Part shown: positions 1 through 64,000 of the stretch, piece after piece | How the letters are laid out: every line of letters starts with the position of its first letter | Numbering within the stretch: position 1 is the first letter of the stretch | DNA from: Planctomycetota bacterium | GTDB lineage: Bacteria; Planctomycetota; SZUA-567; JAFGGJ01 | Direction of reading: 5' to 3' | Length of the DNA: 64,000 nucleotides | Assembly: GCA_016930595.1 (NCBI GenBank) | Contig: JAFGGJ010000027.1 | Coordinates: 1-64,000 of the forward strand | The notes under the pieces: generated by a model | The model's input: only the letters and a program-made list of their open reading frames with translations | Told to the model about the DNA's origin: nothing | The model's database searches: none | Made by a program: the position numbers and the translations under genes

Positions 1-644
1 CCGGGCCAGCGGGGAGACGTCAGCAGCCACAGGCCGACGACCCGCCAGAGCCGCACCGACTGTTCGGACAGCACAAGCGTCGGATACCCCGGCGCAATGC
101 ACTGCAGCAGGACCTTCCAGCCCTTGCCGACCTTCTGGCGCTCGTAGCGCTTGAAAAGCCAGGCCCCTTCGCTTTCGCCGTCCAGCACGTTGGCGACGAC
201 GAGGTCGCCGGAAACTACGGGAGCTGCGGGGCTCACCAGAATCTTCTGCCCGGGACGGGCCAGCGGCACCATCGAAGTGTCGTAGACGTTGAAGGCCATC
301 AGCTTCTGTGGAATCTCCAGGTACTCTTCCGGCTCGTCGGACGCCTCCCGCACCAGCCCCGGCCTCGGATTGGCCGCCACCGATCCCATCACCGGAACGC
401 GCATCAGGTTGCCGTAAAACGCCCCAACGGGTATGCCCAGCCATTCCGCCACCGCCTCGATGTCCTCGGCCTTCCAGGACGTCTCCCCGCGCAGGCGCGA
501 AGACACGGCCGAACGCGGGAGCTTGAGCCGGCCGGCGAGCTCCGCCTGCACCTGCCTTTCGCCAACCATGTCCGCCGCCGCCTCGAATATCCTGCCGGAA
601 ATACCGGAATATCTGCCACGCCTGACCATGTCCGCTGCCTCCAT
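1..644 (-). CDS. S24/LexA-type HTH repressor, C-terminus cut by window edge
   Basis: Transcriptional repressor of the phage CI/LexA type. Only 214 residues are visible because the gene runs off the left edge. Residues about 28-80 form an XRE-like helix-turn-helix. Residues about 85-210 are an S24 peptidase fold with the nucleophile in TSMVP (Ser124) and the general base Lys165 in AWLFKRY. The loop where relatives carry an Ala-Gly cleavage site reads SVAANP, so self-cleavage is uncertain. A sigma70-like promoter ends just before the ATG, leaving almost no leader, so the mRNA is probably leaderless, as for lambda cI. Repeated sites lie upstream in the divergent intergenic region. The family is clear; the regulon is unknown. 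Confidence 0.85.
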   Translation of the reverse strand, partial: MEAADMVRRGRYSGISGRIFEAAADMVGERQVQAELAGRLKLPRSAVSSRLRGETSWKAEDIEAVAEWLGIPVGAFYGNLMRVPVMGSVAANPRPGLVREASDEPEEYLEIPQKLMAFNVYDTSMVPLARPGQKILVSPAAPVVSGDLVVANVLDGESEGAWLFKRYERQKVGKGWKVLLQCIAPGYPTLVLSEQSVRLWRVVGLWLLTSPRWP

Positions 645-649
645 AAACC

Positions 650-677
650 AGTATAGCAGATATCAGATAATATGCAA
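650..677 (-). promoter_or_regulatory. Promoter of the S24 repressor, predicted leaderless
   Basis: On the minus strand TTGCAT (672-677) and TATACT (650-655) are separated by 16 bases. The -10 box ends six bases before the ATG at 644, so the expected start of transcription coincides with the start codon and there is no Shine-Dalgarno sequence. The spacer contains two TATCTG direct repeats that could be repressor half-sites. Confidence 0.6.
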
Positions 678-726
678 ATTTTTTTTATCCTGTAACGCCG
701 GACTGGACGCCGGCTTGCACCACGTA

Positions 727-780
727 TTGCGCTATAACAAATAAATAATAGTTGCGCTATACCGGATTTAGATGTACAAT
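727..780 (+). promoter_or_regulatory. Divergent promoter with two TTGCGCTATA repeats (candidate operator)
   Basis: TTGCGCTATA occurs at 727-736 and again at 752-761, a 25-base repeat spacing. The second copy supplies the -35 box TTGCGC (752-757), followed by 17 bases and TACAAT (775-780), a good rightward sigma70-like promoter. The layout (repressor gene reading left, repeated sites, promoter reading right) suggests that the S24 repressor controls the rightward transcript. The binding itself is inferred. Confidence 0.5.
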
Positions 781-803
781 TCCGCAAAACAGGAAAGAAC
801 CCC

Positions 804-1139
804 ATGCGGAAACAAAAACGCCTCTCGGCCAACAAACCCTCCGCAGCATCCACAAAAAAACATTCTCCGTCGCCGGGACCGCTCCGGGCCGGCGCGGCTT
901 ACGGACAACCCGCACCCCCCACCCACCTCGTTGCCCGCGGCTTCCCGCCCGCCGGTGGAAAAGAGCGTCTCACGCGCACGGCCTTCATCCCGACGGCCCC
1001 GCTTCAAGACGACGTTCGATTCCACGGGCCGGCGTGCCGTAAAAGGCAGGGGTGGGTGGGCGGCATTTTCACCTTCACGCGGGGGGGTCGTCCCAGGGGA
1101 ACACTATTGGACGGGAGGCATCCATGCGCATCGCAGTGA
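804..1139 (+). CDS. Possible small basic protein behind the divergent promoter
   Basis: An open frame of 111 codons begins with ATG about 17 bases after the predicted transcription start, with AGGAAAG as a possible ribosome-binding site. The product is basic and rich in Pro, Arg, Gly and Ala, and no family is recognised. It overlaps the next gene by 16 bases. Position is its main support; composition is not convincing, and the stretch may instead be a long untranslated leader. Confidence 0.2.
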   Translation: MRKQKRLSANKPSAASTKKHSPSPGPLRAGAAYGQPAPPTHLVARGFPPAGGKERLTRTAFIPTAPLQDDVRFHGPACRKRQGWVGGIFTFTRGGRPRGTLLDGRHPCASQ

Positions 1140-1390
1140 CTGGAACGGGAATTCGGCGATCGAAGGCACCTCGCGGGAACGCGTCGCGCCGGAAGCTCAT
1201 CGTGCAGGTGATGATCCGGGCGGCATGCGAAGACTTCGTCGGGGCTTACCTCACCGACCAGGACGCCCTCGAACTGCTGGGCGACATCGACGGCTGCAGC
1301 CGGACCTGGGGGGCGGCGACGGCGCTGGCGTGTTTCAGAAAAGTCCTGGCGGCGGCGGACTCCACGGCGACAGGAACGCCGGCGCAATAA
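1124..1390 (+). CDS. Small hypothetical protein, 88 aa
   Basis: No family is recognised. The ATG at 1124 is preceded by GGGAGG at good spacing, which is why this start is preferred over an upstream in-frame ATG at 1052. The N-terminal third is basic (IRRSKAPRGNASRRKLIVQ) and the rest is acidic to hydrophobic and probably helical (FVGAYLTDQDALELLGDIDG). It lies downstream of the divergent promoter controlled by the putative repressor, so it may be the cargo of a phage-like or accessory regulatory unit. No signal peptide or membrane segment is visible. Confidence 0.45.
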   Translation: MRIAVTGTGIRRSKAPRGNASRRKLIVQVMIRAACEDFVGAYLTDQDALELLGDIDGCSRTWGAATALACFRKVLAAADSTATGTPAQ

Positions 1391-1441
1391 AGAAAAAACT
1401 TAAACCTGTTATTTGCCCCTTGCCTTCTTGGCGGTTATGGC

Positions 1442-1456
1442 TGTCCCTTTTTATTC
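1442..1456. repeat. 15-bp repeat, copy 1 (TGTCCCTTTTTATTC)
   Basis: TGTCCCTTTTTATTC occurs here and again at 18562-18576 in the same orientation. Both copies lie in AT-richer intergenic or relic sequence next to accessory genes. It could be a fragment of a dispersed repeat. Confidence 0.4.
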
Positions 1457-1486
1457 AGAAACCGTGAAGTTCTGTCGAGAAAGCTA

Positions 1487-1515
1487 TTGACCGCCACAGC
1501 AACTCATGGTATTAT
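1487..1515 (+). promoter_or_regulatory. Sigma70-like promoter of candidate small RNA
   Basis: TTGACC (1487-1492) and TATTAT (1510-1515) are separated by exactly 17 bases, one of the best sigma70 matches in the window. Transcription would start near 1522. No convincing coding region follows; a hairpin with a T-rich tail begins 27 bases downstream. Confidence 0.55.
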
Positions 1516-1521
1516 ACATAT

Positions 1522-1591
1522 GTCCTTTACCCAGGGTAAGGGACCCACAAAGGCTTCGGTCGCTGTGCCATATCAGCGGCCTTTTTCTTTT
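1522..1591 (+). ncRNA. Candidate small RNA of about 70 nt
   Basis: The interval lies between a strong promoter and a rho-independent terminator-like hairpin. The 5' part can fold on CCTTTACCC/GGGTAAGG (about 1524-1541). The 3' part is the terminator stem. No known riboswitch or 6S/tmRNA consensus was recognised. The reading as an RNA gene rests only on promoter plus hairpin; an attenuated leader of a lost gene is the main alternative. Confidence 0.35.
1549..1591 (+). terminator. Hairpin with T-rich tail
   Basis: AAAGGC (1549-1554) pairs with GCCTTT (1579-1584), and CGCTG (1561-1565) pairs with CAGCG (1574-1578), with TTCGGT as an internal bulge. TTTTTCTTTT follows. On the opposite strand the stem is not followed by a T run, so it acts mainly on the plus strand. 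Confidence 0.5.
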
Positions 1592-1593
1592 CC

Positions 1594-1785
1594 TCACCAT
1601 CTCGGGTTGCTCCGCATGTTTGCCAAGGCAGTGGTTCCTGCCACATATGCTGTGACAAAGTTCGCGGTCTTCCCGTTGCGGTTGACCTGGATGATGACGG
1701 CGTACCTCTTCGAAGGCCGCTTCAGCCCCAGGTTCGGCGTAGGGCTGAGTGTTTCATTCTGATATGGAACCACTGTCAGACGCTG
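1594..1785 (-). pseudogene. Relic of a barnase/EndoU/ColE5-RelE-like (PBECR-type) nuclease domain
   Basis: Directly after the TAG stop of the next lipoprotein gene, the same frame stays open for 63 more codons to a TGA at 1594-1596. The encoded piece contains KRYAVIIQVNRNGKTANF, then VTAYVAG, and ends MRSNPRW. This has the look of the C-terminus of small phage- or toxin-associated nucleases of the PBECR group, where a YAVxxQ strand, a VTAYV strand and a short basic end are usual (family memory, not searched). It has no start codon or ribosome-binding site, so it is called a relic. It could also be expressed by stop-codon readthrough, but nothing supports that. Confidence 0.4.
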
Positions 1786-2280
1786 CTACTTCACGAAATG
1801 GATGTCATAGCCGTTGGCTCGTTGTTTCCAGACGAGACGGTCATTTTCAACAAGCACTTCACCGTCTATTACATGCATAGGACCCGACATCCATTGCCAG
1901 ACCTCGAATTCAGGGCTGTCTTCGGCCGCGAGTTTCAACTTGGCTCTGTATGGGTGGTCTGAGAAGTAGCCTTGAACGATGAAGCTGAAGTCTCCGAAGT
2001 CCAACAACTCGGTCGGCTCATATTTCTTGATGTCGAGAACAAGGCTCGATAGCCAGGATTCCTGAACACTCTTGTACGCGGCCAAATCAATGAAGTCTTT
2101 CTTCCTGTGCTCGGGGATAGTGTTGATGTTCTGCAACGTGGTTTCCGTATCGACGCGCCACCTGCCCGTAACGGCACTGCATCCGCCAACCAGGACAACA
2201 AGACAAAGGAAACCCCCGCTAAGTTTCACAGCACTGAGTTTCCCACGGACTACTTGACAATCTTCGGCCTGGTGGGTCAT
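1786..2280 (-). CDS. Hypothetical lipoprotein, 164 aa
   Basis: Predicted membrane-anchored lipoprotein of unknown function. A type II signal peptide ends in LVVLVGGC with the lipid-modified Cys at residue 34. The mature part is mixed alpha/beta and rich in aromatic residues (WQWMSGPMHVIDGEVLVEN, then RLVWKQRANGYDIHFVK). The ATG at 2280 is chosen because GGGGG lies five bases upstream; an in-frame ATG at 2307 lacks such a site. GC content is lower than in neighbouring genes, which suggests later arrival. No operon partner is seen. Confidence 0.65.
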   Translation of the reverse strand: MTHQAEDCQVVRGKLSAVKLSGGFLCLVVLVGGCSAVTGRWRVDTETTLQNINTIPEHRKKDFIDLAAYKSVQESWLSSLVLDIKKYEPTELLDFGDFSFIVQGYFSDHPYRAKLKLAAEDSPEFEVWQWMSGPMHVIDGEVLVENDRLVWKQRANGYDIHFVK

Positions 2281-2677
2281 TGTTCCCCCGCGTGCTGTTC
2301 TTATCAACTATATCAAATGATAGCCTGCAAACACTTCTCGGTCAAGAGTGACCGGCTTCCGCTTGAGACCTCGACGGGAACCTCTGTGCGCCAGGGAACA
2401 ATCTGTGATTTCTCGCAAGATTCTCCTTGAGATTACCCGTCCCCACGCCCTGATCTCCCTGCTCCGGGAGCGCCGGCGCATGGTGCGCTGACCTTCAGGT
2501 CAGGGCAAAGGTGGCCCCCAAGTCGAACGGAAAGAAGCCGATGCAGGCCCCGGCCAAGCCGAACGGCTACCCCACGGCTTGACAGCCCCGCGGCCGCATC
2601 CCCACGACAGCCGCAACTTTGCCACACGCCGCCCCGCACGCGGTTATAATGTCGGCTCCCGGGAAGGGAGGTTCCTC
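2281..2677. other. 397-bp intergenic stretch with possible decayed coding sequence
   Basis: No intact gene is seen. A short frame ending in a stop at 2580-2582 reads AKVAPKSNGKKPMQAPAKPN, a Lys/Ala/Pro-rich tail typical of real protein C-termini, but has no start. TATAAT at 2645-2650 sits 28 bases before the next gene and is its probable -10 box. A TTGCCA at 2619-2624 is 20 bases away, which is wide for a -35 box. Confidence 0.35.
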
Positions 2678-4624
2678 ATGGCGCGCAAAGCCCCGGCCGT
2701 CAAGCGCCGCACTGACTGTTTCTTCGGGCTCCACTTCGACCTGCATCCCAACGAAAACGACTCCGACCTCGGCGCCGACGTCTCCGAATCCATGGTCGAC
2801 GCCCTCCTGAAAAAGGTCAAGCCGGACTTCGTCCAGTACGACTGCAAGGGCCATCGCGGCTACTCCGGCTATCCCACGGCCGTCGGCACCCCGGCTCCCG
2901 GCATAAAAAAGGATTCCCTCAAAATATGGCGCAAAGTCACCCGCCGGCGCGGCGTGGCGCTTTTCGTCCACTATTCCGGCGTCTGGGACACCGTCGCCGC
3001 CTCCGCTCATCCCGACTGGGCGCGCATCGACGAAAACGGCGCTCCGGACCCCAACATCACTTCGACCTTCGGCCCCTACGCCGAGTTGCTCCTCATTCCG
3101 CAGCTCAAGGAGCTTGCACGCGACTACGGCATCGACGGCGCTTGGATCGACGGCGAATGCTGGGCCATCCTCCCCGACTATTGCGACGCCGCCAAGCGCG
3201 CCTTCCGCGAAGAAACCGGCCACTTCGTCCTCCCCCTGAAGCGCGGCGACACGTTCTGGCGCGAATTCCTCGACCTCAACCGCCACCAGTTCCTCCGTTA
3301 TCTCGCACGCTACGTCCAGGAAGTCCACCGCGATTTCCCCGACTTCCAGATATGCAGCAACTGGCTCTATTCAACCATGGTCCCCGAGCCCGTTACCGTC
3401 CCCGTGGATTTCCTCTCCGGCGACTTCTCCCCGGGCAAATCCGTCAACACCGCACGCATGGAAGCGCGCTACCTCGCTTCCAACAACATGCCCTGGGACC
3501 TCATGGCCTGGGGCTTCAACCGGGCACAGGACACCGACTGGAGCCACAAGGCCCCCGTCCAGCTCCAACAGGAAGCCGCCGTCTGCATCTCCCAGGGCGG
3601 CGGTTTCCAGGTCTACTACCAGCCCACGCGTTCCGGCCGCATCGACGGCTCCCTCGTCGGCGTCATGGCCGACGTCGCAGCCTTCTGCCGCAAGCGCAAA
3701 GCCGCTTCCTTCAGGACCGACTCCGTCCCGCAGGTCGCGGTCATTCTCTCCTCCGAAAGCATCAAGGCCGCCACCGACACACTCTACAAGTGGAACGACC
3801 AGCAGGCACCCGCCAAGGGCGCACTCCACGCACTCCTCGAACTCGGCTACAGCGTGGACGTCCTTTCCGAACACCAGTTGTTCGAACGCTCCGACTCCTA
3901 TCCCCTCATCGTCCTCCCCGAATGCTCCGCTCTCCTCCCCAGCTTTGTCGAAAAACTGCGTGAGTACGCCGCTTCCGGCGGCTCGCTCATGCTCATCGGC
4001 GCAGCTCCGGCCCGCCTCTTCCCCAAAGAACTCGGCGTCCGCTTCTCCGCCGACCCCGAAGAAACCGACGCCTTCATCGACGCCGACGGCGTCCTCGGCT
4101 GCTGCGACGGCCTCTGGCAGCCCGTCTCCGTCCCGCCCGCCAGGCGCGTCGCATCCCGCTACGCCGCACACGACACCTCCGGCCCCGCAGACGCCGCAGC
4201 CTCCGTCTCGAAGTTCAAGAAAGGCCGCGTCGGCGCCATCTACGGCCCAGCCGCCTCCGTCCACCTCAAAACCCACCTCCCCGCCACACGCCGCCTCATC
4301 GGCCTGCTGGCCGGCAGGCTCTTCCCCAACCCCGTCGTCAAGCTCTCCGCCCCGCCCTGCGTCGACGTCGTCCTGCGCCGCAAGGGCGCCAGAGTCATCG
4401 TGCACCTCGTCAACACTTCCGGCATGCAGCAGGCCGACGACTATACCGTCGTCGACTACGTGCCCCCGGTCGGCCCCGTCGAACTCACGGTCAGGCTCAA
4501 GCGCCGCCCGGATAAAGTCTCCCTCGCCGGCGAATCCGCCGGCTTCACCAGCCGATGGAACGCCGGCAGACTGCGCGTCAGGATCGACCGCATCGACATC
4601 CACGCCGCGCTTGTCATAGAATGA
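2678..4624 (+). CDS. Glycoside hydrolase-like protein, fucosidase-like barrel plus GATase-like domain, 648 aa
   Basis: Probable glycosidase or glycan-binding protein. Residues about 15-370 look like a TIM barrel of the GH29/alpha-L-fucosidase or GH42-like kind, with HYSGVWDTVAASAHPDW and a DGAWIDGECWAI strand whose acidic residues could be catalytic. Residues about 380-520 resemble the class I glutamine-amidotransferase-like domain of GH42-type enzymes (LIVLPECSALLPSF, GGSLMLIGAAPARLF). The C-terminus is beta-rich. No signal peptide is seen, so it is probably cytoplasmic. The start at 2678 follows GGGAGG. It forms an operon with the UroD-like gene 50 bases downstream. Substrate unknown. Confidence 0.7.
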   Translation: MARKAPAVKRRTDCFFGLHFDLHPNENDSDLGADVSESMVDALLKKVKPDFVQYDCKGHRGYSGYPTAVGTPAPGIKKDSLKIWRKVTRRRGVALFVHYSGVWDTVAASAHPDWARIDENGAPDPNITSTFGPYAELLLIPQLKELARDYGIDGAWIDGECWAILPDYCDAAKRAFREETGHFVLPLKRGDTFWREFLDLNRHQFLRYLARYVQEVHRDFPDFQICSNWLYSTMVPEPVTVPVDFLSGDFSPGKSVNTARMEARYLASNNMPWDLMAWGFNRAQDTDWSHKAPVQLQQEAAVCISQGGGFQVYYQPTRSGRIDGSLVGVMADVAAFCRKRKAASFRTDSVPQVAVILSSESIKAATDTLYKWNDQQAPAKGALHALLELGYSVDVLSEHQLFERSDSYPLIVLPECSALLPSFVEKLREYAASGGSLMLIGAAPARLFPKELGVRFSADPEETDAFIDADGVLGCCDGLWQPVSVPPARRVASRYAAHDTSGPADAAASVSKFKKGRVGAIYGPAASVHLKTHLPATRRLIGLLAGRLFPNPVVKLSAPPCVDVVLRRKGARVIVHLVNTSGMQQADDYTVVDYVPPVGPVELTVRLKRRPDKVSLAGESAGFTSRWNAGRLRVRIDRIDIHAALVIE

Positions 4625-4674
4625 TATCCTGCTAACATGCTCGCACTGCGCCGCCGCCGCGGGGAGAACTCGTA

Positions 4675-5910
4675 ATGGACGACTCCGACAGAAACATCAT
4701 CCGTGAACTCGCCCGCCGCGTCGCGGATATCGCCTCCCGCCCCGTCATGCGGGAACGCATCGCCCTCTGGAAACGCCATAACTCCCTCAGACCCGCGCGC
4801 CCCATGGTCCTCGTCTTCCCGGAAGGCTCCTGGCGCGAACTCCTCCCGCCTTCAGCACTCGAATGCCGCGACGAAGAAGCCCGCCGCATCGAAGCCTCCC
4901 TCAGGCGCCGCCTCTTCTACGACGAAATCCTCCCCGACGACACCGTCGTCGACGCCACCTGGCTCGTCCCCAAAATCGCCAGCGTCACCGGCTGGGGACT
5001 CGAACCGCGCAATCACCCCAGCTCCGATCCGACCGGAGCCTGGGGCTTCGACCCCGTCCTCAACTCGCGCTCCGACCTCGAAAAAATCACCATGCCTCAG
5101 GTCGTCTACGACGAAGCCGAAGCCCGCTCACGCCTCGACTCCGCCTCCAGCCTCTTCGGCGATATCCTCGACGTCCGCCTGGCCGGCACCAGAACCATCA
5201 GCTTCCACCTCGGCGCTCTCTACGCCTACCGACGCGGCCTCGAACAGATGATGATCGACATGTACACCGACCCCGCCCTTATCCACGAAACCATGGCGCT
5301 CTTCGAAAAAGGCTGCGCGGGGCTCCTGCAGCAGTACCTCGATAACAACCTCCTCGACCTCAACAACGACAACAGCTACCAGAACTCCGGCGGCAACAGC
5401 TGGACCGATGAACTCCCCGCCCCAGGCTTCAACCCCGATCGCGTCCGCCTCCGCGACCTCTGGGCCGCCGCCGAATCCCAGGAACTCGCACAGGTCTCCC
5501 CGGATATGCACAGGGAATTCGTCTGGCAGTATGAACGCCGCCTCCTTGAACCCTTCGGCCTCACCGGCTACGGATGCTGCGAAGACCTCACACGCAAGCT
5601 CGACTTCGTCACCGCACTCCCCAACATGCGCCGCATCTCCGTCTCCCCGTGGGCCGACGTCGATAAGTGCGCCGAACGGCTCGGCGGCCGCTTCATCTTC
5701 TCCTGGAAACCCAACCCCGCCATGCTCTGCGGCTCTTTCGATGAAAACGCCGTCCGCTCATATGTCCAGCACGCCGCGGACGCCGCCCGGGCCAACGGCT
5801 GCGTCCTCGAAATGGTCCTCAAAGATACCCATACCTGCGAAAACCGCCCCGAACGCTTCACACGCTGGCTACGGATCGCCTCGGAAATCGCCCTCAGCTC
5901 CGCCGGCTGA
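4675..5910 (+). CDS. Uroporphyrinogen decarboxylase-like (UroD/MtaA-type) protein, 411 aa
   Basis: Belongs to the UroD fold family that includes corrinoid:CoM and other cobamide-dependent methyltransferases. Visible features are a long helical N-terminus, an RxxxWKRHN region, the central GYGCCEDLTRKLDFV segment and the late FIFSWKPNPAMLCG strand typical of the non-heme UroD-like subgroup common in Lentisphaerota and Planctomycetota. Haem synthesis is unlikely given the context. It lies 50 bases after the glycosidase gene with GGGGAG before the ATG, so the pair is probably co-transcribed. Its 3' end overlaps the convergent esterase gene by 17 bases. The methyl donor and acceptor are unknown. 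Confidence 0.75.
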   Translation: MDDSDRNIIRELARRVADIASRPVMRERIALWKRHNSLRPARPMVLVFPEGSWRELLPPSALECRDEEARRIEASLRRRLFYDEILPDDTVVDATWLVPKIASVTGWGLEPRNHPSSDPTGAWGFDPVLNSRSDLEKITMPQVVYDEAEARSRLDSASSLFGDILDVRLAGTRTISFHLGALYAYRRGLEQMMIDMYTDPALIHETMALFEKGCAGLLQQYLDNNLLDLNNDNSYQNSGGNSWTDELPAPGFNPDRVRLRDLWAAAESQELAQVSPDMHREFVWQYERRLLEPFGLTGYGCCEDLTRKLDFVTALPNMRRISVSPWADVDKCAERLGGRFIFSWKPNPAMLCGSFDENAVRSYVQHAADAARANGCVLEMVLKDTHTCENRPERFTRWLRIASEIALSSAG

Positions 5911-7045
5911 GATGCCGGTCGAACCATTCGAACGCGCTCGCCTGCATCTCCAGGTCGAACTTGTGCGGCCCGGGGTACAGCTCGCACTTCAGCATCTCCC
6001 CCGCACCCCCCTTCCCGAACGTCTCCTCCAGTATCCCGAACGCCCTCTTCACCTCGCTCAGCGTGTACAGCTCGTCCTCCGTCGTGTTCTGCACCATCGT
6101 CGCCGCGGGCGCCCTCAGCGCCAGTATCTCCGGAAAGTCCAGGTCCCTCGGCACCAGCGGCGTGTACGCCATCCACGTGTGCGTCCAGTTCTTGTACAGC
6201 AGAAAATCCCTCCACGTCGTCATGAATCCCACGCATGCGCAGCACCTGACGCGCTCGTCCAGCCCCGCAAGGTACGCCGTCCGCATCCCTCCACCTGAAA
6301 GCCCCCCGCATCCCACCCTCCCGGCGTCCACCTCCGCCCGCCCGCACAGCACGTCCAGCGCCCTCATGTCCTCAACAACGTACACCCCGGGCCACGTCGT
6401 CCCCGCGCACAGCAGGCTCTTCTCCATCTCCGTCTCGTGCCGCCCGGCGAACCCGTTGTACTTCGCTATCGCTTCGGCGTCGTCCCCCTCCGGATCCACG
6501 CCGCCACGGCGGATCGCCTCCGGCACGTCCGCCACCCTCACACGCCTCGACGCAAACGGAAACGTGTCGTGCACCAGCACACCGTACCCCCTCCGGGCCA
6601 GCTCCGTCGCCCACCCCGCTCCGCCGTAATAGCGCTCCTGGTGCTCCGCCTGCACCTTCCACGGATCCCCGTCCGTCCGGCTGATCTTCCTCCACCCCAT
6701 GTACTTGTTGCCCCCGTGGTCGTGCAGCCCCAGCACCCCAGGCAGCGGCCCCGCCTCCCCGGCCGGCTTCATGAACACCGCCTCCGTGCGCGGCCCGCAC
6801 GCAAGCTGCCACGTCAGGTACTCCACCTCCACGCCGTCGTGTACCCCACTCTCCTCCACGCGCGCCTCGGGCGTGCCCCCGAGGTCCACCGGCGCCATGC
6901 ACTCCAGCACCCTCTTCCGCCCGGCCTCGCGCCACTCCTCAAGCGACGCGTACCGCCCCGTCCTGTACGACATCCCCGCCGGGCCCTCACCCAGCACCGC
7001 GTCCGACAGCCACCCCCCGTAGCCCCCCGCCATGTTCGGTCCCAT
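5894..7045 (-). CDS. Alpha/beta hydrolase, dienelactone hydrolase/acetyl xylan esterase-like, 383 aa
   Basis: Predicted serine hydrolase of the large alpha/beta type seen near polysaccharide genes. The nucleophile elbow is GLSGGG with Ser250. An acidic residue in NTTEDELY and His in PGPHKFD near the C-terminus complete a plausible triad. The GLHDHGGNKY segment around residue 106-115 supplies the oxyanion region. No signal peptide is visible. The start at 7045 is preceded by AAAGGAGCGGAG. It is separated from the permease gene by 30 bases on the same strand and may share its transcript. Substrate could be an acylated sugar, but this is inferred. Confidence 0.75.
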   Translation of the reverse strand: MGPNMAGGYGGWLSDAVLGEGPAGMSYRTGRYASLEEWREAGRKRVLECMAPVDLGGTPEARVEESGVHDGVEVEYLTWQLACGPRTEAVFMKPAGEAGPLPGVLGLHDHGGNKYMGWRKISRTDGDPWKVQAEHQERYYGGAGWATELARRGYGVLVHDTFPFASRRVRVADVPEAIRRGGVDPEGDDAEAIAKYNGFAGRHETEMEKSLLCAGTTWPGVYVVEDMRALDVLCGRAEVDAGRVGCGGLSGGGMRTAYLAGLDERVRCCACVGFMTTWRDFLLYKNWTHTWMAYTPLVPRDLDFPEILALRAPAATMVQNTTEDELYTLSEVKRAFGILEETFGKGGAGEMLKCELYPGPHKFDLEMQASAFEWFDRHLSRRS

Positions 7046-7075
7046 CTCCGCTCCTTTCCCCGCCTCCCACGCCGC

Positions 7076-8557
7076 TCAGCGCCCGCCTTCCGCCCCATCC
7101 TCTACAGCCGCGCCCCCCCGCTCCACCGCCCCCATGTGCGCCGCGGGCGCCTTCATCTCCGGCATGAACGGCGTCAGCAGGCTTATCCCCAGCCACGCCA
7201 CCGCGCATGTCACCACCCCGGCCAGCAGCCCCACCTTCAGCCACTCGAAAAACCCGATGTGCTTACGGTACCTCTTCTCGAGCTGCCCCAGCGCCACTAT
7301 GTTCGCCGTCGACCCTATCATCGTTATGTTGCCCCCGAAACACGCCCCGAACAGCAGCGCCCACCACAGCGGCATCGAATTGAACTCCTTCACCACCGGG
7401 ATGAACGCCGCCACGAACACCACGTTGTCCACGAACGCCGACCCCACCGCGCTCGTCGCCAGCACCACCGGCACCAGCGCCGAAGGACTGTCGCCGAACG
7501 TCCTCGCAAAGTCCGTGGCCACCTTCACCGTCACCCCCGTGTGCTCCAGCGTCCCGGCCTTCGCAAACACCATCATGAAGAACAGCAGCGTCCACCACTC
7601 CACCTCCCCCTCCACGTAGTGCCTCGCACGCTCGTGCCTCCACAGCATCAGCACCCCCGCCACCGCCATCGGCGCCACTATCAGCATCGTGTTCGTCGCC
7701 AGCCCCAGCGCCCCCTCCAGCCGCGTGTGGCTCGCTATCAGCGCCAGCAGCACCAGCAGTATCGCCAGCCCCTTCCCGTACGGGATCCGCACCATCGGCC
7801 CCAGCCCAAGCCCCTGCTCCCGTCTCTCCTTCAGCTTCTCCGACAGCAGCGCTATGTCCTTCCTGTACCACGCCGCCACCAGCGCCAGCGCGGACACCAG
7901 CGACAGCAGCATCACGGGAAACGCCCACGTGATGAAGTCCGGGAACGTCAGCCCGGACTTGTGCCCTATCAGTATCCCCACCGGGTTCCCCAGCATCGTC
8001 CCGCTCGACCCTATGTTCGTCGCCAGCACCGCTATTATCAGGAACGGCGTCGGCCTCAGCTTCAGCGTGTCGCATACCTGGAATATCAGCGCGCTCATGA
8101 ACACTATCGACGTCACCTCGTCCACCGCGCACGCCATCAGGGCGCTCAGTACCACCAGCGTCACCGTGAACAGCCCCCCCGTCATCCCCTTCATGCTTAT
8201 CACCGACTGGATTATCCAACTGAAGAACCCCAGCTCCTTCAGCGCTCCCACCGTCACCATCATCCCCACCAGGAACATTATCGTCGGCAGCTCGCACGAC
8301 TCCACGAAACTCGTTATGTCCAGCACCTGCGTCGCCAGCAGCGTCACTATCCCCAGGAACGCTATCGCCAGCCGGAACTTCCAGAAAAACAGCGTCGCAA
8401 ACACCGTCACCGTGAATATCCCTATCGACACCAGCTGCAGCCCCTCGAACCCGCCCAGGTACGCCGCCCCGGTCACCCCCGCCGCTATGCCACCAAGCAT
8501 CACCGCCTTCGCCGGCAGCGACGACCCCGCAGCGTACATGCTCCCCGTCCACGTCAT
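7076..8557 (-). CDS. ArsB/NhaD-type ion permease (IT superfamily), 493 aa
   Basis: Integral inner-membrane transporter with about 11-12 hydrophobic segments. The two-repeat architecture and motifs such as NIGSSGTMLGNPVGILIG and GGNITMIGSTANIVA, in the re-entrant loops, match the ion transporter superfamily (NhaD Na+/H+ antiporters, ArsB, CitM-like). An acidic site, CAVDEVTSIVF, lies in one helix and SAFVDNVVFVAA in its partner repeat. The C-terminal tail is acidic and Ala/Gly-rich. It starts seven bases after the EIIA-CBS gene, so the two are one operon. The ion is not determined. Confidence 0.8.
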   Translation of the reverse strand: MTWTGSMYAAGSSLPAKAVMLGGIAAGVTGAAYLGGFEGLQLVSIGIFTVTVFATLFFWKFRLAIAFLGIVTLLATQVLDITSFVESCELPTIMFLVGMMVTVGALKELGFFSWIIQSVISMKGMTGGLFTVTLVVLSALMACAVDEVTSIVFMSALIFQVCDTLKLRPTPFLIIAVLATNIGSSGTMLGNPVGILIGHKSGLTFPDFITWAFPVMLLSLVSALALVAAWYRKDIALLSEKLKERREQGLGLGPMVRIPYGKGLAILLVLLALIASHTRLEGALGLATNTMLIVAPMAVAGVLMLWRHERARHYVEGEVEWWTLLFFMMVFAKAGTLEHTGVTVKVATDFARTFGDSPSALVPVVLATSAVGSAFVDNVVFVAAFIPVVKEFNSMPLWWALLFGACFGGNITMIGSTANIVALGQLEKRYRKHIGFFEWLKVGLLAGVVTCAVAWLGISLLTPFMPEMKAPAAHMGAVERGGAAVEDGAEGGR

Positions 8558-8564
8558 CCCGCGC

Positions 8565-9488
8565 TCAATCCCTCAGCACTTTCCGTATGAAACCCTGCAG
8601 CGTCACCACCCCCACCAGCTTCTTCCCCTTCACCACGAACACCTCGCGCGCCTTGCCGCGCGCTATCTCGCGCGCCACCTGCACCGCAGGGGCCTCCACC
8701 GGCACCGTCGCGTACTCCGTCGACATTATGTCCGCCAGCCACGTCTTCCCCTCGTTCTTCAGCACCTGCACGAACGGCTCGAAATGCATTATCGGCGACA
8801 GGTCCTCCATCCACAGCAGGTAGTCCGGCAGCGCCACCCTCAGCAGCTCGTACGCCGACACCATCCCCACCAGCTCCCCCGTCTTGTCCAGAACCGGCAG
8901 GTCCACGAGGTTGTGCTTCGCAAACATGTCGATCGCGTGCTCCAGCTTGTCCGTCTCCTGCACCGACACCACGTTCCTCGACATGATGTCTCCCGCACAC
9001 AGGTGTTCCGGCAGCACCGCCCCCCTGTCGAAATACCTCCACACCTCTTCCGCCGAACCCAGCCCCGCCACCCGTTCCGCCGCCTCAGCGTCTTCCACCA
9101 GCCCCGCCAGCGAACTCACCGCCTGCAGGTAGCTCCCCGGCGCGTCCTTCGGCACCAGTATCACTATCACCAGCTTTACCGCCGCCTGTCCCTCCACGCA
9201 GAAATCTATCCCCTCCCGGCTCGTCGCCACCCCCACCACCAGCTCCGCCACCGCTTCCAACCTCGCGTGCGGCAGCGCCACCCCGGGCGCAATCACCGTG
9301 CACTGCGCCTCCTCACGCTCCATCACCGCCCCGTACGCCTCGTCCACGTTCCCTATCCCGCGGTCGTACGCCAGCCGTTCCAGCACCTTCCGGATGACTT
9401 CGTCCCGGCTTGCGGCGCCCACGTCGCATATGATGTCCCTGGGGCCGAAAAGGGCCGAAAATTTCACGCTGCCGTTGAAATTCGCCAT
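8565..9488 (-). CDS. PTS EIIA-like (PtsN type) plus tandem CBS regulatory protein, 307 aa
   Basis: Cytoplasmic regulator. Residues about 8-155 form an EIIA domain of the fructose/nitrogen type with the phosphorylatable His74 in LPHARL. Residues about 175-307 hold two CBS motifs (AGDIMSRNVVSV and LADIMSTEYATVPV) that usually bind adenine nucleotides. The start is placed at 9488 because a promoter spans 9531-9560, which excludes longer starts, and GGCGGG lies at suitable distance. It is followed after seven bases by the permease gene, implying that it gates or senses transport. No EI, HPr or EIIBC gene lies in the window. Confidence 0.8.
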   Translation of the reverse strand: MANFNGSVKFSALFGPRDIICDVGAASRDEVIRKVLERLAYDRGIGNVDEAYGAVMEREEAQCTVIAPGVALPHARLEAVAELVVGVATSREGIDFCVEGQAAVKLVIVILVPKDAPGSYLQAVSSLAGLVEDAEAAERVAGLGSAEEVWRYFDRGAVLPEHLCAGDIMSRNVVSVQETDKLEHAIDMFAKHNLVDLPVLDKTGELVGMVSAYELLRVALPDYLLWMEDLSPIMHFEPFVQVLKNEGKTWLADIMSTEYATVPVEAPAVQVAREIARGKAREVFVVKGKKLVGVVTLQGFIRKVLRD

Positions 9489-9530
9489 CTGTTTCCCGCC
9501 GCTGTTTCCGTTCATAACCCGTTCACTGCC

Positions 9531-9560
9531 ATATTGTTGCCGGGATAGCACCGATGTCAA
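9531..9560 (-). promoter_or_regulatory. Promoter of the EIIA-CBS/permease operon
   Basis: On the minus strand TTGACA (9555-9560) and CAATAT (9531-9536) are 18 bases apart. Transcription would start near 9524, giving a leader of about 36 bases before the ATG at 9488. Confidence 0.55.
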
Positions 9561-9593
9561 GCGGTTTCCGCCCGGAGTGAAATTTCCGCCCCA

Positions 9594-9621
9594 GGCGCCG
9601 GCAGGAACCCGGGCCGGCGCC
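9594..9621. repeat. Perfect 9-bp inverted repeat GGCGCCGGC/GCCGGCGCC
   Basis: The arms lie at 9594-9602 and 9613-9621 with a 10-base loop. A second inverted repeat, CCCGAA/TTCGGG, follows within 40 bases. The pair sits between divergent promoters, exactly where plus-strand composition changes from C-rich to G-rich. No T run follows, so it is not a simple terminator. Confidence 0.5.
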
Positions 9622-9667
9622 GAATTATCCCGAAAACCCGCGAATTCGGGCCCAAAAAGGGCTTGAC

Positions 9668-9687
9668 TTAACCGGTTAACCGGTTAA
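9668..9687. promoter_or_regulatory. Operator of GntR regulator: two overlapping TTAACCGGTTAA palindromes
   Basis: TTAACCGGTTAA occurs at 9668-9679 and again at 9676-9687, sharing four bases and forming one 20-bp perfect palindrome. TTGACT (9663-9668) directly precedes it as a likely -35 box, so bound repressor would block the promoter. It lies 30 bases before the regulator's start codon, which points to autoregulation. Confidence 0.7.
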
Positions 9688-9717
9688 CATATAACCGTAC
9701 AAGTGAAAGGGCCGTTC

Positions 9718-10782
9718 ATGCCGCGCCTGTTCCATAAAATTCCGATGTACGCCCAGATTCGAGACATCCTGGCGGACAGGATCACTCTGGGCGAGTTCCA
9801 CCGGGGCGAAAAATTGCCTTCCGAACGCGAATTATGCGCCGAATTCAACGTTTCCAAGCACACGACGATCCGTGCGCTGAACGAACTTGTGGCGATGGGG
9901 CTGGTGCGGCGGGCGCAGGGGAAGGGGACGTTCGTCGCCGGGACTTCGGTGAAGGCCGGGGTGGTGCGTTTCGTGTTTTACCGGACGGCCGTGGAGCTGC
10001 CGCTGGACGTGTACTATGCGTCGATACTGGGTGCGGTGGAGAAGAGGATATCGGAGAGCGGGTACGACCTGGCGGTTTCGTCAGTGGGGACGAACCGGGA
10101 GGTGTTCGGGGCCGTGGAAGAGGGATACCTGATGGTGGGGCCGGTGCCCGACGAGATAGTGGAAGAGGGGGTGGAGAAAGGGGTACCGGTGGTGACGATA
10201 GACCATCCGGGGTGCCCGATAGAGACGAACGTGGTGGCATTCGACGAGGTGGCGTCGGGGAAGCTGGCGGCGAGCGTGCTGCTGGGCAAAGGCTGCCGGG
10301 ACATAGGGTACGTGGGGGAATACGAGAGCCGGTCGGAAGACAAGAGGGAATGGCCGAATTCGCGCCTGAGGCGCACGGGCGTGGAGATCGCCCTGGCCGA
10401 AGCGGGGGAGCCGCTGGAGGAAGAGCGTTGTGTCACGATATGCAGGACGGCGGAGCTGAAGGAGTTCATAGAGGAGCGCATTGAGGGGAAAAACCTGCCG
10501 GAGGCGTTCGTGACGTTCAACGACGGGATTGCCGGGACGCTGCTGGAGACGCTGGAAGAGGCGGGGCGGCGGATGGACCGTGAGCGGGTGGTGAGTTTCA
10601 CGTCGCTGGCGAACGGTGCGACGGCGGCGGCGGGGACGCGGATAGCCGGCGACCCTGGGCGGCTGGGAGCGAGCGGAGCCGACATGCTGCTGAGGTGGAT
10701 GAAGAAGCGCGGAAGGAAGCCGGAAAGGGTGCTGCTGGAAAGAAGCGCCGTCGACACGGCCGGACACAGTGTGCGGCCGTGA
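9718..10782 (+). CDS. GntR-type repressor with LacI-like sugar-sensing domain, 354 aa
   Basis: Transcriptional regulator of the AraR-like architecture. Residues about 5-75 are a GntR winged helix (PMYAQIRDILADRITLGEF, GEKLPSERELC, RRAQGKGTFV). The rest is a periplasmic-binding-protein-like effector domain (LMVGPVPDEI, VVTIDHPG, DIGYVGEYESR, AFVTFNDG). The ATG at 9718 follows GAAAGGG; a GTG at 9703 in the same frame is less likely. The palindromic operator upstream indicates self-repression. The effector is probably a sugar. Likely targets are the following secreted-protein gene and perhaps other glycan genes. Confidence 0.85.
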   Translation: MPRLFHKIPMYAQIRDILADRITLGEFHRGEKLPSERELCAEFNVSKHTTIRALNELVAMGLVRRAQGKGTFVAGTSVKAGVVRFVFYRTAVELPLDVYYASILGAVEKRISESGYDLAVSSVGTNREVFGAVEEGYLMVGPVPDEIVEEGVEKGVPVVTIDHPGCPIETNVVAFDEVASGKLAASVLLGKGCRDIGYVGEYESRSEDKREWPNSRLRRTGVEIALAEAGEPLEEERCVTICRTAELKEFIEERIEGKNLPEAFVTFNDGIAGTLLETLEEAGRRMDRERVVSFTSLANGATAAAGTRIAGDPGRLGASGADMLLRWMKKRGRKPERVLLERSAVDTAGHSVRP

Positions 10783-10822
10783 GGCTGGACAAGGCGTGCA
10801 AACAGTTCGGGAGGTAACAGGG

Positions 10823-11995
10823 ATGAAAAGGGAGAGGACATCGGTTTACGCGTTTATGGCGGCGGGGATGGCGTTGTGTGCGGCGGCGTACGCCGGGGAC
10901 GGGGTAACGCCGACCCAGATAGCGACGGGGTGGGGAGCCATGTCAGGGGGACTGGAAGCGAAGGTCGTCTACTGGGACGTGAATTCGTACGGGCTGTGCG
11001 TGCTGAACCTGAAGACCGGTGCGAGCACGGAAATAAGGGACGGGGAATATTCTGCGAACAAGATACCGTGCTGGTCGCCGGACGGGACAAGGATCTACGT
11101 GCGGGACAACGGCGTGGCCACGGTGATGAACGCGGACGGGACGAACGCGAAGGCGGTGCTGGCGAACGCCGGGTACAACCAGGGGAGCTGGCTGGACGAC
11201 GACTGGATAGTGGTGGTGGACGCGTCGGACTACAGGATACGGAAGGTGCAGGTGAACGCGTCGAACGACTTTGTGCAGGTGGTGGACGTCGTCACCGATG
11301 CGCTGGCCGGGACCAGCAGGGGCTATGCGACGATGTGCGGGGATTACGTGGCTTGGTGGGCGCCGGACGCGAACGTGCCGTTCGGGGGCACGCACCGGTG
11401 CATAATAAGGAACGTGGTGACGCTGGCCGAACACGAAGCGCTGCCGCGCGACGAGAGCTGCTGCGGGATAAACCTGAAGCGGGACGGGTCGGGGGCGTAC
11501 ATATACAACTACCACCACCATTTCGAGGACGCCCGGATACAGGCGTTCGACGGGACGCTTCTGGACCAGATGCCGGCGGGGAGCGGGGCGGAGATCTGGC
11601 ATCCGAGGTGGTCAAACCACGAGGACTACGTGGCGCACATGAACGTATCGGAAGATCCCAAGACGAATTCGACGCACGCCTACGTGCGCAAGGCGCCCGC
11701 CTGGGGCGAAGTGCACCTGGGCGGAGGAGTCGCCGATCCGGACCTGTGGGTGGAAGGCGGAGGAGCGGACACGGCGGCGCCGGACGTGACGGCGGGGACG
11801 GTGGTGATATACGGGGCGGCATCCGACGCCGCGTGCACACCCGTCGTCGAGATAGACGGGAGCACGGTGGCGCTCAGCGGCGGGGTGTTCGAATCCGAGG
11901 AGGTGCTGTCGTCGTACCCGGAGGTGTTCACGATAACGGCGACGGACGCGTCCAGCAACGTGCGGACGGTGGAACTGGAGATAGACGTCCCATAG
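10823..11995 (+). CDS. Secreted TolB/PD40-like beta-propeller protein with C-terminal Ig-like domain, 390 aa
   Basis: Exported protein of unknown function. A Sec signal peptide (VYAFMAAGMALCAAAYA) spans roughly residues 8-25. The next 270 residues carry propeller-type repeats, for example IPCWSPDGTRIYVRD followed by VMNADGTNAKAVL, as in PD40/TolB proteins that bind peptides or glycans. From about residue 310 an Ig-like bacterial domain (PVVEIDGSTVALSGGVF, FTITATDASSNVRTVELEI) ends the protein. The ATG at 10823 follows GGGAGG. It begins 40 bases after the GntR gene and may be in its operon. No catalytic motif is seen. Confidence 0.7.
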   Translation: MKRERTSVYAFMAAGMALCAAAYAGDGVTPTQIATGWGAMSGGLEAKVVYWDVNSYGLCVLNLKTGASTEIRDGEYSANKIPCWSPDGTRIYVRDNGVATVMNADGTNAKAVLANAGYNQGSWLDDDWIVVVDASDYRIRKVQVNASNDFVQVVDVVTDALAGTSRGYATMCGDYVAWWAPDANVPFGGTHRCIIRNVVTLAEHEALPRDESCCGINLKRDGSGAYIYNYHHHFEDARIQAFDGTLLDQMPAGSGAEIWHPRWSNHEDYVAHMNVSEDPKTNSTHAYVRKAPAWGEVHLGGGVADPDLWVEGGGADTAAPDVTAGTVVIYGAASDAACTPVVEIDGSTVALSGGVFESEEVLSSYPEVFTITATDASSNVRTVELEIDVP

Positions 11996-12015
11996 GGGAG
12001 AAGAGGACTCGGGAC

Positions 12016-12050
12016 GCGGGGCGCCGTACCGCAAGCGGGCGGCGCCCCCG
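12016..12050. terminator. GC-rich hairpin between convergent genes
   Basis: GGGGCGCCG (12018-12026) pairs with CGGCGCCCC (12040-12048) across a 13-base loop. It lies between two convergent genes and probably stops transcription from both sides. The flanking T runs are short, so strength is uncertain. Confidence 0.5.
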
Positions 12051-12076
12051 TCTTAATCGGGGGCGAGCACGGGGCG

Positions 12077-15000
12077 TCAGCGTGCGGTAATAAGCTCGGC
12101 GAGGGTGCGGCGGAGTTCGGAGATCTGCCAGGTTTTGAGGCCGCCGAAGGTGAGAGCGTCGGCGTTATCAGCACCGGCGCCGGCCTTGCGACCGGTTTTG
12201 AGTTCGAGGGAGCGCGTGACGATATCGCGTAGCTGCTCGCGCTGAAGGCCCCTGCGCCTGGCGAGTTCGGCGAGGTATTCGATAATCTGCTGGCCGTCGC
12301 GGAAGGCCTTGAGGCGCATGTCGGCGACGACGCTGACGCCGAACCTTGTGCCCGGGACGAGGATGGCGGAGCCGCCGACGCCCTTGTCGTTGGTATCGAG
12401 GGAGCCGTCGCCGCCGAGGGTCTGCCAGGGGAGGTGGGCGTGGGCGCCGTTAAGGTACATGTTGAGGAGGAGCGTGACGGACTGGGTATTGCTGGCGGTA
12501 TCGGGGCTGGTGCCGCCGTAGGTGCATATTTTGACGCCGGTTTCCCGGTTGAGGATACGACAGCGGCGGTAGTTGCCCGTGGAAGTGAAGCCGCCTATGT
12601 ACTCGGTCTGGAGGATGCCGTCCATGACGCGTCCCTGCCACTGAGGGCGGGAAATGTCGGCGCGGCTGGTCCAGACGGCGGGGTCGGCGTCGCCGCGGCC
12701 CTGTTTCCAGAGCATGTTGAAGAACTGGAGAGCGAGCCAGTCTTCCCAGTGGTAGGGTTCGTCGGTGGTCCACCACATGTTGGAGCCGTAGTCGATGCGG
12801 TGGGTGGCCTTGCCGCCGTAGAAGCACTGCATTTCGGTCTTATTCCAGCCCTTCTGCCTGAAGTGTTCGATGAACTGTTTTTCGACGGCGAGGAAGGCGT
12901 CCTTGTATTCCCTGGAGAGAGCGTCGCCGATATAGGGTGCGAGGAGCTGCTGATTGACGATGTGACTGGAGTCTTCGCCGCGTCCGGGCCAGTGTCCTTC
13001 GTAGCGGTAGGTCTGCTTGGAGAGCGGGGTGGGCCAGCTATCGCCGAAGGGGAGGTACATGCATTCGGTGGGGACACCTGAACGGCGGTTGTTCGCGAAG
13101 GCTTCGCCGGAGAGGAGGGGGCCGGCGTTGCGGTCATAGTCGTCCCAGTTGACCTGAATGGCGGAGCCGGAGCCGGTGGTGCGTGCGCCCCAGGTGCCGC
13201 AGTTCAGGACGCAGCGGTGCTGGTGTGCAAGGCGGTAATAGTCGTGAGCGTTGCGCGGGATGCTATAGGTGTTGAGTTCGGGCCAGAAGGCGAGCTTGTC
13301 TGGGAGCTGGAAGTCGTAGACTTTGAGCGAGAGGGGCAGGTTCACGGAAGCGCCGCCCGAGGCGGCGACGGCGATGGTGCCGGAGTAGATGCCGGGCGAG
13401 GCGGCCTTGGGGATATAGATATCGAGGTAAACGGTCTGGTTTTTCTGGGAGTCGAGCTTGCGGAGGGGATCCGGGATACGGAAGGATTCGCCGTGCTTGA
13501 GGGGAACGCAGTAGGCGGGCTGCCACTTGTTGGCGGAGTTGCGTGCGTACCAATTTTTCCAGAGCTCGATTTCCGCAGATCCGATGGTCGAGCCGGCGGG
13601 GCCCTTGAGCGTGCCGGGGGTGACCGTGACGTCGGCCGGCTGTGCGGGGGGTGTTTCGATGCACAACTGGCAGGAGACGTATTCGCCTTTTGCGCCGAAG
13701 AGGTCGATGCGCTCGCCGTTCCAGACGGCGTTGGAGGAGGAGGGCGGGGAGCCGGCGCCGACGTCGTCGAACATGACGCCTGCGTCTTCGGGGCCGACCT
13801 TGGCGAGTCCCGGGAGGGCCCAGACGCGCAGGGTGCCCGCGGCCGGGGGTCTGCCGGCGGAAGGGGGCCTGAAGGCGGCGAGGGCGAGATCCGAGGCGAG
13901 AGCGGGAGACGACTTCACCGAAACTCTTGCCGGAGCGGAGCGGCGGTTGCCGCGTGAGACGGCGACGACGGCCAGGTCGAAGGCTGCGGAGGGCGGGAGG
14001 TCTTCCAGGTAGAAGGCCGTGGGGCGGCCCTTGATGGGGTGATAGACACGCCAGCGTTCGACGGGACTGCCGTTCAGGGTCAATTTCCAGCAGAAGACGT
14101 CATCGGAGGGCGAGACGGTAACCTTGATGGCGCCGAACTGCAGGGTGGACTTTTCGGGAGCGGGTTCGGCGGAAACGCGCGGCACGGCGGGATCGGCTGC
14201 GAGGGGTTCGCCGAGTTCGGCTTCGACATAGGGTTCATTGCCGCGAGACTCGGAGGCATAGACGAAGTTGTTGAAGAGGCCGATGGTGCCGCCGTCCATG
14301 ACGGCGAGGCCGTCGGTATCGCCGACGCACAAGGCGTAGACGAGTTCGGGAGGGAGGTTGACGGAGATCCAGCCGCCCTGGAGCTGTTCGCGTGCGGCCC
14401 ATGCATCGAGGGTATTGCCGGCGGACATGACGGCGTCGGCGAAGACGGAGCCTGGCCAGGTCCATGATTTTTTAGAGGCGTGGTCGGCGTAGAGGTAGGT
14501 GGCGCCGGAGGGGGGGCCGTAGTCGTTGGACGTGGTACCTTCGACCCATTCCTGGTTGACGGTGGAGACGCGTATGTAATGGAGCTTGTCCTCGTTTGCG
14601 CACTTGAGGAAGAGCTTTGCGGAAAGGACGCGCCTGCCGACGGCCGGGGAGGCGTCGAAGCGGATGGCGGCCATTTCCTGTATGGACTTGATTTTCATGC
14701 GGGAGTTTTTACCTGAGGAAGAGTTGCGCTCCTGGTTATTGGCGTCGGAGAGCCAGATGTCGGCGACGGCCCTGAGGCGGACTTTTTCGGTCTTGCCGGA
14801 ATAAGGCTGGTGCGTTGCGGGTGCGGAAGGAGGGGCGTCGGCGGCGGTTTCGCCGGCAGGTTGAGGCGAAGGGGGATGGATCAGGTCGGCGAGCCTGCGG
14901 ACTTCGGCGCTGCGGTTGGGGTCGAGTTCGAGGACGCGGTTAAGTGCGGTTTCGGCGGTATCCGGAAGCCCTGCCGAGACGCAGAATTCTGCGATCCTGA

Positions 15001-15301
15001 GGGCTTCGGAGGCGTCGGCGGCGACAAGTGCGAGTTCGGCGAGGGAGCCATCGTCGAGCATGGACCACTGGAGGACCATCTCGTCGGCAGCGCGCCGGCC
15101 TGCAACGCTGAGAGCGGAAGAGCGCGCGGACTTGAAGGTGACGCGCATCCTGTTGCCGAAGACCTGAATCTGGACGCGCTTGCCCTGGAGGTCGCGGCTG
15201 TGAGCGACGACGACGTCCACGAGAGCGTCCCTGGCGACGGCGGCTTCGAGCGAGCCGAAAGCGGTAACGGCAAAAAGAACAAGAAGAGCGGGTTTCCGCA
15301 T
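12077..15301 (-). CDS. Large secreted GH123/DUF4091-like glycosidase with DNRLRE module, 1074 aa
   Basis: Exported carbohydrate-active protein. A signal peptide covers residues 1-20 (ALLVLFAVTAFGSLEAAVA). Residues about 170-340 resemble a DNRLRE/CBM96 beta-sandwich (RLRAVADIWLSD, then VTKLFLKCANEDK-like strands and WVEGTTSNDYG). Around residue 480-680 is a beta-rich DUF4091 N-domain (GEYVSCQLCIETP, VYLDIYIP, SGTIAVAA). Beyond 690 comes a large barrel-like region (FWPELNTYSIP, NMWWTTDEPYHWEDW) similar to GH123/DUF4091 proteins. The catalytic acids cannot be assigned confidently. It stands alone, convergent with the preceding gene and separated by 98 bases from the metallo-hydrolase. Confidence 0.65.
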   Translation of the reverse strand: MRKPALLVLFAVTAFGSLEAAVARDALVDVVVAHSRDLQGKRVQIQVFGNRMRVTFKSARSSALSVAGRRAADEMVLQWSMLDDGSLAELALVAADASEALRIAEFCVSAGLPDTAETALNRVLELDPNRSAEVRRLADLIHPPSPQPAGETAADAPPSAPATHQPYSGKTEKVRLRAVADIWLSDANNQERNSSSGKNSRMKIKSIQEMAAIRFDASPAVGRRVLSAKLFLKCANEDKLHYIRVSTVNQEWVEGTTSNDYGPPSGATYLYADHASKKSWTWPGSVFADAVMSAGNTLDAWAAREQLQGGWISVNLPPELVYALCVGDTDGLAVMDGGTIGLFNNFVYASESRGNEPYVEAELGEPLAADPAVPRVSAEPAPEKSTLQFGAIKVTVSPSDDVFCWKLTLNGSPVERWRVYHPIKGRPTAFYLEDLPPSAAFDLAVVAVSRGNRRSAPARVSVKSSPALASDLALAAFRPPSAGRPPAAGTLRVWALPGLAKVGPEDAGVMFDDVGAGSPPSSSNAVWNGERIDLFGAKGEYVSCQLCIETPPAQPADVTVTPGTLKGPAGSTIGSAEIELWKNWYARNSANKWQPAYCVPLKHGESFRIPDPLRKLDSQKNQTVYLDIYIPKAASPGIYSGTIAVAASGGASVNLPLSLKVYDFQLPDKLAFWPELNTYSIPRNAHDYYRLAHQHRCVLNCGTWGARTTGSGSAIQVNWDDYDRNAGPLLSGEAFANNRRSGVPTECMYLPFGDSWPTPLSKQTYRYEGHWPGRGEDSSHIVNQQLLAPYIGDALSREYKDAFLAVEKQFIEHFRQKGWNKTEMQCFYGGKATHRIDYGSNMWWTTDEPYHWEDWLALQFFNMLWKQGRGDADPAVWTSRADISRPQWQGRVMDGILQTEYIGGFTSTGNYRRCRILNRETGVKICTYGGTSPDTASNTQSVTLLLNMYLNGAHAHLPWQTLGGDGSLDTNDKGVGGSAILVPGTRFGVSVVADMRLKAFRDGQQIIEYLAELARRRGLQREQLRDIVTRSLELKTGRKAGAGADNADALTFGGLKTWQISELRRTLAELITAR

Positions 15302-15399
15302 GTCGGCACCTTCCCTTCGGATCCACGGGTACCCGGTATCTATTCTGCAAACCTGCGGAAAGAACGCAAGTCACAGGCAAAAAGCCGGGGCGGGGGAGA

Positions 15400-16227
15400 C
15401 TATGGGGCGAAATCGACGGTGCGGACGGAAGCGCCCGAGCGCTGGAGGCGCGCCCAGGGCATGACGGGGTCGTGGCCGACGACAAGGAGCGCGTCTTTGC
15501 GCAGTGCGGCGTCTATCAGGCGGAGCTTGCTGCGGCGGTCTTCTTCGGCGGACCAGATCCAGGATGGGTTCCAGTCGACGTGCTCGAGGTGGAGCCTGGT
15601 AATGGCGAGGTCGCCGAGGTAGACGGCGGAAGGGCCGCCGCAGTCGATGAAAACGGACTGGTGTCCGGGCGTGTGGCCGGGCGTCGGCATGCAGCGGAAA
15701 CGGTCTCCGACAGCGGCATCGCCGTCGAGAAGGACGAGGTTGCCGGCGGCCGCGATGGCGCCGAAATACCTGTTCCAGCGGTCAGGGGCGGAGGACTTGA
15801 GTGAGTCGGATTCGGAACGCTGGAGGAAGAAGCGCGCGTTGGGGAAGGCGGGGAGCCAATCGCCGTCCACGGGGAGTGTGTTGTAGCCGACGTGATCGAG
15901 GTGAGCATGAGTGATGAGCACGGTGTCGACGTCGGCAGGCGAGACGGAGGAGTCGGCGAGGCTCTGCATGAAGGTGCTCCTGCGTGCGACGACTTCATGT
16001 ACGTTTTCGCCGCCGGTGTCGACGAGTGCGGTGCGGCCCTGCCGCCGGACGAGGAGGGAATGGGGCATAACGGCGATGCTGCCGTCGTCTTCCGGGGGGA
16101 TGTAAGAGGCCCAGCCGCGGGACGGCGGGACGCCGAAGACGGCTTCGCCGTCGGGGCGGAGGAGGCCGCCGTCGCGGATGAGAGAGAGCTCGGTGTCACC
16201 GAGGACGACGGTGGACGGGAAGGTCAT
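15400..16227 (-). CDS. MBL-fold metallo-hydrolase, 275 aa
   Basis: Zinc-dependent hydrolase of the metallo-beta-lactamase fold. The metal motif HAHLDH is at residues 107-112. Further ligands are the His of PTPGHTPGHQSVF near residue 190 and Asp in YLGDLA, and a late His in VVGHDPVMPW. It resembles lactonase/quorum-quenching and glyoxalase-II-like members, but the substrate is unknown. The start codon overlaps the stop of the LemA gene by four bases (ATGA), so the two are translationally coupled. No signal peptide is seen. Confidence 0.8.
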   Translation of the reverse strand: MTFPSTVVLGDTELSLIRDGGLLRPDGEAVFGVPPSRGWASYIPPEDDGSIAVMPHSLLVRRQGRTALVDTGGENVHEVVARRSTFMQSLADSSVSPADVDTVLITHAHLDHVGYNTLPVDGDWLPAFPNARFFLQRSESDSLKSSAPDRWNRYFGAIAAAGNLVLLDGDAAVGDRFRCMPTPGHTPGHQSVFIDCGGPSAVYLGDLAITRLHLEHVDWNPSWIWSAEEDRRSKLRLIDAALRKDALLVVGHDPVMPWARLQRSGASVRTVDFAP

Positions 16228-17489
16228 GAGACACCTCCAACAGCGGGTACGGAGCGTTCGTCCGAGCCTGCGGAAAAGACGGGCATTTCGGTGAAGCCGA
16301 AGACCCTGGCCACGAGGCCCCTGGGGAAGACGAGGACGTTCTGGTTGTACTCGGTGACGGCCTCGTTGTAGATGAGGCGGCCGTGGGCGATTTTTTCTTC
16401 GATGGCCCTGAGTTCGCGCATGAGGCGCTGGACGGGGAGGCTGGCCTTGAGGTCGGGGTATTTTTCGACGACGACGTTGAACTTGAGGAGGAGGCCGAGG
16501 ACGCCCGCTTCCATGGCGATTTTCCGGGCGGTATCGCCGGAGGCGCCCTGCCCGCGCATGGAAGTGAGTTTTTCGAGGACGTCCTGCTCGTGCTTCATGT
16601 AGCCCTTAACGGTGGAGACGAGCTGCGGGACGAGGTCCCAGCGCATCTTGATGTCGACGTCCACCTGGCGCCAGGCGTTCTGTACCCGGACCCTGTAGGC
16701 GACAAAGGTGTTGAATACATAGATCAGCCAGACTGGGAGAAAGAGTGCGGAGGCGAGAGAGGCAGCGGCGGCGAGAGCGGCCGGGTGAAAGCGACCTGAG
16801 GTCCTGGCGGGCCAGGAGGTGAAATCGAAGAGGCCGTAGGCGGCGGCGGCAAGACCGAGCCAGAAGAGGAGGAAGCCGAAGAAACGCATGAGGGTTTCAG
16901 CGCGCTCGGCGTCCCGAATGAAATCCTTCCGTTCCTTAGGCGTGACCATCAGGGGGATGTTCTGGTAGGGCTCAAGGACCTGTTTTCCGTCGCCGACGCT
17001 GCCGACGGCGCTGACGGTACATGGACAAGGGAGGTAGGACAGGGAATGGCGCCAGCTGCCGATCCTGTCGGTCTTGTGCAAAAGGTCCTTGAAGTCCGCC
17101 GCGGAGCCGTCTATGGCGATCGAGAGCTCGCCCTGCTCAAGGCGGAAGACGGCGGCACCGGAGGAAGTTTCGCGCGTCTCCCAGGTGTAATACGTTTCGG
17201 TGCCGTTCTTCGTGCGGCGGGTGCGGCGGACGTGTTCTTCCAGCTTGTAACGGTAGACGAGGAAGGCGCCGGGGAAATGCGGCGCCGAAACGGGGCTGTC
17301 GGAGAGCGCGTCGCCGCGCAGCCAGACGTCGTCTCTTTCGTTGACGAGGTCCAGCGGGAGAGGGGTGGCGCGCTGGACGATATAGTTCCTGCGGTCGGCG
17401 GCGCGGGCGAGAGCGAGGAGCACCGAGCCCGCGAGGAAAGCAATGCCGCCGCCCACCCAGAGCCATATCATGTGTTCGGCCACAACCAT
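16224..17489 (-). CDS. LemA-family membrane protein with N-terminal GIDE-like domain, 421 aa
   Basis: Inner-membrane protein. Residues 5-30 form an N-terminal membrane helix. Residues about 45-200 resemble the GIDE/MULAN-type domain (FLVYRYKLEEHVR, the YYTWETRETSSGAAVF stretch, GDGKQVLEPYQNIPL). Two more hydrophobic helices follow at about 200-265. The C-terminal 150 residues are a LemA domain, a long helical bundle (FNTFVAYRVRVQNAWRQVDV, LVPQLVSTVKGYMKHEQDVL, YNEAVTEYNQNVLVFP). Normal LemA proteins are about 185 residues, so this is a fusion. GGGAG precedes the start at 17489. The downstream MBL gene overlaps by four bases. Role unknown, probably envelope stress or membrane maintenance. Confidence 0.75.
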   Translation of the reverse strand: MVVAEHMIWLWVGGGIAFLAGSVLLALARAADRRNYIVQRATPLPLDLVNERDDVWLRGDALSDSPVSAPHFPGAFLVYRYKLEEHVRRTRRTKNGTETYYTWETRETSSGAAVFRLEQGELSIAIDGSAADFKDLLHKTDRIGSWRHSLSYLPCPCTVSAVGSVGDGKQVLEPYQNIPLMVTPKERKDFIRDAERAETLMRFFGFLLFWLGLAAAAYGLFDFTSWPARTSGRFHPAALAAAASLASALFLPVWLIYVFNTFVAYRVRVQNAWRQVDVDIKMRWDLVPQLVSTVKGYMKHEQDVLEKLTSMRGQGASGDTARKIAMEAGVLGLLLKFNVVVEKYPDLKASLPVQRLMRELRAIEEKIAHGRLIYNEAVTEYNQNVLVFPRGLVARVFGFTEMPVFSAGSDERSVPAVGGVS

Positions 17490-17735
17490 CTGCAGGTTCT
17501 CCCGGCAAGGCTTTCAGGGGGTGCGCCGGGGCGGCGGGGGTCCCGGCGGCGGGGGACCATGGTACCATAAAGCTTCCGGTGCGCACGTTTCTTTTGGCGC
17601 TGCGCCGGCAGCGGAGCAGCGGGCCCCGCCCGGGCGATGCCTTCTATCTCCACAACAAACCTGTACCGCGGAAACGGGTCTACCCGTGTATCGGGCATAT
17701 GAAGCCTTCGAATTCTTTCTCAACCATGAGAATAT
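17490..17735. other. GC-rich intergenic region before the toxin-antitoxin locus
   Basis: About 250 bases with no supported gene. The left part is G-rich, with the near-palindrome CCATGGTACCAT at about 17557-17568. The right end becomes AT-rich where the antitoxin promoter starts. Confidence 0.3.
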
Positions 17736-17764
17736 TTGACACATGACAGTTCCGGCGGTATTAT
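17736..17764 (+). promoter_or_regulatory. Promoter of the toxin-antitoxin operon
   Basis: TTGACA (17736-17741), 17 bases, then TATTAT (17759-17764). It is close to ideal for sigma70. The sequence TATTATTAAGT around the -10 box is repeated exactly at the coaD promoter. Confidence 0.65.
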
Positions 17765-17768
17765 TAAG

Positions 17769-17784
17769 TAGCCGATTAAGGCTA
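17769..17784. promoter_or_regulatory. Inverted repeat TAGCC-N6-GGCTA at the antitoxin transcription start
   Basis: TAGCC (17769-17773) and GGCTA (17780-17784) flank six bases, immediately downstream of the -10 box and before the ribosome-binding site CAGGAG. Its position suits binding by the antitoxin or toxin-antitoxin complex, the usual autoregulation of Phd/YefM systems. Confidence 0.5.
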
Positions 17785-17798
17785 CAGGAGCTGCACAT

Positions 17799-18062
17799 AT
17801 GAAATTTATAACTATGCGTGAACTTAAGATTAATCCTACGAAGGTCCTGAAGGGACTCAGTAAGGATGGAGCGGTCATTACCCGTAACGGCAAACCCGCA
17901 GCTGCCCTCATCGCGCTCGACGAGGACATGCTCGACGACTTCATCATTGCAAACCATCCCGAACTCCTCAAGTCCATTGATGCGGCAAAAGACGAATACA
18001 GGGGAAAGGGCGGTATCTCCCACGACGAGATGCGCCTGCTGGTCGAAAAACGCCGTGGCTAA
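17799..18062 (+). CDS. Phd/YefM-type antitoxin, 87 aa
   Basis: Antitoxin and autorepressor of a type II toxin-antitoxin system. The N-terminus has the Phd/YefM DNA-binding signature (FITMRELKINPTKVLKGL followed by DGAVITRNGKPAAALI). The C-terminal 35 residues are helical and charged and would wrap the toxin. Length is typical. CAGGAG precedes the ATG. The stop overlaps the toxin start by eight bases, ensuring coupled translation. Low local GC and isolation from neighbours fit an acquired module. Confidence 0.9.
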   Translation: MKFITMRELKINPTKVLKGLSKDGAVITRNGKPAAALIALDEDMLDDFIIANHPELLKSIDAAKDEYRGKGGISHDEMRLLVEKRRG

Positions 18063-18363
18063 GAAAACTCTTGTTTATTCGCCCAGGGCCCAGGAAGACC
18101 TTGCGAAACTCCAGAAGAAGTATGCCGTCCAGATACTGAACGACCTCCCCATCCTCGAAAGCCCCCCCTGGCCGCGCGGAAAGGTGAAAAAGCTTAAAGG
18201 CACTGATTACTGTGAGATCAAGACCGGTGACTTCAGGACGATATTCTGGCCGCACGGCAACAAGGTTGTCATTCTTCGGGCGGTCGACAGGAGAGATCTA
18301 TTGAAGACCATCAAGCATATCGATCCGGACGTCATAGTCCGATGGCTGAACCAGCAGAAATAA
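18055..18363 (+). CDS. RelE/ParE-family toxin, 102 aa
   Basis: Predicted toxin of the RelE/ParE superfamily (mRNA interferase or gyrase inhibitor, not decided). The GTG start at 18055 lies inside the end of the antitoxin gene. Family features are TLVYSPRAQEDLAKLQKK at the N-terminus, the central KGKVKKLKG-like basic strand (here GKVKKLKGTDYCEIKTGDF), the RTIFWPHGNKVVIL strand pair, and a C-terminal helix. Length is usual. Lys and Arg residues typical of RelE catalysis are present but cannot be assigned with certainty. Confidence 0.85.
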   Translation: MAKKTLVYSPRAQEDLAKLQKKYAVQILNDLPILESPPWPRGKVKKLKGTDYCEIKTGDFRTIFWPHGNKVVILRAVDRRDLLKTIKHIDPDVIVRWLNQQK

Positions 18364-18368
18364 GCTAA

Positions 18369-18611
18369 CGCAACAGTATCTCACCTGTCCCTCTATTCGG
18401 ATATCCTTTCTCCGCCCTGCCACTGGCCGATGCGGAAGATTACAAACTCCGCAGTGTCCACGATGTTTACACCAATTCCGGTAATGACCTGCCGGGCATT
18501 ACGGACTTCTACCGGGTCTTGGTCCGCCCCCCGGAAATCGGCCCAGCGGAACAAAGTGCCATGTCCCTTTTTATTCGAATTAAGTATTGTGTCCCCTTAA
18601 TAAGCAAATAA
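18369..18611 (+). pseudogene. Relic open frame without a start codon, about 80 codons
   Basis: After the toxin stop, one frame is open from 18369 to TAA at 18609-18611. The first 60 codons read like real protein (FGYPFSALPLADAEDYKLRS, then NSGNDLPGITDFYRVLVRPP) but there is no early ATG or ribosome-binding site. The last part overlaps the 15-bp repeat. It is probably the 3' remnant of a gene cut by insertion of the toxin-antitoxin module or by a repeat-mediated deletion. Family not recognised. Confidence 0.35.
18562..18576. repeat. 15-bp repeat, copy 2 (TGTCCCTTTTTATTC)
   Basis: Identical to 1442-1456. This copy sits at the end of the relic frame and about 75 bases before the methyltransferase gene. 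Confidence 0.4.
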
Positions 18612-18652
18612 AATGACGCGTCCATTTTGTATCAGGGAAAGAGGAGCAACCA

Positions 18653-19399
18653 GTGGACATGTGGAAATACTTCGCGGTTACGCATGCGGACCACACGATC
18701 ATGAATCCCATAAGCGTAACAAAGACACTTGAGACGGTCGAACTGCTGCGCTTAGAAGAAAACGGCCACGTGCTGGACATAGCGTGCGGCAAAGCCGAGT
18801 TTCTCTGCCTGGCGGCAGAACGTTACAAGGTGAAAGGCACGGGCGTCGACGCCTCGCCGTTCACTTCCGCTAAGGCGAAGGAGAACGTCAAAGCCCGGGG
18901 CCTGGCAGGACGGATAGAGATTCTCCACATGGACGGCGCCAAGTATGAGCCGAACGAAGCAGAATGCTACAGCATGGCGTCGTGCATTGGCGGATCCTGG
19001 GTTTACGGAGGCCACAAGGGCACGCTCGAGGCCCTGAGCAGGATGACGCAGCCCGGCGGTCTCGTGCTTGTGGGCGAGCCGTTCTGGAAAATGGAACCCG
19101 ATGGAGAGTATCTTGAAAAGACGGGCTACGTCCTGGAACAGCAAGGGTCGCACATCGGCAACGTGAAGACCGGCGAGGAACTCGGCCTGGCTTTTCTGTA
19201 TTCAGCCGTTTCCAGCAAGGACGACTGGGACCGGTACGAAGGTCTCCAATGGCAAGCGGCGGAGCGCTACGCTTCCAGCCACCCCGACGATCCTGACGTC
19301 GAAGAGCTGCTGAAGAAAGTCCACTGCAGCAGGGACGCCTATCTGCGCTGGGGGCGAGAGTGCCTGGGCTGGGCCCTATACCTGTTCAGGAAACCCTGA
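18653..19399 (+). CDS. Class I SAM-dependent methyltransferase, 248 aa
   Basis: Predicted methyltransferase of unknown substrate. Motif I is VLDIACGKAEFLCLAA (about residues 40-55), followed by GTGVDASPF, then LHMDGAKYEP, and PGGLVLVGEPFW as the post-I strands. A C-terminal helical part of 80 residues (DDWDRYEGLQWQAAERYA) matches the subgroup with an extended cap. The GTG start at 18653 lies six bases after AGGAG; an ATG at 18659 is possible. It is monocistronic. An AT-rich upstream region and the repeat suggest an acquired segment. Confidence 0.75.
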   Translation: MDMWKYFAVTHADHTIMNPISVTKTLETVELLRLEENGHVLDIACGKAEFLCLAAERYKVKGTGVDASPFTSAKAKENVKARGLAGRIEILHMDGAKYEPNEAECYSMASCIGGSWVYGGHKGTLEALSRMTQPGGLVLVGEPFWKMEPDGEYLEKTGYVLEQQGSHIGNVKTGEELGLAFLYSAVSSKDDWDRYEGLQWQAAERYASSHPDDPDVEELLKKVHCSRDAYLRWGRECLGWALYLFRKP

Positions 19400-19546
19400 A
19401 GCCGCCAGCCGGCGTTGCGCAGGGAACCCCGCGACCATGCGGAGCCCACGGGTTCCGGCAGACATGCCGGACATCCTGCAACTGGTTCGGGCAGGAGCAA
19501 GTCACCGGACAGGCCCGGGTCTCCCGGCGTGCGGCAGCGGAAAGGA

Positions 19547-20914
19547 CTACTTGCCGACACAGAAGCGGGAGAAGATATCGTGGAGGAGCGCTTCGTTTAC
19601 GCTGCCGTGGCCGGAGCCCTGGATGAAAGGCTCTTCGAGAACAATGACGGCGCGGTTGAGGAGAGAGGAGCAGATATCGAGGCCGCCCGCCGCCGCGGAA
19701 TCGGAGGCTTCCGTGACAAGCCGGAGGGTTTCCGCCACGGCGCGCTGCAGGGCGACGGACGCCACGAGGCCCGGTTCGAACCTGCCGGAAGAGAGGGCGT
19801 CAGTGAGAGCCGCAAGAACGGCACGGGAGTCGCCGGGCTTCGAATCCACGGTGCGGAAGACCCGGAGGCCCGCGTCCCGCGCCGCTTCGCGTGCGGAATC
19901 CGCCGCCGCCGCGCTTCCGGCAAGGTCGCATTTCGTAACCACCACTATAAGGGCATCGGCGCCCGCGTGAGCCAGGACGGAGCGTGTTTCAACACTGACG
20001 GCAGGTGAAGCGTCCGCCGGAGCGCAAAGGAGAACCATGTCCGCCGAGGAGGCTTCACGCGCGGCGAGTCGAGCGGTGAGCGGCGCAAAGTCGCCTGCGG
20101 CGGCCAGCCCCGGGAGGTCGACGAGGGTAACGTCGCGCCCCGCTAGGCGGAGGACGGCGTAGAGGGCGTCGCGCGTCGTACCGGGTATTTCGCTGACGAT
20201 GGCGTCCCTGGCGGCAAGGCGGTTGAAGAGAGTAGTCTTGCCTGCGTTGACGTCGCCCAGAAAGACGACGCTCGCCCCGCCGTCGATGCCGCCGCCGCCG
20301 GTGCGCCCGAGAAGCACGCGGATGCGTGCAAGGCTTTCAATGAGCGTTTGCGGACCGATGATATCAATGTCTTCTTCGGGGAAGTCGAGAGACGCCGCCA
20401 GGTCGGCATGGAGGCGCCTGAGATCGTCGAGGGCGAGGCGCAGCGCCGGCGGGGCGTGTCCGGACAGCAGCCGCAAGCCGGCTCTCGCGGCGGCCTTTCC
20501 GCGTGCGGATACGAGCGCCAGGACGCCTTCGGCTGCGGCGAGGCTGATGCGTCCGTTCTGGAAAGCGCGCCGGGTGAATTCGCCCGGCTCCGCGAGGCGT
20601 GCCCCGGCGCGGACGGCGCGGCCGAGCACGTCGTCGGCCCAGTGGCCGCCGGCGGGCAGGTGGATTTCCGCGAGGTCTTCCCGCGTGTAGCTCGCCGGAG
20701 AACGGAACACGAAGACGTCGACGGCGAGACCGTCGAGGCGCGCTTCGATGGAACTGAAAGCCGGGGCGTTCAGGACGGCGCCCGCGTCGTCAAGGAGAGC
20801 GGCGGCGGCGTCAACGGCCCCCGGTCCCGAAAGCCGGACGATGGAGCGGCCGCCGGCATGAGGGACAGTAGATATGGCGGCGATCAGGCCGTTCATGTAT
20901 GAAGCACGGTTCAT
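19547..20914 (-). CDS. mnmE: tRNA modification GTPase MnmE, 455 aa, with diverged G motifs
   Basis: With MnmG, MnmE makes the cmnm5 modification of U34 in tRNAs. The TrmE N-domain (LIAAISTVPHAGG, REDLAEIHLPAGG) and the C-terminal FCVGK, nearly the family's FC[IV]GK, are present. The G domain is unusual: the P-loop is GDVNAGKTT where GxPNxGKS is normal, the switch II motif is DLPGL instead of DTAGL, and G4 is TKCD instead of NKxD. Length is normal. A TATAAT box overlaps an upstream ATG at 20923, so the start is placed at 20914 or possibly 20896. No mnmG gene is in the window. Confidence 0.85.
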   Translation of the reverse strand: MNRASYMNGLIAAISTVPHAGGRSIVRLSGPGAVDAAAALLDDAGAVLNAPAFSSIEARLDGLAVDVFVFRSPASYTREDLAEIHLPAGGHWADDVLGRAVRAGARLAEPGEFTRRAFQNGRISLAAAEGVLALVSARGKAAARAGLRLLSGHAPPALRLALDDLRRLHADLAASLDFPEEDIDIIGPQTLIESLARIRVLLGRTGGGGIDGGASVVFLGDVNAGKTTLFNRLAARDAIVSEIPGTTRDALYAVLRLAGRDVTLVDLPGLAAAGDFAPLTARLAAREASSADMVLLCAPADASPAVSVETRSVLAHAGADALIVVVTKCDLAGSAAAADSAREAARDAGLRVFRTVDSKPGDSRAVLAALTDALSSGRFEPGLVASVALQRAVAETLRLVTEASDSAAAGGLDICSSLLNRAVIVLEEPFIQGSGHGSVNEALLHDIFSRFCVGK

Positions 20915-20975
20915 TACAATCATTATAACACCGAGGCCGGCGGGGGCGGTTCAAAGGGTGCGGCGCATCTTGCGG

Positions 20976-21004
20976 TTGGCGCAGAAGGCGGGAGCCGTTA
21001 TTAT
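20976..21004 (+). promoter_or_regulatory. Promoter of the coaD-his operon
   Basis: TTGGCG (20976-20981), 17 bases, then TATTAT (20999-21004). TATTATTAAGT is shared with the antitoxin promoter. AGGAGG follows at 21021-21026. Confidence 0.55.
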
Positions 21005-21034
21005 TAAGTCCTGAAGCACAAGGAGGATATGGAA

Positions 21035-21544
21035 ATGGCCGACGGCAGGATAGCGGTATACGCCGGATCGTTCGACCCGATAACGAACGGGCACATGTAC
21101 ATAATAAGGCAGGGAGCGGTGATATTCGACACTCTGGTGGCGGCCGTAGGCACGAACCCTGAGAAAACCTATGACTTTTCCGTGGAAGAGCGGATGAACA
21201 TGATAAAGGCGTGCACGTCCGACATCGGGAACCTGAAGGTGGAGCATTTCGAGGGGGAATTCCTGGTGAAATACGCCGCCAGGATAGGAGCCACGCACCT
21301 TGTGAGAGGGATACGGCACGAGGAGGATTTCCAGTTCGAGCGGACGATGCGGCACGTCAACGAAGACATCCATCCGGGCATGGTGGCGGTATACTTCATG
21401 CCGCCGCGTGCGCTGGCGGAAGTATCATCGAGTTTCATCAAGCAGCTCGTCGGGCCCGCCGGGTGGGAAGAAGTGGTGAAACGGTACGTGCCGGAGCCCG
21501 TGTACGACGCGCTGGTGGCGCGCCACGGAGGAACCGATGGGTAA
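21035..21544 (+). CDS. coaD: Pantetheine-phosphate adenylyltransferase, 169 aa
   Basis: Transfers AMP to 4'-phosphopantetheine in the penultimate step of CoA synthesis. Nucleotidyltransferase motifs are AVYAGSFDPITNGH at the N-terminus (T/HxGH type) and LVRGIRHEEDFQFE in the middle. The ISSS-like loop is EVSSSFIKQLV. Length is typical. The start at 21035 gives eight bases from AGGAGG; an ATG at 21029 would leave only two. It is the first gene of an operon with hisD, whose start overlaps by eight bases. Confidence 0.95.
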   Translation: MADGRIAVYAGSFDPITNGHMYIIRQGAVIFDTLVAAVGTNPEKTYDFSVEERMNMIKACTSDIGNLKVEHFEGEFLVKYAARIGATHLVRGIRHEEDFQFERTMRHVNEDIHPGMVAVYFMPPRALAEVSSSFIKQLVGPAGWEEVVKRYVPEPVYDALVARHGGTDG

Positions 21545-22904
21545 GAGGTCACTCCGCCGGCTGAAATGGCCGTCGGAGGAAGCGCTGGAATTCACAAGGA
21601 CCCTGCACCTGCGGCAGTCGCTGGAAGAAGCCCGGGCGGGCGAGGCTTCCGTGCGGAAATCTGAAGAGGTGTTCGGGGAGGCCCTGGGCCCTGCCGAAGC
21701 GGTGAACCGGATAGTGGACGACGTCCGGAGCGAAGGGGACGCCGCGCTGGTACGCTACACGAAGCTCCTAGACGGGGTCGATATCACACCGGAGAGGTTC
21801 CGCGTCGGCGAAGAAGAGGTGGCGCGGGCGTTGAGCCGCACGCCGGAGGAAGTGATGCGCGCGCTCGAAACCGCCAGGGACAACATCGTCCGGTACGAAG
21901 AGGAACTATGCCGCAGGCATACCGGCGTAAAGGTGCCGACGGCCGGCGGGGGGCATGTGGAGGCTCGTTTCGTACCGTTCGGAGCGGCGGGGATCTACGT
22001 ACCCGGCGGGACGGCGCCGTACCCGTCGAGCGTTCTGATGAACGCGCTGCCGGCGGTGGTGGCGGGCGTCGGGAGAACCGCCGTGTTCACGCCCCCCGAG
22101 CCGGCTGCGGGGATACTTGCGGCATGCGCCCTTGCCGGGGTGAAGGAAGTCTACCGCATCGGCGGGGCGCAGGCGGTGGCGGCGATGGCGTACGGGACGG
22201 AGAGCGTGAGGGGTGTGGACATCGTGGCGGGCCCCGGGAACATCTTTGTAAGCCTGGCCAAGAAGCGCGTATTCGGAGACGTTGCGGTGGACCTGATAGC
22301 AGGGCCATCCGAGATCCTGGTGATAGCCGACGAAACGGCCGAGGCGGGATACGTGGCGGCCGACATGCTGAGCCAGGCGGAACACGACCCGGTGTCCAGC
22401 GCGGTGCTGGTCACGACGCACGCACCGCTGGCCGACGCGGTGTGCCTGGAACTGGACGCGCAGATCGGGAAACTGGCCCGCGCGCATACGGCGGCGGCGG
22501 CGCTGAGGGACTTCGGCGCCGTAATGCTCGTGCCGGACATCGCGACAGCCTGCGAAGCGGCGAACGCGGTCGCCCCCGAACACCTGGAAATCATGACGGC
22601 GGACCCGGAAAGCGTTGTGCCGATGATAACGAAAGCCGGTGCGGTTTTCGTCGGGGCGTGGAGCCCCGAGCCGGTGGGTGACTACACGGCGGGGCCGAGC
22701 CACACGCTGCCGACGGGAGGGCGGGCGAGGTTTTCGAGCGGGCTTTCGTCACTTGTTTTCCTGAGGAAAATGAGCATCATTGCGTGCACCGAAGAAGACA
22801 TCCGCGGAGACATGGGGGCGGCGGCCCGCACGCTTGCGCGAGCCGAAGGGCTGGGCGCCCACGAAGAAAGCATAGCAAGAAGAACGCGACAGGTAAGCGA
22901 ATGA
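21537..22904 (+). CDS. hisD: Histidinol dehydrogenase, 455 aa
   Basis: Zn- and NAD-dependent enzyme for the last two steps of histidine synthesis. Recognisable segments are YVPGGTAPYPSSVLMNALPA, the NAD region GGAQAVAAMAYGT, IAGPSEILVIADE, LSQAEHDPVSSA with the zinc and base residues, NAVAPEHLEI, and the C-terminal GPSHTLPTGGRARF. The N-terminus is about 20 residues longer than average. It overlaps coaD by eight bases and hisC by four, so translation is coupled. Confidence 0.95.
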   Translation: MGKRSLRRLKWPSEEALEFTRTLHLRQSLEEARAGEASVRKSEEVFGEALGPAEAVNRIVDDVRSEGDAALVRYTKLLDGVDITPERFRVGEEEVARALSRTPEEVMRALETARDNIVRYEEELCRRHTGVKVPTAGGGHVEARFVPFGAAGIYVPGGTAPYPSSVLMNALPAVVAGVGRTAVFTPPEPAAGILAACALAGVKEVYRIGGAQAVAAMAYGTESVRGVDIVAGPGNIFVSLAKKRVFGDVAVDLIAGPSEILVIADETAEAGYVAADMLSQAEHDPVSSAVLVTTHAPLADAVCLELDAQIGKLARAHTAAAALRDFGAVMLVPDIATACEAANAVAPEHLEIMTADPESVVPMITKAGAVFVGAWSPEPVGDYTAGPSHTLPTGGRARFSSGLSSLVFLRKMSIIACTEEDIRGDMGAAARTLARAEGLGAHEESIARRTRQVSE

Positions 22905-23953
22905 AACAGAACATACTGAAACACATACATGAAATGGACGGGTACGTGCCCGGGGAGCAGCCGCAGACGGCGGACTACGTGAAGCTGAACACGAACGAGA
23001 ACCCCTACCCTCCATCGACCGCCGTTTACGAAGCGGTGGCCTGCGAACTCGAAAGACTGCGTCTCTACCCGCAGCCGATGTCAGACCCGCTGAGGGACGC
23101 GGCAGTGGAAGTGTACGGGTTCGAGCGCGAGTGGGTGCTGGCCGGGAACGGGTCGGACGACCTTTTGCGGATGTTTGCGCAGGTATTTCTTTCGGAGGGG
23201 CAGGCGGCCTGCGCGCCGGTGCCGACGTACACGCTGTACCGGACGCTGGCGGCGATGCAGAATTCGAGGGTAATCGAAGTGCCTTTCGAAGAGGGCTACC
23301 GGCTGCCGGTGGAAAGGCTGTGTACGAGCGGCGGAGCGCTGCTGTTCCTGGCGAACCCGAACAGCCCGACGGGGACGATGGCGGGGTCAGGGGAAGTGTC
23401 CGAACTGGCCGGGAGGTTCCCTGGCTACGTGCTGATCGACGAGGCGTACGCGGATTTCGCCGATGAGAACTGCCTGGAGCTGGTGCGGAGACATCCTAAC
23501 GTGGGGGTGCTGAGGACGTTCAGCAAGTCATACGCGCTGGCGGGGCTACGGGTCGGGCTGCTGTTCGCCCGGCCGGAGATGACGGCGGAAATAACGAAGG
23601 TGAAGGATTCGTACAACCTGGACCGGCTGGCGATCGCCGGTGCGGCGGCGGCCCTGCGGGACAGGGAGCATTTCGAAAGGATCCGCGCCCTGGTGCTTGG
23701 CACGAGGCGGAGACTGGCAGCAGCCCTGCAGGAACGGGGTTTCAGCGTGCTGCCGAGCCAGTCCAACTTCGTGATGGCGTCGCCGCCGGAGGGCCTTGGA
23801 GCGGGCGAAATGTACGGGAAACTGAAGGAGCGGCGCATCCTGGTCCGATACTTTGAACGGGAGCTGCCCGAGTACCTGCGGATAACAGTGGGGAAGGACA
23901 CGGAGATAGACGCGCTCCTGGCGGGGATCGATGAAATAACGGAAGGCGGCTGA
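22901..23953 (+). CDS. hisC: Histidinol-phosphate aminotransferase, 350 aa
   Basis: PLP enzyme that makes histidinol phosphate. Family marks are KLNTNENPYPPS at the N-terminus, GNGSDDLLR, NPNSPTGT, VLIDEAYADFA, and the lysine site TFSKSYALAGLRVG. The late arginine lies in YLRITVGKD. The ATG overlaps the hisD stop (ATGA). The hisB gene begins one base after its stop. Confidence 0.95.
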   Translation: MKQNILKHIHEMDGYVPGEQPQTADYVKLNTNENPYPPSTAVYEAVACELERLRLYPQPMSDPLRDAAVEVYGFEREWVLAGNGSDDLLRMFAQVFLSEGQAACAPVPTYTLYRTLAAMQNSRVIEVPFEEGYRLPVERLCTSGGALLFLANPNSPTGTMAGSGEVSELAGRFPGYVLIDEAYADFADENCLELVRRHPNVGVLRTFSKSYALAGLRVGLLFARPEMTAEITKVKDSYNLDRLAIAGAAAALRDREHFERIRALVLGTRRRLAAALQERGFSVLPSQSNFVMASPPEGLGAGEMYGKLKERRILVRYFERELPEYLRITVGKDTEIDALLAGIDEITEGG

Positions 23954-23954
23954 G

Positions 23955-24539
23955 ATGGCACGCAGCGCACAGAAGGAACGCACCAGCAAGGAAACCGGCG
24001 TGCGGGTGGCCCTGAATATCGACGAGGCCGGGGAGCCGCGGGTGTCCACGGGGATAGGGTTCTTCGACCACATGCTGACGCTGCTGGGTTTCCACTGGGG
24101 CGTGACGCTGGACGTGGACGCCAAGGGGGATACCGAGGTGGACGGGCACCACACCGTGGAAGACGTGGGCATAGTGCTGGGGGACGCACTGACGGAAGCC
24201 CTGGGCGACAAGAAAGGAATCAACCGGTACGGGTTCGCGTCAGTGCCGATGGACGAAGCGCTGGTGCGTGCCAGCGTCGATGTTTCGGGGCGGCCGCTGC
24301 TGGTCATGAACGAGGACGTGGTGCCGAAAGAGAAGGTGGGCGCATTCGATACGGAACTGGCGGCGGAATTCCTGAGGGCGTTCGCCAACCACGCGGGACT
24401 GACAGTCCACGTGGAAATCGTCCGTGGCGCCAACGCCCACCACGTGCTGGAAGCCGTGTTCAAGGCGGCGGCGAGAGCACTGAGGACCGCGACGGGCAAA
24501 GGCGCGGGCGGAGTGCCGTCCAGCAAGGGCAGGATCTGA
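23955..24539 (+). CDS. hisB: Imidazoleglycerol-phosphate dehydratase, 194 aa
   Basis: Mn-dependent dehydratase of histidine synthesis, single-domain form without the phosphatase half found in enterobacteria. Two metal-binding signatures are present: GIGFFDHMLTLLGFH with DGHHTVEDVGIVLG, and later the RGANAHHVLEAVFKA segment. The C-terminus PSSKGRI is the usual end. It is the last gene of the coaD-hisD-hisC-hisB operon. The other his genes are not in the window. Confidence 0.95.
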   Translation: MARSAQKERTSKETGVRVALNIDEAGEPRVSTGIGFFDHMLTLLGFHWGVTLDVDAKGDTEVDGHHTVEDVGIVLGDALTEALGDKKGINRYGFASVPMDEALVRASVDVSGRPLLVMNEDVVPKEKVGAFDTELAAEFLRAFANHAGLTVHVEIVRGANAHHVLEAVFKAAARALRTATGKGAGGVPSSKGRI

Positions 24540-24565
24540 GGGAGTACGGCTGCGGGGCGGCCGGC

Positions 24566-25120
24566 TCACCAGTAGATATGCCTGGTGAAGCGCCGCTTGT
24601 CAACCGCGGGCAGGGCGGCGAGGTCGGTGATGAGGAAGCGGTTTTCTTCGACATCGAGGAGGAGCTTTCCGTTGGCGCCGTATTCCTGCGCCCGATCGTA
24701 TTCCCAGCGCATGACGAACTGCTCGCGACCGCGCTGAGTGTCCACGTCGAAGAACAGAAGGCCGTTCCTGCACTCGACCTTGTGCACCCTGGATATGACC
24801 TGCTCGTGGTAGTGCCTGGCGAGGCTGGAGCGGACGAGGGCCTGTTCTTCGACAGGGAATTCCTCGAGGTACTGAATGATGCCGACTTCCGTGGTGCCGC
24901 CGCCGGGAGTATCGGTGAGGAGGGCGATGTAGGAATCGGGGAAACTGGCGGGGAAGAGGCGGATAGCGAAGACGCCCGAGACGGGCTCGGCGCCATTGAC
25001 GGCGCAGCAGAGCATTGAAAAGGCGCCTTCGTAGACGTGGGCGTTCTCCGGGGTAAGCCAGTCGATGCTCCCGTCGCAAAGGCCGGCGTCCGTCATTGCT
25101 ACATCATCAGCCATAATCAT
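24566..25120 (-). CDS. DUF1854 protein, 184 aa
   Basis: Small cytoplasmic protein of the DUF1854 family, which usually accompanies an ABC exporter. The domain is recognised by GIIQYLEEFPVEEQALVRSS, the EYDRAQEYGANGKLL-type stretch and RFLITDLAALPAVDKRRF. In some proteobacteria the pair lies near cyanophycin genes (from memory); none are present here. It starts one base after the stop of the ABC gene, so the two form an operon. Biochemical role unknown. Confidence 0.75.
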   Translation of the reverse strand: MIMADDVAMTDAGLCDGSIDWLTPENAHVYEGAFSMLCCAVNGAEPVSGVFAIRLFPASFPDSYIALLTDTPGGGTTEVGIIQYLEEFPVEEQALVRSSLARHYHEQVISRVHKVECRNGLLFFDVDTQRGREQFVMRWEYDRAQEYGANGKLLLDVEENRFLITDLAALPAVDKRRFTRHIYW

Positions 25121-25121
25121 G

Positions 25122-27368
25122 TCATTCCGTTCCTATACATGCGAGCTGGGACTGGATGTTCACCATGTTGGCATACACGCCGTGCCCTGCCAGCAGTTCC
25201 CGGTGAGTGCCGCGTTCAATGATGGAGCCGCTGTCCATAACGAGGATACGGTCGGCGTTCTTGAGGGTGGTCAGGCGGTGGGCGATGGCTATGGTGGTGC
25301 GGTTTCTGCTGATGCGGGCGAGGGCTTTCTGTATCTCGAACTCGGCCTCGGTATCCACCGACGAAGTGGCTTCGTCGAGGACGAGGATCTGCGGCTGCCT
25401 TGCGATGGCCCTGGCGATGGTAACGCGCTGTCTTTCGCCGCCGGAAAGGCCTGCGCCCATTTCGCCGAGCTTGGTATCGTAGGCGCCCGGGAGCTTGGAA
25501 ATGAAGCCGTGGGCATTGGCCGCCTTGGCGGCGCCTATCACGGCCACCGGATCCGCCTCGGTACAACCGTAGGCGATATTGTCCCTGATGGAAGCGCGAA
25601 AGAGGAACGGGTCCTGCAGGACGAGAGCGACGCGCCTGCGGAGTTCCTGGCGGGAGAGGTCCCTGACGTTGACGCCGTCCACGAGGACTTCGCCCTCCTG
25701 GGGGTCGTAGAACCTGCAGACCAGGTTCACAAGGGTGGTCTTGCCGGAACCGCTTCTGCCGACAAGGCCGACAAACTGTCCCGGCTCAATGCGGAAACTG
25801 ACGTCGTGTATAACCGGCGTATGGGGCTCGTAGCCGAAGGTGACGTTGCGGAATTCTATTGCGCCCTGGACATCGGGTGCCGCAGCCGGCCGAGGACTTT
25901 CATGCAGCATCGAATCACTGTCGAGGACTTCGAAGACGCGGCGTCCCGCCGAGACAAAACCGGTCATCCAGTTCGAGAACATGCTCAAGGCATGTACGGG
26001 CCCGTAGAACATGCCCACGTAGCTGAAGAAGGCCATGAGCGTACCGAGGGAAATTCTGGAATCGAGTACAAGCCTGCCGCCGTAGTACCAGATGATGAGG
26101 CCGCCGAGGCCGAAGACAAAAACCATGATATGGCTGAAAGTGATGGAACTGCTCTGCAGTGCGAAGCGAGCGCTCTTCATTTTTGCGGCGGTCTCGCCGA
26201 AACGCGTTCTTTCGCGCGATTCCTGTCCGAAGACTTTAACCATGCGAATTCCGGACAGTACGCCGGAGAGATGCTGAGCCATCTTGGACTGGGTCTCCCA
26301 GACGGGATAGTACTTTGGATAGACGTGTTTCCAGAAGAGGGTGGTGCCGACGATGACGAGGGGGATGGGGACCATGACCATGAGTGCGAGCTGCCAGTTC
26401 ATGTAGAAGAGCATGATGCCGATACCCAGCACCATCATGACGTTGAGGAGGAAGCCGCCGGCGACCTGGTCCACAAAGGCATGGAAGTATTCCACGTCCC
26501 ACAGGACACGGCTCATCAGGCCGCCCGCCGGATGGCGGTCGAAATACTTGACGTTCAGGTCGAGAAGTTTCTCGTGAAGTTTCTCGCGCAGTTCCTTGCC
26601 GATGCGCGCTCCGACGGCGCTGCTTATCCAGCCTACGACGACGTTTATGGCCATGACCATCACGGCGACGGCGAGGAGGCCGAGGACGAAAAGCAGGAGC
26701 CATTCCACGTTGGAGCGCGGCTCAAGGACCCTGTCGACAAGCACCTTGACGAGGTAGGGAGGGATCATGCTGAGCGCGACCCGCAGGCAGAGCATGAGGA
26801 AGACGATAAGGCTGAACTTCCAGTAAGGCTTCATGAGGCCGATAGACCTGGCGGTTATGCCGCTGCCGCCTTTGCAGCGCGGGCAGCTTTCATCGCCGCC
26901 GGCGAGGGGAAGGCCGCAGGAACTGCAGCGCCTGGAGTCCGCGCCGCCGGGCGCATCGACGAGCGGCTTGCCCTCCACCAGTTGTTCGACGTGAGAGCGC
27001 AGCCTGCTGAAAGTATCTCTCAGGGCGTTGCTGAAATGCGCGACATCGACGTAGGTGCCGTCGATTTCCAGCTGGAGAAAAGCGCTGCCGACGGCCTGGA
27101 ACAAGCGGATCTTGCGTATCTGGTCCATACCGAAGGGGCCGCGCAGGGGCGGGCCGCCGGCTCCGGCCGCAAGCGTGACCACGCCTGCGGCGGTCACCAG
27201 CACCCAGTTGTCATGGTCCCCGTCATCCAGGCCGATATCGCTGCACGCGCTGAAAATACAGTCTTCATCTTTGAGTCCCATTGCCACGGCCTGTTCACGG
27301 ACGGGACCGGGGATAGCGTTGACGACGAAAGCCGGCACGTTCGCATGCACATCACCGTTGTGTGCCAT
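25122..27368 (-). CDS. ABC exporter (membrane plus ATPase) with N-terminal extension and zinc ribbon, 748 aa
   Basis: Half-size exporter fused in one chain. Residues 1-155 are an extra cytoplasmic domain. Residues about 157-175 hold a zinc ribbon with two CxxC pairs (CSSCGLPLAGGDESCPRC). Six membrane helices follow, about 185-470. The ATPase has Walker A GRSGSGKTT, signature LSGGERQ, Walker B ILVLDEATSS and an AIAHRLTT switch. It would work as a homodimer. Standard exporters are about 580 residues; the extra 170 make up the N-terminus. AAAGG precedes the ATG at 27368. The DUF1854 gene follows directly. Substrate unknown. Confidence 0.85.
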   Translation of the reverse strand: MAHNGDVHANVPAFVVNAIPGPVREQAVAMGLKDEDCIFSACSDIGLDDGDHDNWVLVTAAGVVTLAAGAGGPPLRGPFGMDQIRKIRLFQAVGSAFLQLEIDGTYVDVAHFSNALRDTFSRLRSHVEQLVEGKPLVDAPGGADSRRCSSCGLPLAGGDESCPRCKGGSGITARSIGLMKPYWKFSLIVFLMLCLRVALSMIPPYLVKVLVDRVLEPRSNVEWLLLFVLGLLAVAVMVMAINVVVGWISSAVGARIGKELREKLHEKLLDLNVKYFDRHPAGGLMSRVLWDVEYFHAFVDQVAGGFLLNVMMVLGIGIMLFYMNWQLALMVMVPIPLVIVGTTLFWKHVYPKYYPVWETQSKMAQHLSGVLSGIRMVKVFGQESRERTRFGETAAKMKSARFALQSSSITFSHIMVFVFGLGGLIIWYYGGRLVLDSRISLGTLMAFFSYVGMFYGPVHALSMFSNWMTGFVSAGRRVFEVLDSDSMLHESPRPAAAPDVQGAIEFRNVTFGYEPHTPVIHDVSFRIEPGQFVGLVGRSGSGKTTLVNLVCRFYDPQEGEVLVDGVNVRDLSRQELRRRVALVLQDPFLFRASIRDNIAYGCTEADPVAVIGAAKAANAHGFISKLPGAYDTKLGEMGAGLSGGERQRVTIARAIARQPQILVLDEATSSVDTEAEFEIQKALARISRNRTTIAIAHRLTTLKNADRILVMDSGSIIERGTHRELLAGHGVYANMVNIQSQLACIGTE

Positions 27369-27707
27369 TACACGAACCTTTCAAGACAATCGATGTGTAA
27401 AAGAGGGAAAAACAAAGGGAAGAAAGATACTCTGCTTCCGGTCACCGGCTGCGGGACGGACTACCCCGCGGCGGCAGTCAGAGGTCTCCGCTTCACGGCG
27501 GAGCAGGCAGAAAACTACAAGCTGCACAAACGCGCAGGCTGTTCAGGAACGGGATGCCACACCAGGCACCACCACGCATCGGGAAAGCCGGCGAGGCATC
27601 CGCAGCGGCCGGCTCGTCAACGAACCGGCATGCGCTCCGCACGCTCCATCGGTCGCCCGCACGCCCCACAGTCATCTCAAACTCCCTCCACAAGCGGGAA
27701 CTGCTCG

Positions 27708-27738
27708 CCTGACGGGCGGGAAGATATCCCGCCTCAGG
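27708..27738. repeat. Long hairpin CCTGA..GGCGGGA/TCCCGCC..TCAGG
   Basis: The core GGCGGGA-AGATA-TCCCGCC is perfect, and CCTGA/TCAGG extend the stem around a small mismatch. No T run follows on either strand, so a classical terminator is unlikely. It could be an RNA structure or a recombination remnant. Confidence 0.45.
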
Positions 27739-27867
27739 GTTAAGTCAACAGATTTGTGCGAATTTAATCGACAGTTTTTTAAAAAATATTAAGATAACGT
27801 ATCCATATGCACATCAAGACGTTGAGGCCACAAACGCCACCCGGAAGATATAAGTCCTTGCGCCGGG

Positions 27868-27897
27868 GCACATTGTGCAATTTTCTGCACCGTGCAG
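27868..27897. promoter_or_regulatory. Two dyads with shared core: GCACattGTGC and CTGCACcGTGCAG
   Basis: The first dyad is at 27868-27878 and the second at 27885-27897. They share the half-site GCAC/GTGC and their centres are 18 bases apart. The arrangement resembles tandem operator sites for a dimeric regulator upstream of the lipoprotein gene. The regulator is unknown. Confidence 0.35.
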
Positions 27898-28056
27898 CAA
27901 ACGGCCGTGGACGAGGCATCCGGTTTTCCGCAGAAGACCGCCCTGCAACGGAACGATGCGGTGCAGACAGAGGGTAAAACAGGTTCCGGGCCACGCCTTG
28001 CAAAAAGCAGGCGGATAATGTACCATCGGGAAATCCCGTCGATGAAAGGGAAGAAC

Positions 28057-30264
28057 ATGCGAATATGGTGGCTGACCGCAGCGGTTTTTGCGTCAGCGGT
28101 CGCAGGATGCGCGCAACCGTCAGGCACAGCCGGCGCCGAAATCCCGGAGGCGACACGAATGGAAATACCCGACACTCCCGTCGTCATCAGAAACGTACGT
28201 TTAACGAATGACCGTACCATTGACTGCACGTCCCTGGACGGAATCATCCGTGGGGCAATCCGGCCGGACATGACGGACAAACAGAAAGCGCACGCCTTGT
28301 GGGACTTCCTGAGACTCAGGACGTTCCACAAGAGCCCCGGGGTTCCATCGCCGGAAATGGCCAATCCCGTCACTATTCTCAACCACCACGGGCAGATGCA
28401 GTGCGGGGTATGCAACACGATGCTGTGCGGACTGATGCGGCACGCCGGCATACCCGCCGCGCGTGGTGGAGCCATCGGCCATTCCATAATGGAAGCGTTC
28501 TACGACGGCGCATGGCACATGTACGATTCGGACATGCACGACTACTACATCAAGGAAGACGGGACGGTCGCGTCCATATACGAAATCGCCAACATCCCCG
28601 GGCTGCGCTTCGGTCCTGAGAACAAGTCGTACCCGTGGTACAACGGGCACGACTGGCTGTATTCGCTGGCTGGGACGTACGCGCCGGGAGGGCATGGGGA
28701 TTTCAAGAACCCGCGCCCCGCGGACGAGGAATACGTCAACCGTTATTCAAAGAACCCCGGCTGGAAGTGGAAGTACGACCTCGAACTGCGTCCCGGCACG
28801 GAAATCACCTGGTCGTGGTTTCCCGATCCCGACGTGGGATACGCCCGCATAAACTACGTGCCCGACGAGATGAAGGAGCGCGCAGCGAAAGACCTGCCGT
28901 GGCCGGACGCCATGCGTGGAGGGCTGCCGTGGGCGCCGCTTCAATCGGTGGCGGGTTTCGGAGCTAACGGGAGGCTGACGCTGGACCTGGGTCCTTACAC
29001 GTTCGTCCACCTGGCGGAAAACGCGCGGAACGTCATGCCGGTCGAGAAGGGGATAAGGCTGAAGGATCCGGGAGCGCCCGGTGCGTTCGACGTGAACATG
29101 AAGATGCCGTACTACTTCGCCGACGGTTGGATAGAGGGGGCGCTGCCTGCGGGCGGGCTGACCATCGAGTGGTCTTCCGGCAACGGGGAGCGCGTGAAGA
29201 TCTGGCCGAAGGGGGATGCGGTCCCCGGGAAGCGGCTGCGCATGTACAGGGAGATCGCCCTGAAGTTCGAAGGCACGCTGCACTTCACGATGGCGCCGGG
29301 GACCGAACTGGACGGGCTGCGCATCGTGGGGGTATTCCATCACAACCACACGGTGCTCCCCGCCCTGCTGAAGGGCCGGAATCTTGTGAAAGTAAACCTT
29401 GACTACGCCGGCGTTCCGGAAAGTGACCGCCAAGAGAATCCGGTTTCCGTCGCGTACGTGTACGACCAGAGGACCGACGACGGCAACATAGTGCGCCGCA
29501 CGGTCCGGCACGAAGCGCCGGCATCGCGAGGCTCGTCGCCGGATAACGCCCTTATCGAAATAGACACCGGAGAAAAGCACTGGCCGCTGATGCGCGAAAT
29601 ACGCATCGACTGCAAGCCCCGGGCACTCGGCGGCCGGGAGCCGGCATACAAGCCCCTGGCGCTGGAGTCCTGGGCTGACTGGGGCGCCTACCCGTGGTCG
29701 ACGGCGTACCACGGGATGAATTACTACAACGACTTCGAACGCGGCGACAAGGACGGGTGGCGCGGAAAACTGGTCACGTCGCCGACGTACGACGGGTCAG
29801 ATTTCGCTCTCGACAACGACATCATCAGGCAGGACGGCAGCAGCGAGTTCAAGATAATACGGAACATCGGGGTGAACAACCACAACAGCCGCCTGAGATT
29901 TGCGTGCTACGTGAGGAACGTGGAGTCGGTGCGCTTCTATACGCAGGACCGTTCGCTGGAGGAATTCGCCGACCGGGAAAAACAGGCCTGGTACGAATAC
30001 ACGTGGACGGGGCTGAAACAGGGCGAATGGAACGTGCTCGAATGCGGCCTGGACGACCTCACCTGCCCCAAGTACCCCGGCAGGCCGTTTCCCGAGCGCG
30101 GCAGGCTGGGAGGATTCTACTTCCAGGCGAAGAAGAAGGAAGGCGCGGCGGATACGGCGGTGAAGTTCGTGATGGACAATTTCGCCTGCTGGGACGAAGG
30201 AGTCACGGAGGAAGATCCCTGGCCCCGGATGAAAGGGCCGCGGGCGGGGATTACTCCAGAATAA
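28057..30264 (+). CDS. Large transglutaminase-like lipoprotein, 735 aa
   Basis: Envelope lipoprotein with a lipobox ending at Cys18 (FASAVAGC). Residues about 60-170 form a transglutaminase-like core: Cys119 in GVCNTMLCGLMRHAGIP, His142 in AIGHSIMEAFYDG and Asp157 in HMYDSDMHDYY form the expected triad. The remaining 550 residues are beta-rich, with a final module (YNDFERGDKDGW, then VKFVMDNFACWD) resembling a carbohydrate-binding sandwich. The start at 28057 follows AAAGGG; an upstream ATG at 28042 is possible. Role may be peptide or glycan cross-link processing. The 3' end overlaps the FHA gene by 14 bases. Confidence 0.7.
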   Translation: MRIWWLTAAVFASAVAGCAQPSGTAGAEIPEATRMEIPDTPVVIRNVRLTNDRTIDCTSLDGIIRGAIRPDMTDKQKAHALWDFLRLRTFHKSPGVPSPEMANPVTILNHHGQMQCGVCNTMLCGLMRHAGIPAARGGAIGHSIMEAFYDGAWHMYDSDMHDYYIKEDGTVASIYEIANIPGLRFGPENKSYPWYNGHDWLYSLAGTYAPGGHGDFKNPRPADEEYVNRYSKNPGWKWKYDLELRPGTEITWSWFPDPDVGYARINYVPDEMKERAAKDLPWPDAMRGGLPWAPLQSVAGFGANGRLTLDLGPYTFVHLAENARNVMPVEKGIRLKDPGAPGAFDVNMKMPYYFADGWIEGALPAGGLTIEWSSGNGERVKIWPKGDAVPGKRLRMYREIALKFEGTLHFTMAPGTELDGLRIVGVFHHNHTVLPALLKGRNLVKVNLDYAGVPESDRQENPVSVAYVYDQRTDDGNIVRRTVRHEAPASRGSSPDNALIEIDTGEKHWPLMREIRIDCKPRALGGREPAYKPLALESWADWGAYPWSTAYHGMNYYNDFERGDKDGWRGKLVTSPTYDGSDFALDNDIIRQDGSSEFKIIRNIGVNNHNSRLRFACYVRNVESVRFYTQDRSLEEFADREKQAWYEYTWTGLKQGEWNVLECGLDDLTCPKYPGRPFPERGRLGGFYFQAKKKEGAADTAVKFVMDNFACWDEGVTEEDPWPRMKGPRAGITPE

Positions 30265-30781
30265 ACGAATTTTTGCACTTGGGGCAGCCGACCCTGGCGC
30301 CGGCCGGCCTGCTGCCGACGTGGATCCTGGCGCCGCAGTCGGGGCATTGAGCGTAGCCCTGAGGCAGCCTGGGTTTTGTTTTCACGCCCTTCAGCAGGTT
30401 GCGAGCGGCCCCGGTAATGCCTTTGGTGATTCCCGACAGTGCGCCGCGCAGCCCGCGTCGGGATTTCTTTTTTTCGGCCAGGACGGTAATGACCGTGTGC
30501 CCCGCCTGTATGGCATCGTTGGGACGCAGCCTGTAAGGGAGGTGTCCGATGTTTTTCTTGTTGACGAAAGTCCCGTTGGAAGACTTGAGATCCTGTGCGA
30601 CAAGGCCCTGGTCGGTAACGTCAATACGCAGGTGGGCGTTGGACAAGCCGGCGTCTTCCGGCACGGAAACAACGTTTGCGGGGGCGCGCCCGACGGAGAC
30701 GCTCTTACCCTGGACCTTGTGAATGAAGGGGTCCCTGCCCGGCGTTTGAATCTTCAGTGAAAACAGACTCACTTCCGTCAT
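30251..30781 (-). CDS. FHA-domain protein with C-terminal zinc ribbon, 176 aa
   Basis: Phosphothreonine-binding adaptor. Residues about 25-95 are an FHA domain with the hallmarks [18 protein letters not shown] and SSNGTFVN. A basic linker ([10 protein letters not shown]) follows. The C-terminus has a zinc ribbon with CPDCG and CPKCK. The start codon overlaps the kinase stop by four bases (ATGA), with GGAGG inside the kinase end, so the two are translated together. It probably binds phosphorylated kinase or its targets. Confidence 0.85.
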
Positions 30782-31707
30782 TCCTCCAGGAGCTCACTCA
30801 TGTAATCGGACAAAGCCGGCGGAGACCCGGCCAGGAAGCGGCTGATCAGTTCCTGGAGAGCGTCAAGGAACTGGAAGGCGTCCGCGTAACGTTCATCGAG
30901 GCGGCGAGCGAGGCCTGTCAGGACGATAGTGGAAAGCCTGGGGGGGATATCCGGCACGAGGTCAGCGGGCGCAGGGACGGGGGCGTAGCGGACGTTTTCC
31001 ATGGTGCGCTCTATGTCCTCGTTGTAAAAAGGGTGGTGGAGTGTGATCATCTCGTACAGGACGAGGGCCACGGCGAAGATATCGCCGGCCGGAGAAGACA
31101 CGCCGTCTTCGATACGTTCCGGGGAAAGGTATTCCGGCTTGCCCATGTACCTGCCCGGGGAAGCCGCGCTTTCCTCGGCCGCCCTGGCGATCCCGAAGTC
31201 GCCGAGCTTGACACCGCCCTCAAAGGACAGCATGACATTACGTGGCGAGACGTCGCTGTGCACAATGGAGGTGCGGCTGCCGTTGGGGAGTATGACGTCG
31301 TTGGCGTGAGCCAAAGCCTTCAGGATACCGGTCACGATCCTTACGGCGACTTCAGGAGGAACGGGCTTTCTGAGCAGCCTGTGGCGCACGATGAAGGCTT
31401 CGAGGTCCATTCCTTCGACGAACTCCATAAGCAGGTAATAGCGGATGCCGGTGCGGCCGAAATGGTAGACCTGAATGATGTTGGGATGGTTGAGAAGCGC
31501 CGCCAGCCTTGCTTCGGCAACGAAGAGGCGTATGAAGTCAGGGCGTGTGGAATACTCTTCCTTGATGAGTTTCAGGGCGACGGGACGAGCAAAGCCTTCC
31601 ACGCCGTGCATCTCGGCTTCGTACACTTCACCCATGCCGCCCTTGCCTATGAGCCGGCGGGGGATAATGCGAAAGGCGTCTTCGAAAGACTCGTTGCTCC
31701 GGTCCAT
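30778..31707 (-). CDS. Hanks-type serine/threonine protein kinase, 309 aa
   Basis: Soluble Ser/Thr kinase with a complete catalytic core: glycine loop GKGGMGEV (21-28), Lys46, catalytic loop HSDVSPRN (150-157, Ser where HRD has Arg), DFG at 170-172, and SPERIEDG as the APE-like motif. No membrane anchor or PASTA domain follows, unlike PknB. The start at 31707 is chosen for GAGGAG and because a TACAAT promoter box overlaps the in-frame upstream start. It is co-transcribed with the FHA gene and divergent from secA. HSD instead of HRD suggests weaker activation-loop control. Confidence 0.9.
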
Positions 31708-31728
31708 CAGCCAGGGCTCCTCTACCAG

Positions 31729-31756
31729 ATTGTACTGCAACCCACCACCATGGCAA
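31729..31756 (-). promoter_or_regulatory. Promoter of the kinase/FHA operon
   Basis: On the minus strand TTGCCA (31751-31756) and TACAAT (31729-31734) are 16 bases apart. The ATG at 31707 lies 21 bases downstream with GAGGAG between. Confidence 0.55.
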
Positions 31757-31893
31757 GAGGTTATCAGACAGGAGAGGGCACGATATTCATGGTCTGGGGG
31801 GCGTGCGGGGTTGGTGTGGCTTTCCTGGGAACGGGTGGTACAATAGTGGTCGCGCAGGAAGATACTCGTGTACCGGGTCCGGAGACCGACTCA

Positions 31894-34629
31894 ATGCTGT
31901 CGAGAATATACGACGGGATAGCGTTCGCAGTGGGCAAAGTGTTCGGCTCACGCAACGAACGCGTCCTAAAGAACCTGCAGCCTGCAGTCACCCGGGTACT
32001 GGAATACGAAGAGCGGCTCAGGAGACTATCGGACCCCGAGCTTGCCGAGAAGACGGACGGATTCCGCAGGGGCCTGGGCGAGAACGGCAGCCTGGACGAA
32101 ATACTCCCTGAAGCTTTCGCCTGCGTGCGGGAAAGCGCCCGCAGGAACCTTGGCATGCGCCACTTCGACGTCCAGATACTGGGCGGCATCATCCTGCACC
32201 AGGGGAAGATAGCGGAAATGGTGACCGGCGAAGGGAAGACGCTCGTGGCGACCGCCCCCGCGTACCTGAACGCCCTCCTGCGCCGGGAAGGACAGGCAAG
32301 CCACGTACACGTGATCACCGTCAACGACTATCTCGCCAGGAGAGACGCGGCCTGGATGGGTCCCGTCTATCGCGGCCTGGGACTGCAGGTTGGCTGCATC
32401 CAGTCCAACATGTCCAACGCCGACCGGAAAGAGCAGTACGGGTGCGACATCACGTACGGGACCAACAACGAATTCGGTTTCGACTACCTGCGCGACAACA
32501 TGAAGATAACCGTCGAAGACCAGGTCCAGAAGCTGCGCCATTTCACCATAATAGACGAAGTCGATTCCGTCCTTGTAGACGAAGCGCGCACGCCGCTCAT
32601 TATTTCCGGGGCGGCCGAAGAGGCCACGGACAAATATTACAAGGCCATGCAGGCGGTGGAAACGATGAAGGGCGGCGACAGGGCGGAAATAGACCACCAA
32701 GTGCTGGAAGCCGCGAAGAAAGGGCACGACAAGGAGGAAATCCGGGAAGAAATCGAGAAGGACTTCGACTACGTGTATTCGGAGAAAGACCACACTGCGC
32801 ACTTAACGGACCGCGGAATCGAACGCGCCATGAAGGCCCTCGGCGTCAAGGATTTCTACAGCGGGCGCAACATCGACTGGCCGCACTACCTGGAAAACGC
32901 CGTAAGAGCGAAGTCACTTTACCACAGGGACGTGCATTACGTGGCGAAAGAAGGCCAGGTCATCATAGTGGACGAGTTCACTGGACGCCTGATGGAAGGC
33001 AGGCGGTGGTCTGACGGGCTGCACCAGGCGGTGGAAGCCAAGGAAGGGTTGAAGATCCGGCAGGAGAACCAGACGCTCGCCACGATAACGTTCCAGAATT
33101 TCTTCAAGTTATACGACAAGATATCCGGGATGACGGGCACGGCGATGACCGAAGCAAAGGAGTTCATGCAGATATACAAGCTGGACGTCGTGGCCATCCC
33201 GCCCAACCGGCCGCTGAGGCGCACGAGCGAACCGGACCTTGTGTTCGGGACGGAGCAGGAGAAGTTCGAAGCCATTGCGGCGGAAATAGAAGGGATGAAC
33301 TCACTCAGCAGGCCGGTGCTCGTCGGCACGACATCCATCGAGAAGTCGGAGCAACTGTCGAGGATGCTCAAGCGAAGGGGCGTCAAGCACGAAGTGCTCA
33401 ACGCGAAGCACCACGAGCGGGAAGCTGCCATCATAGCCGACGCCGGCCAGCAGAAAGCCGTAACCATCGCGACGAACATGGCGGGCCGCGGAACGGACAT
33501 CGTGCTGGGAGAGGGCGTCGCCGAACTCGGCGGGCTCCACGTCCTTGGCACGGAACGTCACGAAGCGCGCCGCATCGACAACCAGCTGCGCGGGCGCGCC
33601 GGCAGGCAGGGCGATCCCGGATCAAGCAGGTTTTTCCTGTCGCTGGACGACGATCTCATGCGGATATTCGCCAGCGACTGGGTGCGGACGATGCTGCAGA
33701 GAACCGGGCTGTCCGGAGGCCAGCCGCTTGAAAGCCGCATGGTCACGGGAGCGATCGAGAAGGCCCAGAAGCGGGTGGAGGAGCACAACTTCGCCATCCG
33801 CAAAAGACTCCTGGAATACGACGAAGTCAACAACGAGCAGCGCACGCTGATCTACGACAGGCGGCAGGAAATTCTCGAAGGCGGCGATACTAAGGCGCGC
33901 GTTCTCGAAATGATCGACGGAGTGATTGACGAAGCAGCTTCCGGCTATTCGCCTCCGGGCATGCGCGACGAAGACCGCGACCTTACCGGCCTGTCCGAGT
34001 GGCTCAAGCGGAAATTCACCGTCGTGGTTGATCCGGTGGAATGGAAGCGGATGTCGCAGGACCAGATATACGAAGACATGTACGACAGGGTCGGCAAGGC
34101 ATACACGGCCCGCGAGCAGGCGATGGGCGAAGGTCCAGCGCGTGCGCTCGAACGTTTCGTGCTCCTTGAAGTCATCGACCGCAAGTGGAAGGACCACCTG
34201 CGGGAGATGGATCACCTGAAGGAATCCATATGGCTGCGGTCCTATGCGCAGAAGGATCCGCGCATCGAATACAAGCGCGAGGGATATTCGCTCTTCAACG
34301 AATTGATGGGGGCGATCTACAACGAAGTTACCGATCTGATTTTCCGGGTATCGGTCGTAAGCGACGAAGACAGGCGGGCGCTGCAGGAACGCTGGGACAT
34401 CGCCAGCGAAGGCCGCGGGGAGATGGAGAACCTGGCCCGGAAGCAACAGGCGGATATCGCAACTGCCGACGCGGCCGGGGGAGAAGGCCGGGTGACCGAG
34501 CCGATAAAGAGAACCTCTCCACGGGTAGGCCGCAACGACCCGTGCCCCTGCGGTTCCGGCAAGAAATACAAGAATTGCTGCATGCGGAAGAAAGACACCG
34601 CCGGCGCGACAGCGTCCCGGGACAGATGA
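31894..34629 (+). CDS. secA: Preprotein translocase ATPase SecA, 911 aa
   Basis: Motor of the Sec protein-export pathway, working with SecYEG at the inner membrane. Walker A lies in [14 protein letters not shown] (about 110-117), the DEAD-like motif in [13 protein letters not shown] (221-233), and motif VI-like segments in [20 protein letters not shown]. The C-terminal SEC-C zinc motif ([16 protein letters not shown]) is intact. Length is normal. The start at 31894 follows CGGAGA. The kdtA gene begins 13 bases after the stop, suggesting an operon. secB, secY and secE are not in the window. Confidence 0.95.
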
Positions 34630-34641
34630 CGGGGCCGCCTG

Positions 34642-35928
34642 ATGGGACTTCTACTAGATGTTCTCTACATTATCGCCGGGATCATCGCATTCCCCTGGTA
34701 CTACCTGCGGCTGAAACGCACGGGCCGCGGCCTTGACCAGATATGGGCCAGGCTGAAAGCCCCGCCCAGATTCGACACGACCCGGTACCGGATATGGATA
34801 CACGCGGTGAGCGTAGGGGAGGTCCTTGCCGCCGTCCCGCTGACTGACATGTTGTACGAAGTACTCCCATCGGACATTGAGCTTGCGCTGTCCGTCAGCA
34901 CGACGAGCGGGATGGAGATGGCGCAGCAGAAAATGCCCCATGTCCCCGCCTTCTATTGCCCGCCCGACCTTTCGCTGCTTGTGAAACGGGCCTTCCGGCG
35001 CGCGGAACCGGCCATCCTGGTCCTGATGGAACTGGAGCTCTGGCCGAACATGCTGCGGGAAGCGGCGCGGCGCAAGATCCCCGTGCTGGTGGTTAACGGG
35101 AGGATCAGCGAGCGGTCGGCGAAAGGCTATGCGAAACTCGGGTGGTTTTTCAGGAGGATGGCCCGCCGGGTATCCATGTTCGGAGTACAGAACCACACTT
35201 ATGCGAGAAGGCTCCTCGACCTCCAGATACCGCAGGAGCGCGTCGTCATACTCGGCAACGTCAAGTACGACCTCGCGCTCAAGCCGCCGCCTGATGCGAA
35301 GGTCCGCTATCTGCGCCGTGTCATCGGCGCCGGGAAAGGAACCAAAGTGTTCCTGGCCGGCAGCACTCACCCCGGGGAAGAGGAAATCGTGGCGGACGTC
35401 TACAGGCGACTGAAGAAGGACGTCCCCGATCTGAAACTGGTTCTTGTGCCCCGGCACCCGGGAAGGTCCGGGGAAGTGTCCGCCGCTCTGGCGGACATCC
35501 CGCATGTTCTGCGGAGCGAAGTGGAGAAAGGCGCGTCCACGGACGGCAAAGCCGTGATAGGCGACGTGATGGGAGAACTCTCTGCGCTCTACTACGCATC
35601 GAGCGTGGTCTTCGTGGGAGGCAGCATGATCGAACACGGCGGGCAGAACCCCCTTGAGCCGGCGGCCGCCGGCAGGCCCATGGTGGTCGGCCCCCACATG
35701 TTCAACTTCGCCTCCGAAATCAAGCTGCTGAAAGAGGCCGGAGCCGCCGTGGAAGTGGCGGGCGCCGATGACATGTACCGAGTCCTTTCGGGCTGGCTGG
35801 CGGACGAAGCGGCTGCATCCAAGGCGGGGCTTGCGGGCAGGCAGGCGATAGTCAGCCACAAGGGCGCCGCGGCAAGATACGCCGAAGTCATCCGCAAGTA
35901 CCTTGCGGAAAACATGGAAGTCGCTTAG
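34642..35928 (+). CDS. kdtA: 3-deoxy-D-manno-octulosonic acid (Kdo) transferase, 428 aa
   Basis: Membrane-bound GT30 enzyme adding Kdo to lipid A precursors; it shows the organism makes lipopolysaccharide. An N-terminal membrane anchor (LLDVLYIIAGIIAFPWYYL) is followed by WIHAVSVGEVLAAVPL, the ELELWPN segment and the C-terminal FVGGSMIEHGGQNPLEPAA motif typical of WaaA. Length is usual. It is immediately downstream of secA. Other LPS genes are not in the window. Confidence 0.9.
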   Translation: MGLLLDVLYIIAGIIAFPWYYLRLKRTGRGLDQIWARLKAPPRFDTTRYRIWIHAVSVGEVLAAVPLTDMLYEVLPSDIELALSVSTTSGMEMAQQKMPHVPAFYCPPDLSLLVKRAFRRAEPAILVLMELELWPNMLREAARRKIPVLVVNGRISERSAKGYAKLGWFFRRMARRVSMFGVQNHTYARRLLDLQIPQERVVILGNVKYDLALKPPPDAKVRYLRRVIGAGKGTKVFLAGSTHPGEEEIVADVYRRLKKDVPDLKLVLVPRHPGRSGEVSAALADIPHVLRSEVEKGASTDGKAVIGDVMGELSALYYASSVVFVGGSMIEHGGQNPLEPAAAGRPMVVGPHMFNFASEIKLLKEAGAAVEVAGADDMYRVLSGWLADEAAASKAGLAGRQAIVSHKGAAARYAEVIRKYLAENMEVA

Positions 35929-35997
35929 AATCATGCCTGGTTCTCATTAATGCTGTTCGCACCATCCTGAATACCTGCAATGAAAGGCGGCGATTAT

Positions 35998-37158
35998 ATG
36001 TCTGGCTCTCATTTGTTCACTTCCGAATGTGTTACCATGGGGCATCCCGACAAGCTGGCGGATCAGATTTCTGACGCGATCCTGGACGAGATGCTTAAGC
36101 AGGACAAGTCGTCCCACGTCGCGTGCGAAACCCTTGTCACCACTGGGCTGGCCTTCGTGGCGGGCGAAATAACGACTGAGGCATACGTGGACATTCCGGG
36201 GGTCATCCGGCGGACCATAGAAGAAGTAGGTTACGTGGATGCGAACATGGGTGCGGACGCTCATACCTGCGCGGTCGTCACCTCCATAGACGAACAGTCG
36301 GGCGATATCGCCATGGGCGTCGACCGGGAAAAACCCGAAGACCAGGGCGCCGGTGACCAGGGCATGATGTTCGGCTACGCCTGCAACGAAACCGACGTGT
36401 TGATGCCGCTTCCGATCCATGCAGCGCGCCGCATCACTTCGATGCTTGCGGAAAAACGCTTCGCCGGCGAAATCAAGTGGCTGAGACCCGACGGGAAAAG
36501 CCAGGTGACGATCGAATACGAACATCACAAGCCCAGGCGGGTGCATACCGTCGTGGTTTCCACCCAGCACACGCCCGACGTATCCAACAAAGAAATCCGG
36601 GAAACGGTTATCGAGGAAATCATAAAGCCTGCGGTCCCCGCGGGGCTTATCGACAAGAACACAATATACCACGTGAACCCGACCGGGCGGTTCGTGCTGG
36701 GCGGGCCGCACGCCGACTGCGGGCTTACCGGCCGGAAGATAATCGTGGACACCTACGGGGGGGTCGGATCGCACGGCGGGGGAGCGTTCAGCGGCAAGGA
36801 TCCTTCCAAAGTGGACCGATCCGCCGCCTACATGGCGCGCCATATCGCGAAACACATCGTGGCGGCCGGAGCGGCGACGCACTGCGAACTCCAGGTGGCC
36901 TATGCCATCGGCGTCGCCGAACCAGTCAGCCTGACCGTGGACACGCAGGGCACCGGCAAGGTCGAAGAATCGAAAATAGCGCAGGCGATACGCGAAGTCT
37001 TCCCGCTGAAGCCTTACGGCATCATCGAATACCTGGACCTCCTGAGACCCATCTACAAGAAGACCGCGAAGTGGGGCCATTTCGGCATCGACGACGACGA
37101 TTACACGTGGGAAAAACTTGCCAAGCTGGACGAATTGAAAGCCGCCCTCAAGCTCTAG
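35998..37158 (+). CDS. metK: S-adenosylmethionine synthetase, 386 aa
   Basis: Makes SAM from ATP and methionine. Signatures are [18 protein letters not shown] at the N-terminus, the [13 protein letters not shown] loop, and the glycine-rich [15 protein letters not shown]. The motif usually written SESVTEGHPDK reads [11 protein letters not shown] here, with Met in place of Glu; the rest is normal. The start at 35998 is preceded by AAAGGCGG. The 69-base upstream region shows no recognisable SAM riboswitch. It is convergent with the FAD oxidoreductase gene. Confidence 0.95.
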
Positions 37159-37221
37159 GCCCGAGGAGCGGGTCAGCCCTGAAACCGGTGGGACGTCTCC
37201 GGCGGCGATGCGGGAACGGTG

Positions 37222-38976
37222 TTATTCCAGGTAGAACGCGTACACGTTGGACTTTTCCGCACCCCAGGTTTCATCCAGCGTGCAGCGAATTCCTTCCACT
37301 TCCCGGTTGATATCGACCCGCACGAGCCGCTGGTGGTTGTTTTCGACTTCGGCCACGCGCTTCCACTTGCCGTCCACAAGCCCATCAATGTGAAACGCCC
37401 TGGGCATGACGTCGGGCACGGCAGCAAGCTGGTCGTCCGGCTGGTGGTGGCTCATCGCCACCAGGCGGTCCATGGCACTGTCCAGTATGAGGGTCGCCTT
37501 GGCGACATGGGCCTTCCTGTCGAACGTGTAAGCCGTCCAGCAGCCGGGAGCGCTCTCCCACGAGTGCATGTCCTTGCCCACCGGGCGGTTCGTCCCGTCC
37601 CGCAGGGGCGAGGGATCCCCATGCGAGGCCGTAAGGGCGGATTCCATCGTCAGCGGACTGAATTCCTGGCGCAGCCACGGGATATACGCGTCGTCGTAGA
37701 GAAGCATCTGCTGAAGCAGCCCGACATCGCCCGTCACGTCCGCCGGATTCTTCCCGGCCCGGACGGCAATCGCCGCCGCGGTGCCCATCGCCTGTCCCTG
37801 GCTGCAGCCGGTCCCCATAACCCTGGTCGAACTCATCGCCGCATGTGAAGCACTGGCACACCTGCCTGCGAACATCAGGTTTTCCACGTTCCTCGAATAG
37901 AGGGTGCGGTAAGGTATGCCGTAGGGCGAAGGAGCGCGATGGAATATCGTGGCCGGGGACCCGATTCTTGCGGCGCGGAAGCCCGCCGGATGATGGTCGT
38001 CCATGCTCCACCCGCCGTAGGCCACGACATCCTCGAAACGGCCTTCCGCCTCTATGTCGTTCTGCGTCAGGACGTGCCCGCCCAGGTACCTGCGGCTCTC
38101 GCGTTTCCCCGGAAGGAACTGAATCCAGTCGAGGGCCCAGTTGTCCGCTCCGTGATTGCCGCGGTTCTTTATGTGATCCCACAGGCCGTAGACCGTCTTC
38201 AGCAGTTCATCGCGAATGTTTTCCGTGTCATAAATCGAATGGACCTCGCCGCCCAGTTCCACCCACCAGTAGCCCAGAGACCACCACTTGTGCCGGTCGG
38301 CCCCGTACGGGAGTTCGTTTTCGTCGTCGTAGCGGTACGCCCACGCCGGCGGCTCAAAATGCTGCACCGTGTCGTACTCCTTCGCCGAGAAGAGACACGT
38401 CATGCCCATAGTTCTCTCGTCGGTCACTTCGGGCGCAATGGATTCCCCGTATTCCGAGCGTCCCTCGCGCCCCATCCTGAAGTCCGCCCCGGTGGGGAGG
38501 GCCAGTACGCCGTCACCGGAACAGTCGGCGAATATCGAGGCCTTCACGAGGTGATGAGTTTGAGTGGTCAGCTGCCAGGCCGTCACGCTTTCTATCCGCC
38601 TGCCGTTCATCTTCGCGTCGCGGCAGGTACAGTTGAGGAGGATATCGAGGTTCTGCTGGAAACGCGCCTTTTCGTACAGGACGGTGTCCCACACGCTGAA
38701 ATTCCTGTTGGGGTTGACGCGCAGGTTGTCCAGCCTTATTTCTTCGAGTATACCCGTCTCCCGCATGAACTTGATGCCGTTGTGCCTGTCCGCTCCGCAG
38801 ACGTGCACTCTTATTTCGCTGGATGCGTTGCCCCCCAGGATGGGACGGTCGTGGATGAGCAGCGTTTTCGCCCCCAGCCTTGCGGCGGCCAGGGCTCCCA
38901 CGAGCCCCGCCATCCCGCCGCCCACGACGCAGAAGTCCACTTCATGCTGAACCACAGGGAAACTTTTCCCGGACAT
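37222..38976 (-). CDS. FAD-dependent oxidoreductase (FAD_oxidored family), 584 aa
   Basis: Flavoprotein of the FAD_oxidored family, common in PVC bacteria near sugar catabolism genes. The dinucleotide-binding motif is VVGGGMAGLVGALAAARLG near the N-terminus; the ILGGNASSEIR segment and ADCSGDGVLALPTGADF are characteristic. The final about 130 residues are a beta-rich extra domain (NVYAFYLE end). Start at 38976 is supported by GAGGAG. No signal peptide is seen. The substrate is unknown, perhaps a sugar alcohol or halogenated or methylated compound. It is single, convergent with metK and divergent from the large secreted gene. Confidence 0.8.
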   Translation of the reverse strand: MSGKSFPVVQHEVDFCVVGGGMAGLVGALAAARLGAKTLLIHDRPILGGNASSEIRVHVCGADRHNGIKFMRETGILEEIRLDNLRVNPNRNFSVWDTVLYEKARFQQNLDILLNCTCRDAKMNGRRIESVTAWQLTTQTHHLVKASIFADCSGDGVLALPTGADFRMGREGRSEYGESIAPEVTDERTMGMTCLFSAKEYDTVQHFEPPAWAYRYDDENELPYGADRHKWWSLGYWWVELGGEVHSIYDTENIRDELLKTVYGLWDHIKNRGNHGADNWALDWIQFLPGKRESRRYLGGHVLTQNDIEAEGRFEDVVAYGGWSMDDHHPAGFRAARIGSPATIFHRAPSPYGIPYRTLYSRNVENLMFAGRCASASHAAMSSTRVMGTGCSQGQAMGTAAAIAVRAGKNPADVTGDVGLLQQMLLYDDAYIPWLRQEFSPLTMESALTASHGDPSPLRDGTNRPVGKDMHSWESAPGCWTAYTFDRKAHVAKATLILDSAMDRLVAMSHHQPDDQLAAVPDVMPRAFHIDGLVDGKWKRVAEVENNHQRLVRVDINREVEGIRCTLDETWGAEKSNVYAFYLE

Positions 38977-39075
38977 GCCCGATCTCCTCGCCCGACAGAC
39001 GCATTCTAGGCCGCCGTCCGGAAGGCGGTAGTGCAAAGCCGGGGTATTTCCACGCGGGGCGGCCTGCGGCGGAAG

Positions 39076-39103
39076 TTGAAAGCGCTCCTTCCGCTGCTAC
39101 ACT
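39076..39103 (+). promoter_or_regulatory. Promoter of the large GH42-like gene
   Basis: TTGAAA (39076-39081), 16 bases, TACACT (39098-39103). AAAGGAGGGG and the ATG at 39127 follow within 25 bases. Confidence 0.5.
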
Positions 39104-39126
39104 GGGGCTGCCGAAAGGAGGGGCCC

Positions 39127-42100
39127 ATGCGTATCGTTTCGTTGTTCGCCCTGCTGTTCGCACCGGCCGTCTTTGCCGCGGAATCCGTCATAGTCGACTT
39201 CGAAACGGCCGCCGACATGGAAGCCCTCTCGGTCGAAGAAGCCGACTGGGTTTCGCTCTCCCTGGACGACACGCATCCCCTGTCCGGCACGAAAAGCCTG
39301 AAGGCCGTCTTCATCAAGCATCCGTGGCCCGGGTTCCACGTCGGCATCGGGGAGACTCCGGCGGACTGGTCCCGGTACGCCGCCGTATCCTTCAAAGTGT
39401 GGGCGCCGTCGCCCGTCACCGTCCACGTGCGGATAGACGACGTCAATTCCACCGACCACGCCACGCGCTTCGGCGCGTCGCAACAGGTGAAAGCCGGCGA
39501 AACCCTGTTCCAGGTCCGCATGAAGGAAATCGCCACCGTCCTGGACACGACCAAGATCCAGCGCCTTATTGTCTTCCTGACCGACCCGCCCGAAGGCACC
39601 GTTCTCTGGTTCGACGACTTCCGTCTCGGATCATTCAACGAAGCCCTTCTCTACCGGGACGTCCCTCCGCCCGGCAAACGGCTGGATATCGTATATTCGA
39701 ACAAAGTGGTTACCCCGCATTTCAAATGGGCCTCGCCGCTGCCCGGGGAACCGCCTTCCGTCTTTCTTCTGCCCAACCGGATCGGCGGACGGGACGTAGT
39801 CGAACTCGCCCAACGGATGGACATGACGCCGCGCACCGTCACCATCGACAGGAACTGGGGCACCGACACGTGGGGGTTCGGCAACTTTTACGGCAAGCGT
39901 GGCCACAAGCATAATTTCAATACCGTGTATTCGTATCTCGCCGCCGACCTGGGCGGAGATACACCCTTTGACGTCTCCATCGTACAGTTTCCCCACGGAT
40001 GGGACTACATGCCGGCCTACGCCAGGGACGGCATTGCAAGACGGGTCGAAAACGGCGAAGGTCTCGTCCTGGTCAAACCATATTTCAATGAACGTGAAGA
40101 AATCGACGAACGTCTGCTCGACATATCCCCGCTGGTGGAAGGTCCCGAATGGTACATGGACCGCGTGAGCGGCTACATGCGGTCCGAAGACGGAACTCCC
40201 CGGCCGGCGGCCGCCGCATGGGTGAAAACCACCGTCGGCAGAATCCACCCCGTCACACGCTCCATAGACCTTTCCCCCGTCAATCCTCTCGACATACCCG
40301 TGCACACGTATGAAGCCGCCGACGACGCTCTCGTGCTCATACAGACCGAAGACGGACGTCCCGTCCTCGCCGTACGCGAAAATGGCAACGGGGGGCGCGT
40401 CGCCGCCTTTGCTTTCGAGAACCGCAGCCTGACACCCGCATATGGCATCCCGCTTACCGCCTCTCCGCAGACGCCTTATCGTTACCAGGATTACTACTAC
40501 GGCCTGCTCGCCCGAACGGCACTCTGGTGCGCGCACCGGCTCGATGACACGGGTATCGAATGCAACGTGTCCAGCGACGGCAAGTGGGCGGTGGCCGTGA
40601 GCGTGGACCGCCTGCCGCCGGGGACGGCGGCGCTGGAAGTCTCGGTCGAAGACGCCAGCGGTGCCGAAAAGATCCTCCATGCGATGTCCCCCGCCGAAAA
40701 ACTCTATGAATACCTCAACGGCGCCGCTCCTTTCAGCGGCGTCTACCGATTCAGGGCGCTGGACGACGGCGGCAGAGTTTTGGATTTCGCATGGCTGGAC
40801 GTCCCGCCGCCTGCGGGCAAGCAGCCGTCACTCAGCATCACTCCCGGAGCGATGGAAATTGCCCCCGGGAAGGAACTGGCCTGGAAAGTCTCCGCCCTGA
40901 ACCTGCCCGCGGGAATCAAGCCCCTTGTCCACGTGGAACTCCGGGACACGCACGGCCGCCTGCTGGCCGAAGCCAGGTCCGCCCTGGACGGATCAGGTGC
41001 CGCTTCCGGCACTTTCCCCACCGACCGCACGCTGACACGCTGCCTGCGCCTGAAAGCCGAGGTTCCCGGGAACGGTGGCGTCTGCGTCCAGAGCGAATCC
41101 GCTCCGGTCCTCGTCACCGGCTGGAAAGTCCCCCGCGACGACTACCGCGTGATCCAGTGGCCCAACGAAACGCACCCGTTCCTGCGCGACCTCGAACGCA
41201 GGATGATGCACCAGTGGGGCTCCGACGGCCTGTTTTCGTACGAAAACGACCCGGCCGAAGTCATGCTGAAGAACATCTCCGACAATTTCGAACTCTTTGA
41301 ATTCGGCATAAACCGCTATACATTCCAGTACAATCCGTTCTCGGATATTTTCGCTCGGCAGAAGCAGGCGTGGGACCAGACCGGCGACAAGAAATACCTC
41401 GTCCGCCAGCCCTGCCTTTCCGACCCCGCCACGTTCAGGCAGTCGAAAGAGAACACCGAACGCCGGGTCCTTGCCCGCAGGAAATACGGCATTGCGGGCT
41501 ATTCGCTGGGCGAAGAATCCTCCCTGACTTCCTACCGTGCGGAAATTGACTTCTGCCACGGCACCCACTGCCTCAACGAATTCCGCACAGCGATGCGCCG
41601 CCGCTACAGTGACAACCTTTCCCTCCTGAATCTGCACTGGCGCACCGCCCACAGGTCCTGGGACGAGGTCGTTCCCATGACGCTGGAGGAAGCCCGTGAA
41701 CACGGCGTCCCCGCCCCATGGCTCCTCCACCGCCTTTTCATGGACGAAGTCTGGGCCACGCACATCGACTACTGCCGGCTTACCATACACCAGCATGACC
41801 CCAGCGCCGTGGTGGGCACCACCGGAACGCAGGAACCCACACCTTTCGATGGCCACAACTGGCCCGTCATGATGACGGCTTACGATTTTCTCATGCCCTA
41901 CACTTATGCCGACCAGCAGGAGTACCACGTGTCGTTCGGCGCCGAGGGCTTTTTCTCCATGCCGCCGGCGGGTTACGGTAATTCGGGCGATGGCGTCCGC
42001 TACTCCACGTGGCGATCGGTCTTCTACCGCGGCATGGGGCACGTCATGTTCTGGTGGATAGCGCTGGTCGAGGCCGACCTGACGTGGTCCGACTCCGGCG

Positions 42101-43269
42101 CCGACTACATGCGGCAGTTCAGGGAATTCCGCAGCGGCATCGTCAAGCAGATCAGCGCGTCGGACCGCAAGTTCGACCGTGTAGCGCTGCTTTACTCGCA
42201 GCCGTCCCTCAACGCGGAATTCTTCCACAAGCGTTTCGAGGAGTTCAAGAAAGCGCGTGAGGCGTGGCTCTTGCTCCTTCACGACGCCGGGATGAACCCC
42301 CGTTTCATCACGCTGGACAGCCATCTCCCGGCCGTACCTGCGGACGTGGACGTCCTCGTGCTCTACCGCGCCACGGCGCTGTCCGACGCTGCGCTGCAGG
42401 CGCTCGACGCCTTCGTGGCGAGGGGTGGCGTTATCCTGTACGACGTCCCCTTCGGCACCTGCGACGAAGCCGGCATCCCCAGGAAAGGCGACGGCACCAC
42501 CGCCCTCCCCGGGGCATCGCTGCGCTGCGTAAAGAACGTCACGGAATATCCTGACCTGCGGAAGAAACCCTCCGTCGCTGCGGGCATCATCACGGAAATC
42601 ATCGGCATGATCCCCCCTTCTTCCCGCGCTGTTTCGATCTCCACGGCCGACGGCTCCCCGGCGATCGGCGTGCAGGCCTTCTCGTACGTTCCCGGACCGG
42701 ACGCCCTGATCGTCGGTCTGCTGCGCGAACGCTCCGCGACCGAAGCCTCCGTGGGCACCGACGGCGTCATCACATACACGCAGGTCGGGCCACCCGCCGG
42801 TCCCATGGCCGTCACCGTCAGGCCGAATCTCCCTGCCGGCAGCCGTTACCTCGCCCACGACATGCGCGGGGGCGGCCTCATGAGCAAGAGGCGCCTCTCC
42901 TCCGTCGACATTGCGCTCCCGGAAGCCGATGCCGCCGTCATAGCGTTCCTGCCCTACACGGTGCGGGGTATTGTCATGCGGGTTCCGCACACCGTAAGCG
43001 CCGGCACGGACCTTCGTATTCCGCTCGGGCTTGCCGCCGTTCCCAGACCACGCGGCAAGTACGCTCACGTCGTGAACGTCACCGTCGAAAAGAACTCCGG
43101 GCCCGGGCGGTGGCTTCCCGCTCCTCATTATTCCGCCAACATCGAGACCTACGACTTCAAAGCCGACTTCACGATCCCCTTCGCTCTCGACGATTCCGGT
43201 TCATGGAGGATTACCGTGCGCGACGTTCTATCCGGCGCCGAAGCCGCGCGGACCGTTACGGTCAAGTAG
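39127..43269 (+). CDS. Giant secreted GH42-like glycosidase, 1380 aa
   Basis: Exported enzyme of the GH42-like type. Signal peptide: RIVSLFALLFAPAVFA (residues 2-17). Residues about 20-170 form a beta-sandwich (VIVDFETAADMEALS, LWFDDFRLGSFNE) like a carbohydrate-binding module. About 200-400 is a GATase-like domain. About 680-1050 resembles GH42, with GYSLGEESSLTSYR (probable acid/base Glu) and the family-like pattern EFRTAMRRRYSDNLSLLNLHW. A second GATase-like domain (DVDVLVLYRATAL) and beta-strands end the protein. Usual GH42 enzymes are about 680 residues, so this is twice normal length. Substrate unknown. Confidence 0.7.
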   Translation: MRIVSLFALLFAPAVFAAESVIVDFETAADMEALSVEEADWVSLSLDDTHPLSGTKSLKAVFIKHPWPGFHVGIGETPADWSRYAAVSFKVWAPSPVTVHVRIDDVNSTDHATRFGASQQVKAGETLFQVRMKEIATVLDTTKIQRLIVFLTDPPEGTVLWFDDFRLGSFNEALLYRDVPPPGKRLDIVYSNKVVTPHFKWASPLPGEPPSVFLLPNRIGGRDVVELAQRMDMTPRTVTIDRNWGTDTWGFGNFYGKRGHKHNFNTVYSYLAADLGGDTPFDVSIVQFPHGWDYMPAYARDGIARRVENGEGLVLVKPYFNEREEIDERLLDISPLVEGPEWYMDRVSGYMRSEDGTPRPAAAAWVKTTVGRIHPVTRSIDLSPVNPLDIPVHTYEAADDALVLIQTEDGRPVLAVRENGNGGRVAAFAFENRSLTPAYGIPLTASPQTPYRYQDYYYGLLARTALWCAHRLDDTGIECNVSSDGKWAVAVSVDRLPPGTAALEVSVEDASGAEKILHAMSPAEKLYEYLNGAAPFSGVYRFRALDDGGRVLDFAWLDVPPPAGKQPSLSITPGAMEIAPGKELAWKVSALNLPAGIKPLVHVELRDTHGRLLAEARSALDGSGAASGTFPTDRTLTRCLRLKAEVPGNGGVCVQSESAPVLVTGWKVPRDDYRVIQWPNETHPFLRDLERRMMHQWGSDGLFSYENDPAEVMLKNISDNFELFEFGINRYTFQYNPFSDIFARQKQAWDQTGDKKYLVRQPCLSDPATFRQSKENTERRVLARRKYGIAGYSLGEESSLTSYRAEIDFCHGTHCLNEFRTAMRRRYSDNLSLLNLHWRTAHRSWDEVVPMTLEEAREHGVPAPWLLHRLFMDEVWATHIDYCRLTIHQHDPSAVVGTTGTQEPTPFDGHNWPVMMTAYDFLMPYTYADQQEYHVSFGAEGFFSMPPAGYGNSGDGVRYSTWRSVFYRGMGHVMFWWIALVEADLTWSDSGADYMRQFREFRSGIVKQISASDRKFDRVALLYSQPSLNAEFFHKRFEEFKKAREAWLLLLHDAGMNPRFITLDSHLPAVPADVDVLVLYRATALSDAALQALDAFVARGGVILYDVPFGTCDEAGIPRKGDGTTALPGASLRCVKNVTEYPDLRKKPSVAAGIITEIIGMIPPSSRAVSISTADGSPAIGVQAFSYVPGPDALIVGLLRERSATEASVGTDGVITYTQVGPPAGPMAVTVRPNLPAGSRYLAHDMRGGGLMSKRRLSSVDIALPEADAAVIAFLPYTVRGIVMRVPHTVSAGTDLRIPLGLAAVPRPRGKYAHVVNVTVEKNSGPGRWLPAPHYSANIETYDFKADFTIPFALDDSGSWRITVRDVLSGAEAARTVTVK

Positions 43270-43389
43270 CCGTCCACCGTACAAGCGTAGGCCGGGTCCC
43301 TGCGCTGCACTCGACACGCGCGCCATCGGTCCTATCATATGCCGTGACGATCGCCGAAATGGTGCGTACTTGCCAAACTGGAGGCCGCG

Positions 43390-43818
43390 ATGAAAATCCT
43401 TCAAGTATCCGTTTTCATAGAAAACCGCCCCGGGCGGCTGCTGGAAGTGACAGGCATCCTTGCCGACGCAGGCATCAACATCATTGCACTCGAACTCGCC
43501 GACACCTCCGACTACGGCATCCTGCGCATGATCGTGGACAGACCGCAGGAAGCCCAGAAAGCGCTTTCATCGGGAGGCCTAACGGTGATAACCAACGATG
43601 TGGTCGTGGTGGACGTGGCGAACCGTCCGGGCGGCCTGAAAGGCGTCCTGAAGATACTGAGCGACGCGGGAGCCAACGTCGAATACATGTACGGGTTTTC
43701 GGGACTCGCCAAAAAGAGCGCGGCGCTGATTTTCAGGTTCGAAGACTCCGACAAGGCGGTGAAAATCCTGCTGGATAACGGCATGAAAGTGATCGAGTCT
43801 ATAAACGAACTGAGCTAG
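43390..43818 (+). CDS. Tandem ACT-domain protein, 142 aa
   Basis: Small regulator with two ACT domains in tandem: VSVFIENRPGRLLEVTGILA, then after a linker VVVDVANRPGGLKGVLKIL. Such proteins bind amino acids or related acids and are often paired with phenylacetate-CoA ligase in anaerobes; that partner is absent here. CTGGAGG precedes the ATG. TCGACA-N16-TATCAT about 35 bases upstream is a plausible weak promoter. Length is typical. Confidence 0.8.
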   Translation: MKILQVSVFIENRPGRLLEVTGILADAGINIIALELADTSDYGILRMIVDRPQEAQKALSSGGLTVITNDVVVVDVANRPGGLKGVLKILSDAGANVEYMYGFSGLAKKSAALIFRFEDSDKAVKILLDNGMKVIESINELS

Positions 43819-43930
43819 CGGAACACCCTATCGCTTTACCGCTTTTGAACAAATACCAGCCGGAAACCGCCCGGGAGCCGATGAATCCCGGTCCGGGACA
43901 GAACAACACGAAACCCCGCTACCCCTGTGG

Positions 43931-44470
43931 TTACGGAGAAACCTCTTTAACCAGATTCCTGCCGCCCAGGAAAAACACCCAGACAAGCACCGTCAGCCAG
44001 TGGATCATAACCGGCGCCCACAGGGAACGGCTCGCTATGTAGACGGCCCCGCAGGCAATACCCAGCAGAAACACGATCAATAGAAACACCGGGTCATAAA
44101 AGAACCCTCTTGCGCCGGTGTTCAGCAAGAAGGCATTCGCCGGATGCCAGAGCACAAACAGCAGCGTGCTCAAGAACACCGCCGTTCCCTTTTCCCGAAG
44201 CCCCTTGTCGAAAACCGACCGCGGTATGAGAATGCCCCTGAAAAACGCCTCTTCGAGCAGACACGGAAACACGAACATGGTGAAAGGGAGAATGAAGACC
44301 AGATTTGACTTGAGCACCTCGTGTTTGAATACTCCACCTGTGTCCCCTGCTACGCAGGCTGCAAGTGCATAAACAACCAGTATGCCCAGCGAATAGCGGA
44401 TGTTCCTGAGCGGCGATGCTTTCAGCCCCGCCAGCAGGTTTTCACGAACGTATTTCAGCAGTCCGGCCAT
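43931..44470 (-). CDS. CPBP-family intramembrane metalloprotease, 179 aa
   Basis: Predicted Rce1/CAAX-like (CPBP, formerly Abi) membrane protease. Four hydrophobic segments carry the catalytic signature LLEEAFFRG (Glu73, Glu74, Arg78), a His in FVLWHPAN (109) and a His in MIHWLTVLVW (157). Some relatives confer immunity to bacteriocins, others act in phage defence. It lies 31 bases after the alpha-mannosidase gene on the same strand but shows no obvious link to it. Length is slightly below average. Confidence 0.8.
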   Translation of the reverse strand: MAGLLKYVRENLLAGLKASPLRNIRYSLGILVVYALAACVAGDTGGVFKHEVLKSNLVFILPFTMFVFPCLLEEAFFRGILIPRSVFDKGLREKGTAVFLSTLLFVLWHPANAFLLNTGARGFFYDPVFLLIVFLLGIACGAVYIASRSLWAPVMIHWLTVLVWVFFLGGRNLVKEVSP

Positions 44471-44501
44471 ATCATCCGCCTGCGGTCCTTGACGAACCTT
44501 T

Positions 44502-46646
44502 TTACAGCCGCATCCCCAAAGTCGTTTCAGTCACAACTACCGGGTGCGAAAGCCTGTAAATTTCATCCCTGACTGCGTCAAGGTTCACGCCGTTCATCAC
44601 CACCAGCGATATTTCATAAACGTGTTCACCCTGGTCGGTGTATGCAAACCCGTGGTTCTCAGCCAGTTTCAGCGGCTGGTGATGCGCGTACGGCGGACAG
44701 CGCAACAGCGTCAGCCGGACAGTCCCGTCAGGCTGGACATCTCCCGAAAACGCGTCCCGTGTCACGACAGCCAGTCCTACGCTTCCGCCGGACACCGACA
44801 CGAAATCCAGCACCGGGTATTCCCAGCCGTTCAGCCGGCGCTCCAACACCGATTCCTGAATGCCGTCGATTCTCTTTTCAACCTTGAACGCAGGCGGAAC
44901 GACCAGTTTCACAATCCTGTGCCGGCCCGTCCAGTTCAGGCGGATTTTCATCCGCAGAATCGTTTCGTCCCTGTCCGCCGTGACTATCCAGCACAGGCTG
45001 GATCGACCCATGGTCATGTCCGCCGCCGCTGCCGCGCGCAGAGCACCTGAATCGATAACGTTCCATCTTGCGCGGCCCTTGAATTCGCCCTTCTGTTCTC
45101 CTTCAAAGCCCGGGATATCGTGCGACCACGTGTCGGACATGTCTTCGAAGGCCGCGATCCGCATCGGCCCGGCCAGAAGTTCAGTACCACCACATGCGAG
45201 TGAACTTGGGCCGCTGTTTCCGAACGTCGCTTTCAGCAGGCCGTTGTAGATCGATCTGGAAGATGCCTTCAGGCCGGCCGGAGCCTTGGCCGGTTCTTCG
45301 TGCCGGAGTTCTATCTCCTTCACGGAAGCAGCGGATATTTGGACTGGAACGAGTATTCCTTTCATGCCGGGTGTCGCCGCGTACGGCCGTGTTTCCTGCG
45401 TTATGATCGGAGCGCCGTCCCTTTCACACAAAGTCAGCGGCAGGTGTTTTTGCGTCCAGTGTATCCACGGTTCGACGTGGACCAACCCGCTGAAATCCCT
45501 TTCCCCGGTGTTTGCGAGCACGAGCCGCTGGTGTCCGCACGGGGGAAGTTTCAGCGCATGCCTGCGTGTAATGTGCGTAATCACGTCCCTCGCCGTGGAC
45601 TTCGCAAGGCCGAAATCGTCACGGGCGTGTTCATAGGCGGATTCGATCGAACTCCCCGCAAGAATATCGTGGAACTGATTGAAAAGGACCTTTTCCCACG
45701 CCGCTTCTATCGTCTTGTTTGCATCCGGCGGGGCATCGCCGGGATTGTTTTCCGCCAGGCGTTCGGCGCGTTCGCACAGAGTTTCCGCGCGGCGCATTTC
45801 CTGTTTTGCCACGTGCACCACCGAATAACAGCCGACAGCGTGGTACTGGAGTTCATCTCTGACCGCCGGCAGCTTCACCGGGGATTTTCTCACCGCGTCG
45901 AAAAAAGCCTGCGGACAACTCAGTTTCAGTTCGACGTCGCCCGAGAAATCCCTGTGCTCCAGAATCCATTCGACCTGTTCCCTCGTCGGCCCGCCGCCGT
46001 GGTCGCCCACTCCGTAGAAACACATCGTATGGCCGATTTCCCTGTTCGCGTCGCCAAGCGTTTTCTCAATTGCGGGCTGCAACTGGTCCACACGGTGAAT
46101 CGTGTACGGGTCGGTAATGCGAAACGCCGTCACGGACTGCCCGGCAGGGGACTGCCATTCGAAAAGATACGCCGGCAGTTTCTTCTCGTGTTCGCCCGGC
46201 CGCATGAAAACGTAACTGTCGAACCCGGTTTCACGGAGCAGCGCCGGGAGCGCCGCCGTGTGCCCGAAACTGTCCACGTTGTAGCCGACCGTGACGTCGA
46301 CTCCTAGATGCTTTCTGAACCAGGCTTTGGAAATTTCGGCGTGCTTCCTGAACGACGCCGCTGACGGCAAATTGCAGTCCGGCTGAATCCACCAGCCGTT
46401 TACTACCGCCCAGCGGCCCGTGGCAGCATGGGCTTTTATACGTTCGAACGTAGCCGGAGATAATTGGCGTACCACTTGATGCACCCATGCTTCGCCCCGT
46501 GTCACGACCATTTCCGGGTATTCGTCCAAGATGTCGCACGCGGTGCGGCACGTGGCGAGCGCTTCGTCAACGCCTGACGGCTGGTTCCACAACCACACCG
46601 GATCCAGATGAGCGTTCCCTATCATGTGCACCGTCAGTTTCGGCAT
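44502..46646 (-). CDS. GH38-family alpha-mannosidase, 714 aa
   Basis: Zinc-dependent alpha-mannosidase. The metal site is HLDPVWLW (His13, Asp15), the nucleophile/metal ligand is Asp125 in GYNVDSFGHT, and the usual FNQFHDILAGSS follows around residue 340. C-terminal beta domains are complete. No signal peptide, so cytoplasmic. The start at 46646 follows GGAGGGAG. Length is within the bacterial range. With the sulfatase and other hydrolases it points to use of mannose-containing glycans. Confidence 0.9.
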   Translation of the reverse strand: MPKLTVHMIGNAHLDPVWLWNQPSGVDEALATCRTACDILDEYPEMVVTRGEAWVHQVVRQLSPATFERIKAHAATGRWAVVNGWWIQPDCNLPSAASFRKHAEISKAWFRKHLGVDVTVGYNVDSFGHTAALPALLRETGFDSYVFMRPGEHEKKLPAYLFEWQSPAGQSVTAFRITDPYTIHRVDQLQPAIEKTLGDANREIGHTMCFYGVGDHGGGPTREQVEWILEHRDFSGDVELKLSCPQAFFDAVRKSPVKLPAVRDELQYHAVGCYSVVHVAKQEMRRAETLCERAERLAENNPGDAPPDANKTIEAAWEKVLFNQFHDILAGSSIESAYEHARDDFGLAKSTARDVITHITRRHALKLPPCGHQRLVLANTGERDFSGLVHVEPWIHWTQKHLPLTLCERDGAPIITQETRPYAATPGMKGILVPVQISAASVKEIELRHEEPAKAPAGLKASSRSIYNGLLKATFGNSGPSSLACGGTELLAGPMRIAAFEDMSDTWSHDIPGFEGEQKGEFKGRARWNVIDSGALRAAAAADMTMGRSSLCWIVTADRDETILRMKIRLNWTGRHRIVKLVVPPAFKVEKRIDGIQESVLERRLNGWEYPVLDFVSVSGGSVGLAVVTRDAFSGDVQPDGTVRLTLLRCPPYAHHQPLKLAENHGFAYTDQGEHVYEISLVVMNGVNLDAVRDEIYRLSHPVVVTETTLGMRL

Positions 46647-46768
46647 TGCTGCTCCCTCCGGCAACCTGTATGCACCCACGACGTAAAACGGAATGATGCT
46701 TGCCCGAACGTATTTGTCCAGTCCATACCGGCCGTCTTTCCCAGGCCGGTCGCGATGTGCCGATTTGC

Positions 46769-46797
46769 TTGACAGCGCTTCTTTCCCAAATTAACAT
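46769..46797 (+). promoter_or_regulatory. Promoter of the paired lipoprotein genes
   Basis: TTGACA (46769-46774), 17 bases, TAACAT (46792-46797), about 60 bases before the ATG at 46860. A second TTGACA at 46832-46837 has no matching -10 box. Confidence 0.5.
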
Positions 46798-46859
46798 CAT
46801 AAAAAGCACGGGAATCGGCGAATTGCGGCCCTTGACAACCGTGGGAAAGAGGTGTTGTG

Positions 46860-47339
46860 ATGATGCGTCGTTTCCTCCTCATCTGCGCCCTCTGGGTCGT
46901 TGCTGCGACATCCGGCGGCTGCGGCATCACGCTTCTCTCCATGCTCCCGGGTTCGGGCCAGTACGAAAATACAGTTATCGTCACCGGGATGCTGGCTGAT
47001 TTCGGGCTCGGTTACGTTGCCGCCGAAGCCATGGATGAAGAAGACCCCGGCACCATCGGCCCCTGGGTCTACGGCCCGCTGATCCTGATGGTCGATTTCC
47101 TGTTCTTCCGTGCCCTTCAGACGGATCTTTCGCGCCAGGCGGAACTCGATAACCTCAGGTACATGCAGGCTTCCATCGACGACGCCATACGCTCCTCGGG
47201 CCTCGATAGCCCCGCTCGAGACCCCTTCGAAATCCTTCCGCCGCTCACAGCACCTCCTCCAACTCCTCTCGGTTGCTCTCCTCCCCCCACACTCTCGTAC
47301 TCGGCAGTCTTGCCTTGCAGCTGCGGGACTCTCCCGTGA
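46860..47339 (+). CDS. Hypothetical lipoprotein, 159 aa
   Basis: Lipoprotein of unknown function with a lipobox at Cys21 (LWVVAATSGGC). A second hydrophobic stretch (WVYGPLILMVDFLFF) may insert in the membrane. After residue 110 the sequence is helical (LDNLRYMQASIDDAIRSSG) and then Pro/Ser/Cys-rich (PPLTAPPPTPLGCSPPP). AGAGG precedes the ATG. The stop overlaps a GTG start (GTGA) of the next lipoprotein gene, so the two are coupled. No family recognised. Confidence 0.6.
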   Translation: MMRRFLLICALWVVAATSGGCGITLLSMLPGSGQYENTVIVTGMLADFGLGYVAAEAMDEEDPGTIGPWVYGPLILMVDFLFFRALQTDLSRQAELDNLRYMQASIDDAIRSSGLDSPARDPFEILPPLTAPPPTPLGCSPPPTLSYSAVLPCSCGTLP

Positions 47340-47887
47340 CGCCGTCATGCCGTTTCCTGACCTTGGTACTGCCGGCCGTCCTTGTACTGCTGGTTCCCGG
47401 CTGTTCGTCATTGATAGGAGGGGGCGGAGCAGTCACATCCAGGTCGGGATACGCGATGTCCCCTGATGCACTGTCGGACTTCGCCTCGAACGTGAAAACT
47501 ATAAGTATCTACACTGGGAGCACAGCCGCCTACGACACGGCCGCTCGCATTCTGGCGAAAAAAGGGTACTCGGTCACCACCTCCGGAAGCGACGCTCAAC
47601 TCACAATCACGGTCTCTTCCGACTCCCGCACCGAAGAACGCACCTGGACTTCCGAACAGGATGTCGCCTACGTCTACAACAGCAGCGGCGACCGAATAGG
47701 CTCCGTCACCAGCCCCGTCACGGAAACAACCACCTACAATTACTACATGAACACCGTCCGCTGCAACCTGTCCATGGGAAGTTCCACGACGCCGGTCTAC
47801 AGTCAGTCTGTTACCATAAGACAGTACACCACCAAGCTTGACCATGCGCTCGCGGAAACCATGAAAGGCATCCCGCGAAAGCGCTGA
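47336..47887 (+). CDS. Hypothetical lipoprotein with beta-strand repeats, 183 aa
   Basis: Second gene of a coupled lipoprotein pair. The GTG start overlaps the previous stop by four bases and gives a short, clean signal peptide with lipobox LLVPGC (Cys23). The mature part is Ser/Thr-rich (GSDAQLTITVSSDSRTEERT, then SVTSPVTETTTYNYYMN) and resembles DUF4136-like beta proteins, though not securely. A longer in-frame ATG start at 47273 exists but would bury the signal peptide. No catalytic motif. Confidence 0.6.
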   Translation: MTPSCRFLTLVLPAVLVLLVPGCSSLIGGGGAVTSRSGYAMSPDALSDFASNVKTISIYTGSTAAYDTAARILAKKGYSVTTSGSDAQLTITVSSDSRTEERTWTSEQDVAYVYNSSGDRIGSVTSPVTETTTYNYYMNTVRCNLSMGSSTTPVYSQSVTIRQYTTKLDHALAETMKGIPRKR

Positions 47888-47944
47888 TCCGCCCGCCGAC
47901 AAGCCTTCCTCCTGCCCGGTATCCTGTTTGGCACCCATCGGATA

Positions 47945-47972
47945 TTGCGGCTTTGTCCGAGTAGGCTATAGT
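47945..47972 (+). promoter_or_regulatory. Promoter of the sulfatase gene
   Basis: TTGCGG (47945-47950), 16 bases, TATAGT (47967-47972). GGGAGG at 47985-47990 serves the ATG at 47996. Confidence 0.45.
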
Positions 47973-47995
47973 CTCCTGCATGACGGGAGGATGGA

Positions 47996-49342
47996 ATGCC
48001 GGGCAAAACGAAGCCTAATATTCTTTTCATCTTCAGCGATCAGCAGCGGTGGGACACGATGGGCTGCTACGGCCAGAAACTCGATGTCACCCCTAACCTC
48101 GACCGCCTGGCGTACGAAGGCGTGCTCTTCCGCAACGCGTTCACCTGCCAGCCCGTGTGCGGACCGGCAAGGGCCTGCCTCCAGTCGGGCAAGTACGCGA
48201 CCGAAGTGGGTTGCTTCAAGAACGGCATCGCTCTGCCTCTCGGTATCCCCACCCTTGCAAGGCACATGCGCAAGGCCGGCTATGAAGCCGGCTACATCGG
48301 CAAGTGGCACCTGGCCTCAGTGAATTTCGGCCCCGAAGACACGCTTCTGAACCTCCGCACGGAACCCGTGCCGCCCGAACGCAGGGGCGGTTACGATGAT
48401 TACTGGCTGGCGGCCGACGTGCTCGAATTCACATCCCACGGATACGACGGCTACATGTACGATGCGGATATGAAACGCGTCGATTTCAAAGGCTACAGGG
48501 TGGACTGCGTCACGGACTTCGTCCTGGATTACCTCGGGACGCGCACGGGGGAAAAACCCTGGTTCCTTTTCCTATCCTATATCGAACCGCATCACCAGAA
48601 CGACCATAACCGCTACGAAGGCCCGAACGGCTCCAGGGAAAAATGGAAAGACTACGAAGTCCCCGGCGATCTTGTCGACACCGAAGGCGACTGGCGTGAA
48701 AACTTCCCCGACTATCTCGGCTGCTGCAACAGCATCGATCACAACTTCGGCCGCATCCGTGACGAACTCGAAAAACTGGGCGTCATCGACAACACGCTGT
48801 TGATATACACCAGCGACCACGGTTCGCACTTCCGCACGCGTAACGCCGAATACAAACGCGCCTGCCACGACGCATGCACGCACGTCCCGCTCATCATCAA
48901 CGGACCCGGATTCACGGGCGGCAAAGTGGTCGAAGAACTCGTCAGCCTCATCGACCTCCCGCCCACCGTGCTCGCCGCAGGCCAAGCCGCTCCCCTCCCC
49001 GGCATGCAGGGGCGCCCCTTGCAGGAACTCACCGGGAACGGCACCGACGACTGGCCCGACGAGGTCTTCATGCAAATAAGCGAAAGCCACGTCGGCAGGG
49101 CCGTCCGTACCGACAGGTGGAAATATTCCGTGCGCGCCCCCGAAAGAGAAGGTGGCAGACACCCCGACAGCAACCTCTATGTCGAAGATTATCTCTACGA
49201 CCTCAAAGACGACCCGCACGAACGCAATAACCTCGTGAAAGACCCCGCTTTCGATGGCGTGCGGGCCGACATGCGCCAACGACTCATGGCTTTCATGGCC
49301 CGGGCCCATGAAGCCGCGCCGGAGATACGTCCGGCCGGCTGA
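47996..49342 (+). CDS. Type I sulfatase, 448 aa
   Basis: Sulfate-ester hydrolase of the formylglycine-dependent family. The modification site is CGPAR at residues 55-59 (C-x-P-x-R), so Cys55 needs maturation by a formylglycine-generating enzyme, which is absent from the window. Metal ligands are seen in FIFSDQQRWD and TSDHGSHF. The typical GYIGKWHL helix is present. No signal peptide is visible. Length is typical of choline-sulfatase-like and glycan sulfatases. It stands alone with its own promoter. Confidence 0.9.
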   Translation: MPGKTKPNILFIFSDQQRWDTMGCYGQKLDVTPNLDRLAYEGVLFRNAFTCQPVCGPARACLQSGKYATEVGCFKNGIALPLGIPTLARHMRKAGYEAGYIGKWHLASVNFGPEDTLLNLRTEPVPPERRGGYDDYWLAADVLEFTSHGYDGYMYDADMKRVDFKGYRVDCVTDFVLDYLGTRTGEKPWFLFLSYIEPHHQNDHNRYEGPNGSREKWKDYEVPGDLVDTEGDWRENFPDYLGCCNSIDHNFGRIRDELEKLGVIDNTLLIYTSDHGSHFRTRNAEYKRACHDACTHVPLIINGPGFTGGKVVEELVSLIDLPPTVLAAGQAAPLPGMQGRPLQELTGNGTDDWPDEVFMQISESHVGRAVRTDRWKYSVRAPEREGGRHPDSNLYVEDYLYDLKDDPHERNNLVKDPAFDGVRADMRQRLMAFMARAHEAAPEIRPAG

Positions 49343-49386
49343 CCGGTCCCGCCAGAAAACTTTTTCCGGAATTTTCCAGAAAAAAG

Positions 49387-49415
49387 TTGCACACCAGGGG
49401 GTCGAATGGTATTGT
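49387..49415 (+). promoter_or_regulatory. Promoter of the DUF134/NifX/MinD-ATPase cluster
   Basis: TTGCAC (49387-49392), 17 bases, TATTGT (49410-49415). Transcription would begin inside the palindrome at 49418-49437, about 32 bases before the first start codon. Confidence 0.6.
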
Positions 49416-49417
49416 TA

Positions 49418-49437
49418 TTATGAACGCAGGTTCATAA
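49418..49437. promoter_or_regulatory. Perfect inverted repeat TTATGAAC-N4-GTTCATAA (candidate operator)
   Basis: Arms at 49418-49425 and 49430-49437 flank GCAG. The repeat covers the predicted transcription start of the cluster and lies 17 bases before the DUF134 gene, whose product has an HTH domain. A repressor bound here would block the promoter. The ligand or signal is unknown. Confidence 0.6.
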
Positions 49438-49454
49438 CTGGAGTTTCCCGCCAC

Positions 49455-49892
49455 ATGCCCAGACCGGAAAAACACCGCTTCATATCGGCCCGCCCCGGCG
49501 CCGTGCTGTATAAGCCGGCCGGCATGCCGGGCCGTGACCTGGAAAGAGTAGTAATACCCCTGGACGGCTTCGAAGTCCTCCGACTCGTGGACTATGAAGG
49601 CCTGGATCAGGAAACCGCTGCCCAACGCCTCGGCGTTAGCCGCCCCACCGTGACTCGGATTCTGCAACGCGCCAGGCAGGCGGTCGCCACTGCCCTGGTC
49701 AAAGGAGCAGCAATGGTGATAGAAGGCGGCACGGTAGTCGAAAGACCTTGGGGGATCCAGGGCCCCGGCCCGGAGCCGGGACTGGGATGGAGCTGGAATG
49801 GACATGGAGGCGGTCGAGGCCGCGGCGGTGGAGGCCGCGGCGGCGGAGGCCGCAGGTTCAGAGGTGGCCGTGGAAACGGTCCATGGAGGTGA
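49455..49892 (+). CDS. DUF134-family HTH protein with glycine/arginine-rich tail, 145 aa
   Basis: Probable regulator of the cluster. Residues 1-90 match the DUF134 family: the start MPRPEKHRFI, LDGFEVLRLVDYEGLDQETA, and the HTH QRLGVSRPTVTRILQRARQA. DUF134 genes commonly neighbour NifX-like (dinitrogenase iron-molybdenum cofactor) genes in anaerobes. The last 45 residues are a Gly/Arg-rich repeat tail (GGGRGRGGGGRGGGGRRF), similar in character to the small proteins downstream. The start is the ATG at 49455; no strong Shine-Dalgarno sequence is present. The NifX-like gene follows after three bases. Confidence 0.85.
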   Translation: MPRPEKHRFISARPGAVLYKPAGMPGRDLERVVIPLDGFEVLRLVDYEGLDQETAAQRLGVSRPTVTRILQRARQAVATALVKGAAMVIEGGTVVERPWGIQGPGPEPGLGWSWNGHGGGRGRGGGGRGGGGRRFRGGRGNGPWR

Positions 49893-49895
49893 AAA

Positions 49896-50258
49896 ATGAA
49901 AGTAGCCGTAACATCGCAGGGCAAGGACATGGAAAGCCAGGTGGACCCTCGTTTCGGAAGAGCTCAGTATTTCTTGGTCGTCGACACCGAAACCGGCGAA
50001 TCACAGGTTGTCGATAACCAGCAGAACCTGAATGCCCCTTCCGGCGCCGGCATCCAGGCCGCACAGAACATCGTCAACGCCGGCGCGGAAGCGATCATCA
50101 CCGGCAATGTGGGCCCCAAAGCCTACATGGTGCTCTCCACCGCGGGCATCAAGGTCTATCTGTCCGGTTCGGTAACGGTTTCTCAGGCCGTACAGGAATT
50201 CAAGAACGGCAAACTCGAAGAAACCGGAGGTGCAAACAGGGAAGGTCACTGGGTTTAG
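49896..50258 (+). CDS. NifX/NifB-type Fe-Mo cofactor-binding-like protein, 120 aa
   Basis: Member of the dinitrogenase iron-molybdenum cofactor biosynthesis fold (also the orange protein, ORP). Features are MKVAVTSQGKDMESQVDPRF, FGRAQYFLVVDTETGE, GAGIQAAQNIVNAGAEAIIT and the GNVGPKAYMVL loop. Such proteins carry metal-sulfur clusters; in Desulfovibrio ORP binds a Mo-Cu-Mo cluster. No nitrogenase genes are near, so nitrogen fixation is unlikely. It is the second gene of the cluster, followed after 18 bases by the first small MPRGDGTGP protein. Confidence 0.85.
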   Translation: MKVAVTSQGKDMESQVDPRFGRAQYFLVVDTETGESQVVDNQQNLNAPSGAGIQAAQNIVNAGAEAIITGNVGPKAYMVLSTAGIKVYLSGSVTVSQAVQEFKNGKLEETGGANREGHWV

Positions 50259-50276
50259 AAGATAAGGAGGCGCACT

Positions 50277-50567
50277 ATGCCCCGTGGAGATGGAACAGGT
50301 CCGATGGGTATGGGCCCGATGACGGGCAGGGCCGCCGGGTTCTGTGCAGGCTACAACGTTCCCGGCTACATGAACCCCATCCCCGGCGTAATGGGCTGGG
50401 GGAGAGGTTATGGGCGCGGTTTCGGCTGGGGCCGGAGGGGTGGCTTCGGCAGAGGTCGGGGGCTCGGCTTCGGTTACGGGTTCCGCAGGGGCTTCGGATG
50501 GGGATTCGGCAGGCGCCCTTCACCCGCGTGGAGAACATACTTGCCCGCCTATCCCTATTACTGGTGA
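50277..50567 (+). CDS. DUF5320-like small protein, Gly/Arg/aromatic-rich, 96 aa
   Basis: First of three small proteins that start MPRGDGTGP. The N-terminal half is DUF5320-like: GTGPMGMGPMTGRAAGFC, then GYNVPGYMNPIPG. The rest is a repeat-like GRGFGWGRRGGFGRGRG tail ending in a Pro/Tyr-rich piece (AWRTYLPAYPYYW). A single Cys follows the MTGRAAGF stretch. AAGGAGG precedes the ATG. Such proteins accompany NifX-like genes in many anaerobes; function unknown, perhaps a scaffold or cluster carrier. Confidence 0.75.
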   Translation: MPRGDGTGPMGMGPMTGRAAGFCAGYNVPGYMNPIPGVMGWGRGYGRGFGWGRRGGFGRGRGLGFGYGFRRGFGWGFGRRPSPAWRTYLPAYPYYW

Positions 50568-50617
50568 ATACCTGTGCGTGGACACAGGTCGGAAAACTTC
50601 TGAGAAAGGAGGCTGTC

Positions 50618-50992
50618 ATGCCTCGTGGAGATGGAACAGGCCCGAATGGAATGGGCCCGATGACAGGCAGAGCCGCCGGGTTCTGCGCAGGCTACAACGT
50701 TCCCGGCTACATGAACCCCGTCCCCGGTGGAATGGGCTGGGGAAGAGGTTTTGGACGCGGCTACGGGCGCGGCTTCGGCAGAGGTCGTGGCTTTGGCAGG
50801 GGATACTATGGCGCGATGGCGCCCGCATGGGCCCCGCCCTATGGCGCAGCCCCACCGCTGCCGGCCTACCAGGGCCCGACGCCCGAACAGGAACTCCAGG
50901 TCCTCAAGGACCAGGCTGAATTCCTCCAGGCGTCGCTTGAGCAGGTGTCGCAGCGCATCGAAGAAATCGAAGCTGCTTCCAAGGAAAAATAA
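50618..50992 (+). CDS. DUF5320-like small protein with coiled-coil tail, 124 aa
   Basis: Second MPRGDGTGP protein. The first 48 residues are nearly the same as in the gene just upstream, including the single Cys in RAAGFCAGYNVPGYM, so they are tandem duplicates. After a shorter Gly/Arg stretch it continues with a Pro/Ala linker (APPLPAYQGPTPEQE) and a heptad-rich helix (LQVLKDQAEFLQASLEQVSQ then RIEEIEAASKEK), a probable coiled coil for oligomer formation. AAAGGAGG precedes the ATG at 50618. Confidence 0.8.
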   Translation: MPRGDGTGPNGMGPMTGRAAGFCAGYNVPGYMNPVPGGMGWGRGFGRGYGRGFGRGRGFGRGYYGAMAPAWAPPYGAAPPLPAYQGPTPEQELQVLKDQAEFLQASLEQVSQRIEEIEAASKEK

Positions 50993-51064
50993 ACTCGGAA
51001 CAGGGAGTGCCCGGGGCGGGCATGCCCCTGCCCCGGCGCTCCACAGTCAGGTCAGGAGATAATC

Positions 51065-51343
51065 ATGCCTCGTGGAGACGGAACAGGCCCCACAGGTCAG
51101 GGGCCGCGTACGGGACGCGGCGGCCAGGGACGCGGCGGCCAGGGCAGCGGCGGCCAGGGCAGCGGAGCGGCGGGTTCAGGTGCGATCGGCGGTGGACGCG
51201 GTCGCATGGGCGGGTTGGCGGCAGGTCCGGGCGGGAAATGTGTCTGCCCGGGATGTGGCGCTGAAGTGGACCACAGACGCGGCTCCCCCTGTTCGCAGGC
51301 GCACTGTCCCAAATGCGGCCTGCCGATGATCCGGAAAACATGA
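51065..51343 (+). CDS. Small MPRGDGTGP protein with C-terminal zinc- or Fe-S-binding ribbon, 92 aa
   Basis: Third protein with the shared start MPRGDGTGP. The middle is a low-complexity run of GGQGxGG repeats encoded by near-identical 15-base units. The last 40 residues hold two CxxC pairs with a histidine between (KCVCPGCGAEVDHRRG, then CSQAHCPKCGLPMI), a metal-binding ribbon. CAGGAG precedes the ATG. The dual-ATPase gene starts four bases after its stop. Function unknown. Confidence 0.75.
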   Translation: MPRGDGTGPTGQGPRTGRGGQGRGGQGSGGQGSGAAGSGAIGGGRGRMGGLAAGPGGKCVCPGCGAEVDHRRGSPCSQAHCPKCGLPMIRKT

Positions 51344-51347
51344 TACC

Positions 51348-53165
51348 GTGATTATCGCCATAGCCAGCGGCAAAGGTGGCACAGGCAAAACCACACTCGC
51401 AGTCAACCTTGCTTACGCCCTCGCCGGGCGGGGCGAGCGCGTCCGGCTCCTCGATTGCGATGTCGAAGAACCCAACGACCATTTGTTTGTCCGGCCTGGC
51501 TTCACGGAACACCGTGATGTAGCCGTCCCCAAGCCCGTCTGGAGCGAAGAAAAATGCACCGGCTGCGGCAAGTGCGGCGAGGCGTGCAACTATAACGCCA
51601 TCGCCGTCGTAAAAGGCAAAGTGCTGCTCTTCAATGAACTCTGCCACTCCTGCGGCGTATGCTCGTACGTCTGCCCGGAAAACGCTCTCCGCGAAGAGCC
51701 GGCGGTTATCGGCTCCGTCGATGCTGCGCCGGGGCACGAGCCGTTCTTTTTTGCCCAGGGATCACTGAACATTGGAGAAGCTCTCGCCCCGTCCGTCGTC
51801 CGGGAAGTCAAGCGCTACGTAGTCCCGGACGCCATTAATATCATCGATGCTTCGCCCGGTACGGCCTGTCCGGTGGTCGAAGCCGTCAAAGGGGCGGACG
51901 CCGCCCTTCTTGTCACCGAACCGACGCCTTTCGGCCTCAACGACCTCAAACTCGCCGTGGGCCTTACCCTCAAGATCGGTATCCCCACCGGCATAATTGT
52001 CAACCGGTCGGATGGGAAAGACGCCCTGATTGCCGAGTATGCCGATGAAGTTGGCCTGCCCGTCACGGGACGCATTCCTTTCAGACGCGAATACGCCGAA
52101 ACCTACTCCGGCGGCGGAATACTGGTGGAACACTTCCCGGAGTTCGCGGAGAATCTTCTGGACATCTTCGATCACCTGAAGCTGAACATCACTGCTGAAC
52201 CCGCTGAAGACATGTTCGAGACCGCCGCGGGGGAGCCTTCCCAGTTACCGACAGGCTCGGCCGATGATTACAAAGAAGTCACCGTCATCAGCGGCAAGGG
52301 CGGGACCGGCAAAACCACCGTCACCGCGTCGTTCGCGCAACTCGCCAGAAACAAGATCCTGGCCGATAACGACGTCGATGCCGCAGATATGCACCTGCTC
52401 CTCAAACCGGCGGTGTTCGAAACCCATGATTTCTTCGGCGGAGTGAAAGCGACCGTCGATCCGTCGAAATGCACCGCCTGCGGCAAATGCGCCGCAGCAT
52501 GTCATTTCTCCGCCATCCGCCGGGACGGCCCCGCAAACCCGAAGGGCGACATTACATATCGCGTCGAAGCGCTTGCCTGCGAAGGATGCGGCCTGTGCCC
52601 GCTCGTATGCCCGGTCGACGCCATAGAAAGCCGTCCCAACATGACCGGCCGATGGCACGTGTCGTCCACCGCGTGCGGCCCGATGGTCCATGCACGGCTC
52701 GGCATCGCCGAAGAAAACTCAGGCCGCCTGGTGGCCCGAGTCCGCAGCAGGGCGGCTGAACTCGCCCGCCAGCTCAAGCAGGAACTGATCCTGGACGACG
52801 GCCCCCCGGGCACCGGCTGTCCCGTTATTGCCTCGGTTTCCGGCACGGACCTGGTCCTTGTCGTTACGGAACCAACGGTTTCCGGCGTGCATGACATGGA
52901 ACGCGTGATGCGTCTGGCCGATCATTTCGGCGTCCGCACGCTGGTTATTATCAACAAGTCCGATCTGAATCAGGAGCAAGCGGAGCGTATCCGCCTGATA
53001 GCCGGCCGGCATGGCTCAGGAGTCATCGGGCACATTCCGTTTGACTCAAGCGTGAACGATGCTCTAATGGCAGGCAGGACCGCCCTTGAACACGGCGGGC
53101 CCGCCGCCAACGCCATACGCGAAGCGTGGTCCGCCCTGCGGAAGGAACTCGACTTAGGTACCTAG
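51348..53165 (+). CDS. Fused double MinD/ParA-type ATPase, each half with an inserted 2[4Fe-4S] ferredoxin, 605 aa
   Basis: Two complete ATPases in one chain. Each half resembles the MinD-superfamily proteins with a ferredoxin insert (Orp3/Orp4-like in Desulfovibrio), normally separate genes of about 285 residues. N-half: deviant Walker A SGKGGTGKTT (7-16), Cys70-73-76-80 and Cys99-102-105-109. C-half: SGKGGTGKTT (315-324), Cys375-378-381-385 and Cys411-414-417-421. Both have the DVEEPN/DVDAAD switch motif. The linker is residues about 285-308. The start is GTG at 51348, four bases after the previous stop. Likely role is ATP-driven assembly or insertion of a metal-sulfur cluster into the NifX-like partners. 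Confidence 0.9.
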   Translation: MIIAIASGKGGTGKTTLAVNLAYALAGRGERVRLLDCDVEEPNDHLFVRPGFTEHRDVAVPKPVWSEEKCTGCGKCGEACNYNAIAVVKGKVLLFNELCHSCGVCSYVCPENALREEPAVIGSVDAAPGHEPFFFAQGSLNIGEALAPSVVREVKRYVVPDAINIIDASPGTACPVVEAVKGADAALLVTEPTPFGLNDLKLAVGLTLKIGIPTGIIVNRSDGKDALIAEYADEVGLPVTGRIPFRREYAETYSGGGILVEHFPEFAENLLDIFDHLKLNITAEPAEDMFETAAGEPSQLPTGSADDYKEVTVISGKGGTGKTTVTASFAQLARNKILADNDVDAADMHLLLKPAVFETHDFFGGVKATVDPSKCTACGKCAAACHFSAIRRDGPANPKGDITYRVEALACEGCGLCPLVCPVDAIESRPNMTGRWHVSSTACGPMVHARLGIAEENSGRLVARVRSRAAELARQLKQELILDDGPPGTGCPVIASVSGTDLVLVVTEPTVSGVHDMERVMRLADHFGVRTLVIINKSDLNQEQAERIRLIAGRHGSGVIGHIPFDSSVNDALMAGRTALEHGGPAANAIREAWSALRKELDLGT

Positions 53166-53187
53166 CCGCCGAACGAAAGGGAAAAAC

Positions 53188-53514
53188 ATGCTCATCGCCA
53201 TACCCGTTGCGGAAGGCCGGCTGGCGCTTCATTTCGGTCATTGTCAGAGCTTTGCACTTGTCGAAGCCAACGCCGCCGGTGCCGTGCGCTATGAGACTCC
53301 TCCTCCCCACCAGCCCGGTGTACTGCCGGCCTGGCTGAAGGAACTGGGCGTGGATGTTATCATTGCCGGAGGAATGGGCATGCGCGCCCGGCAGATATTC
53401 ACTGAAAACGGCATTGAAGTCGTGGTCGGAGCGCCGCCCGCCACGCCCGAAGAACTCGTGGAATCCTACATGAAAAGCACTCTGGAAACGGGCGAAAACG
53501 TCTGCGATCACTGA
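53188..53514 (+). CDS. Second NifX-like protein, 108 aa
   Basis: Shorter relative of the NifX-like protein at 49896. Features are MLIAIPVAEGRLALHFGHCQ, the AGGMGMRARQIF loop and the C-terminal NVCDH, typical of the subgroup found beside MinD/ferredoxin ATPases. The HFGHC segment suggests metal or cluster ligands. It starts 22 bases after the ATPase stop, with GAAAGGG as ribosome-binding site, so it is in the same operon. Confidence 0.85.
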   Translation: MLIAIPVAEGRLALHFGHCQSFALVEANAAGAVRYETPPPHQPGVLPAWLKELGVDVIIAGGMGMRARQIFTENGIEVVVGAPPATPEELVESYMKSTLETGENVCDH

Positions 53515-53554
53515 TCCCTCCGACCACTACGTCTCGGTCCGGAACCGTACAGCC

Positions 53555-53908
53555 ATGGATAACGAAGACCGCACATCTATCGGCATGACGCAGCGCCTTG
53601 TCGCGGCGGACAAGCGCGCTCGCAGGATACTGGGCGTTGGCCCGGCGGCTTCCCATGCGGAGATAAAAGCCGCCTACTGGCTGCTCGCCATGGAAAACCA
53701 CCCGGACAGGTGTCCCGGCGATGAAACGGCGGCGGAACGCTTCAGGGTCGCCACCGCCGCTTACGAATTTCTCCTGGGCAGGACCGTGGACGATTCCCTG
53801 CTCCGCTATCACAGGGAATCGAAGGATACCGACCCGGCGCGTTCCGGCAAATATCACACGGACAGCACGTGGGGGCATTTCCTCTGGTGGCGGGACAAGT
53901 TCTTCTAG
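53555..53908 (+). CDS. J-domain-like protein, 117 aa
   Basis: Small co-chaperone-like protein. Residues about 20-75 form a J domain with the HPD motif in AYWLLAMENHPDRCPG. The C-terminus is charged and aromatic and lacks zinc fingers. It is 40 bases after the second NifX gene on the same strand, so it is probably the last gene of the cluster. J proteins help insert Fe-S clusters in the Isc system (HscB), so a similar role here is plausible but inferred. Its stop overlaps the convergent gene by four bases. Confidence 0.7.
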   Translation: MDNEDRTSIGMTQRLVAADKRARRILGVGPAASHAEIKAAYWLLAMENHPDRCPGDETAAERFRVATAAYEFLLGRTVDDSLLRYHRESKDTDPARSGKYHTDSTWGHFLWWRDKFF

Positions 53909-54687
53909 AAGACCGGCGGGCGGACGCCTTCTTCTTCCACGCCCCCCCGGTCACCGGCTTCCGCACCGCCCATCCCGTCTTCCTTGCCCGGTTTTTCCCT
54001 GGGGAGGCGTTTTTTGCCGCGGGCTTCTCCCGGCGGCTGCATCTTCTCCATCATCTTCATCATGCGCTCGCGGACCTCCGGGCCCATCTTGTCAAGCATT
54101 TCCGGGTTCATCATGGGCTGCTGGCCCCGCTGCTGCTGCACTCTCTCGGCCTGGCGTTCCATCATCTCCGCCTGGCGTTCGGCCGCTTCCACGGCCCGCT
54201 CAACTATCTCGCGGCGACGGCCGGCAGGCAGATCCCTGGCCGTCAGATTGAAACGCATGGTCACGGCGCCGGCGCGGACTTCGATTTCCCCGGCCGCTTC
54301 CTGTGATGGTTCAACCAGCAGGATCACCGGCGGCCGCGGCTCGATAGCCAGTCCCACGCTTTCAGCCAGCACCTCCAGCGCCGCTATGACCGGGACGCTG
54401 TTCAGCTTCAACGTAACGGCAGGCAATCCGTCGGCGTTTCCACGCGCCTTTTCCCTTGCGCCGTTGGTGATGACGACATTCGCCTTTGCCAGCTCCGCTA
54501 TCCTGGCCACCGCCTGGTCGAGAGGCACCTCTTTGAAGTCCAGCGATATCAGTGTTTCGCCGATCCGCTCCCAGTTTTCCCAGGCGGCGTCCTCGTCGCC
54601 GGCGACGATTTCCGCCCGGGGCTCTTCGGACACGGCCGACAGCGTCACGGCCAGCAAAAGCACCACGCTTGCAGGTTTCCGCCACAT
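53905..54687 (-). CDS. Secreted STN/secretin-like domain protein with Met/Gln-rich tail, 260 aa
   Basis: Exported protein. A signal peptide spans residues 1-20 (RKPASVVLLLAVTLSAVS). Residues about 45-120 resemble the short STN/secretin N-domain (LDFKEVPLDQAVARIAELAK, VPVIAALEVLAESVGLAI). After residue 150 the sequence is a long charged helix with many Met and Gln residues (ERQAEMMERQAERVQQQRGQ, then PEVRERMMKMMEKMQPPG), a probable coiled coil. No secretin pore domain follows. The start at 54687 follows GGGAGAAG. It is convergent with the J-domain gene. Role unknown. Confidence 0.6.
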   Translation of the reverse strand: MWRKPASVVLLLAVTLSAVSEEPRAEIVAGDEDAAWENWERIGETLISLDFKEVPLDQAVARIAELAKANVVITNGAREKARGNADGLPAVTLKLNSVPVIAALEVLAESVGLAIEPRPPVILLVEPSQEAAGEIEVRAGAVTMRFNLTARDLPAGRRREIVERAVEAAERQAEMMERQAERVQQQRGQQPMMNPEMLDKMGPEVRERMMKMMEKMQPPGEARGKKRLPREKPGKEDGMGGAEAGDRGGVEEEGVRPPVF

Positions 54688-54752
54688 GATTCTTCTCCCT
54701 AATCGCAATCCAGGTTAATTTAACCCGCTGATGCCGGTCCGGTCAAACGTGT

Positions 54753-54782
54753 TTGGCAGGCCGGGGCCGCTCCTGGTATCCT
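54753..54782 (+). promoter_or_regulatory. Promoter of the methyltransferase gene
   Basis: TTGGCA (54753-54758), 18 bases, TATCCT (54777-54782). The ATG at 54796 lies 13 bases after the -10 box and has no Shine-Dalgarno sequence, so the leader is very short or absent. Confidence 0.4.
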
Positions 54783-54795
54783 CTATACAAAACGG

Positions 54796-55590
54796 ATGGA
54801 CGCCATGGACCACAGGGAAGTCGGCAAGTACTGGGATGCGAACGCTGCCGCCTGGACGGAACTCGCCCGGCTGGGTTATGACGTCTACAGGGACTGCCTC
54901 AACACCCCCGAATTCCTCGAGATGCTGCCGGATGTAACCGGCCTTATGGGTGTGGACATAGGCTGCGGCGAAGGGCACAACACCCGCAGGATCGCCGAAT
55001 TCGGCGCAGACATGGCCGCTTTCGATATTTCCAGGACTTTTGTCGAACTTGCCGCCGCCGCGCCCTCCCCCATGCCTGCCGATATCGTCTACTGCCGGGC
55101 CAGTGCCGTCGAAATGCCCTTCGGCTCATCGACGTTCGACTTCGCCGTGGCAACCATGAGCCTGATGGACATCCCCGAAGTCGATCGGGTGTTCATGGAG
55201 ATCCACAGGGTGCTCAAACCCGGCGGCTTCCTGCAGTTCTCTATCACCCACCCGTGTTTCGGCACCCCCCGCTGGCGGTGGGTGGCCGATGACAGCGGAA
55301 CGCGTATCGGCGTCATATGCGGCGACTATTTCGAACACAGAGAGCATATCGACGAATGGCTTTTCGGCGCCGCCCCTCGCGAGTTGAAAGAGAAGTTCCC
55401 CCTGTTCAGGGTGCCGCGCTTCTATCACACCCTGTCCGAATGGGTCGCCTTCATACTGAACGCAGGGTTGGTTATCGAAGAAGTAAGAGAACCTTCCGCC
55501 GACGACGACACTGCTGCCCGCTGCCCCGATGTCGCCGACACCCGCATTATCCCCCTCTTCCTCCATGCGCGGTGCCGTAAACCGGGCTGA
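54796..55590 (+). CDS. Class I SAM-dependent methyltransferase, 264 aa
   Basis: UbiE/type 11-like methyltransferase of unknown substrate. Motif I is MGVDIGCGEGHNTRRIAEFG (about 52-71), motif II-like stretch FDFAVATMSLMDIPE, and motif III LKPGGFLQFSITHPCF. The C-terminal part (YFEHREHIDEWLFG, then YHTLSEWVAFILNAGL) matches the type 11 family. Length is typical. There is no Shine-Dalgarno before the ATG at 54796; the predicted leader is short. Monocistronic. Confidence 0.8.
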   Translation: MDAMDHREVGKYWDANAAAWTELARLGYDVYRDCLNTPEFLEMLPDVTGLMGVDIGCGEGHNTRRIAEFGADMAAFDISRTFVELAAAAPSPMPADIVYCRASAVEMPFGSSTFDFAVATMSLMDIPEVDRVFMEIHRVLKPGGFLQFSITHPCFGTPRWRWVADDSGTRIGVICGDYFEHREHIDEWLFGAAPRELKEKFPLFRVPRFYHTLSEWVAFILNAGLVIEEVREPSADDDTAARCPDVADTRIIPLFLHARCRKPG

Positions 55591-55615
55591 ATCGAAAACC
55601 CGGATCCGCCCGCAC

Positions 55616-55644
55616 TTGCCCGCCGAATTCACCCGTGGTAGACT
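55616..55644 (+). promoter_or_regulatory. Promoter of the two-helix membrane protein gene
   Basis: TTGCCC (55616-55621), 17 bases, TAGACT (55639-55644). GGGGAG and the ATG at 55674 follow. Confidence 0.4.
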
Positions 55645-55673
55645 GTCCTCCGGTTCTATCGGGGAGAATTCTC

Positions 55674-56288
55674 ATGCACGAAAAACCCGCCGGGCCGAGC
55701 GCCTGGTATTTCCTGTTGGCCGGGGCCGTCGTATTGACTGGAACAGTCATGGCCGGCCTGCAGATCGGCGGGGCCATCAGCGACTTCGACGACAGCATTC
55801 AGACAATGGTTGTCCCGGGTATCTCCCGGCTCGAACTCGACAAGCCCGGCACTTATACCGTGTTCCATGAATTCCATTCTTTTCGTGACGGCCGGCACTT
55901 CGATACCGAAGGCAGGATACGTGACCTGATGATAGAAGTCAAATCCGTAGAAACCGGGCAGCCGCTGCCGCTGTATCACCCTGCCGGCACTTCCACCTAT
56001 TCCATCGGCGGCAGACAGGGTGCGTCCATGCTCGCCTTCGCCGTAACTGAGCCCGGTACCTATGATGTCCGCGGGTTCTATCCGCAGGGGCGGGAAGGCC
56101 CGGAAGCGGTTATTTCGGTGGCGAGCGGCGCAGTCCTCATCCTGATGATGGGCATAGTCAAAGCCATGGGCTTCGGTTTCGGCGGGGTTCTTCTGGGCGG
56201 CATGACGGCCCTTCTCGTCTTCCTGAAAAGACGTGCTGCAGGCAAACCGCTTCAGGAGCCGGCGGCGGGAAACGGCCTGACTCCCTGA
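55674..56288 (+). CDS. Hypothetical membrane protein with extracytoplasmic domain, 204 aa
   Basis: Membrane protein with an N-terminal helix (WYFLLAGAVVLTGTVMAGLQ), an exported beta-rich domain of about 110 residues (GISRLELDKPGTYTVFHE, DVRGFYPQG), and one or two C-terminal helices (VILISVASGAVLILMMGIV-like and GFGGVLLGGMTALLVFL). Ends with a short basic tail. GGGGAG precedes the ATG at 55674. No family is recognised. It is convergent with uvrB with only six bases between stops. Confidence 0.6.
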   Translation: MHEKPAGPSAWYFLLAGAVVLTGTVMAGLQIGGAISDFDDSIQTMVVPGISRLELDKPGTYTVFHEFHSFRDGRHFDTEGRIRDLMIEVKSVETGQPLPLYHPAGTSTYSIGGRQGASMLAFAVTEPGTYDVRGFYPQGREGPEAVISVASGAVLILMMGIVKAMGFGFGGVLLGGMTALLVFLKRRAAGKPLQEPAAGNGLTP

Positions 56289-56294
56289 CCGGCT

Positions 56295-58316
56295 TTACCG
56301 GCGCCCGTGTTTCCTGCGCTTTCCCCATCGCGCACCTTTGCCCTTGAGCCTCCGCGTTTCCCCTCCCCTCCCCTGAACGGCGAATATCGCATCCCTGATA
56401 CGCGCTGCCTCTTCAAACTTCAATTCGTCCGCCAGGCGTAGCATTTCCGCCTCGAGCTCTCCTATCTTCTCTGCCATCGAAAGCCGCTCCTCGAAGCCCT
56501 CCTCCGCGTGCCGCGACCTCACGATCTCGGCGATTGTCGGCTTGATGACGCTCTCTATCGTCTCCGGCGTTATCCCGTGCTCTTCGTTAAAACGAATCTG
56601 CTTCTCACGGCGGCGGTCGGTTTCATCGAGCGTCTGCCGTATCGCGCCGGTCATGCTGTCCGCATACAGTATCACCCGCCCATCCACGTTCCGGGCCGTC
56701 CGCCCGATCATCTGGATGAGCGAAGTGGCCGAACGCAGAAAACCCTCCCTGTCGGCGTCGAAAACGGCCACAAGCGTCACTTCCGGCAGGTCGAGCCCTT
56801 CGCGCAGCAGGTTTACACCGACTACGATCGAGAACTTGCCTTCCCGCAGGTCCCGCAATACTTCCACTCTCTCTATCGCGTCCAGTTCGCTGTGCAGATA
56901 CGTGCAGCTCAGCCCTTCCTCCTCGATATACTGCGACACGTCCTCCGCCAACCGTTTCGTCAGTGTCGTGACCAGAGCCCTGCCGCCGCATTCTACGACC
57001 TTGCGGAGCTCGCCCAGCAGGTCCTTGACCTGCCCCGTCGCCGGCCGCACTTCCACCGGGGGGTCCACCAGCCCCGTGGGACGGATAATCTGTTCAACCA
57101 CGTTCTCCCGCCCCGAATTCTCCATCTCGTACGCCGCCGGAGTGGCCGAGATGAACACCCACTGCGGAATAAGCGTCTCGAACTCCTCGAACCTCAACGG
57201 CCGGTTGTCCAGCGCGCTCGGCAGCCTGAACCCATGGTCCACCAGTGTGACCTTGCGGTTGTGGTCCCCCACGTACATGCCTCTTATCTGGGGAATTGTC
57301 ACGTGCGACTCGTCAACTATCATGAGGAAATCCGGCGGGAAATAGTCGATGAGCGTGAAGGGACGCGAGCCCGGCGGCCGGTGCGACAGGTGCCTCGAAT
57401 AATTCTCCACTCCGGGGCAGTATCCCAGGTTTTCCAGCATTTCGATGTCGTACCTGGTGCGCCCTTCCAGCCTCTCGGCCTCCAGGAGCTTACCCTGCGC
57501 ACGCAGTTCCTCCAGCCTTTCCGCAAGTTCGGCCTCTATCGAACCTATGGCGCTCTTTACCGTCCCCTCCTGAAACACGAAATGTTTGGCGGGAAAGATC
57601 GTCTCCTGAACGCTCTCGCCCGTCACCTCCCCCGTAACCGGGTCGACAGTCTGGATCGAAACCAGTTCGTCCCCGTCGAAAACCAGCCGGATCGCATCGT
57701 CGCGGTACGCCGCCAGCACTTCCACAACGCTGCCGCGTACACGGAAACTCCCGCGGACCGGCGCATAGTCGTTGCGCATGTACTGCAGCGCCGAAAGCCT
57801 TCTCAGGAAATCGAAACGGTCCACCTCGTCGCCCACGTGCAGCGGCACCACCATCTCGCTGTATTCCTCGGGACTGCCCAGGCCGTATATGCACGAAACG
57901 CTCGCCACCACTATCGTATCACGGCGGGCCACCAGCGAACTCGTCGCCGCCAGCCTCAGCCGGTCCAGATCCTCGTTTACCGACGCGTCTTTTTCTATAT
58001 ACGTGTCGGTCTGCGGGATATATGCCTCAGGCTGGTAGTAATCGTAGTACGATACGAAATACTCGACGGCGTTCTCCGGGAAGAACGCCTTGAACTCGCT
58101 GTAAAGCTGCGCGGCCAGCGTCTTGTTGTGGCTTATCACCAGCACCGGACGCTGCACCGCCTGTATCACGTTCGCCATCGTGTACGTCTTGCCGCTGCCG
58201 GTCACCCCCAGCAGCGTCTGGAAACGGCGCCCGGCCATGACACCCCTGGTAAGCGCGTCTATCGCCGCGGGCTGGTCCCCCCGCGGCACAAAGCTGCTCT
58301 CAAGCCTGAAGTCCAT
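56295..58316 (-). CDS. uvrB: Excinuclease ABC subunit B, 673 aa
   Basis: Damage-recognition helicase-like subunit of nucleotide excision repair. Features are Walker A GVTGSGKTYTMANVI (about 38-52), the beta-hairpin YYDYYQPEAYIP, the IVDESHVTIPQ motif, helicase motif VI QMIGRTARN, and the C-terminal UVR domain for UvrC binding. Length is normal. No strong Shine-Dalgarno is seen before the ATG. The HAD gene lies 27 bases upstream on the same strand. Confidence 0.95.
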   Translation of the reverse strand: MDFRLESSFVPRGDQPAAIDALTRGVMAGRRFQTLLGVTGSGKTYTMANVIQAVQRPVLVISHNKTLAAQLYSEFKAFFPENAVEYFVSYYDYYQPEAYIPQTDTYIEKDASVNEDLDRLRLAATSSLVARRDTIVVASVSCIYGLGSPEEYSEMVVPLHVGDEVDRFDFLRRLSALQYMRNDYAPVRGSFRVRGSVVEVLAAYRDDAIRLVFDGDELVSIQTVDPVTGEVTGESVQETIFPAKHFVFQEGTVKSAIGSIEAELAERLEELRAQGKLLEAERLEGRTRYDIEMLENLGYCPGVENYSRHLSHRPPGSRPFTLIDYFPPDFLMIVDESHVTIPQIRGMYVGDHNRKVTLVDHGFRLPSALDNRPLRFEEFETLIPQWVFISATPAAYEMENSGRENVVEQIIRPTGLVDPPVEVRPATGQVKDLLGELRKVVECGGRALVTTLTKRLAEDVSQYIEEEGLSCTYLHSELDAIERVEVLRDLREGKFSIVVGVNLLREGLDLPEVTLVAVFDADREGFLRSATSLIQMIGRTARNVDGRVILYADSMTGAIRQTLDETDRRREKQIRFNEEHGITPETIESVIKPTIAEIVRSRHAEEGFEERLSMAEKIGELEAEMLRLADELKFEEAARIRDAIFAVQGRGGETRRLKGKGARWGKRRKHGRR

Positions 58317-58343
58317 AAGACACCGCCCCGCAGAGAAAATCCC

Positions 58344-59066
58344 TCACCGGATCGGAAAATCCCTCTCGATGTACTCTATTATCTCCAGGAAATTCGCCAC
58401 CTCGTACGTCGGCTTGTGTCTTCCGACTAGGTTCGAATAATGTCCCGAGCGGCGGCACAGCACCGTCATCATCCCTGCTTCGGCCGCCATGTCTATGTCG
58501 TTCATCGGGTGATCACCGACATATATGGTCCACCGCGGATCCACGCCGATGGTATTACACACCTCCCGGTATATCGCCGGGTCTTCCTTGGACAGGCCCA
58601 TCTGCTGGGAAATGAAAATCCACCCCGGCTCGAAATATTCCACGAGGTCCATGCGCACCAGCTTTTCCGCCTGCTTCGTCGGAATGCCCGAAGTTATTAC
58701 CCCCGCCGGGACCTCTCTGTCCCTCAGCCATTCCAGAAGCTGCTTGGCGTCCTCGTAGGGGAACAGGTTCCTCTCCTTGTGGCCGTGATACGCCACGACC
58801 CCGCTGGCGACTATTATGGCCGGGTTCACCGGCGCATAGGCCTCCTCGGAATACCCCTCTATCAGCCGGTCAAGATGGCCCGGGTAGTTGGACGTGTACC
58901 TGTCCACTACGATACGCAGCCTCTCCAGCACGCTTTCGGCATCCGCCCGCAGCCCGGCATCTATCATCGCCTCCACGGCCTTGCGCCGCGCTTCCCACGC
59001 AAAATAGTGCGTGGCGTAAAGCGTGTCGTCAACATCGAAAAATACCGCCTTCAGACCGCCCGGCAT
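58344..59066 (-). CDS. HAD-family hydrolase, 240 aa
   Basis: Phosphatase of the haloacid dehalogenase superfamily. The nucleophile motif is FFDVDDTLY (Asp11, Asp13), motif II GVITSG, and the late GDHPMNDIDMA. A helical cap of about 90 residues follows motif I, as in phosphoglycolate or nucleotidase-type members. The start at 59066 is supported by AAGGGG. Position next to uvrB suggests shared transcription but not shared function. Substrate unknown. Confidence 0.8.
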   Translation of the reverse strand: MPGGLKAVFFDVDDTLYATHYFAWEARRKAVEAMIDAGLRADAESVLERLRIVVDRYTSNYPGHLDRLIEGYSEEAYAPVNPAIIVASGVVAYHGHKERNLFPYEDAKQLLEWLRDREVPAGVITSGIPTKQAEKLVRMDLVEYFEPGWIFISQQMGLSKEDPAIYREVCNTIGVDPRWTIYVGDHPMNDIDMAAEAGMMTVLCRRSGHYSNLVGRHKPTYEVANFLEIIEYIERDFPIR

Positions 59067-59141
59067 ATCATCCCCTTGGCAAACGTGTCGCCGGCTATTA
59101 TCCGCCGCCCGCAAAAAACCTCAACCCCCCTCCTCTTCATT

Positions 59142-59181
59142 AAAAAAGCGTGCCCGCACGGACATCCCGGCGGACACGCTT
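59142..59181 (-). terminator. Rho-independent terminator of the ompA-like gene
   Basis: On the minus strand AAGCGTGTCCGC...GCGGGCACGCTT forms a strong stem followed by TTTTT. It lies 42-82 bases after the stop of the OmpA-like gene, and ends transcription before the HAD gene. Confidence 0.8.
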
Positions 59182-59223
59182 CCTGCTTTCTTCCGGCGAG
59201 TCGGGCCTTCTGCTCCCGCCCTT

Positions 59224-59883
59224 CTACCGGTACTGCTCCTGCGTCACCGGCACCTTCGGCAGCACCACTATGGCAACGCGGCGGTTCAGCGCCCTTCCCG
59301 CCACAGTGCTGTTCGTGGACTCAGGCTGCGTTTCGGCAAAAGCCGCCCCGTACACCCTGTCCGAAGGAATGCCCTTGTCTATCAGGTACCTGACCACCGC
59401 GGTCGAACGCGCCGCCGAAAGCTCCCAGTTTGTCGGAAAGGTCTTGGCGACCTTGTTCGGCTTCACGTTGTCCGTGTGCCCTTCCACCCTGATTATGTTG
59501 TCCGTAAAACGGTCCCGCAGTATCATCGCCACTTCGTCCAGAGCCCGCCTGGATTCCGGCTTCAACGTCGCGCTGCCCGAATTGAACAGCACGCTGTTCA
59601 CCAGCGTGACGACCAGCGTCGCACCCTTCGCCGTAACTTTGAATCCCGCCTCCTCCAGCTGCTTCTGCAACTCAAGCATCGCGTCCGGCGCCTTGTTATC
59701 CACCTCGTTGCTCCTGGTGGCTATCATCGCCGACAGGTCCGCCACCCTGGACCGCAGCATGTTCGCCTCTTCCTGCAGTCCTTCTATCTGGCTGTCCTGC
59801 TCCATGACGATGGCGTCAACCACGCAGCCTGACTGCAGCAGGCCCAGTACCAGTACCAAAGATCCCCATTTTGCTGTCCGCAT
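59224..59883 (-). CDS. OmpA/MotB-domain lipoprotein, 219 aa
   Basis: Peptidoglycan-binding outer-membrane lipoprotein of the Pal type. The lipobox is GLLQSGC (Cys20). A coiled-coil helix (residues 28-80) follows. The C-terminal OmpA domain has LFNSGSATLKPESRRALDEV and VEGHTDNVKPNK with the conserved Asp and Arg of the NxxLSxxRA-like NWELSAARSTAVVRYL. GAGGAGG precedes the ATG. It lies 11 bases after the AAC(3)-like gene and ends in a strong terminator. Confidence 0.9.
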   Translation of the reverse strand: MRTAKWGSLVLVLGLLQSGCVVDAIVMEQDSQIEGLQEEANMLRSRVADLSAMIATRSNEVDNKAPDAMLELQKQLEEAGFKVTAKGATLVVTLVNSVLFNSGSATLKPESRRALDEVAMILRDRFTDNIIRVEGHTDNVKPNKVAKTFPTNWELSAARSTAVVRYLIDKGIPSDRVYGAAFAETQPESTNSTVAGRALNRRVAIVVLPKVPVTQEQYR

Positions 59884-59894
59884 AGCTACCCTCC

Positions 59895-60791
59895 TCAGGA
59901 AATATCAGTATATCCTTCCTCTTTCAGACGCTCGTAGTTGCGCCTGATCTCCCCCTGCATTTTCAGTATGTCTTCCCTGCCCTTCCTGCAGAAAGCGCAT
60001 TCCTCGCGATCGCACAGAAGGACCCCCGGATGCTCCAGTTCCGCCTCCGCCATGACCCTTACCACCTTTTTCGCCGGCAGAACCTTTATAACGGTGTCGT
60101 TCAGCTTCACCGTCGTCACCGCGCCCGCCTTCTCCAGGATCTCATGTATGCGCCCCGTGCGCGAGTAGAAATCCCGGTGGTCCAGCGGCGCCTGCGTCAC
60201 TTCCACTATCTCCGAACCGCCGTCGGCCGTTTCCATCACCGCTTCGGCCTTCTGCATGTACGGCAGCCCAAGCCATTCCTCCACGGCGTGCAGAGTCGTA
60301 TTGCTGGTCATCGGAGCGCCCAGAAACACTATCTTCGCCCCCGCCTTGACGTACCTGCCATAAGGCCCATTGATCGTGAACGTGCTTCCGGGCCAATGCC
60401 CGCCCGTCAGCTCCCTCGCGGCAGGCCCTGTCGCCGTCACGCTGTGCGTCGGATGTCCGCTCCGGATCGCTCCAGGCCGCTTTCTCAGCGTCTCCGTTAT
60501 TATCCCCACCCGCGAAGGCGTCGTCTTGGGATTGAACGGTATCCCGCTCGCCGTCCCCCGGTTGTACGACGCGCTCAAAGTCGGCACTATCACCGTGCCT
60601 TTCTCCCCCACGGCCTCCAGCAGAGCGTCCACCACGGTTTCCGCCCCGCCTTCCACGTGGCCGAAAGACTTCAGCGAGCTGTGCACCATTATGATGTCCC
60701 CGGCCTCTATCCCCGCCGCCCGAAGAGCGGCGACGATGTCCTCGGCAGTTACCGTCACCGGCGCCTGCAGCTTTTCTTCTTTCTCCGCCAA
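59895..60791 (-). CDS. AAC(3)-fold N-acetyltransferase-like protein, 298 aa
   Basis: Member of the aminoglycoside 3-N-acetyltransferase fold (AAC(3)/YokD family). Signatures are IIMVHSSLKSFGHVEGGA, FNPKTTPSRVGIITE, RSGHPTHSVTATG and APMTSNTTLHAVEEWL. The long C-terminal extra part has Cys residues (CDREECAFC) that may bind metal. Many members are not resistance enzymes, so drug resistance is not claimed. The start is TTG at 60791: an in-frame stop lies just upstream and no ATG fits. It is the first gene of an operon with the OmpA-like gene. Confidence 0.8.
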   Translation of the reverse strand: MAEKEEKLQAPVTVTAEDIVAALRAAGIEAGDIIMVHSSLKSFGHVEGGAETVVDALLEAVGEKGTVIVPTLSASYNRGTASGIPFNPKTTPSRVGIITETLRKRPGAIRSGHPTHSVTATGPAARELTGGHWPGSTFTINGPYGRYVKAGAKIVFLGAPMTSNTTLHAVEEWLGLPYMQKAEAVMETADGGSEIVEVTQAPLDHRDFYSRTGRIHEILEKAGAVTTVKLNDTVIKVLPAKKVVRVMAEAELEHPGVLLCDREECAFCRKGREDILKMQGEIRRNYERLKEEGYTDIS

Positions 60792-60868
60792 CTGTCATTC
60801 ACTCCTGGTTACCCGGACGATCCCCTTTGCACACGCGTGCCTGCACAGACTCGCCCTGCCAACCGTAC

Positions 60869-60896
60869 AATATACCGTACCCCATAAAAGTGTCAA
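60869..60896 (-). promoter_or_regulatory. Promoter of the AAC(3)-like/OmpA-like operon
   Basis: On the minus strand TTGACA (60891-60896), 16 bases, TATATT (60869-60874). It lies about 80 bases before the TTG start. Confidence 0.6.
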
Positions 60897-60908
60897 CATA
60901 AACTTGCA

Positions 60909-60940
60909 ATTACCCTAATAGATACACACATTACCCTAAT
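60909..60940. promoter_or_regulatory. Two ATTACCCTAAT repeats, 21 bases apart (candidate activator sites)
   Basis: ATTACCCTAAT at 60909-60919 and 60930-60940 are each partly palindromic (ATTA/TAAT) and lie on the same face of the helix. They are just upstream of the AAC(3) promoter -35 box, a typical position for an activator. The bound protein is unknown. Confidence 0.45.
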
Positions 60941-60986
60941 TAATCCCGCGGAATTACCAGCTTTACCGCTAAAGATACCTGACAAG

Positions 60987-62354
60987 TCAATAGTGGCCCA
61001 ACCCGGTTCGAGTGAGTGTCCCCGTCCTCAGCGTACCGCCGTCCACACGGAAGATCCCCGGCCATTCCGCTTCCCACGCCCTGTTCGCCTCCGGGCAGTA
61101 CTGCCGCCCGTTTCCTTCTATGGCCGCCACCGTCGGTACCCTTGCACACAGGCCCGCCGAATGCAGGAACGACGCCCCCACCAGCGTCAGATCCTGCACG
61201 CACAGGAACAGTCCGTACTTGATTGCCGCCGCAGCCATCAACAGGGCCTGGGACTGCCCCTTGCAGGTCTTCAGCGCCACGCCGCTGTAACCCAGTTCCA
61301 TCGAAAGCTGCAGGTGTTCGAAATCCACCAGGGCCTCATCTATGACCACCGGTTTCAGCTTGGCCGCTTCGTGCATCCTGTTTTCCATGTGCTCTTTCAG
61401 ATACCTGCTCGTCGGCTGCTCAATGTACTGTATCCTGTCGAAGCAGCCCGCATCCCGCTCTTTTATCCTCCTGAGAAAATCCAGCAGGTACTGCACATTC
61501 GGGCACTTCTCGTTGAAGTCCGCGCTGTAGAACCACTCTCCCACGCCGCGCTTCTTCTGCGTTCCGGCCGTCACCCGGTCTACAGCGAGCACCCTCCCCA
61601 CGTCCCAGTCCAGGTCGTTCCCGTTCAGCTTTATCTTCAGATGCGTCAGTCCGTCCTGCTCTATCCATTCGGGCAGTGTGTTCGGCAAACCGTCTTCTAC
61701 CCTCTCGGCTACGTCTGCGTCGGTCAGCGGGTCGAGCGCTCCCACCAGGTGGTACAGGGGCATCGCCGCCTTTGGATCGCGAAGCGTGTACCTGTCGAGG
61801 CATTCCCCCTTGAACTCGTCCGTCAGGTATCCCGAGAGGTCGCGGTTCATGTAACCTTCGCCGTACGCGTTGTAGACGTTCACTCCGTGTAGCTTCCCGT
61901 ACGCATCGTGCACGGCGGCGTCGAAGGGAGAAGCCGTCACAAGCGTGCAGAGCTTCGGGATAGGCTCCGGCAGGCCCAGATCCCCTCCAGTCTCCTCGGC
62001 CGCCTTCAGAAAATCCTCCTCTAGCCCCGTCATCAGCTCCACCGGGTGGCCGTATTCCCCGCATCCTTCCACAATACTCCGGATGCGGACCGCCAGCGCC
62101 CGCATCGCCTCCAGCGTGTCCCCGTATCCCAGAACGTCGCTCGGAAACGACCAGATGTTCCCCATTGTCGTCGACCCGCGCCCTGTCGCCGTATTGCCGT
62201 CCCGCCCCTCGGCACGCACCGTCACGTTCAGCAGCGTAACCGCCGTCACTACCTTGCCGCCGAACTTCATCGGCGTCCGGTAGTCATAGTCTTCGTAGTC
62301 TATGCTTACATCCCGGACCTTCATGTCTTTCTGGTTGTCTCTCCCCATCTTCAT
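60987..62354 (-). CDS. Enolase-superfamily dehydratase (mandelate racemase/methylaspartate ammonia-lyase-like), 455 aa
   Basis: TIM-barrel enzyme of the enolase superfamily, probably a sugar-acid dehydratase or ammonia-lyase. Catalytic signs are LKIKLNG (Lys240 and Lys242), metal ligands Asp279, Glu312 (in IEQPTSR) and Asp339-Glu340 (in VIDEAL), and a late Lys in VALKTCKGQ. The N-terminal capping domain is complete. It overlaps the TIM-barrel gene upstream by four bases (ATGA), so the two are co-translated. The substrate cannot be told from sequence. Confidence 0.8.
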   Translation of the reverse strand: MKMGRDNQKDMKVRDVSIDYEDYDYRTPMKFGGKVVTAVTLLNVTVRAEGRDGNTATGRGSTTMGNIWSFPSDVLGYGDTLEAMRALAVRIRSIVEGCGEYGHPVELMTGLEEDFLKAAEETGGDLGLPEPIPKLCTLVTASPFDAAVHDAYGKLHGVNVYNAYGEGYMNRDLSGYLTDEFKGECLDRYTLRDPKAAMPLYHLVGALDPLTDADVAERVEDGLPNTLPEWIEQDGLTHLKIKLNGNDLDWDVGRVLAVDRVTAGTQKKRGVGEWFYSADFNEKCPNVQYLLDFLRRIKERDAGCFDRIQYIEQPTSRYLKEHMENRMHEAAKLKPVVIDEALVDFEHLQLSMELGYSGVALKTCKGQSQALLMAAAAIKYGLFLCVQDLTLVGASFLHSAGLCARVPTVAAIEGNGRQYCPEANRAWEAEWPGIFRVDGGTLRTGTLTRTGLGHY

Positions 62355-63184
62355 CTCGCCTTCGCTTCCGCAAATACGCTCTTTATGTACCGCAGGTCCA
62401 CCGCCGCAAGGTCCACCACGCTCTCGGCCGGCACCCCGCCGTATTCGCTGTGCAGGCTTATCGGCAACCTTGTGAGCCTCTGGTCGATTATCCCCCTCAC
62501 CACGTCCTGCCAGTCCACGTATCCGTCCCCCAGCCGCACCACCTTCGTAGGCTGCATGCCTGGACCGTCCCGGTCCACTGGCCCCCGCACCAGGTCCTTG
62601 AACGCAAAACAACTCACGTATCGCCTGGCCGCACTCAGCCCCATCGAAAAAACCTCCCCGCATATCGCCATGTGCCCGGCGTCCAGGAATATCCCCGCCT
62701 CCGCGGGGTCGCAGTCTTCCACCACGTCCAGGGCGGCACTCGCATTGCATCCCATGTACGGGCCGGAATGCGTGTGCACCAGCGTCTTCACGCCGTACTT
62801 CCGTGAATAGCGGGTGAATCCCTTCATCCTAGCCCTGGCTTCCTTCAATTCTTTCCTGTAATCCTTCCCGTATTCATGCACCCAGTATCCCAGCTTGATG
62901 AGCCCGACGCCGGCATCGGCGCACGCGGCGTACATCTTCTCCACCCCTTTCGCCTTCGGGTCGGTGAATCCGCCGGGCGTCGTGACCAGCGGTATCGTCA
63001 TCCCTTCTTCCGCAAACGCCTTCGCCGCTTTCGGCAGCAGCTTCCCGGCGTTGTCCGGCGTCACGGGATATCCCGGCCTTACGCACATGTCCGCCCCGTC
63101 GAAGCCGGCCTTCTTCAGGGCGGCTATCACCCCCGGTATTGTCCCGTATTCCTGGATGTGCTTGGTAAACATGATATATTTCAT
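62351..63184 (-). CDS. Sugar phosphate isomerase/epimerase-like TIM barrel, 277 aa
   Basis: Member of the xylose-isomerase-like TIM-barrel family. The N-terminus MKYIMFTKHIQEYGTI leads to the ADMCVRPGYP strand, then the metal ligands of KTLVHTHSGPYMG and GIFLDAGHMAICG, and a late Glu/His site SLHSEYGG. Such proteins often act on ketoses or inosose. The start at 63184 follows GAGGAG. It is the first gene of the operon with the enolase-superfamily gene and divergent from another TIM-barrel gene. Confidence 0.85.
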   Translation of the reverse strand: MKYIMFTKHIQEYGTIPGVIAALKKAGFDGADMCVRPGYPVTPDNAGKLLPKAAKAFAEEGMTIPLVTTPGGFTDPKAKGVEKMYAACADAGVGLIKLGYWVHEYGKDYRKELKEARARMKGFTRYSRKYGVKTLVHTHSGPYMGCNASAALDVVEDCDPAEAGIFLDAGHMAICGEVFSMGLSAARRYVSCFAFKDLVRGPVDRDGPGMQPTKVVRLGDGYVDWQDVVRGIIDQRLTRLPISLHSEYGGVPAESVVDLAAVDLRYIKSVFAEAKAR

Positions 63185-63237
63185 CCGGCATCTCCTCTCA
63201 GTGCGCCTCGGATATATTCTTCTGCAGTCCGTCCCCG

Positions 63238-63243
63238 TGTCAA
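63238..63243 (-). promoter_or_regulatory. Possible -35 box of the TIM-barrel/enolase operon
   Basis: TTGACA on the minus strand, with GAATAT-like bases 18 bases further on. The -10 match is weak. Confidence 0.3.
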
Positions 63244-63312
63244 GAATTCCACGCTGGTTATTTATTCGCCGCGACGGGCCCGGCGCCGTACCGCATAAGG
63301 CCCCTTTTTCGT

Positions 63313-63340
63313 TTGCCGCGGCCCGCCGCCTATCTATAAT
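63313..63340 (+). promoter_or_regulatory. Promoter of the last gene
   Basis: TTGCCG (63313-63318), 16 bases, TATAAT (63335-63340). GGGGG and the GTG at 63376 follow. Confidence 0.55.
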
Positions 63341-63375
63341 CGGATTGTCCTTTATGCCAGATTGGGGGTGCAACA

Positions 63376-64000
63376 GTGTTGCTGAAGAGCATAAGTTACT
63401 GGTCTTTCCCGGGAGGACTCGAAAATACCGCGGACTACTCCGCCGTATTCCAGAAAGCCAAGGCGGCCGGCTACGACGCCGTTGAAGTCGCCGTCGGCGC
63501 CGATGGCGTCCTGACGCTGGATTCCTCGGAAGCTGACTGCGCCGAAATAGTGAAGGCTGCCCGTAAAGCGAAAATCAAAATCGCATCTGTTGCCACAGGA
63601 GTATACTGGGGGTGCTCGCTTTCCGCCAGCGACCCCAAGGTCCGCAGCCGGGCCGTCAAGAACACCAAGAAGATGCTCCGGATCGCACGCTGGCTCGGCG
63701 TCGACGCCGTCCTCGTCATCCCGGGCATGGTCAATTTCTTCGCCGATCCTTCCAGCGAAATCGTCTCCTACGACGACGTCTGGAAGCGCGTCACCTCCGC
63801 CATAAAACAGTGCCTGCCCACCGCAAAGAAACTCAAGGTCGCCATGGCCCTCGAAAACGTCTGGAACAAGTTCCTTCTCTCCCCGCTCGAAATGAAGCTC
63901 TTCGTCGACCAGTTCAGGAGCCCCTACGTCGGCGTCTACTTCGATACCGGCAACGCCGTCCTCAACGGCTATCCCGAACAGTGGATTCGCATCCTCGGCA
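63376..64000 (+). CDS. Sugar phosphate isomerase/epimerase-like TIM barrel, cut by window end
   Basis: Second member of the same family, divergent from the previous gene; 208 residues are visible. The GTG start at 63376 lies seven bases after GGGGG. Barrel features are YWSFPGG near the start, IKIASVATGVYWG, VDAVLVIPGM, and the ligand strands KVAMALENVWNKFLL (Glu) and VGVYFDTGNAVLNGYPEQWI (Asp). Presence on both sides of one intergenic region suggests one catabolic locus. The 3' end is outside the window. Confidence 0.85.
   Translation, partial: MLLKSISYWSFPGGLENTADYSAVFQKAKAAGYDAVEVAVGADGVLTLDSSEADCAEIVKAARKAKIKIASVATGVYWGCSLSASDPKVRSRAVKNTKKMLRIARWLGVDAVLVIPGMVNFFADPSSEIVSYDDVWKRVTSAIKQCLPTAKKLKVAMALENVWNKFLLSPLEMKLFVDQFRSPYVGVYFDTGNAVLNGYPEQWIRILG

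Follow-up and report, generated by a model that had tools for sequence, protein, structure and literature searches.

A putative two-gene transport unit: EIIA-CBS proteins encoded beside IT-superfamily permeases in Planctomycetota and other phyla

The window, the 64,000-nucleotide stretch analysed here, belongs to contig C39 in a planctomycetote genome assembly (3.4 Mb, 82% complete). It encodes a protein that joins a PTS EIIA domain to a pair of CBS domains, and 7 nt (bases 8558-8564) separate this upstream gene from one for a permease of the IT superfamily. The arrangement raises the question of whether the first protein controls the second, and whether it would do so through phosphorylation, ligand binding or both. 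An earlier note on the window had described the pair and proposed that PTS-type phosphorylation and nucleotide sensing could gate ion transport; its description of an EIIA and CBS-pair protein with an intact His, 7 nt upstream of an IT-superfamily permease, is confirmed by the translations and by Pfam.

Genes, domains and PTS background

The features of the locus, in transcriptional order, are as follows.

9533..9560, minus strand: promoter-like site upstream of the regulator gene (TTGACA-16-AACAAT, 10/12; consensus match only)
8565..9488, minus strand: EIIA-CBS regulator gene (translation of 307 aa; Pfam; AlphaFold model of mean pLDDT 90.2)
9027..9449, minus strand: PTS_EIIA_2 domain, residues 14-154 (Pfam; whole-genome match; fold match to PtsN)
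9267..9269, minus strand: His74 codon; presumed phospho-acceptor (lines up with the His of EIIA domains)
8835..8996, minus strand: CBS1, residues 165-218 (best Pfam CBS stretch)
8772..8828, minus strand: inter-CBS linker, residues 221-239, PDYLLWMEDLSPIMHFEPF (alignment of 107 proteins)
8571..8735, minus strand: CBS2, about residues 252-306 (second Pfam CBS stretch; limits from the predicted model)
7076..8557, minus strand: IT-superfamily permease gene (translation of 493 aa; CitMHS in Pfam; model of mean pLDDT 89.4)
8120..8122, minus strand: permease Asp146, in the VDEVTS motif of the first repeat (invariant in alignments A4 and A6)
7427..7429, minus strand: permease Asp377, in the AFVDNVVF motif of the second repeat (alignment of regulator/permease pairs)

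Because the two genes share a strand, are closely spaced and have a promoter-like site 5′ of the regulator, and because no terminator-like site was found in the region 6800-9900, they likely form an operon, which we call putative. A 383-aa gene (5894-7045, minus strand) starts 30 nt past the permease on the same strand and may be co-transcribed with it; it has no Pfam or NCBIfam match, and no recurring gene occupies its position in other loci. On the other side, the palindrome TTAACCGGTTAA occurs twice, in overlapping copies, at 9668-9687 of the window, just 5′ of a divergent GntR/LacI-type regulator gene (9703-10782). No further copies with at most one mismatch occur elsewhere in the window, and the pair is a candidate operator.

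The EIIA domain scores above the Pfam gathering cut-off for PTS_EIIA_2 (E 1.9e-23; 83.5 bits against 27), and its fold is that of EIIA-Ntr, matching the PtsN structures 3urr_A and 2a0j in Foldseek with a TM-score by target of 0.87. Narrower models fall below their cut-offs, both the PtsN equivalog TIGR01419 (47.6 bits against 138.7) and the fructose-type fruA (63.9 against 103.5). LPHARL occupies residues 72-77, with His74 intact as had been stated. Among 107 aligned regulators this residue is His in 99, Tyr in seven and a gap in one truncated protein, and it is His in 16/16 EIIA reference fragments aligned with them; Arg58 is kept in 90/107 rows. In searches with the regulator model (pTM 0.75), CBS proteins and PtsN were matched separately, no solved chain spanning EIIA and CBS together being found among the best 50 Foldseek matches listed.

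The CBS pair is matched by Pfam in two stretches (82.2 bits, cut-off 24), as it was in all 51 family members checked. The linker between the two domains is the most conserved element outside the CBS glycine 208, exceeding both His74 and the nucleotide motif: Pro221 and Pro238 are found in 107/107 regulators and Phe236 in 106/107. Its pLDDT in the predicted model, about 70-80, is below that of the domains. The CBS nucleotide motif, of the ribose-binding type, is S/T-x-x-D/E. In CBS1, residue 211 is S or T in 87/107 and residue 214 is D or E in 66/107, counts that are compatible with a nucleotide site in many members, while the equivalent positions of CBS2 vary widely and are poorly kept. Diadenylate cyclase domains were found in 10/10 genomes searched; their presence does not settle the CBS ligand, and we leave c-di-AMP to one of the alternatives below.

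The permease belongs to the IT superfamily by its CitMHS match (E 1.8e-46; 159.3 bits, cut-off 31.9). Its model (pTM 0.87) is nearest among solved folds to ArsB (10tp_A; Z 41.1, rmsd 2.4 over 407 residues, 19% identity), followed by the best DASS entries (Z 33-36), human NaS1 (Z 36.0) among them, and a profile search likewise ranks ArsB first (E 3.1e-23). Membership of these families was rejected on curated cut-offs, for ArsB (29 bits against 457), for the NhaD Na+/H+ antiporters (48.4 against 577.1) and for the DASS sodium-coupled anion symporters (57.9 against 198.6); the best NCBIfam match, MamN, is also under its cut-off. Five permease homologues miss the NhaD, ArsB and DASS cut-offs too. 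The label "ArsB/NhaD-type" given earlier is thus apt for the superfamily and too specific for the family, NhaD, ArsB, DASS and MamN all lying well below their cut-offs. Since these cut-offs are missed we claim no substrate; the ArsB-like fold of the model is no guide to it, and it may differ from those of ArsB, DASS and MamN. Twelve of the homologues in other loci are longer by about 100 aa (562-594 aa; L095, L096, L105, L108, L113, L120, L123, L126, L127, L132, L133 and L137); an extra C-terminal part is seen in L120 and L132, and that of L120 has no Pfam match.

The genome encodes seven EIIA_2 domains, one HPr, one protein with an EI N-terminal domain and two PEP-utilizers_C matches. On contig C14 the HPr gene is close to an EIIA_2 gene, and the EI gene is on that contig too, some 10 kb away. 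For the families searched, the remark that the pair has no further PTS gene nearby is borne out, the remaining EIIA_2, HPr and EI genes being on other contigs. Neither PTS_IIB (PF02302) nor PTS_EIIC (PF02378) has a match in the 82% complete genome, so the EIIB and EIIC partners expected of a sugar PTS EIIA were not found. With EI, HPr and seven EIIA_2 domains present, and neither EIIB nor EIIC found, the PTS of this genome looks, from its gene content, regulatory rather than sugar-transporting. HPr kinase (PF07475) has no match in the genome either, and we therefore propose no input from it. A second EIIA_2 protein of the genome (L054:7072-7545, minus strand) gives a weak Band_3_cyto match below the cut-off; EIIA and the cytosolic domains of anion exchangers share a fold.

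Conservation of the gene pair

We examined 106 comparison loci: 25 from 60 relatives, 80 from a contig collection and one Fusobacterium vincentii record from a plasmid collection. Those of the relatives are the 25 best regulator matches besides the window (E 5.3e-19 or better), some weaker matches serving as controls only. Those of the contig collection are the best 80 of 95 loci confirmed after an alignment-based search; a search of that collection with the single regulator protein found nothing. The counts therefore apply to the nearer members of the family, and the number of phyla is a lower bound.

At 100 of the 106 loci a permease homologue (blastp E 1e-4 or better) follows the regulator in the same orientation, with a median gap of 20 nt and a range of -53 to 444, start codons having been chosen by script. 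In the contig collection alone the figure is 76/80, and among distinct regulators it is 93/99, as seven of the relatives' loci duplicate contig-collection loci. The phyla represented are Planctomycetota, Lentisphaerota, Kiritimatiellota, Verrucomicrobiota, Spirochaetota, Fibrobacterota, Hydrogenedentota and Fusobacteriota. The lack of a conserved neighbourhood, named beforehand as a ground for refutation, was not what we found: the same gene order recurs across several phyla, and this conservation excludes a chance pairing. No permease homologue was found at any of 17 control EIIA loci without CBS domains (flanks up to 1.5 kb).

The six exceptions are of three kinds. At L065 the contig ends at the regulator gene. 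At L081, L106 and L119 no permease homologue was found in about 4 kb downstream, where unrelated genes lie, preceded at L081 by a masked stretch directly after the regulator. At L052 and L053 the regulator is located apart from the permease. In these last two genomes, G014 and G028, a close permease is encoded on a different contig from the regulator (L148 for L052:4702-5652, and L149 for L053). At the Fusobacterium vincentii locus (L057:5157-7734) the regulator gene precedes a tandem pair of similar permease genes.

Clustering of the neighbouring frames of 80 loci gave no third recurrent gene. One neighbour cluster spans 20 loci, its example frame overlapping the permease antisense, and other clusters reach at most four loci; the frame picker dropped some true genes for antisense frames, so the regulator and permease counts in that clustering run low. 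Seen from the permease side, 61 genomes (the 60 relatives and our own) hold 16 permeases at >=49% identity, that is, at least 49%, and the regulator is adjacent in 14; for the other two, in genomes G014 and G028, it is on another contig. More distant permeases are mixed, some standing with a regulator (L151-L155, L157) and others without (e.g., L150, L156, L158, L159). Protein distances of regulators and permeases correlate (Mantel r 0.84, with 0/999 permutations as high), as shared species history alone would also bring about; nearest neighbours agree between the partners in 44/90. The conserved placing of the genes side by side suggests that the regulator controls the permease, and functional coupling of the two is likely.

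The proposed unit and its alternatives

We put at roughly 0.55 the probability that the locus is a two-gene transport unit, in which a soluble EIIA-CBS protein serves as the dedicated regulator of the downstream permease and is controlled by both phosphate and ligand. Phosphate from HPr would charge the EIIA domain at His74, and the CBS pair would read a nucleotide or other small ligand. The inter-CBS linker, the proposed contact surface, would pass both inputs on to the permease at its cytosolic face. On the model of PtsN and YcgO of E. coli, the unphosphorylated regulator would likely hold the permease shut and phosphorylation would release it. We infer, rather than observe, physical contact, gating and its direction, and likewise whatever is said of ligand and substrate. 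The gating proposed in the earlier note is partly supported. Coupling to the permease has strong support in gene order, from the 100/106 loci and 0/17 controls. The phosphorylation input gains from the presence of EI and HPr and from His74 in 99/107 regulators and loses from Tyr in 7/107 with EI and HPr retained; nucleotide sensing stays a possible input, the motif being only partly kept in CBS1 and poorly in CBS2.

The Tyr74 rows represent six distinct proteins (L014, L017 = L128, and L038-L041), which together with the His-bearing L052 and L053 make one clade of nine rows, the latter two nesting inside. The Tyr proteins also lack Arg58, and each adjoins a permease (e.g., the paralogue at L038:3979-4920). 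The genomes that bear them (G012, G022, G023 and G026) encode HPr and an EI N-terminal domain, so the loss of His is not for want of a donor, and phosphorylation is not required in every unit. G012 and G023 each have one His copy and two Tyr copies, every copy with its own permease, and counterparts between these genomes share 93-96% identity in regulator and permease alike. Permease residue 377 is Glu in 7/7 Tyr-bearing pairs and Asp in 80/80 of the His-bearing pairs that have E after Asp146 and this column present. We rejected this correlation as independent proof of coupling, since it comes from one lineage and since the separate permeases L148 and L149, from the genomes of L052 and L053, read AFIENIVF though the EIIA-CBS protein there has His; from these alignments it is a lead. 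A wider scheme, which we advance only tentatively, is that ion permeases of one class, widespread in Planctomycetota, Verrucomicrobiota and relatives, might be gated in trans by PTS phosphorylation and a CBS ligand acting through the linker, one clade having become blind to phosphorylation (His to Tyr, with Asp to Glu in the permease) beside a His version in the same cell.

The same clade lends itself to a reading in which the EIIA domain is a degenerate scaffold and His74 a relic, the CBS pair and linker acting on the permease in response to a nucleotide, ATP/AMP or c-di-AMP, which would be the true signal. Most members of a paralogue clade that retains the permease have Tyr in place of His, the linker is better conserved than the His, the diadenylate cyclase domains could supply one such signal in every genome searched, and CBS control of transporters is established for OpuA, CorB and MgtE (PMC10710835). 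His in 99/107 and Arg58 in 90/107 are nevertheless more than a relic should show, and the CBS2 motif positions vary widely; we consider this reading rather unlikely. Somewhat less probable still, in our estimate, is that the regulator acts on metabolism or transcription elsewhere, as PtsN does in many bacteria, and that the permease is its partner by co-expression only, for example under pH or ion stress. Several targets are reported for E. coli PtsN (PMC13104625), and 5/106 regulators stand apart from a permease although their contig continues, but the paralogous copies of G012 and G023, each with its own permease and 93-96% identical between genomes, fit a dedicated pair better. That the regulator is simply the EIIA of a sugar PTS, placed beside the permease by history, has its likeness to the fructose-type family to commend it (the fruA score, itself below cut-off). 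We set this reading aside as very improbable, PTS_IIB and PTS_EIIC not having been found in the 82% complete genome and the gene order being kept over phyla with no third gene.

If the dedicated two-gene unit is real, it would provide a regulator for an uncharacterised permease family and unite PTS phosphorylation with CBS ligand sensing, which are mainly known apart. It would also help to explain the role of EI, HPr and many EIIA proteins in Planctomycetota genomes of the present kind, with neither EIIB nor EIIC found. Natural paralogues that have Tyr for His are a ready comparison for the contribution of phosphorylation.

Comparison with known systems

Among the open-licence PMC papers searched we recognised none on an EIIA-CBS protein with an IT-superfamily permease; one candidate (PMC5333916) was discarded, being related by wording only. 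The closest likeness is to PtsN and YcgO of E. coli. There, PtsN in its unphosphorylated form binds YcgO and inhibits its K+/H+ antiport, an interaction that becomes weaker on phosphorylation (PMC11808508); TrkA and KdpD are also under PtsN control (PMC13104625). The present regulator has an EIIA domain of the same Pfam family, which would likewise be charged by EI and HPr-like proteins and, when unphosphorylated, would keep a transporter shut. PtsN has no CBS pair, whereas here one sits on the EIIA protein. YcgO is a CPA1 protein with RCK and CorC domains of its own and, in the passages on it, is not reported as encoded beside ptsN (PMC11808508), whereas the present permease is of the IT superfamily and adjoins its regulator.

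Likeness to Leptospirillum ferriphilum ArsB (10tp), the DASS/INDY transporters and MamN is in the fold of the permease, at 19% identity for ArsB. LacS is a fusion, whereas the regulator here is a separate protein. Control of LacS, LacY and MalK uses the EIIA-Glc fold, which is unrelated to this EIIA, and their cargo is sugar. Non-PTS transporters whose activity depends on PTS phosphorylation include LacS of streptococci and lactobacilli and, under EIIA-Glc, LacY and MalK; LacS is given as the only case of a transporter controlled by being phosphorylated directly (PMC10710835). In OpuA, CorB/CorC and MgtE transport is gated by tandem CBS domains that sense a nucleotide (PMC10710835); their CBS pair is within the transporter, whereas here it is on a separate protein, fused to an EIIA domain. 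The regulator and permease would thus combine PTS and CBS control in one trans-acting protein with a permease of its own.
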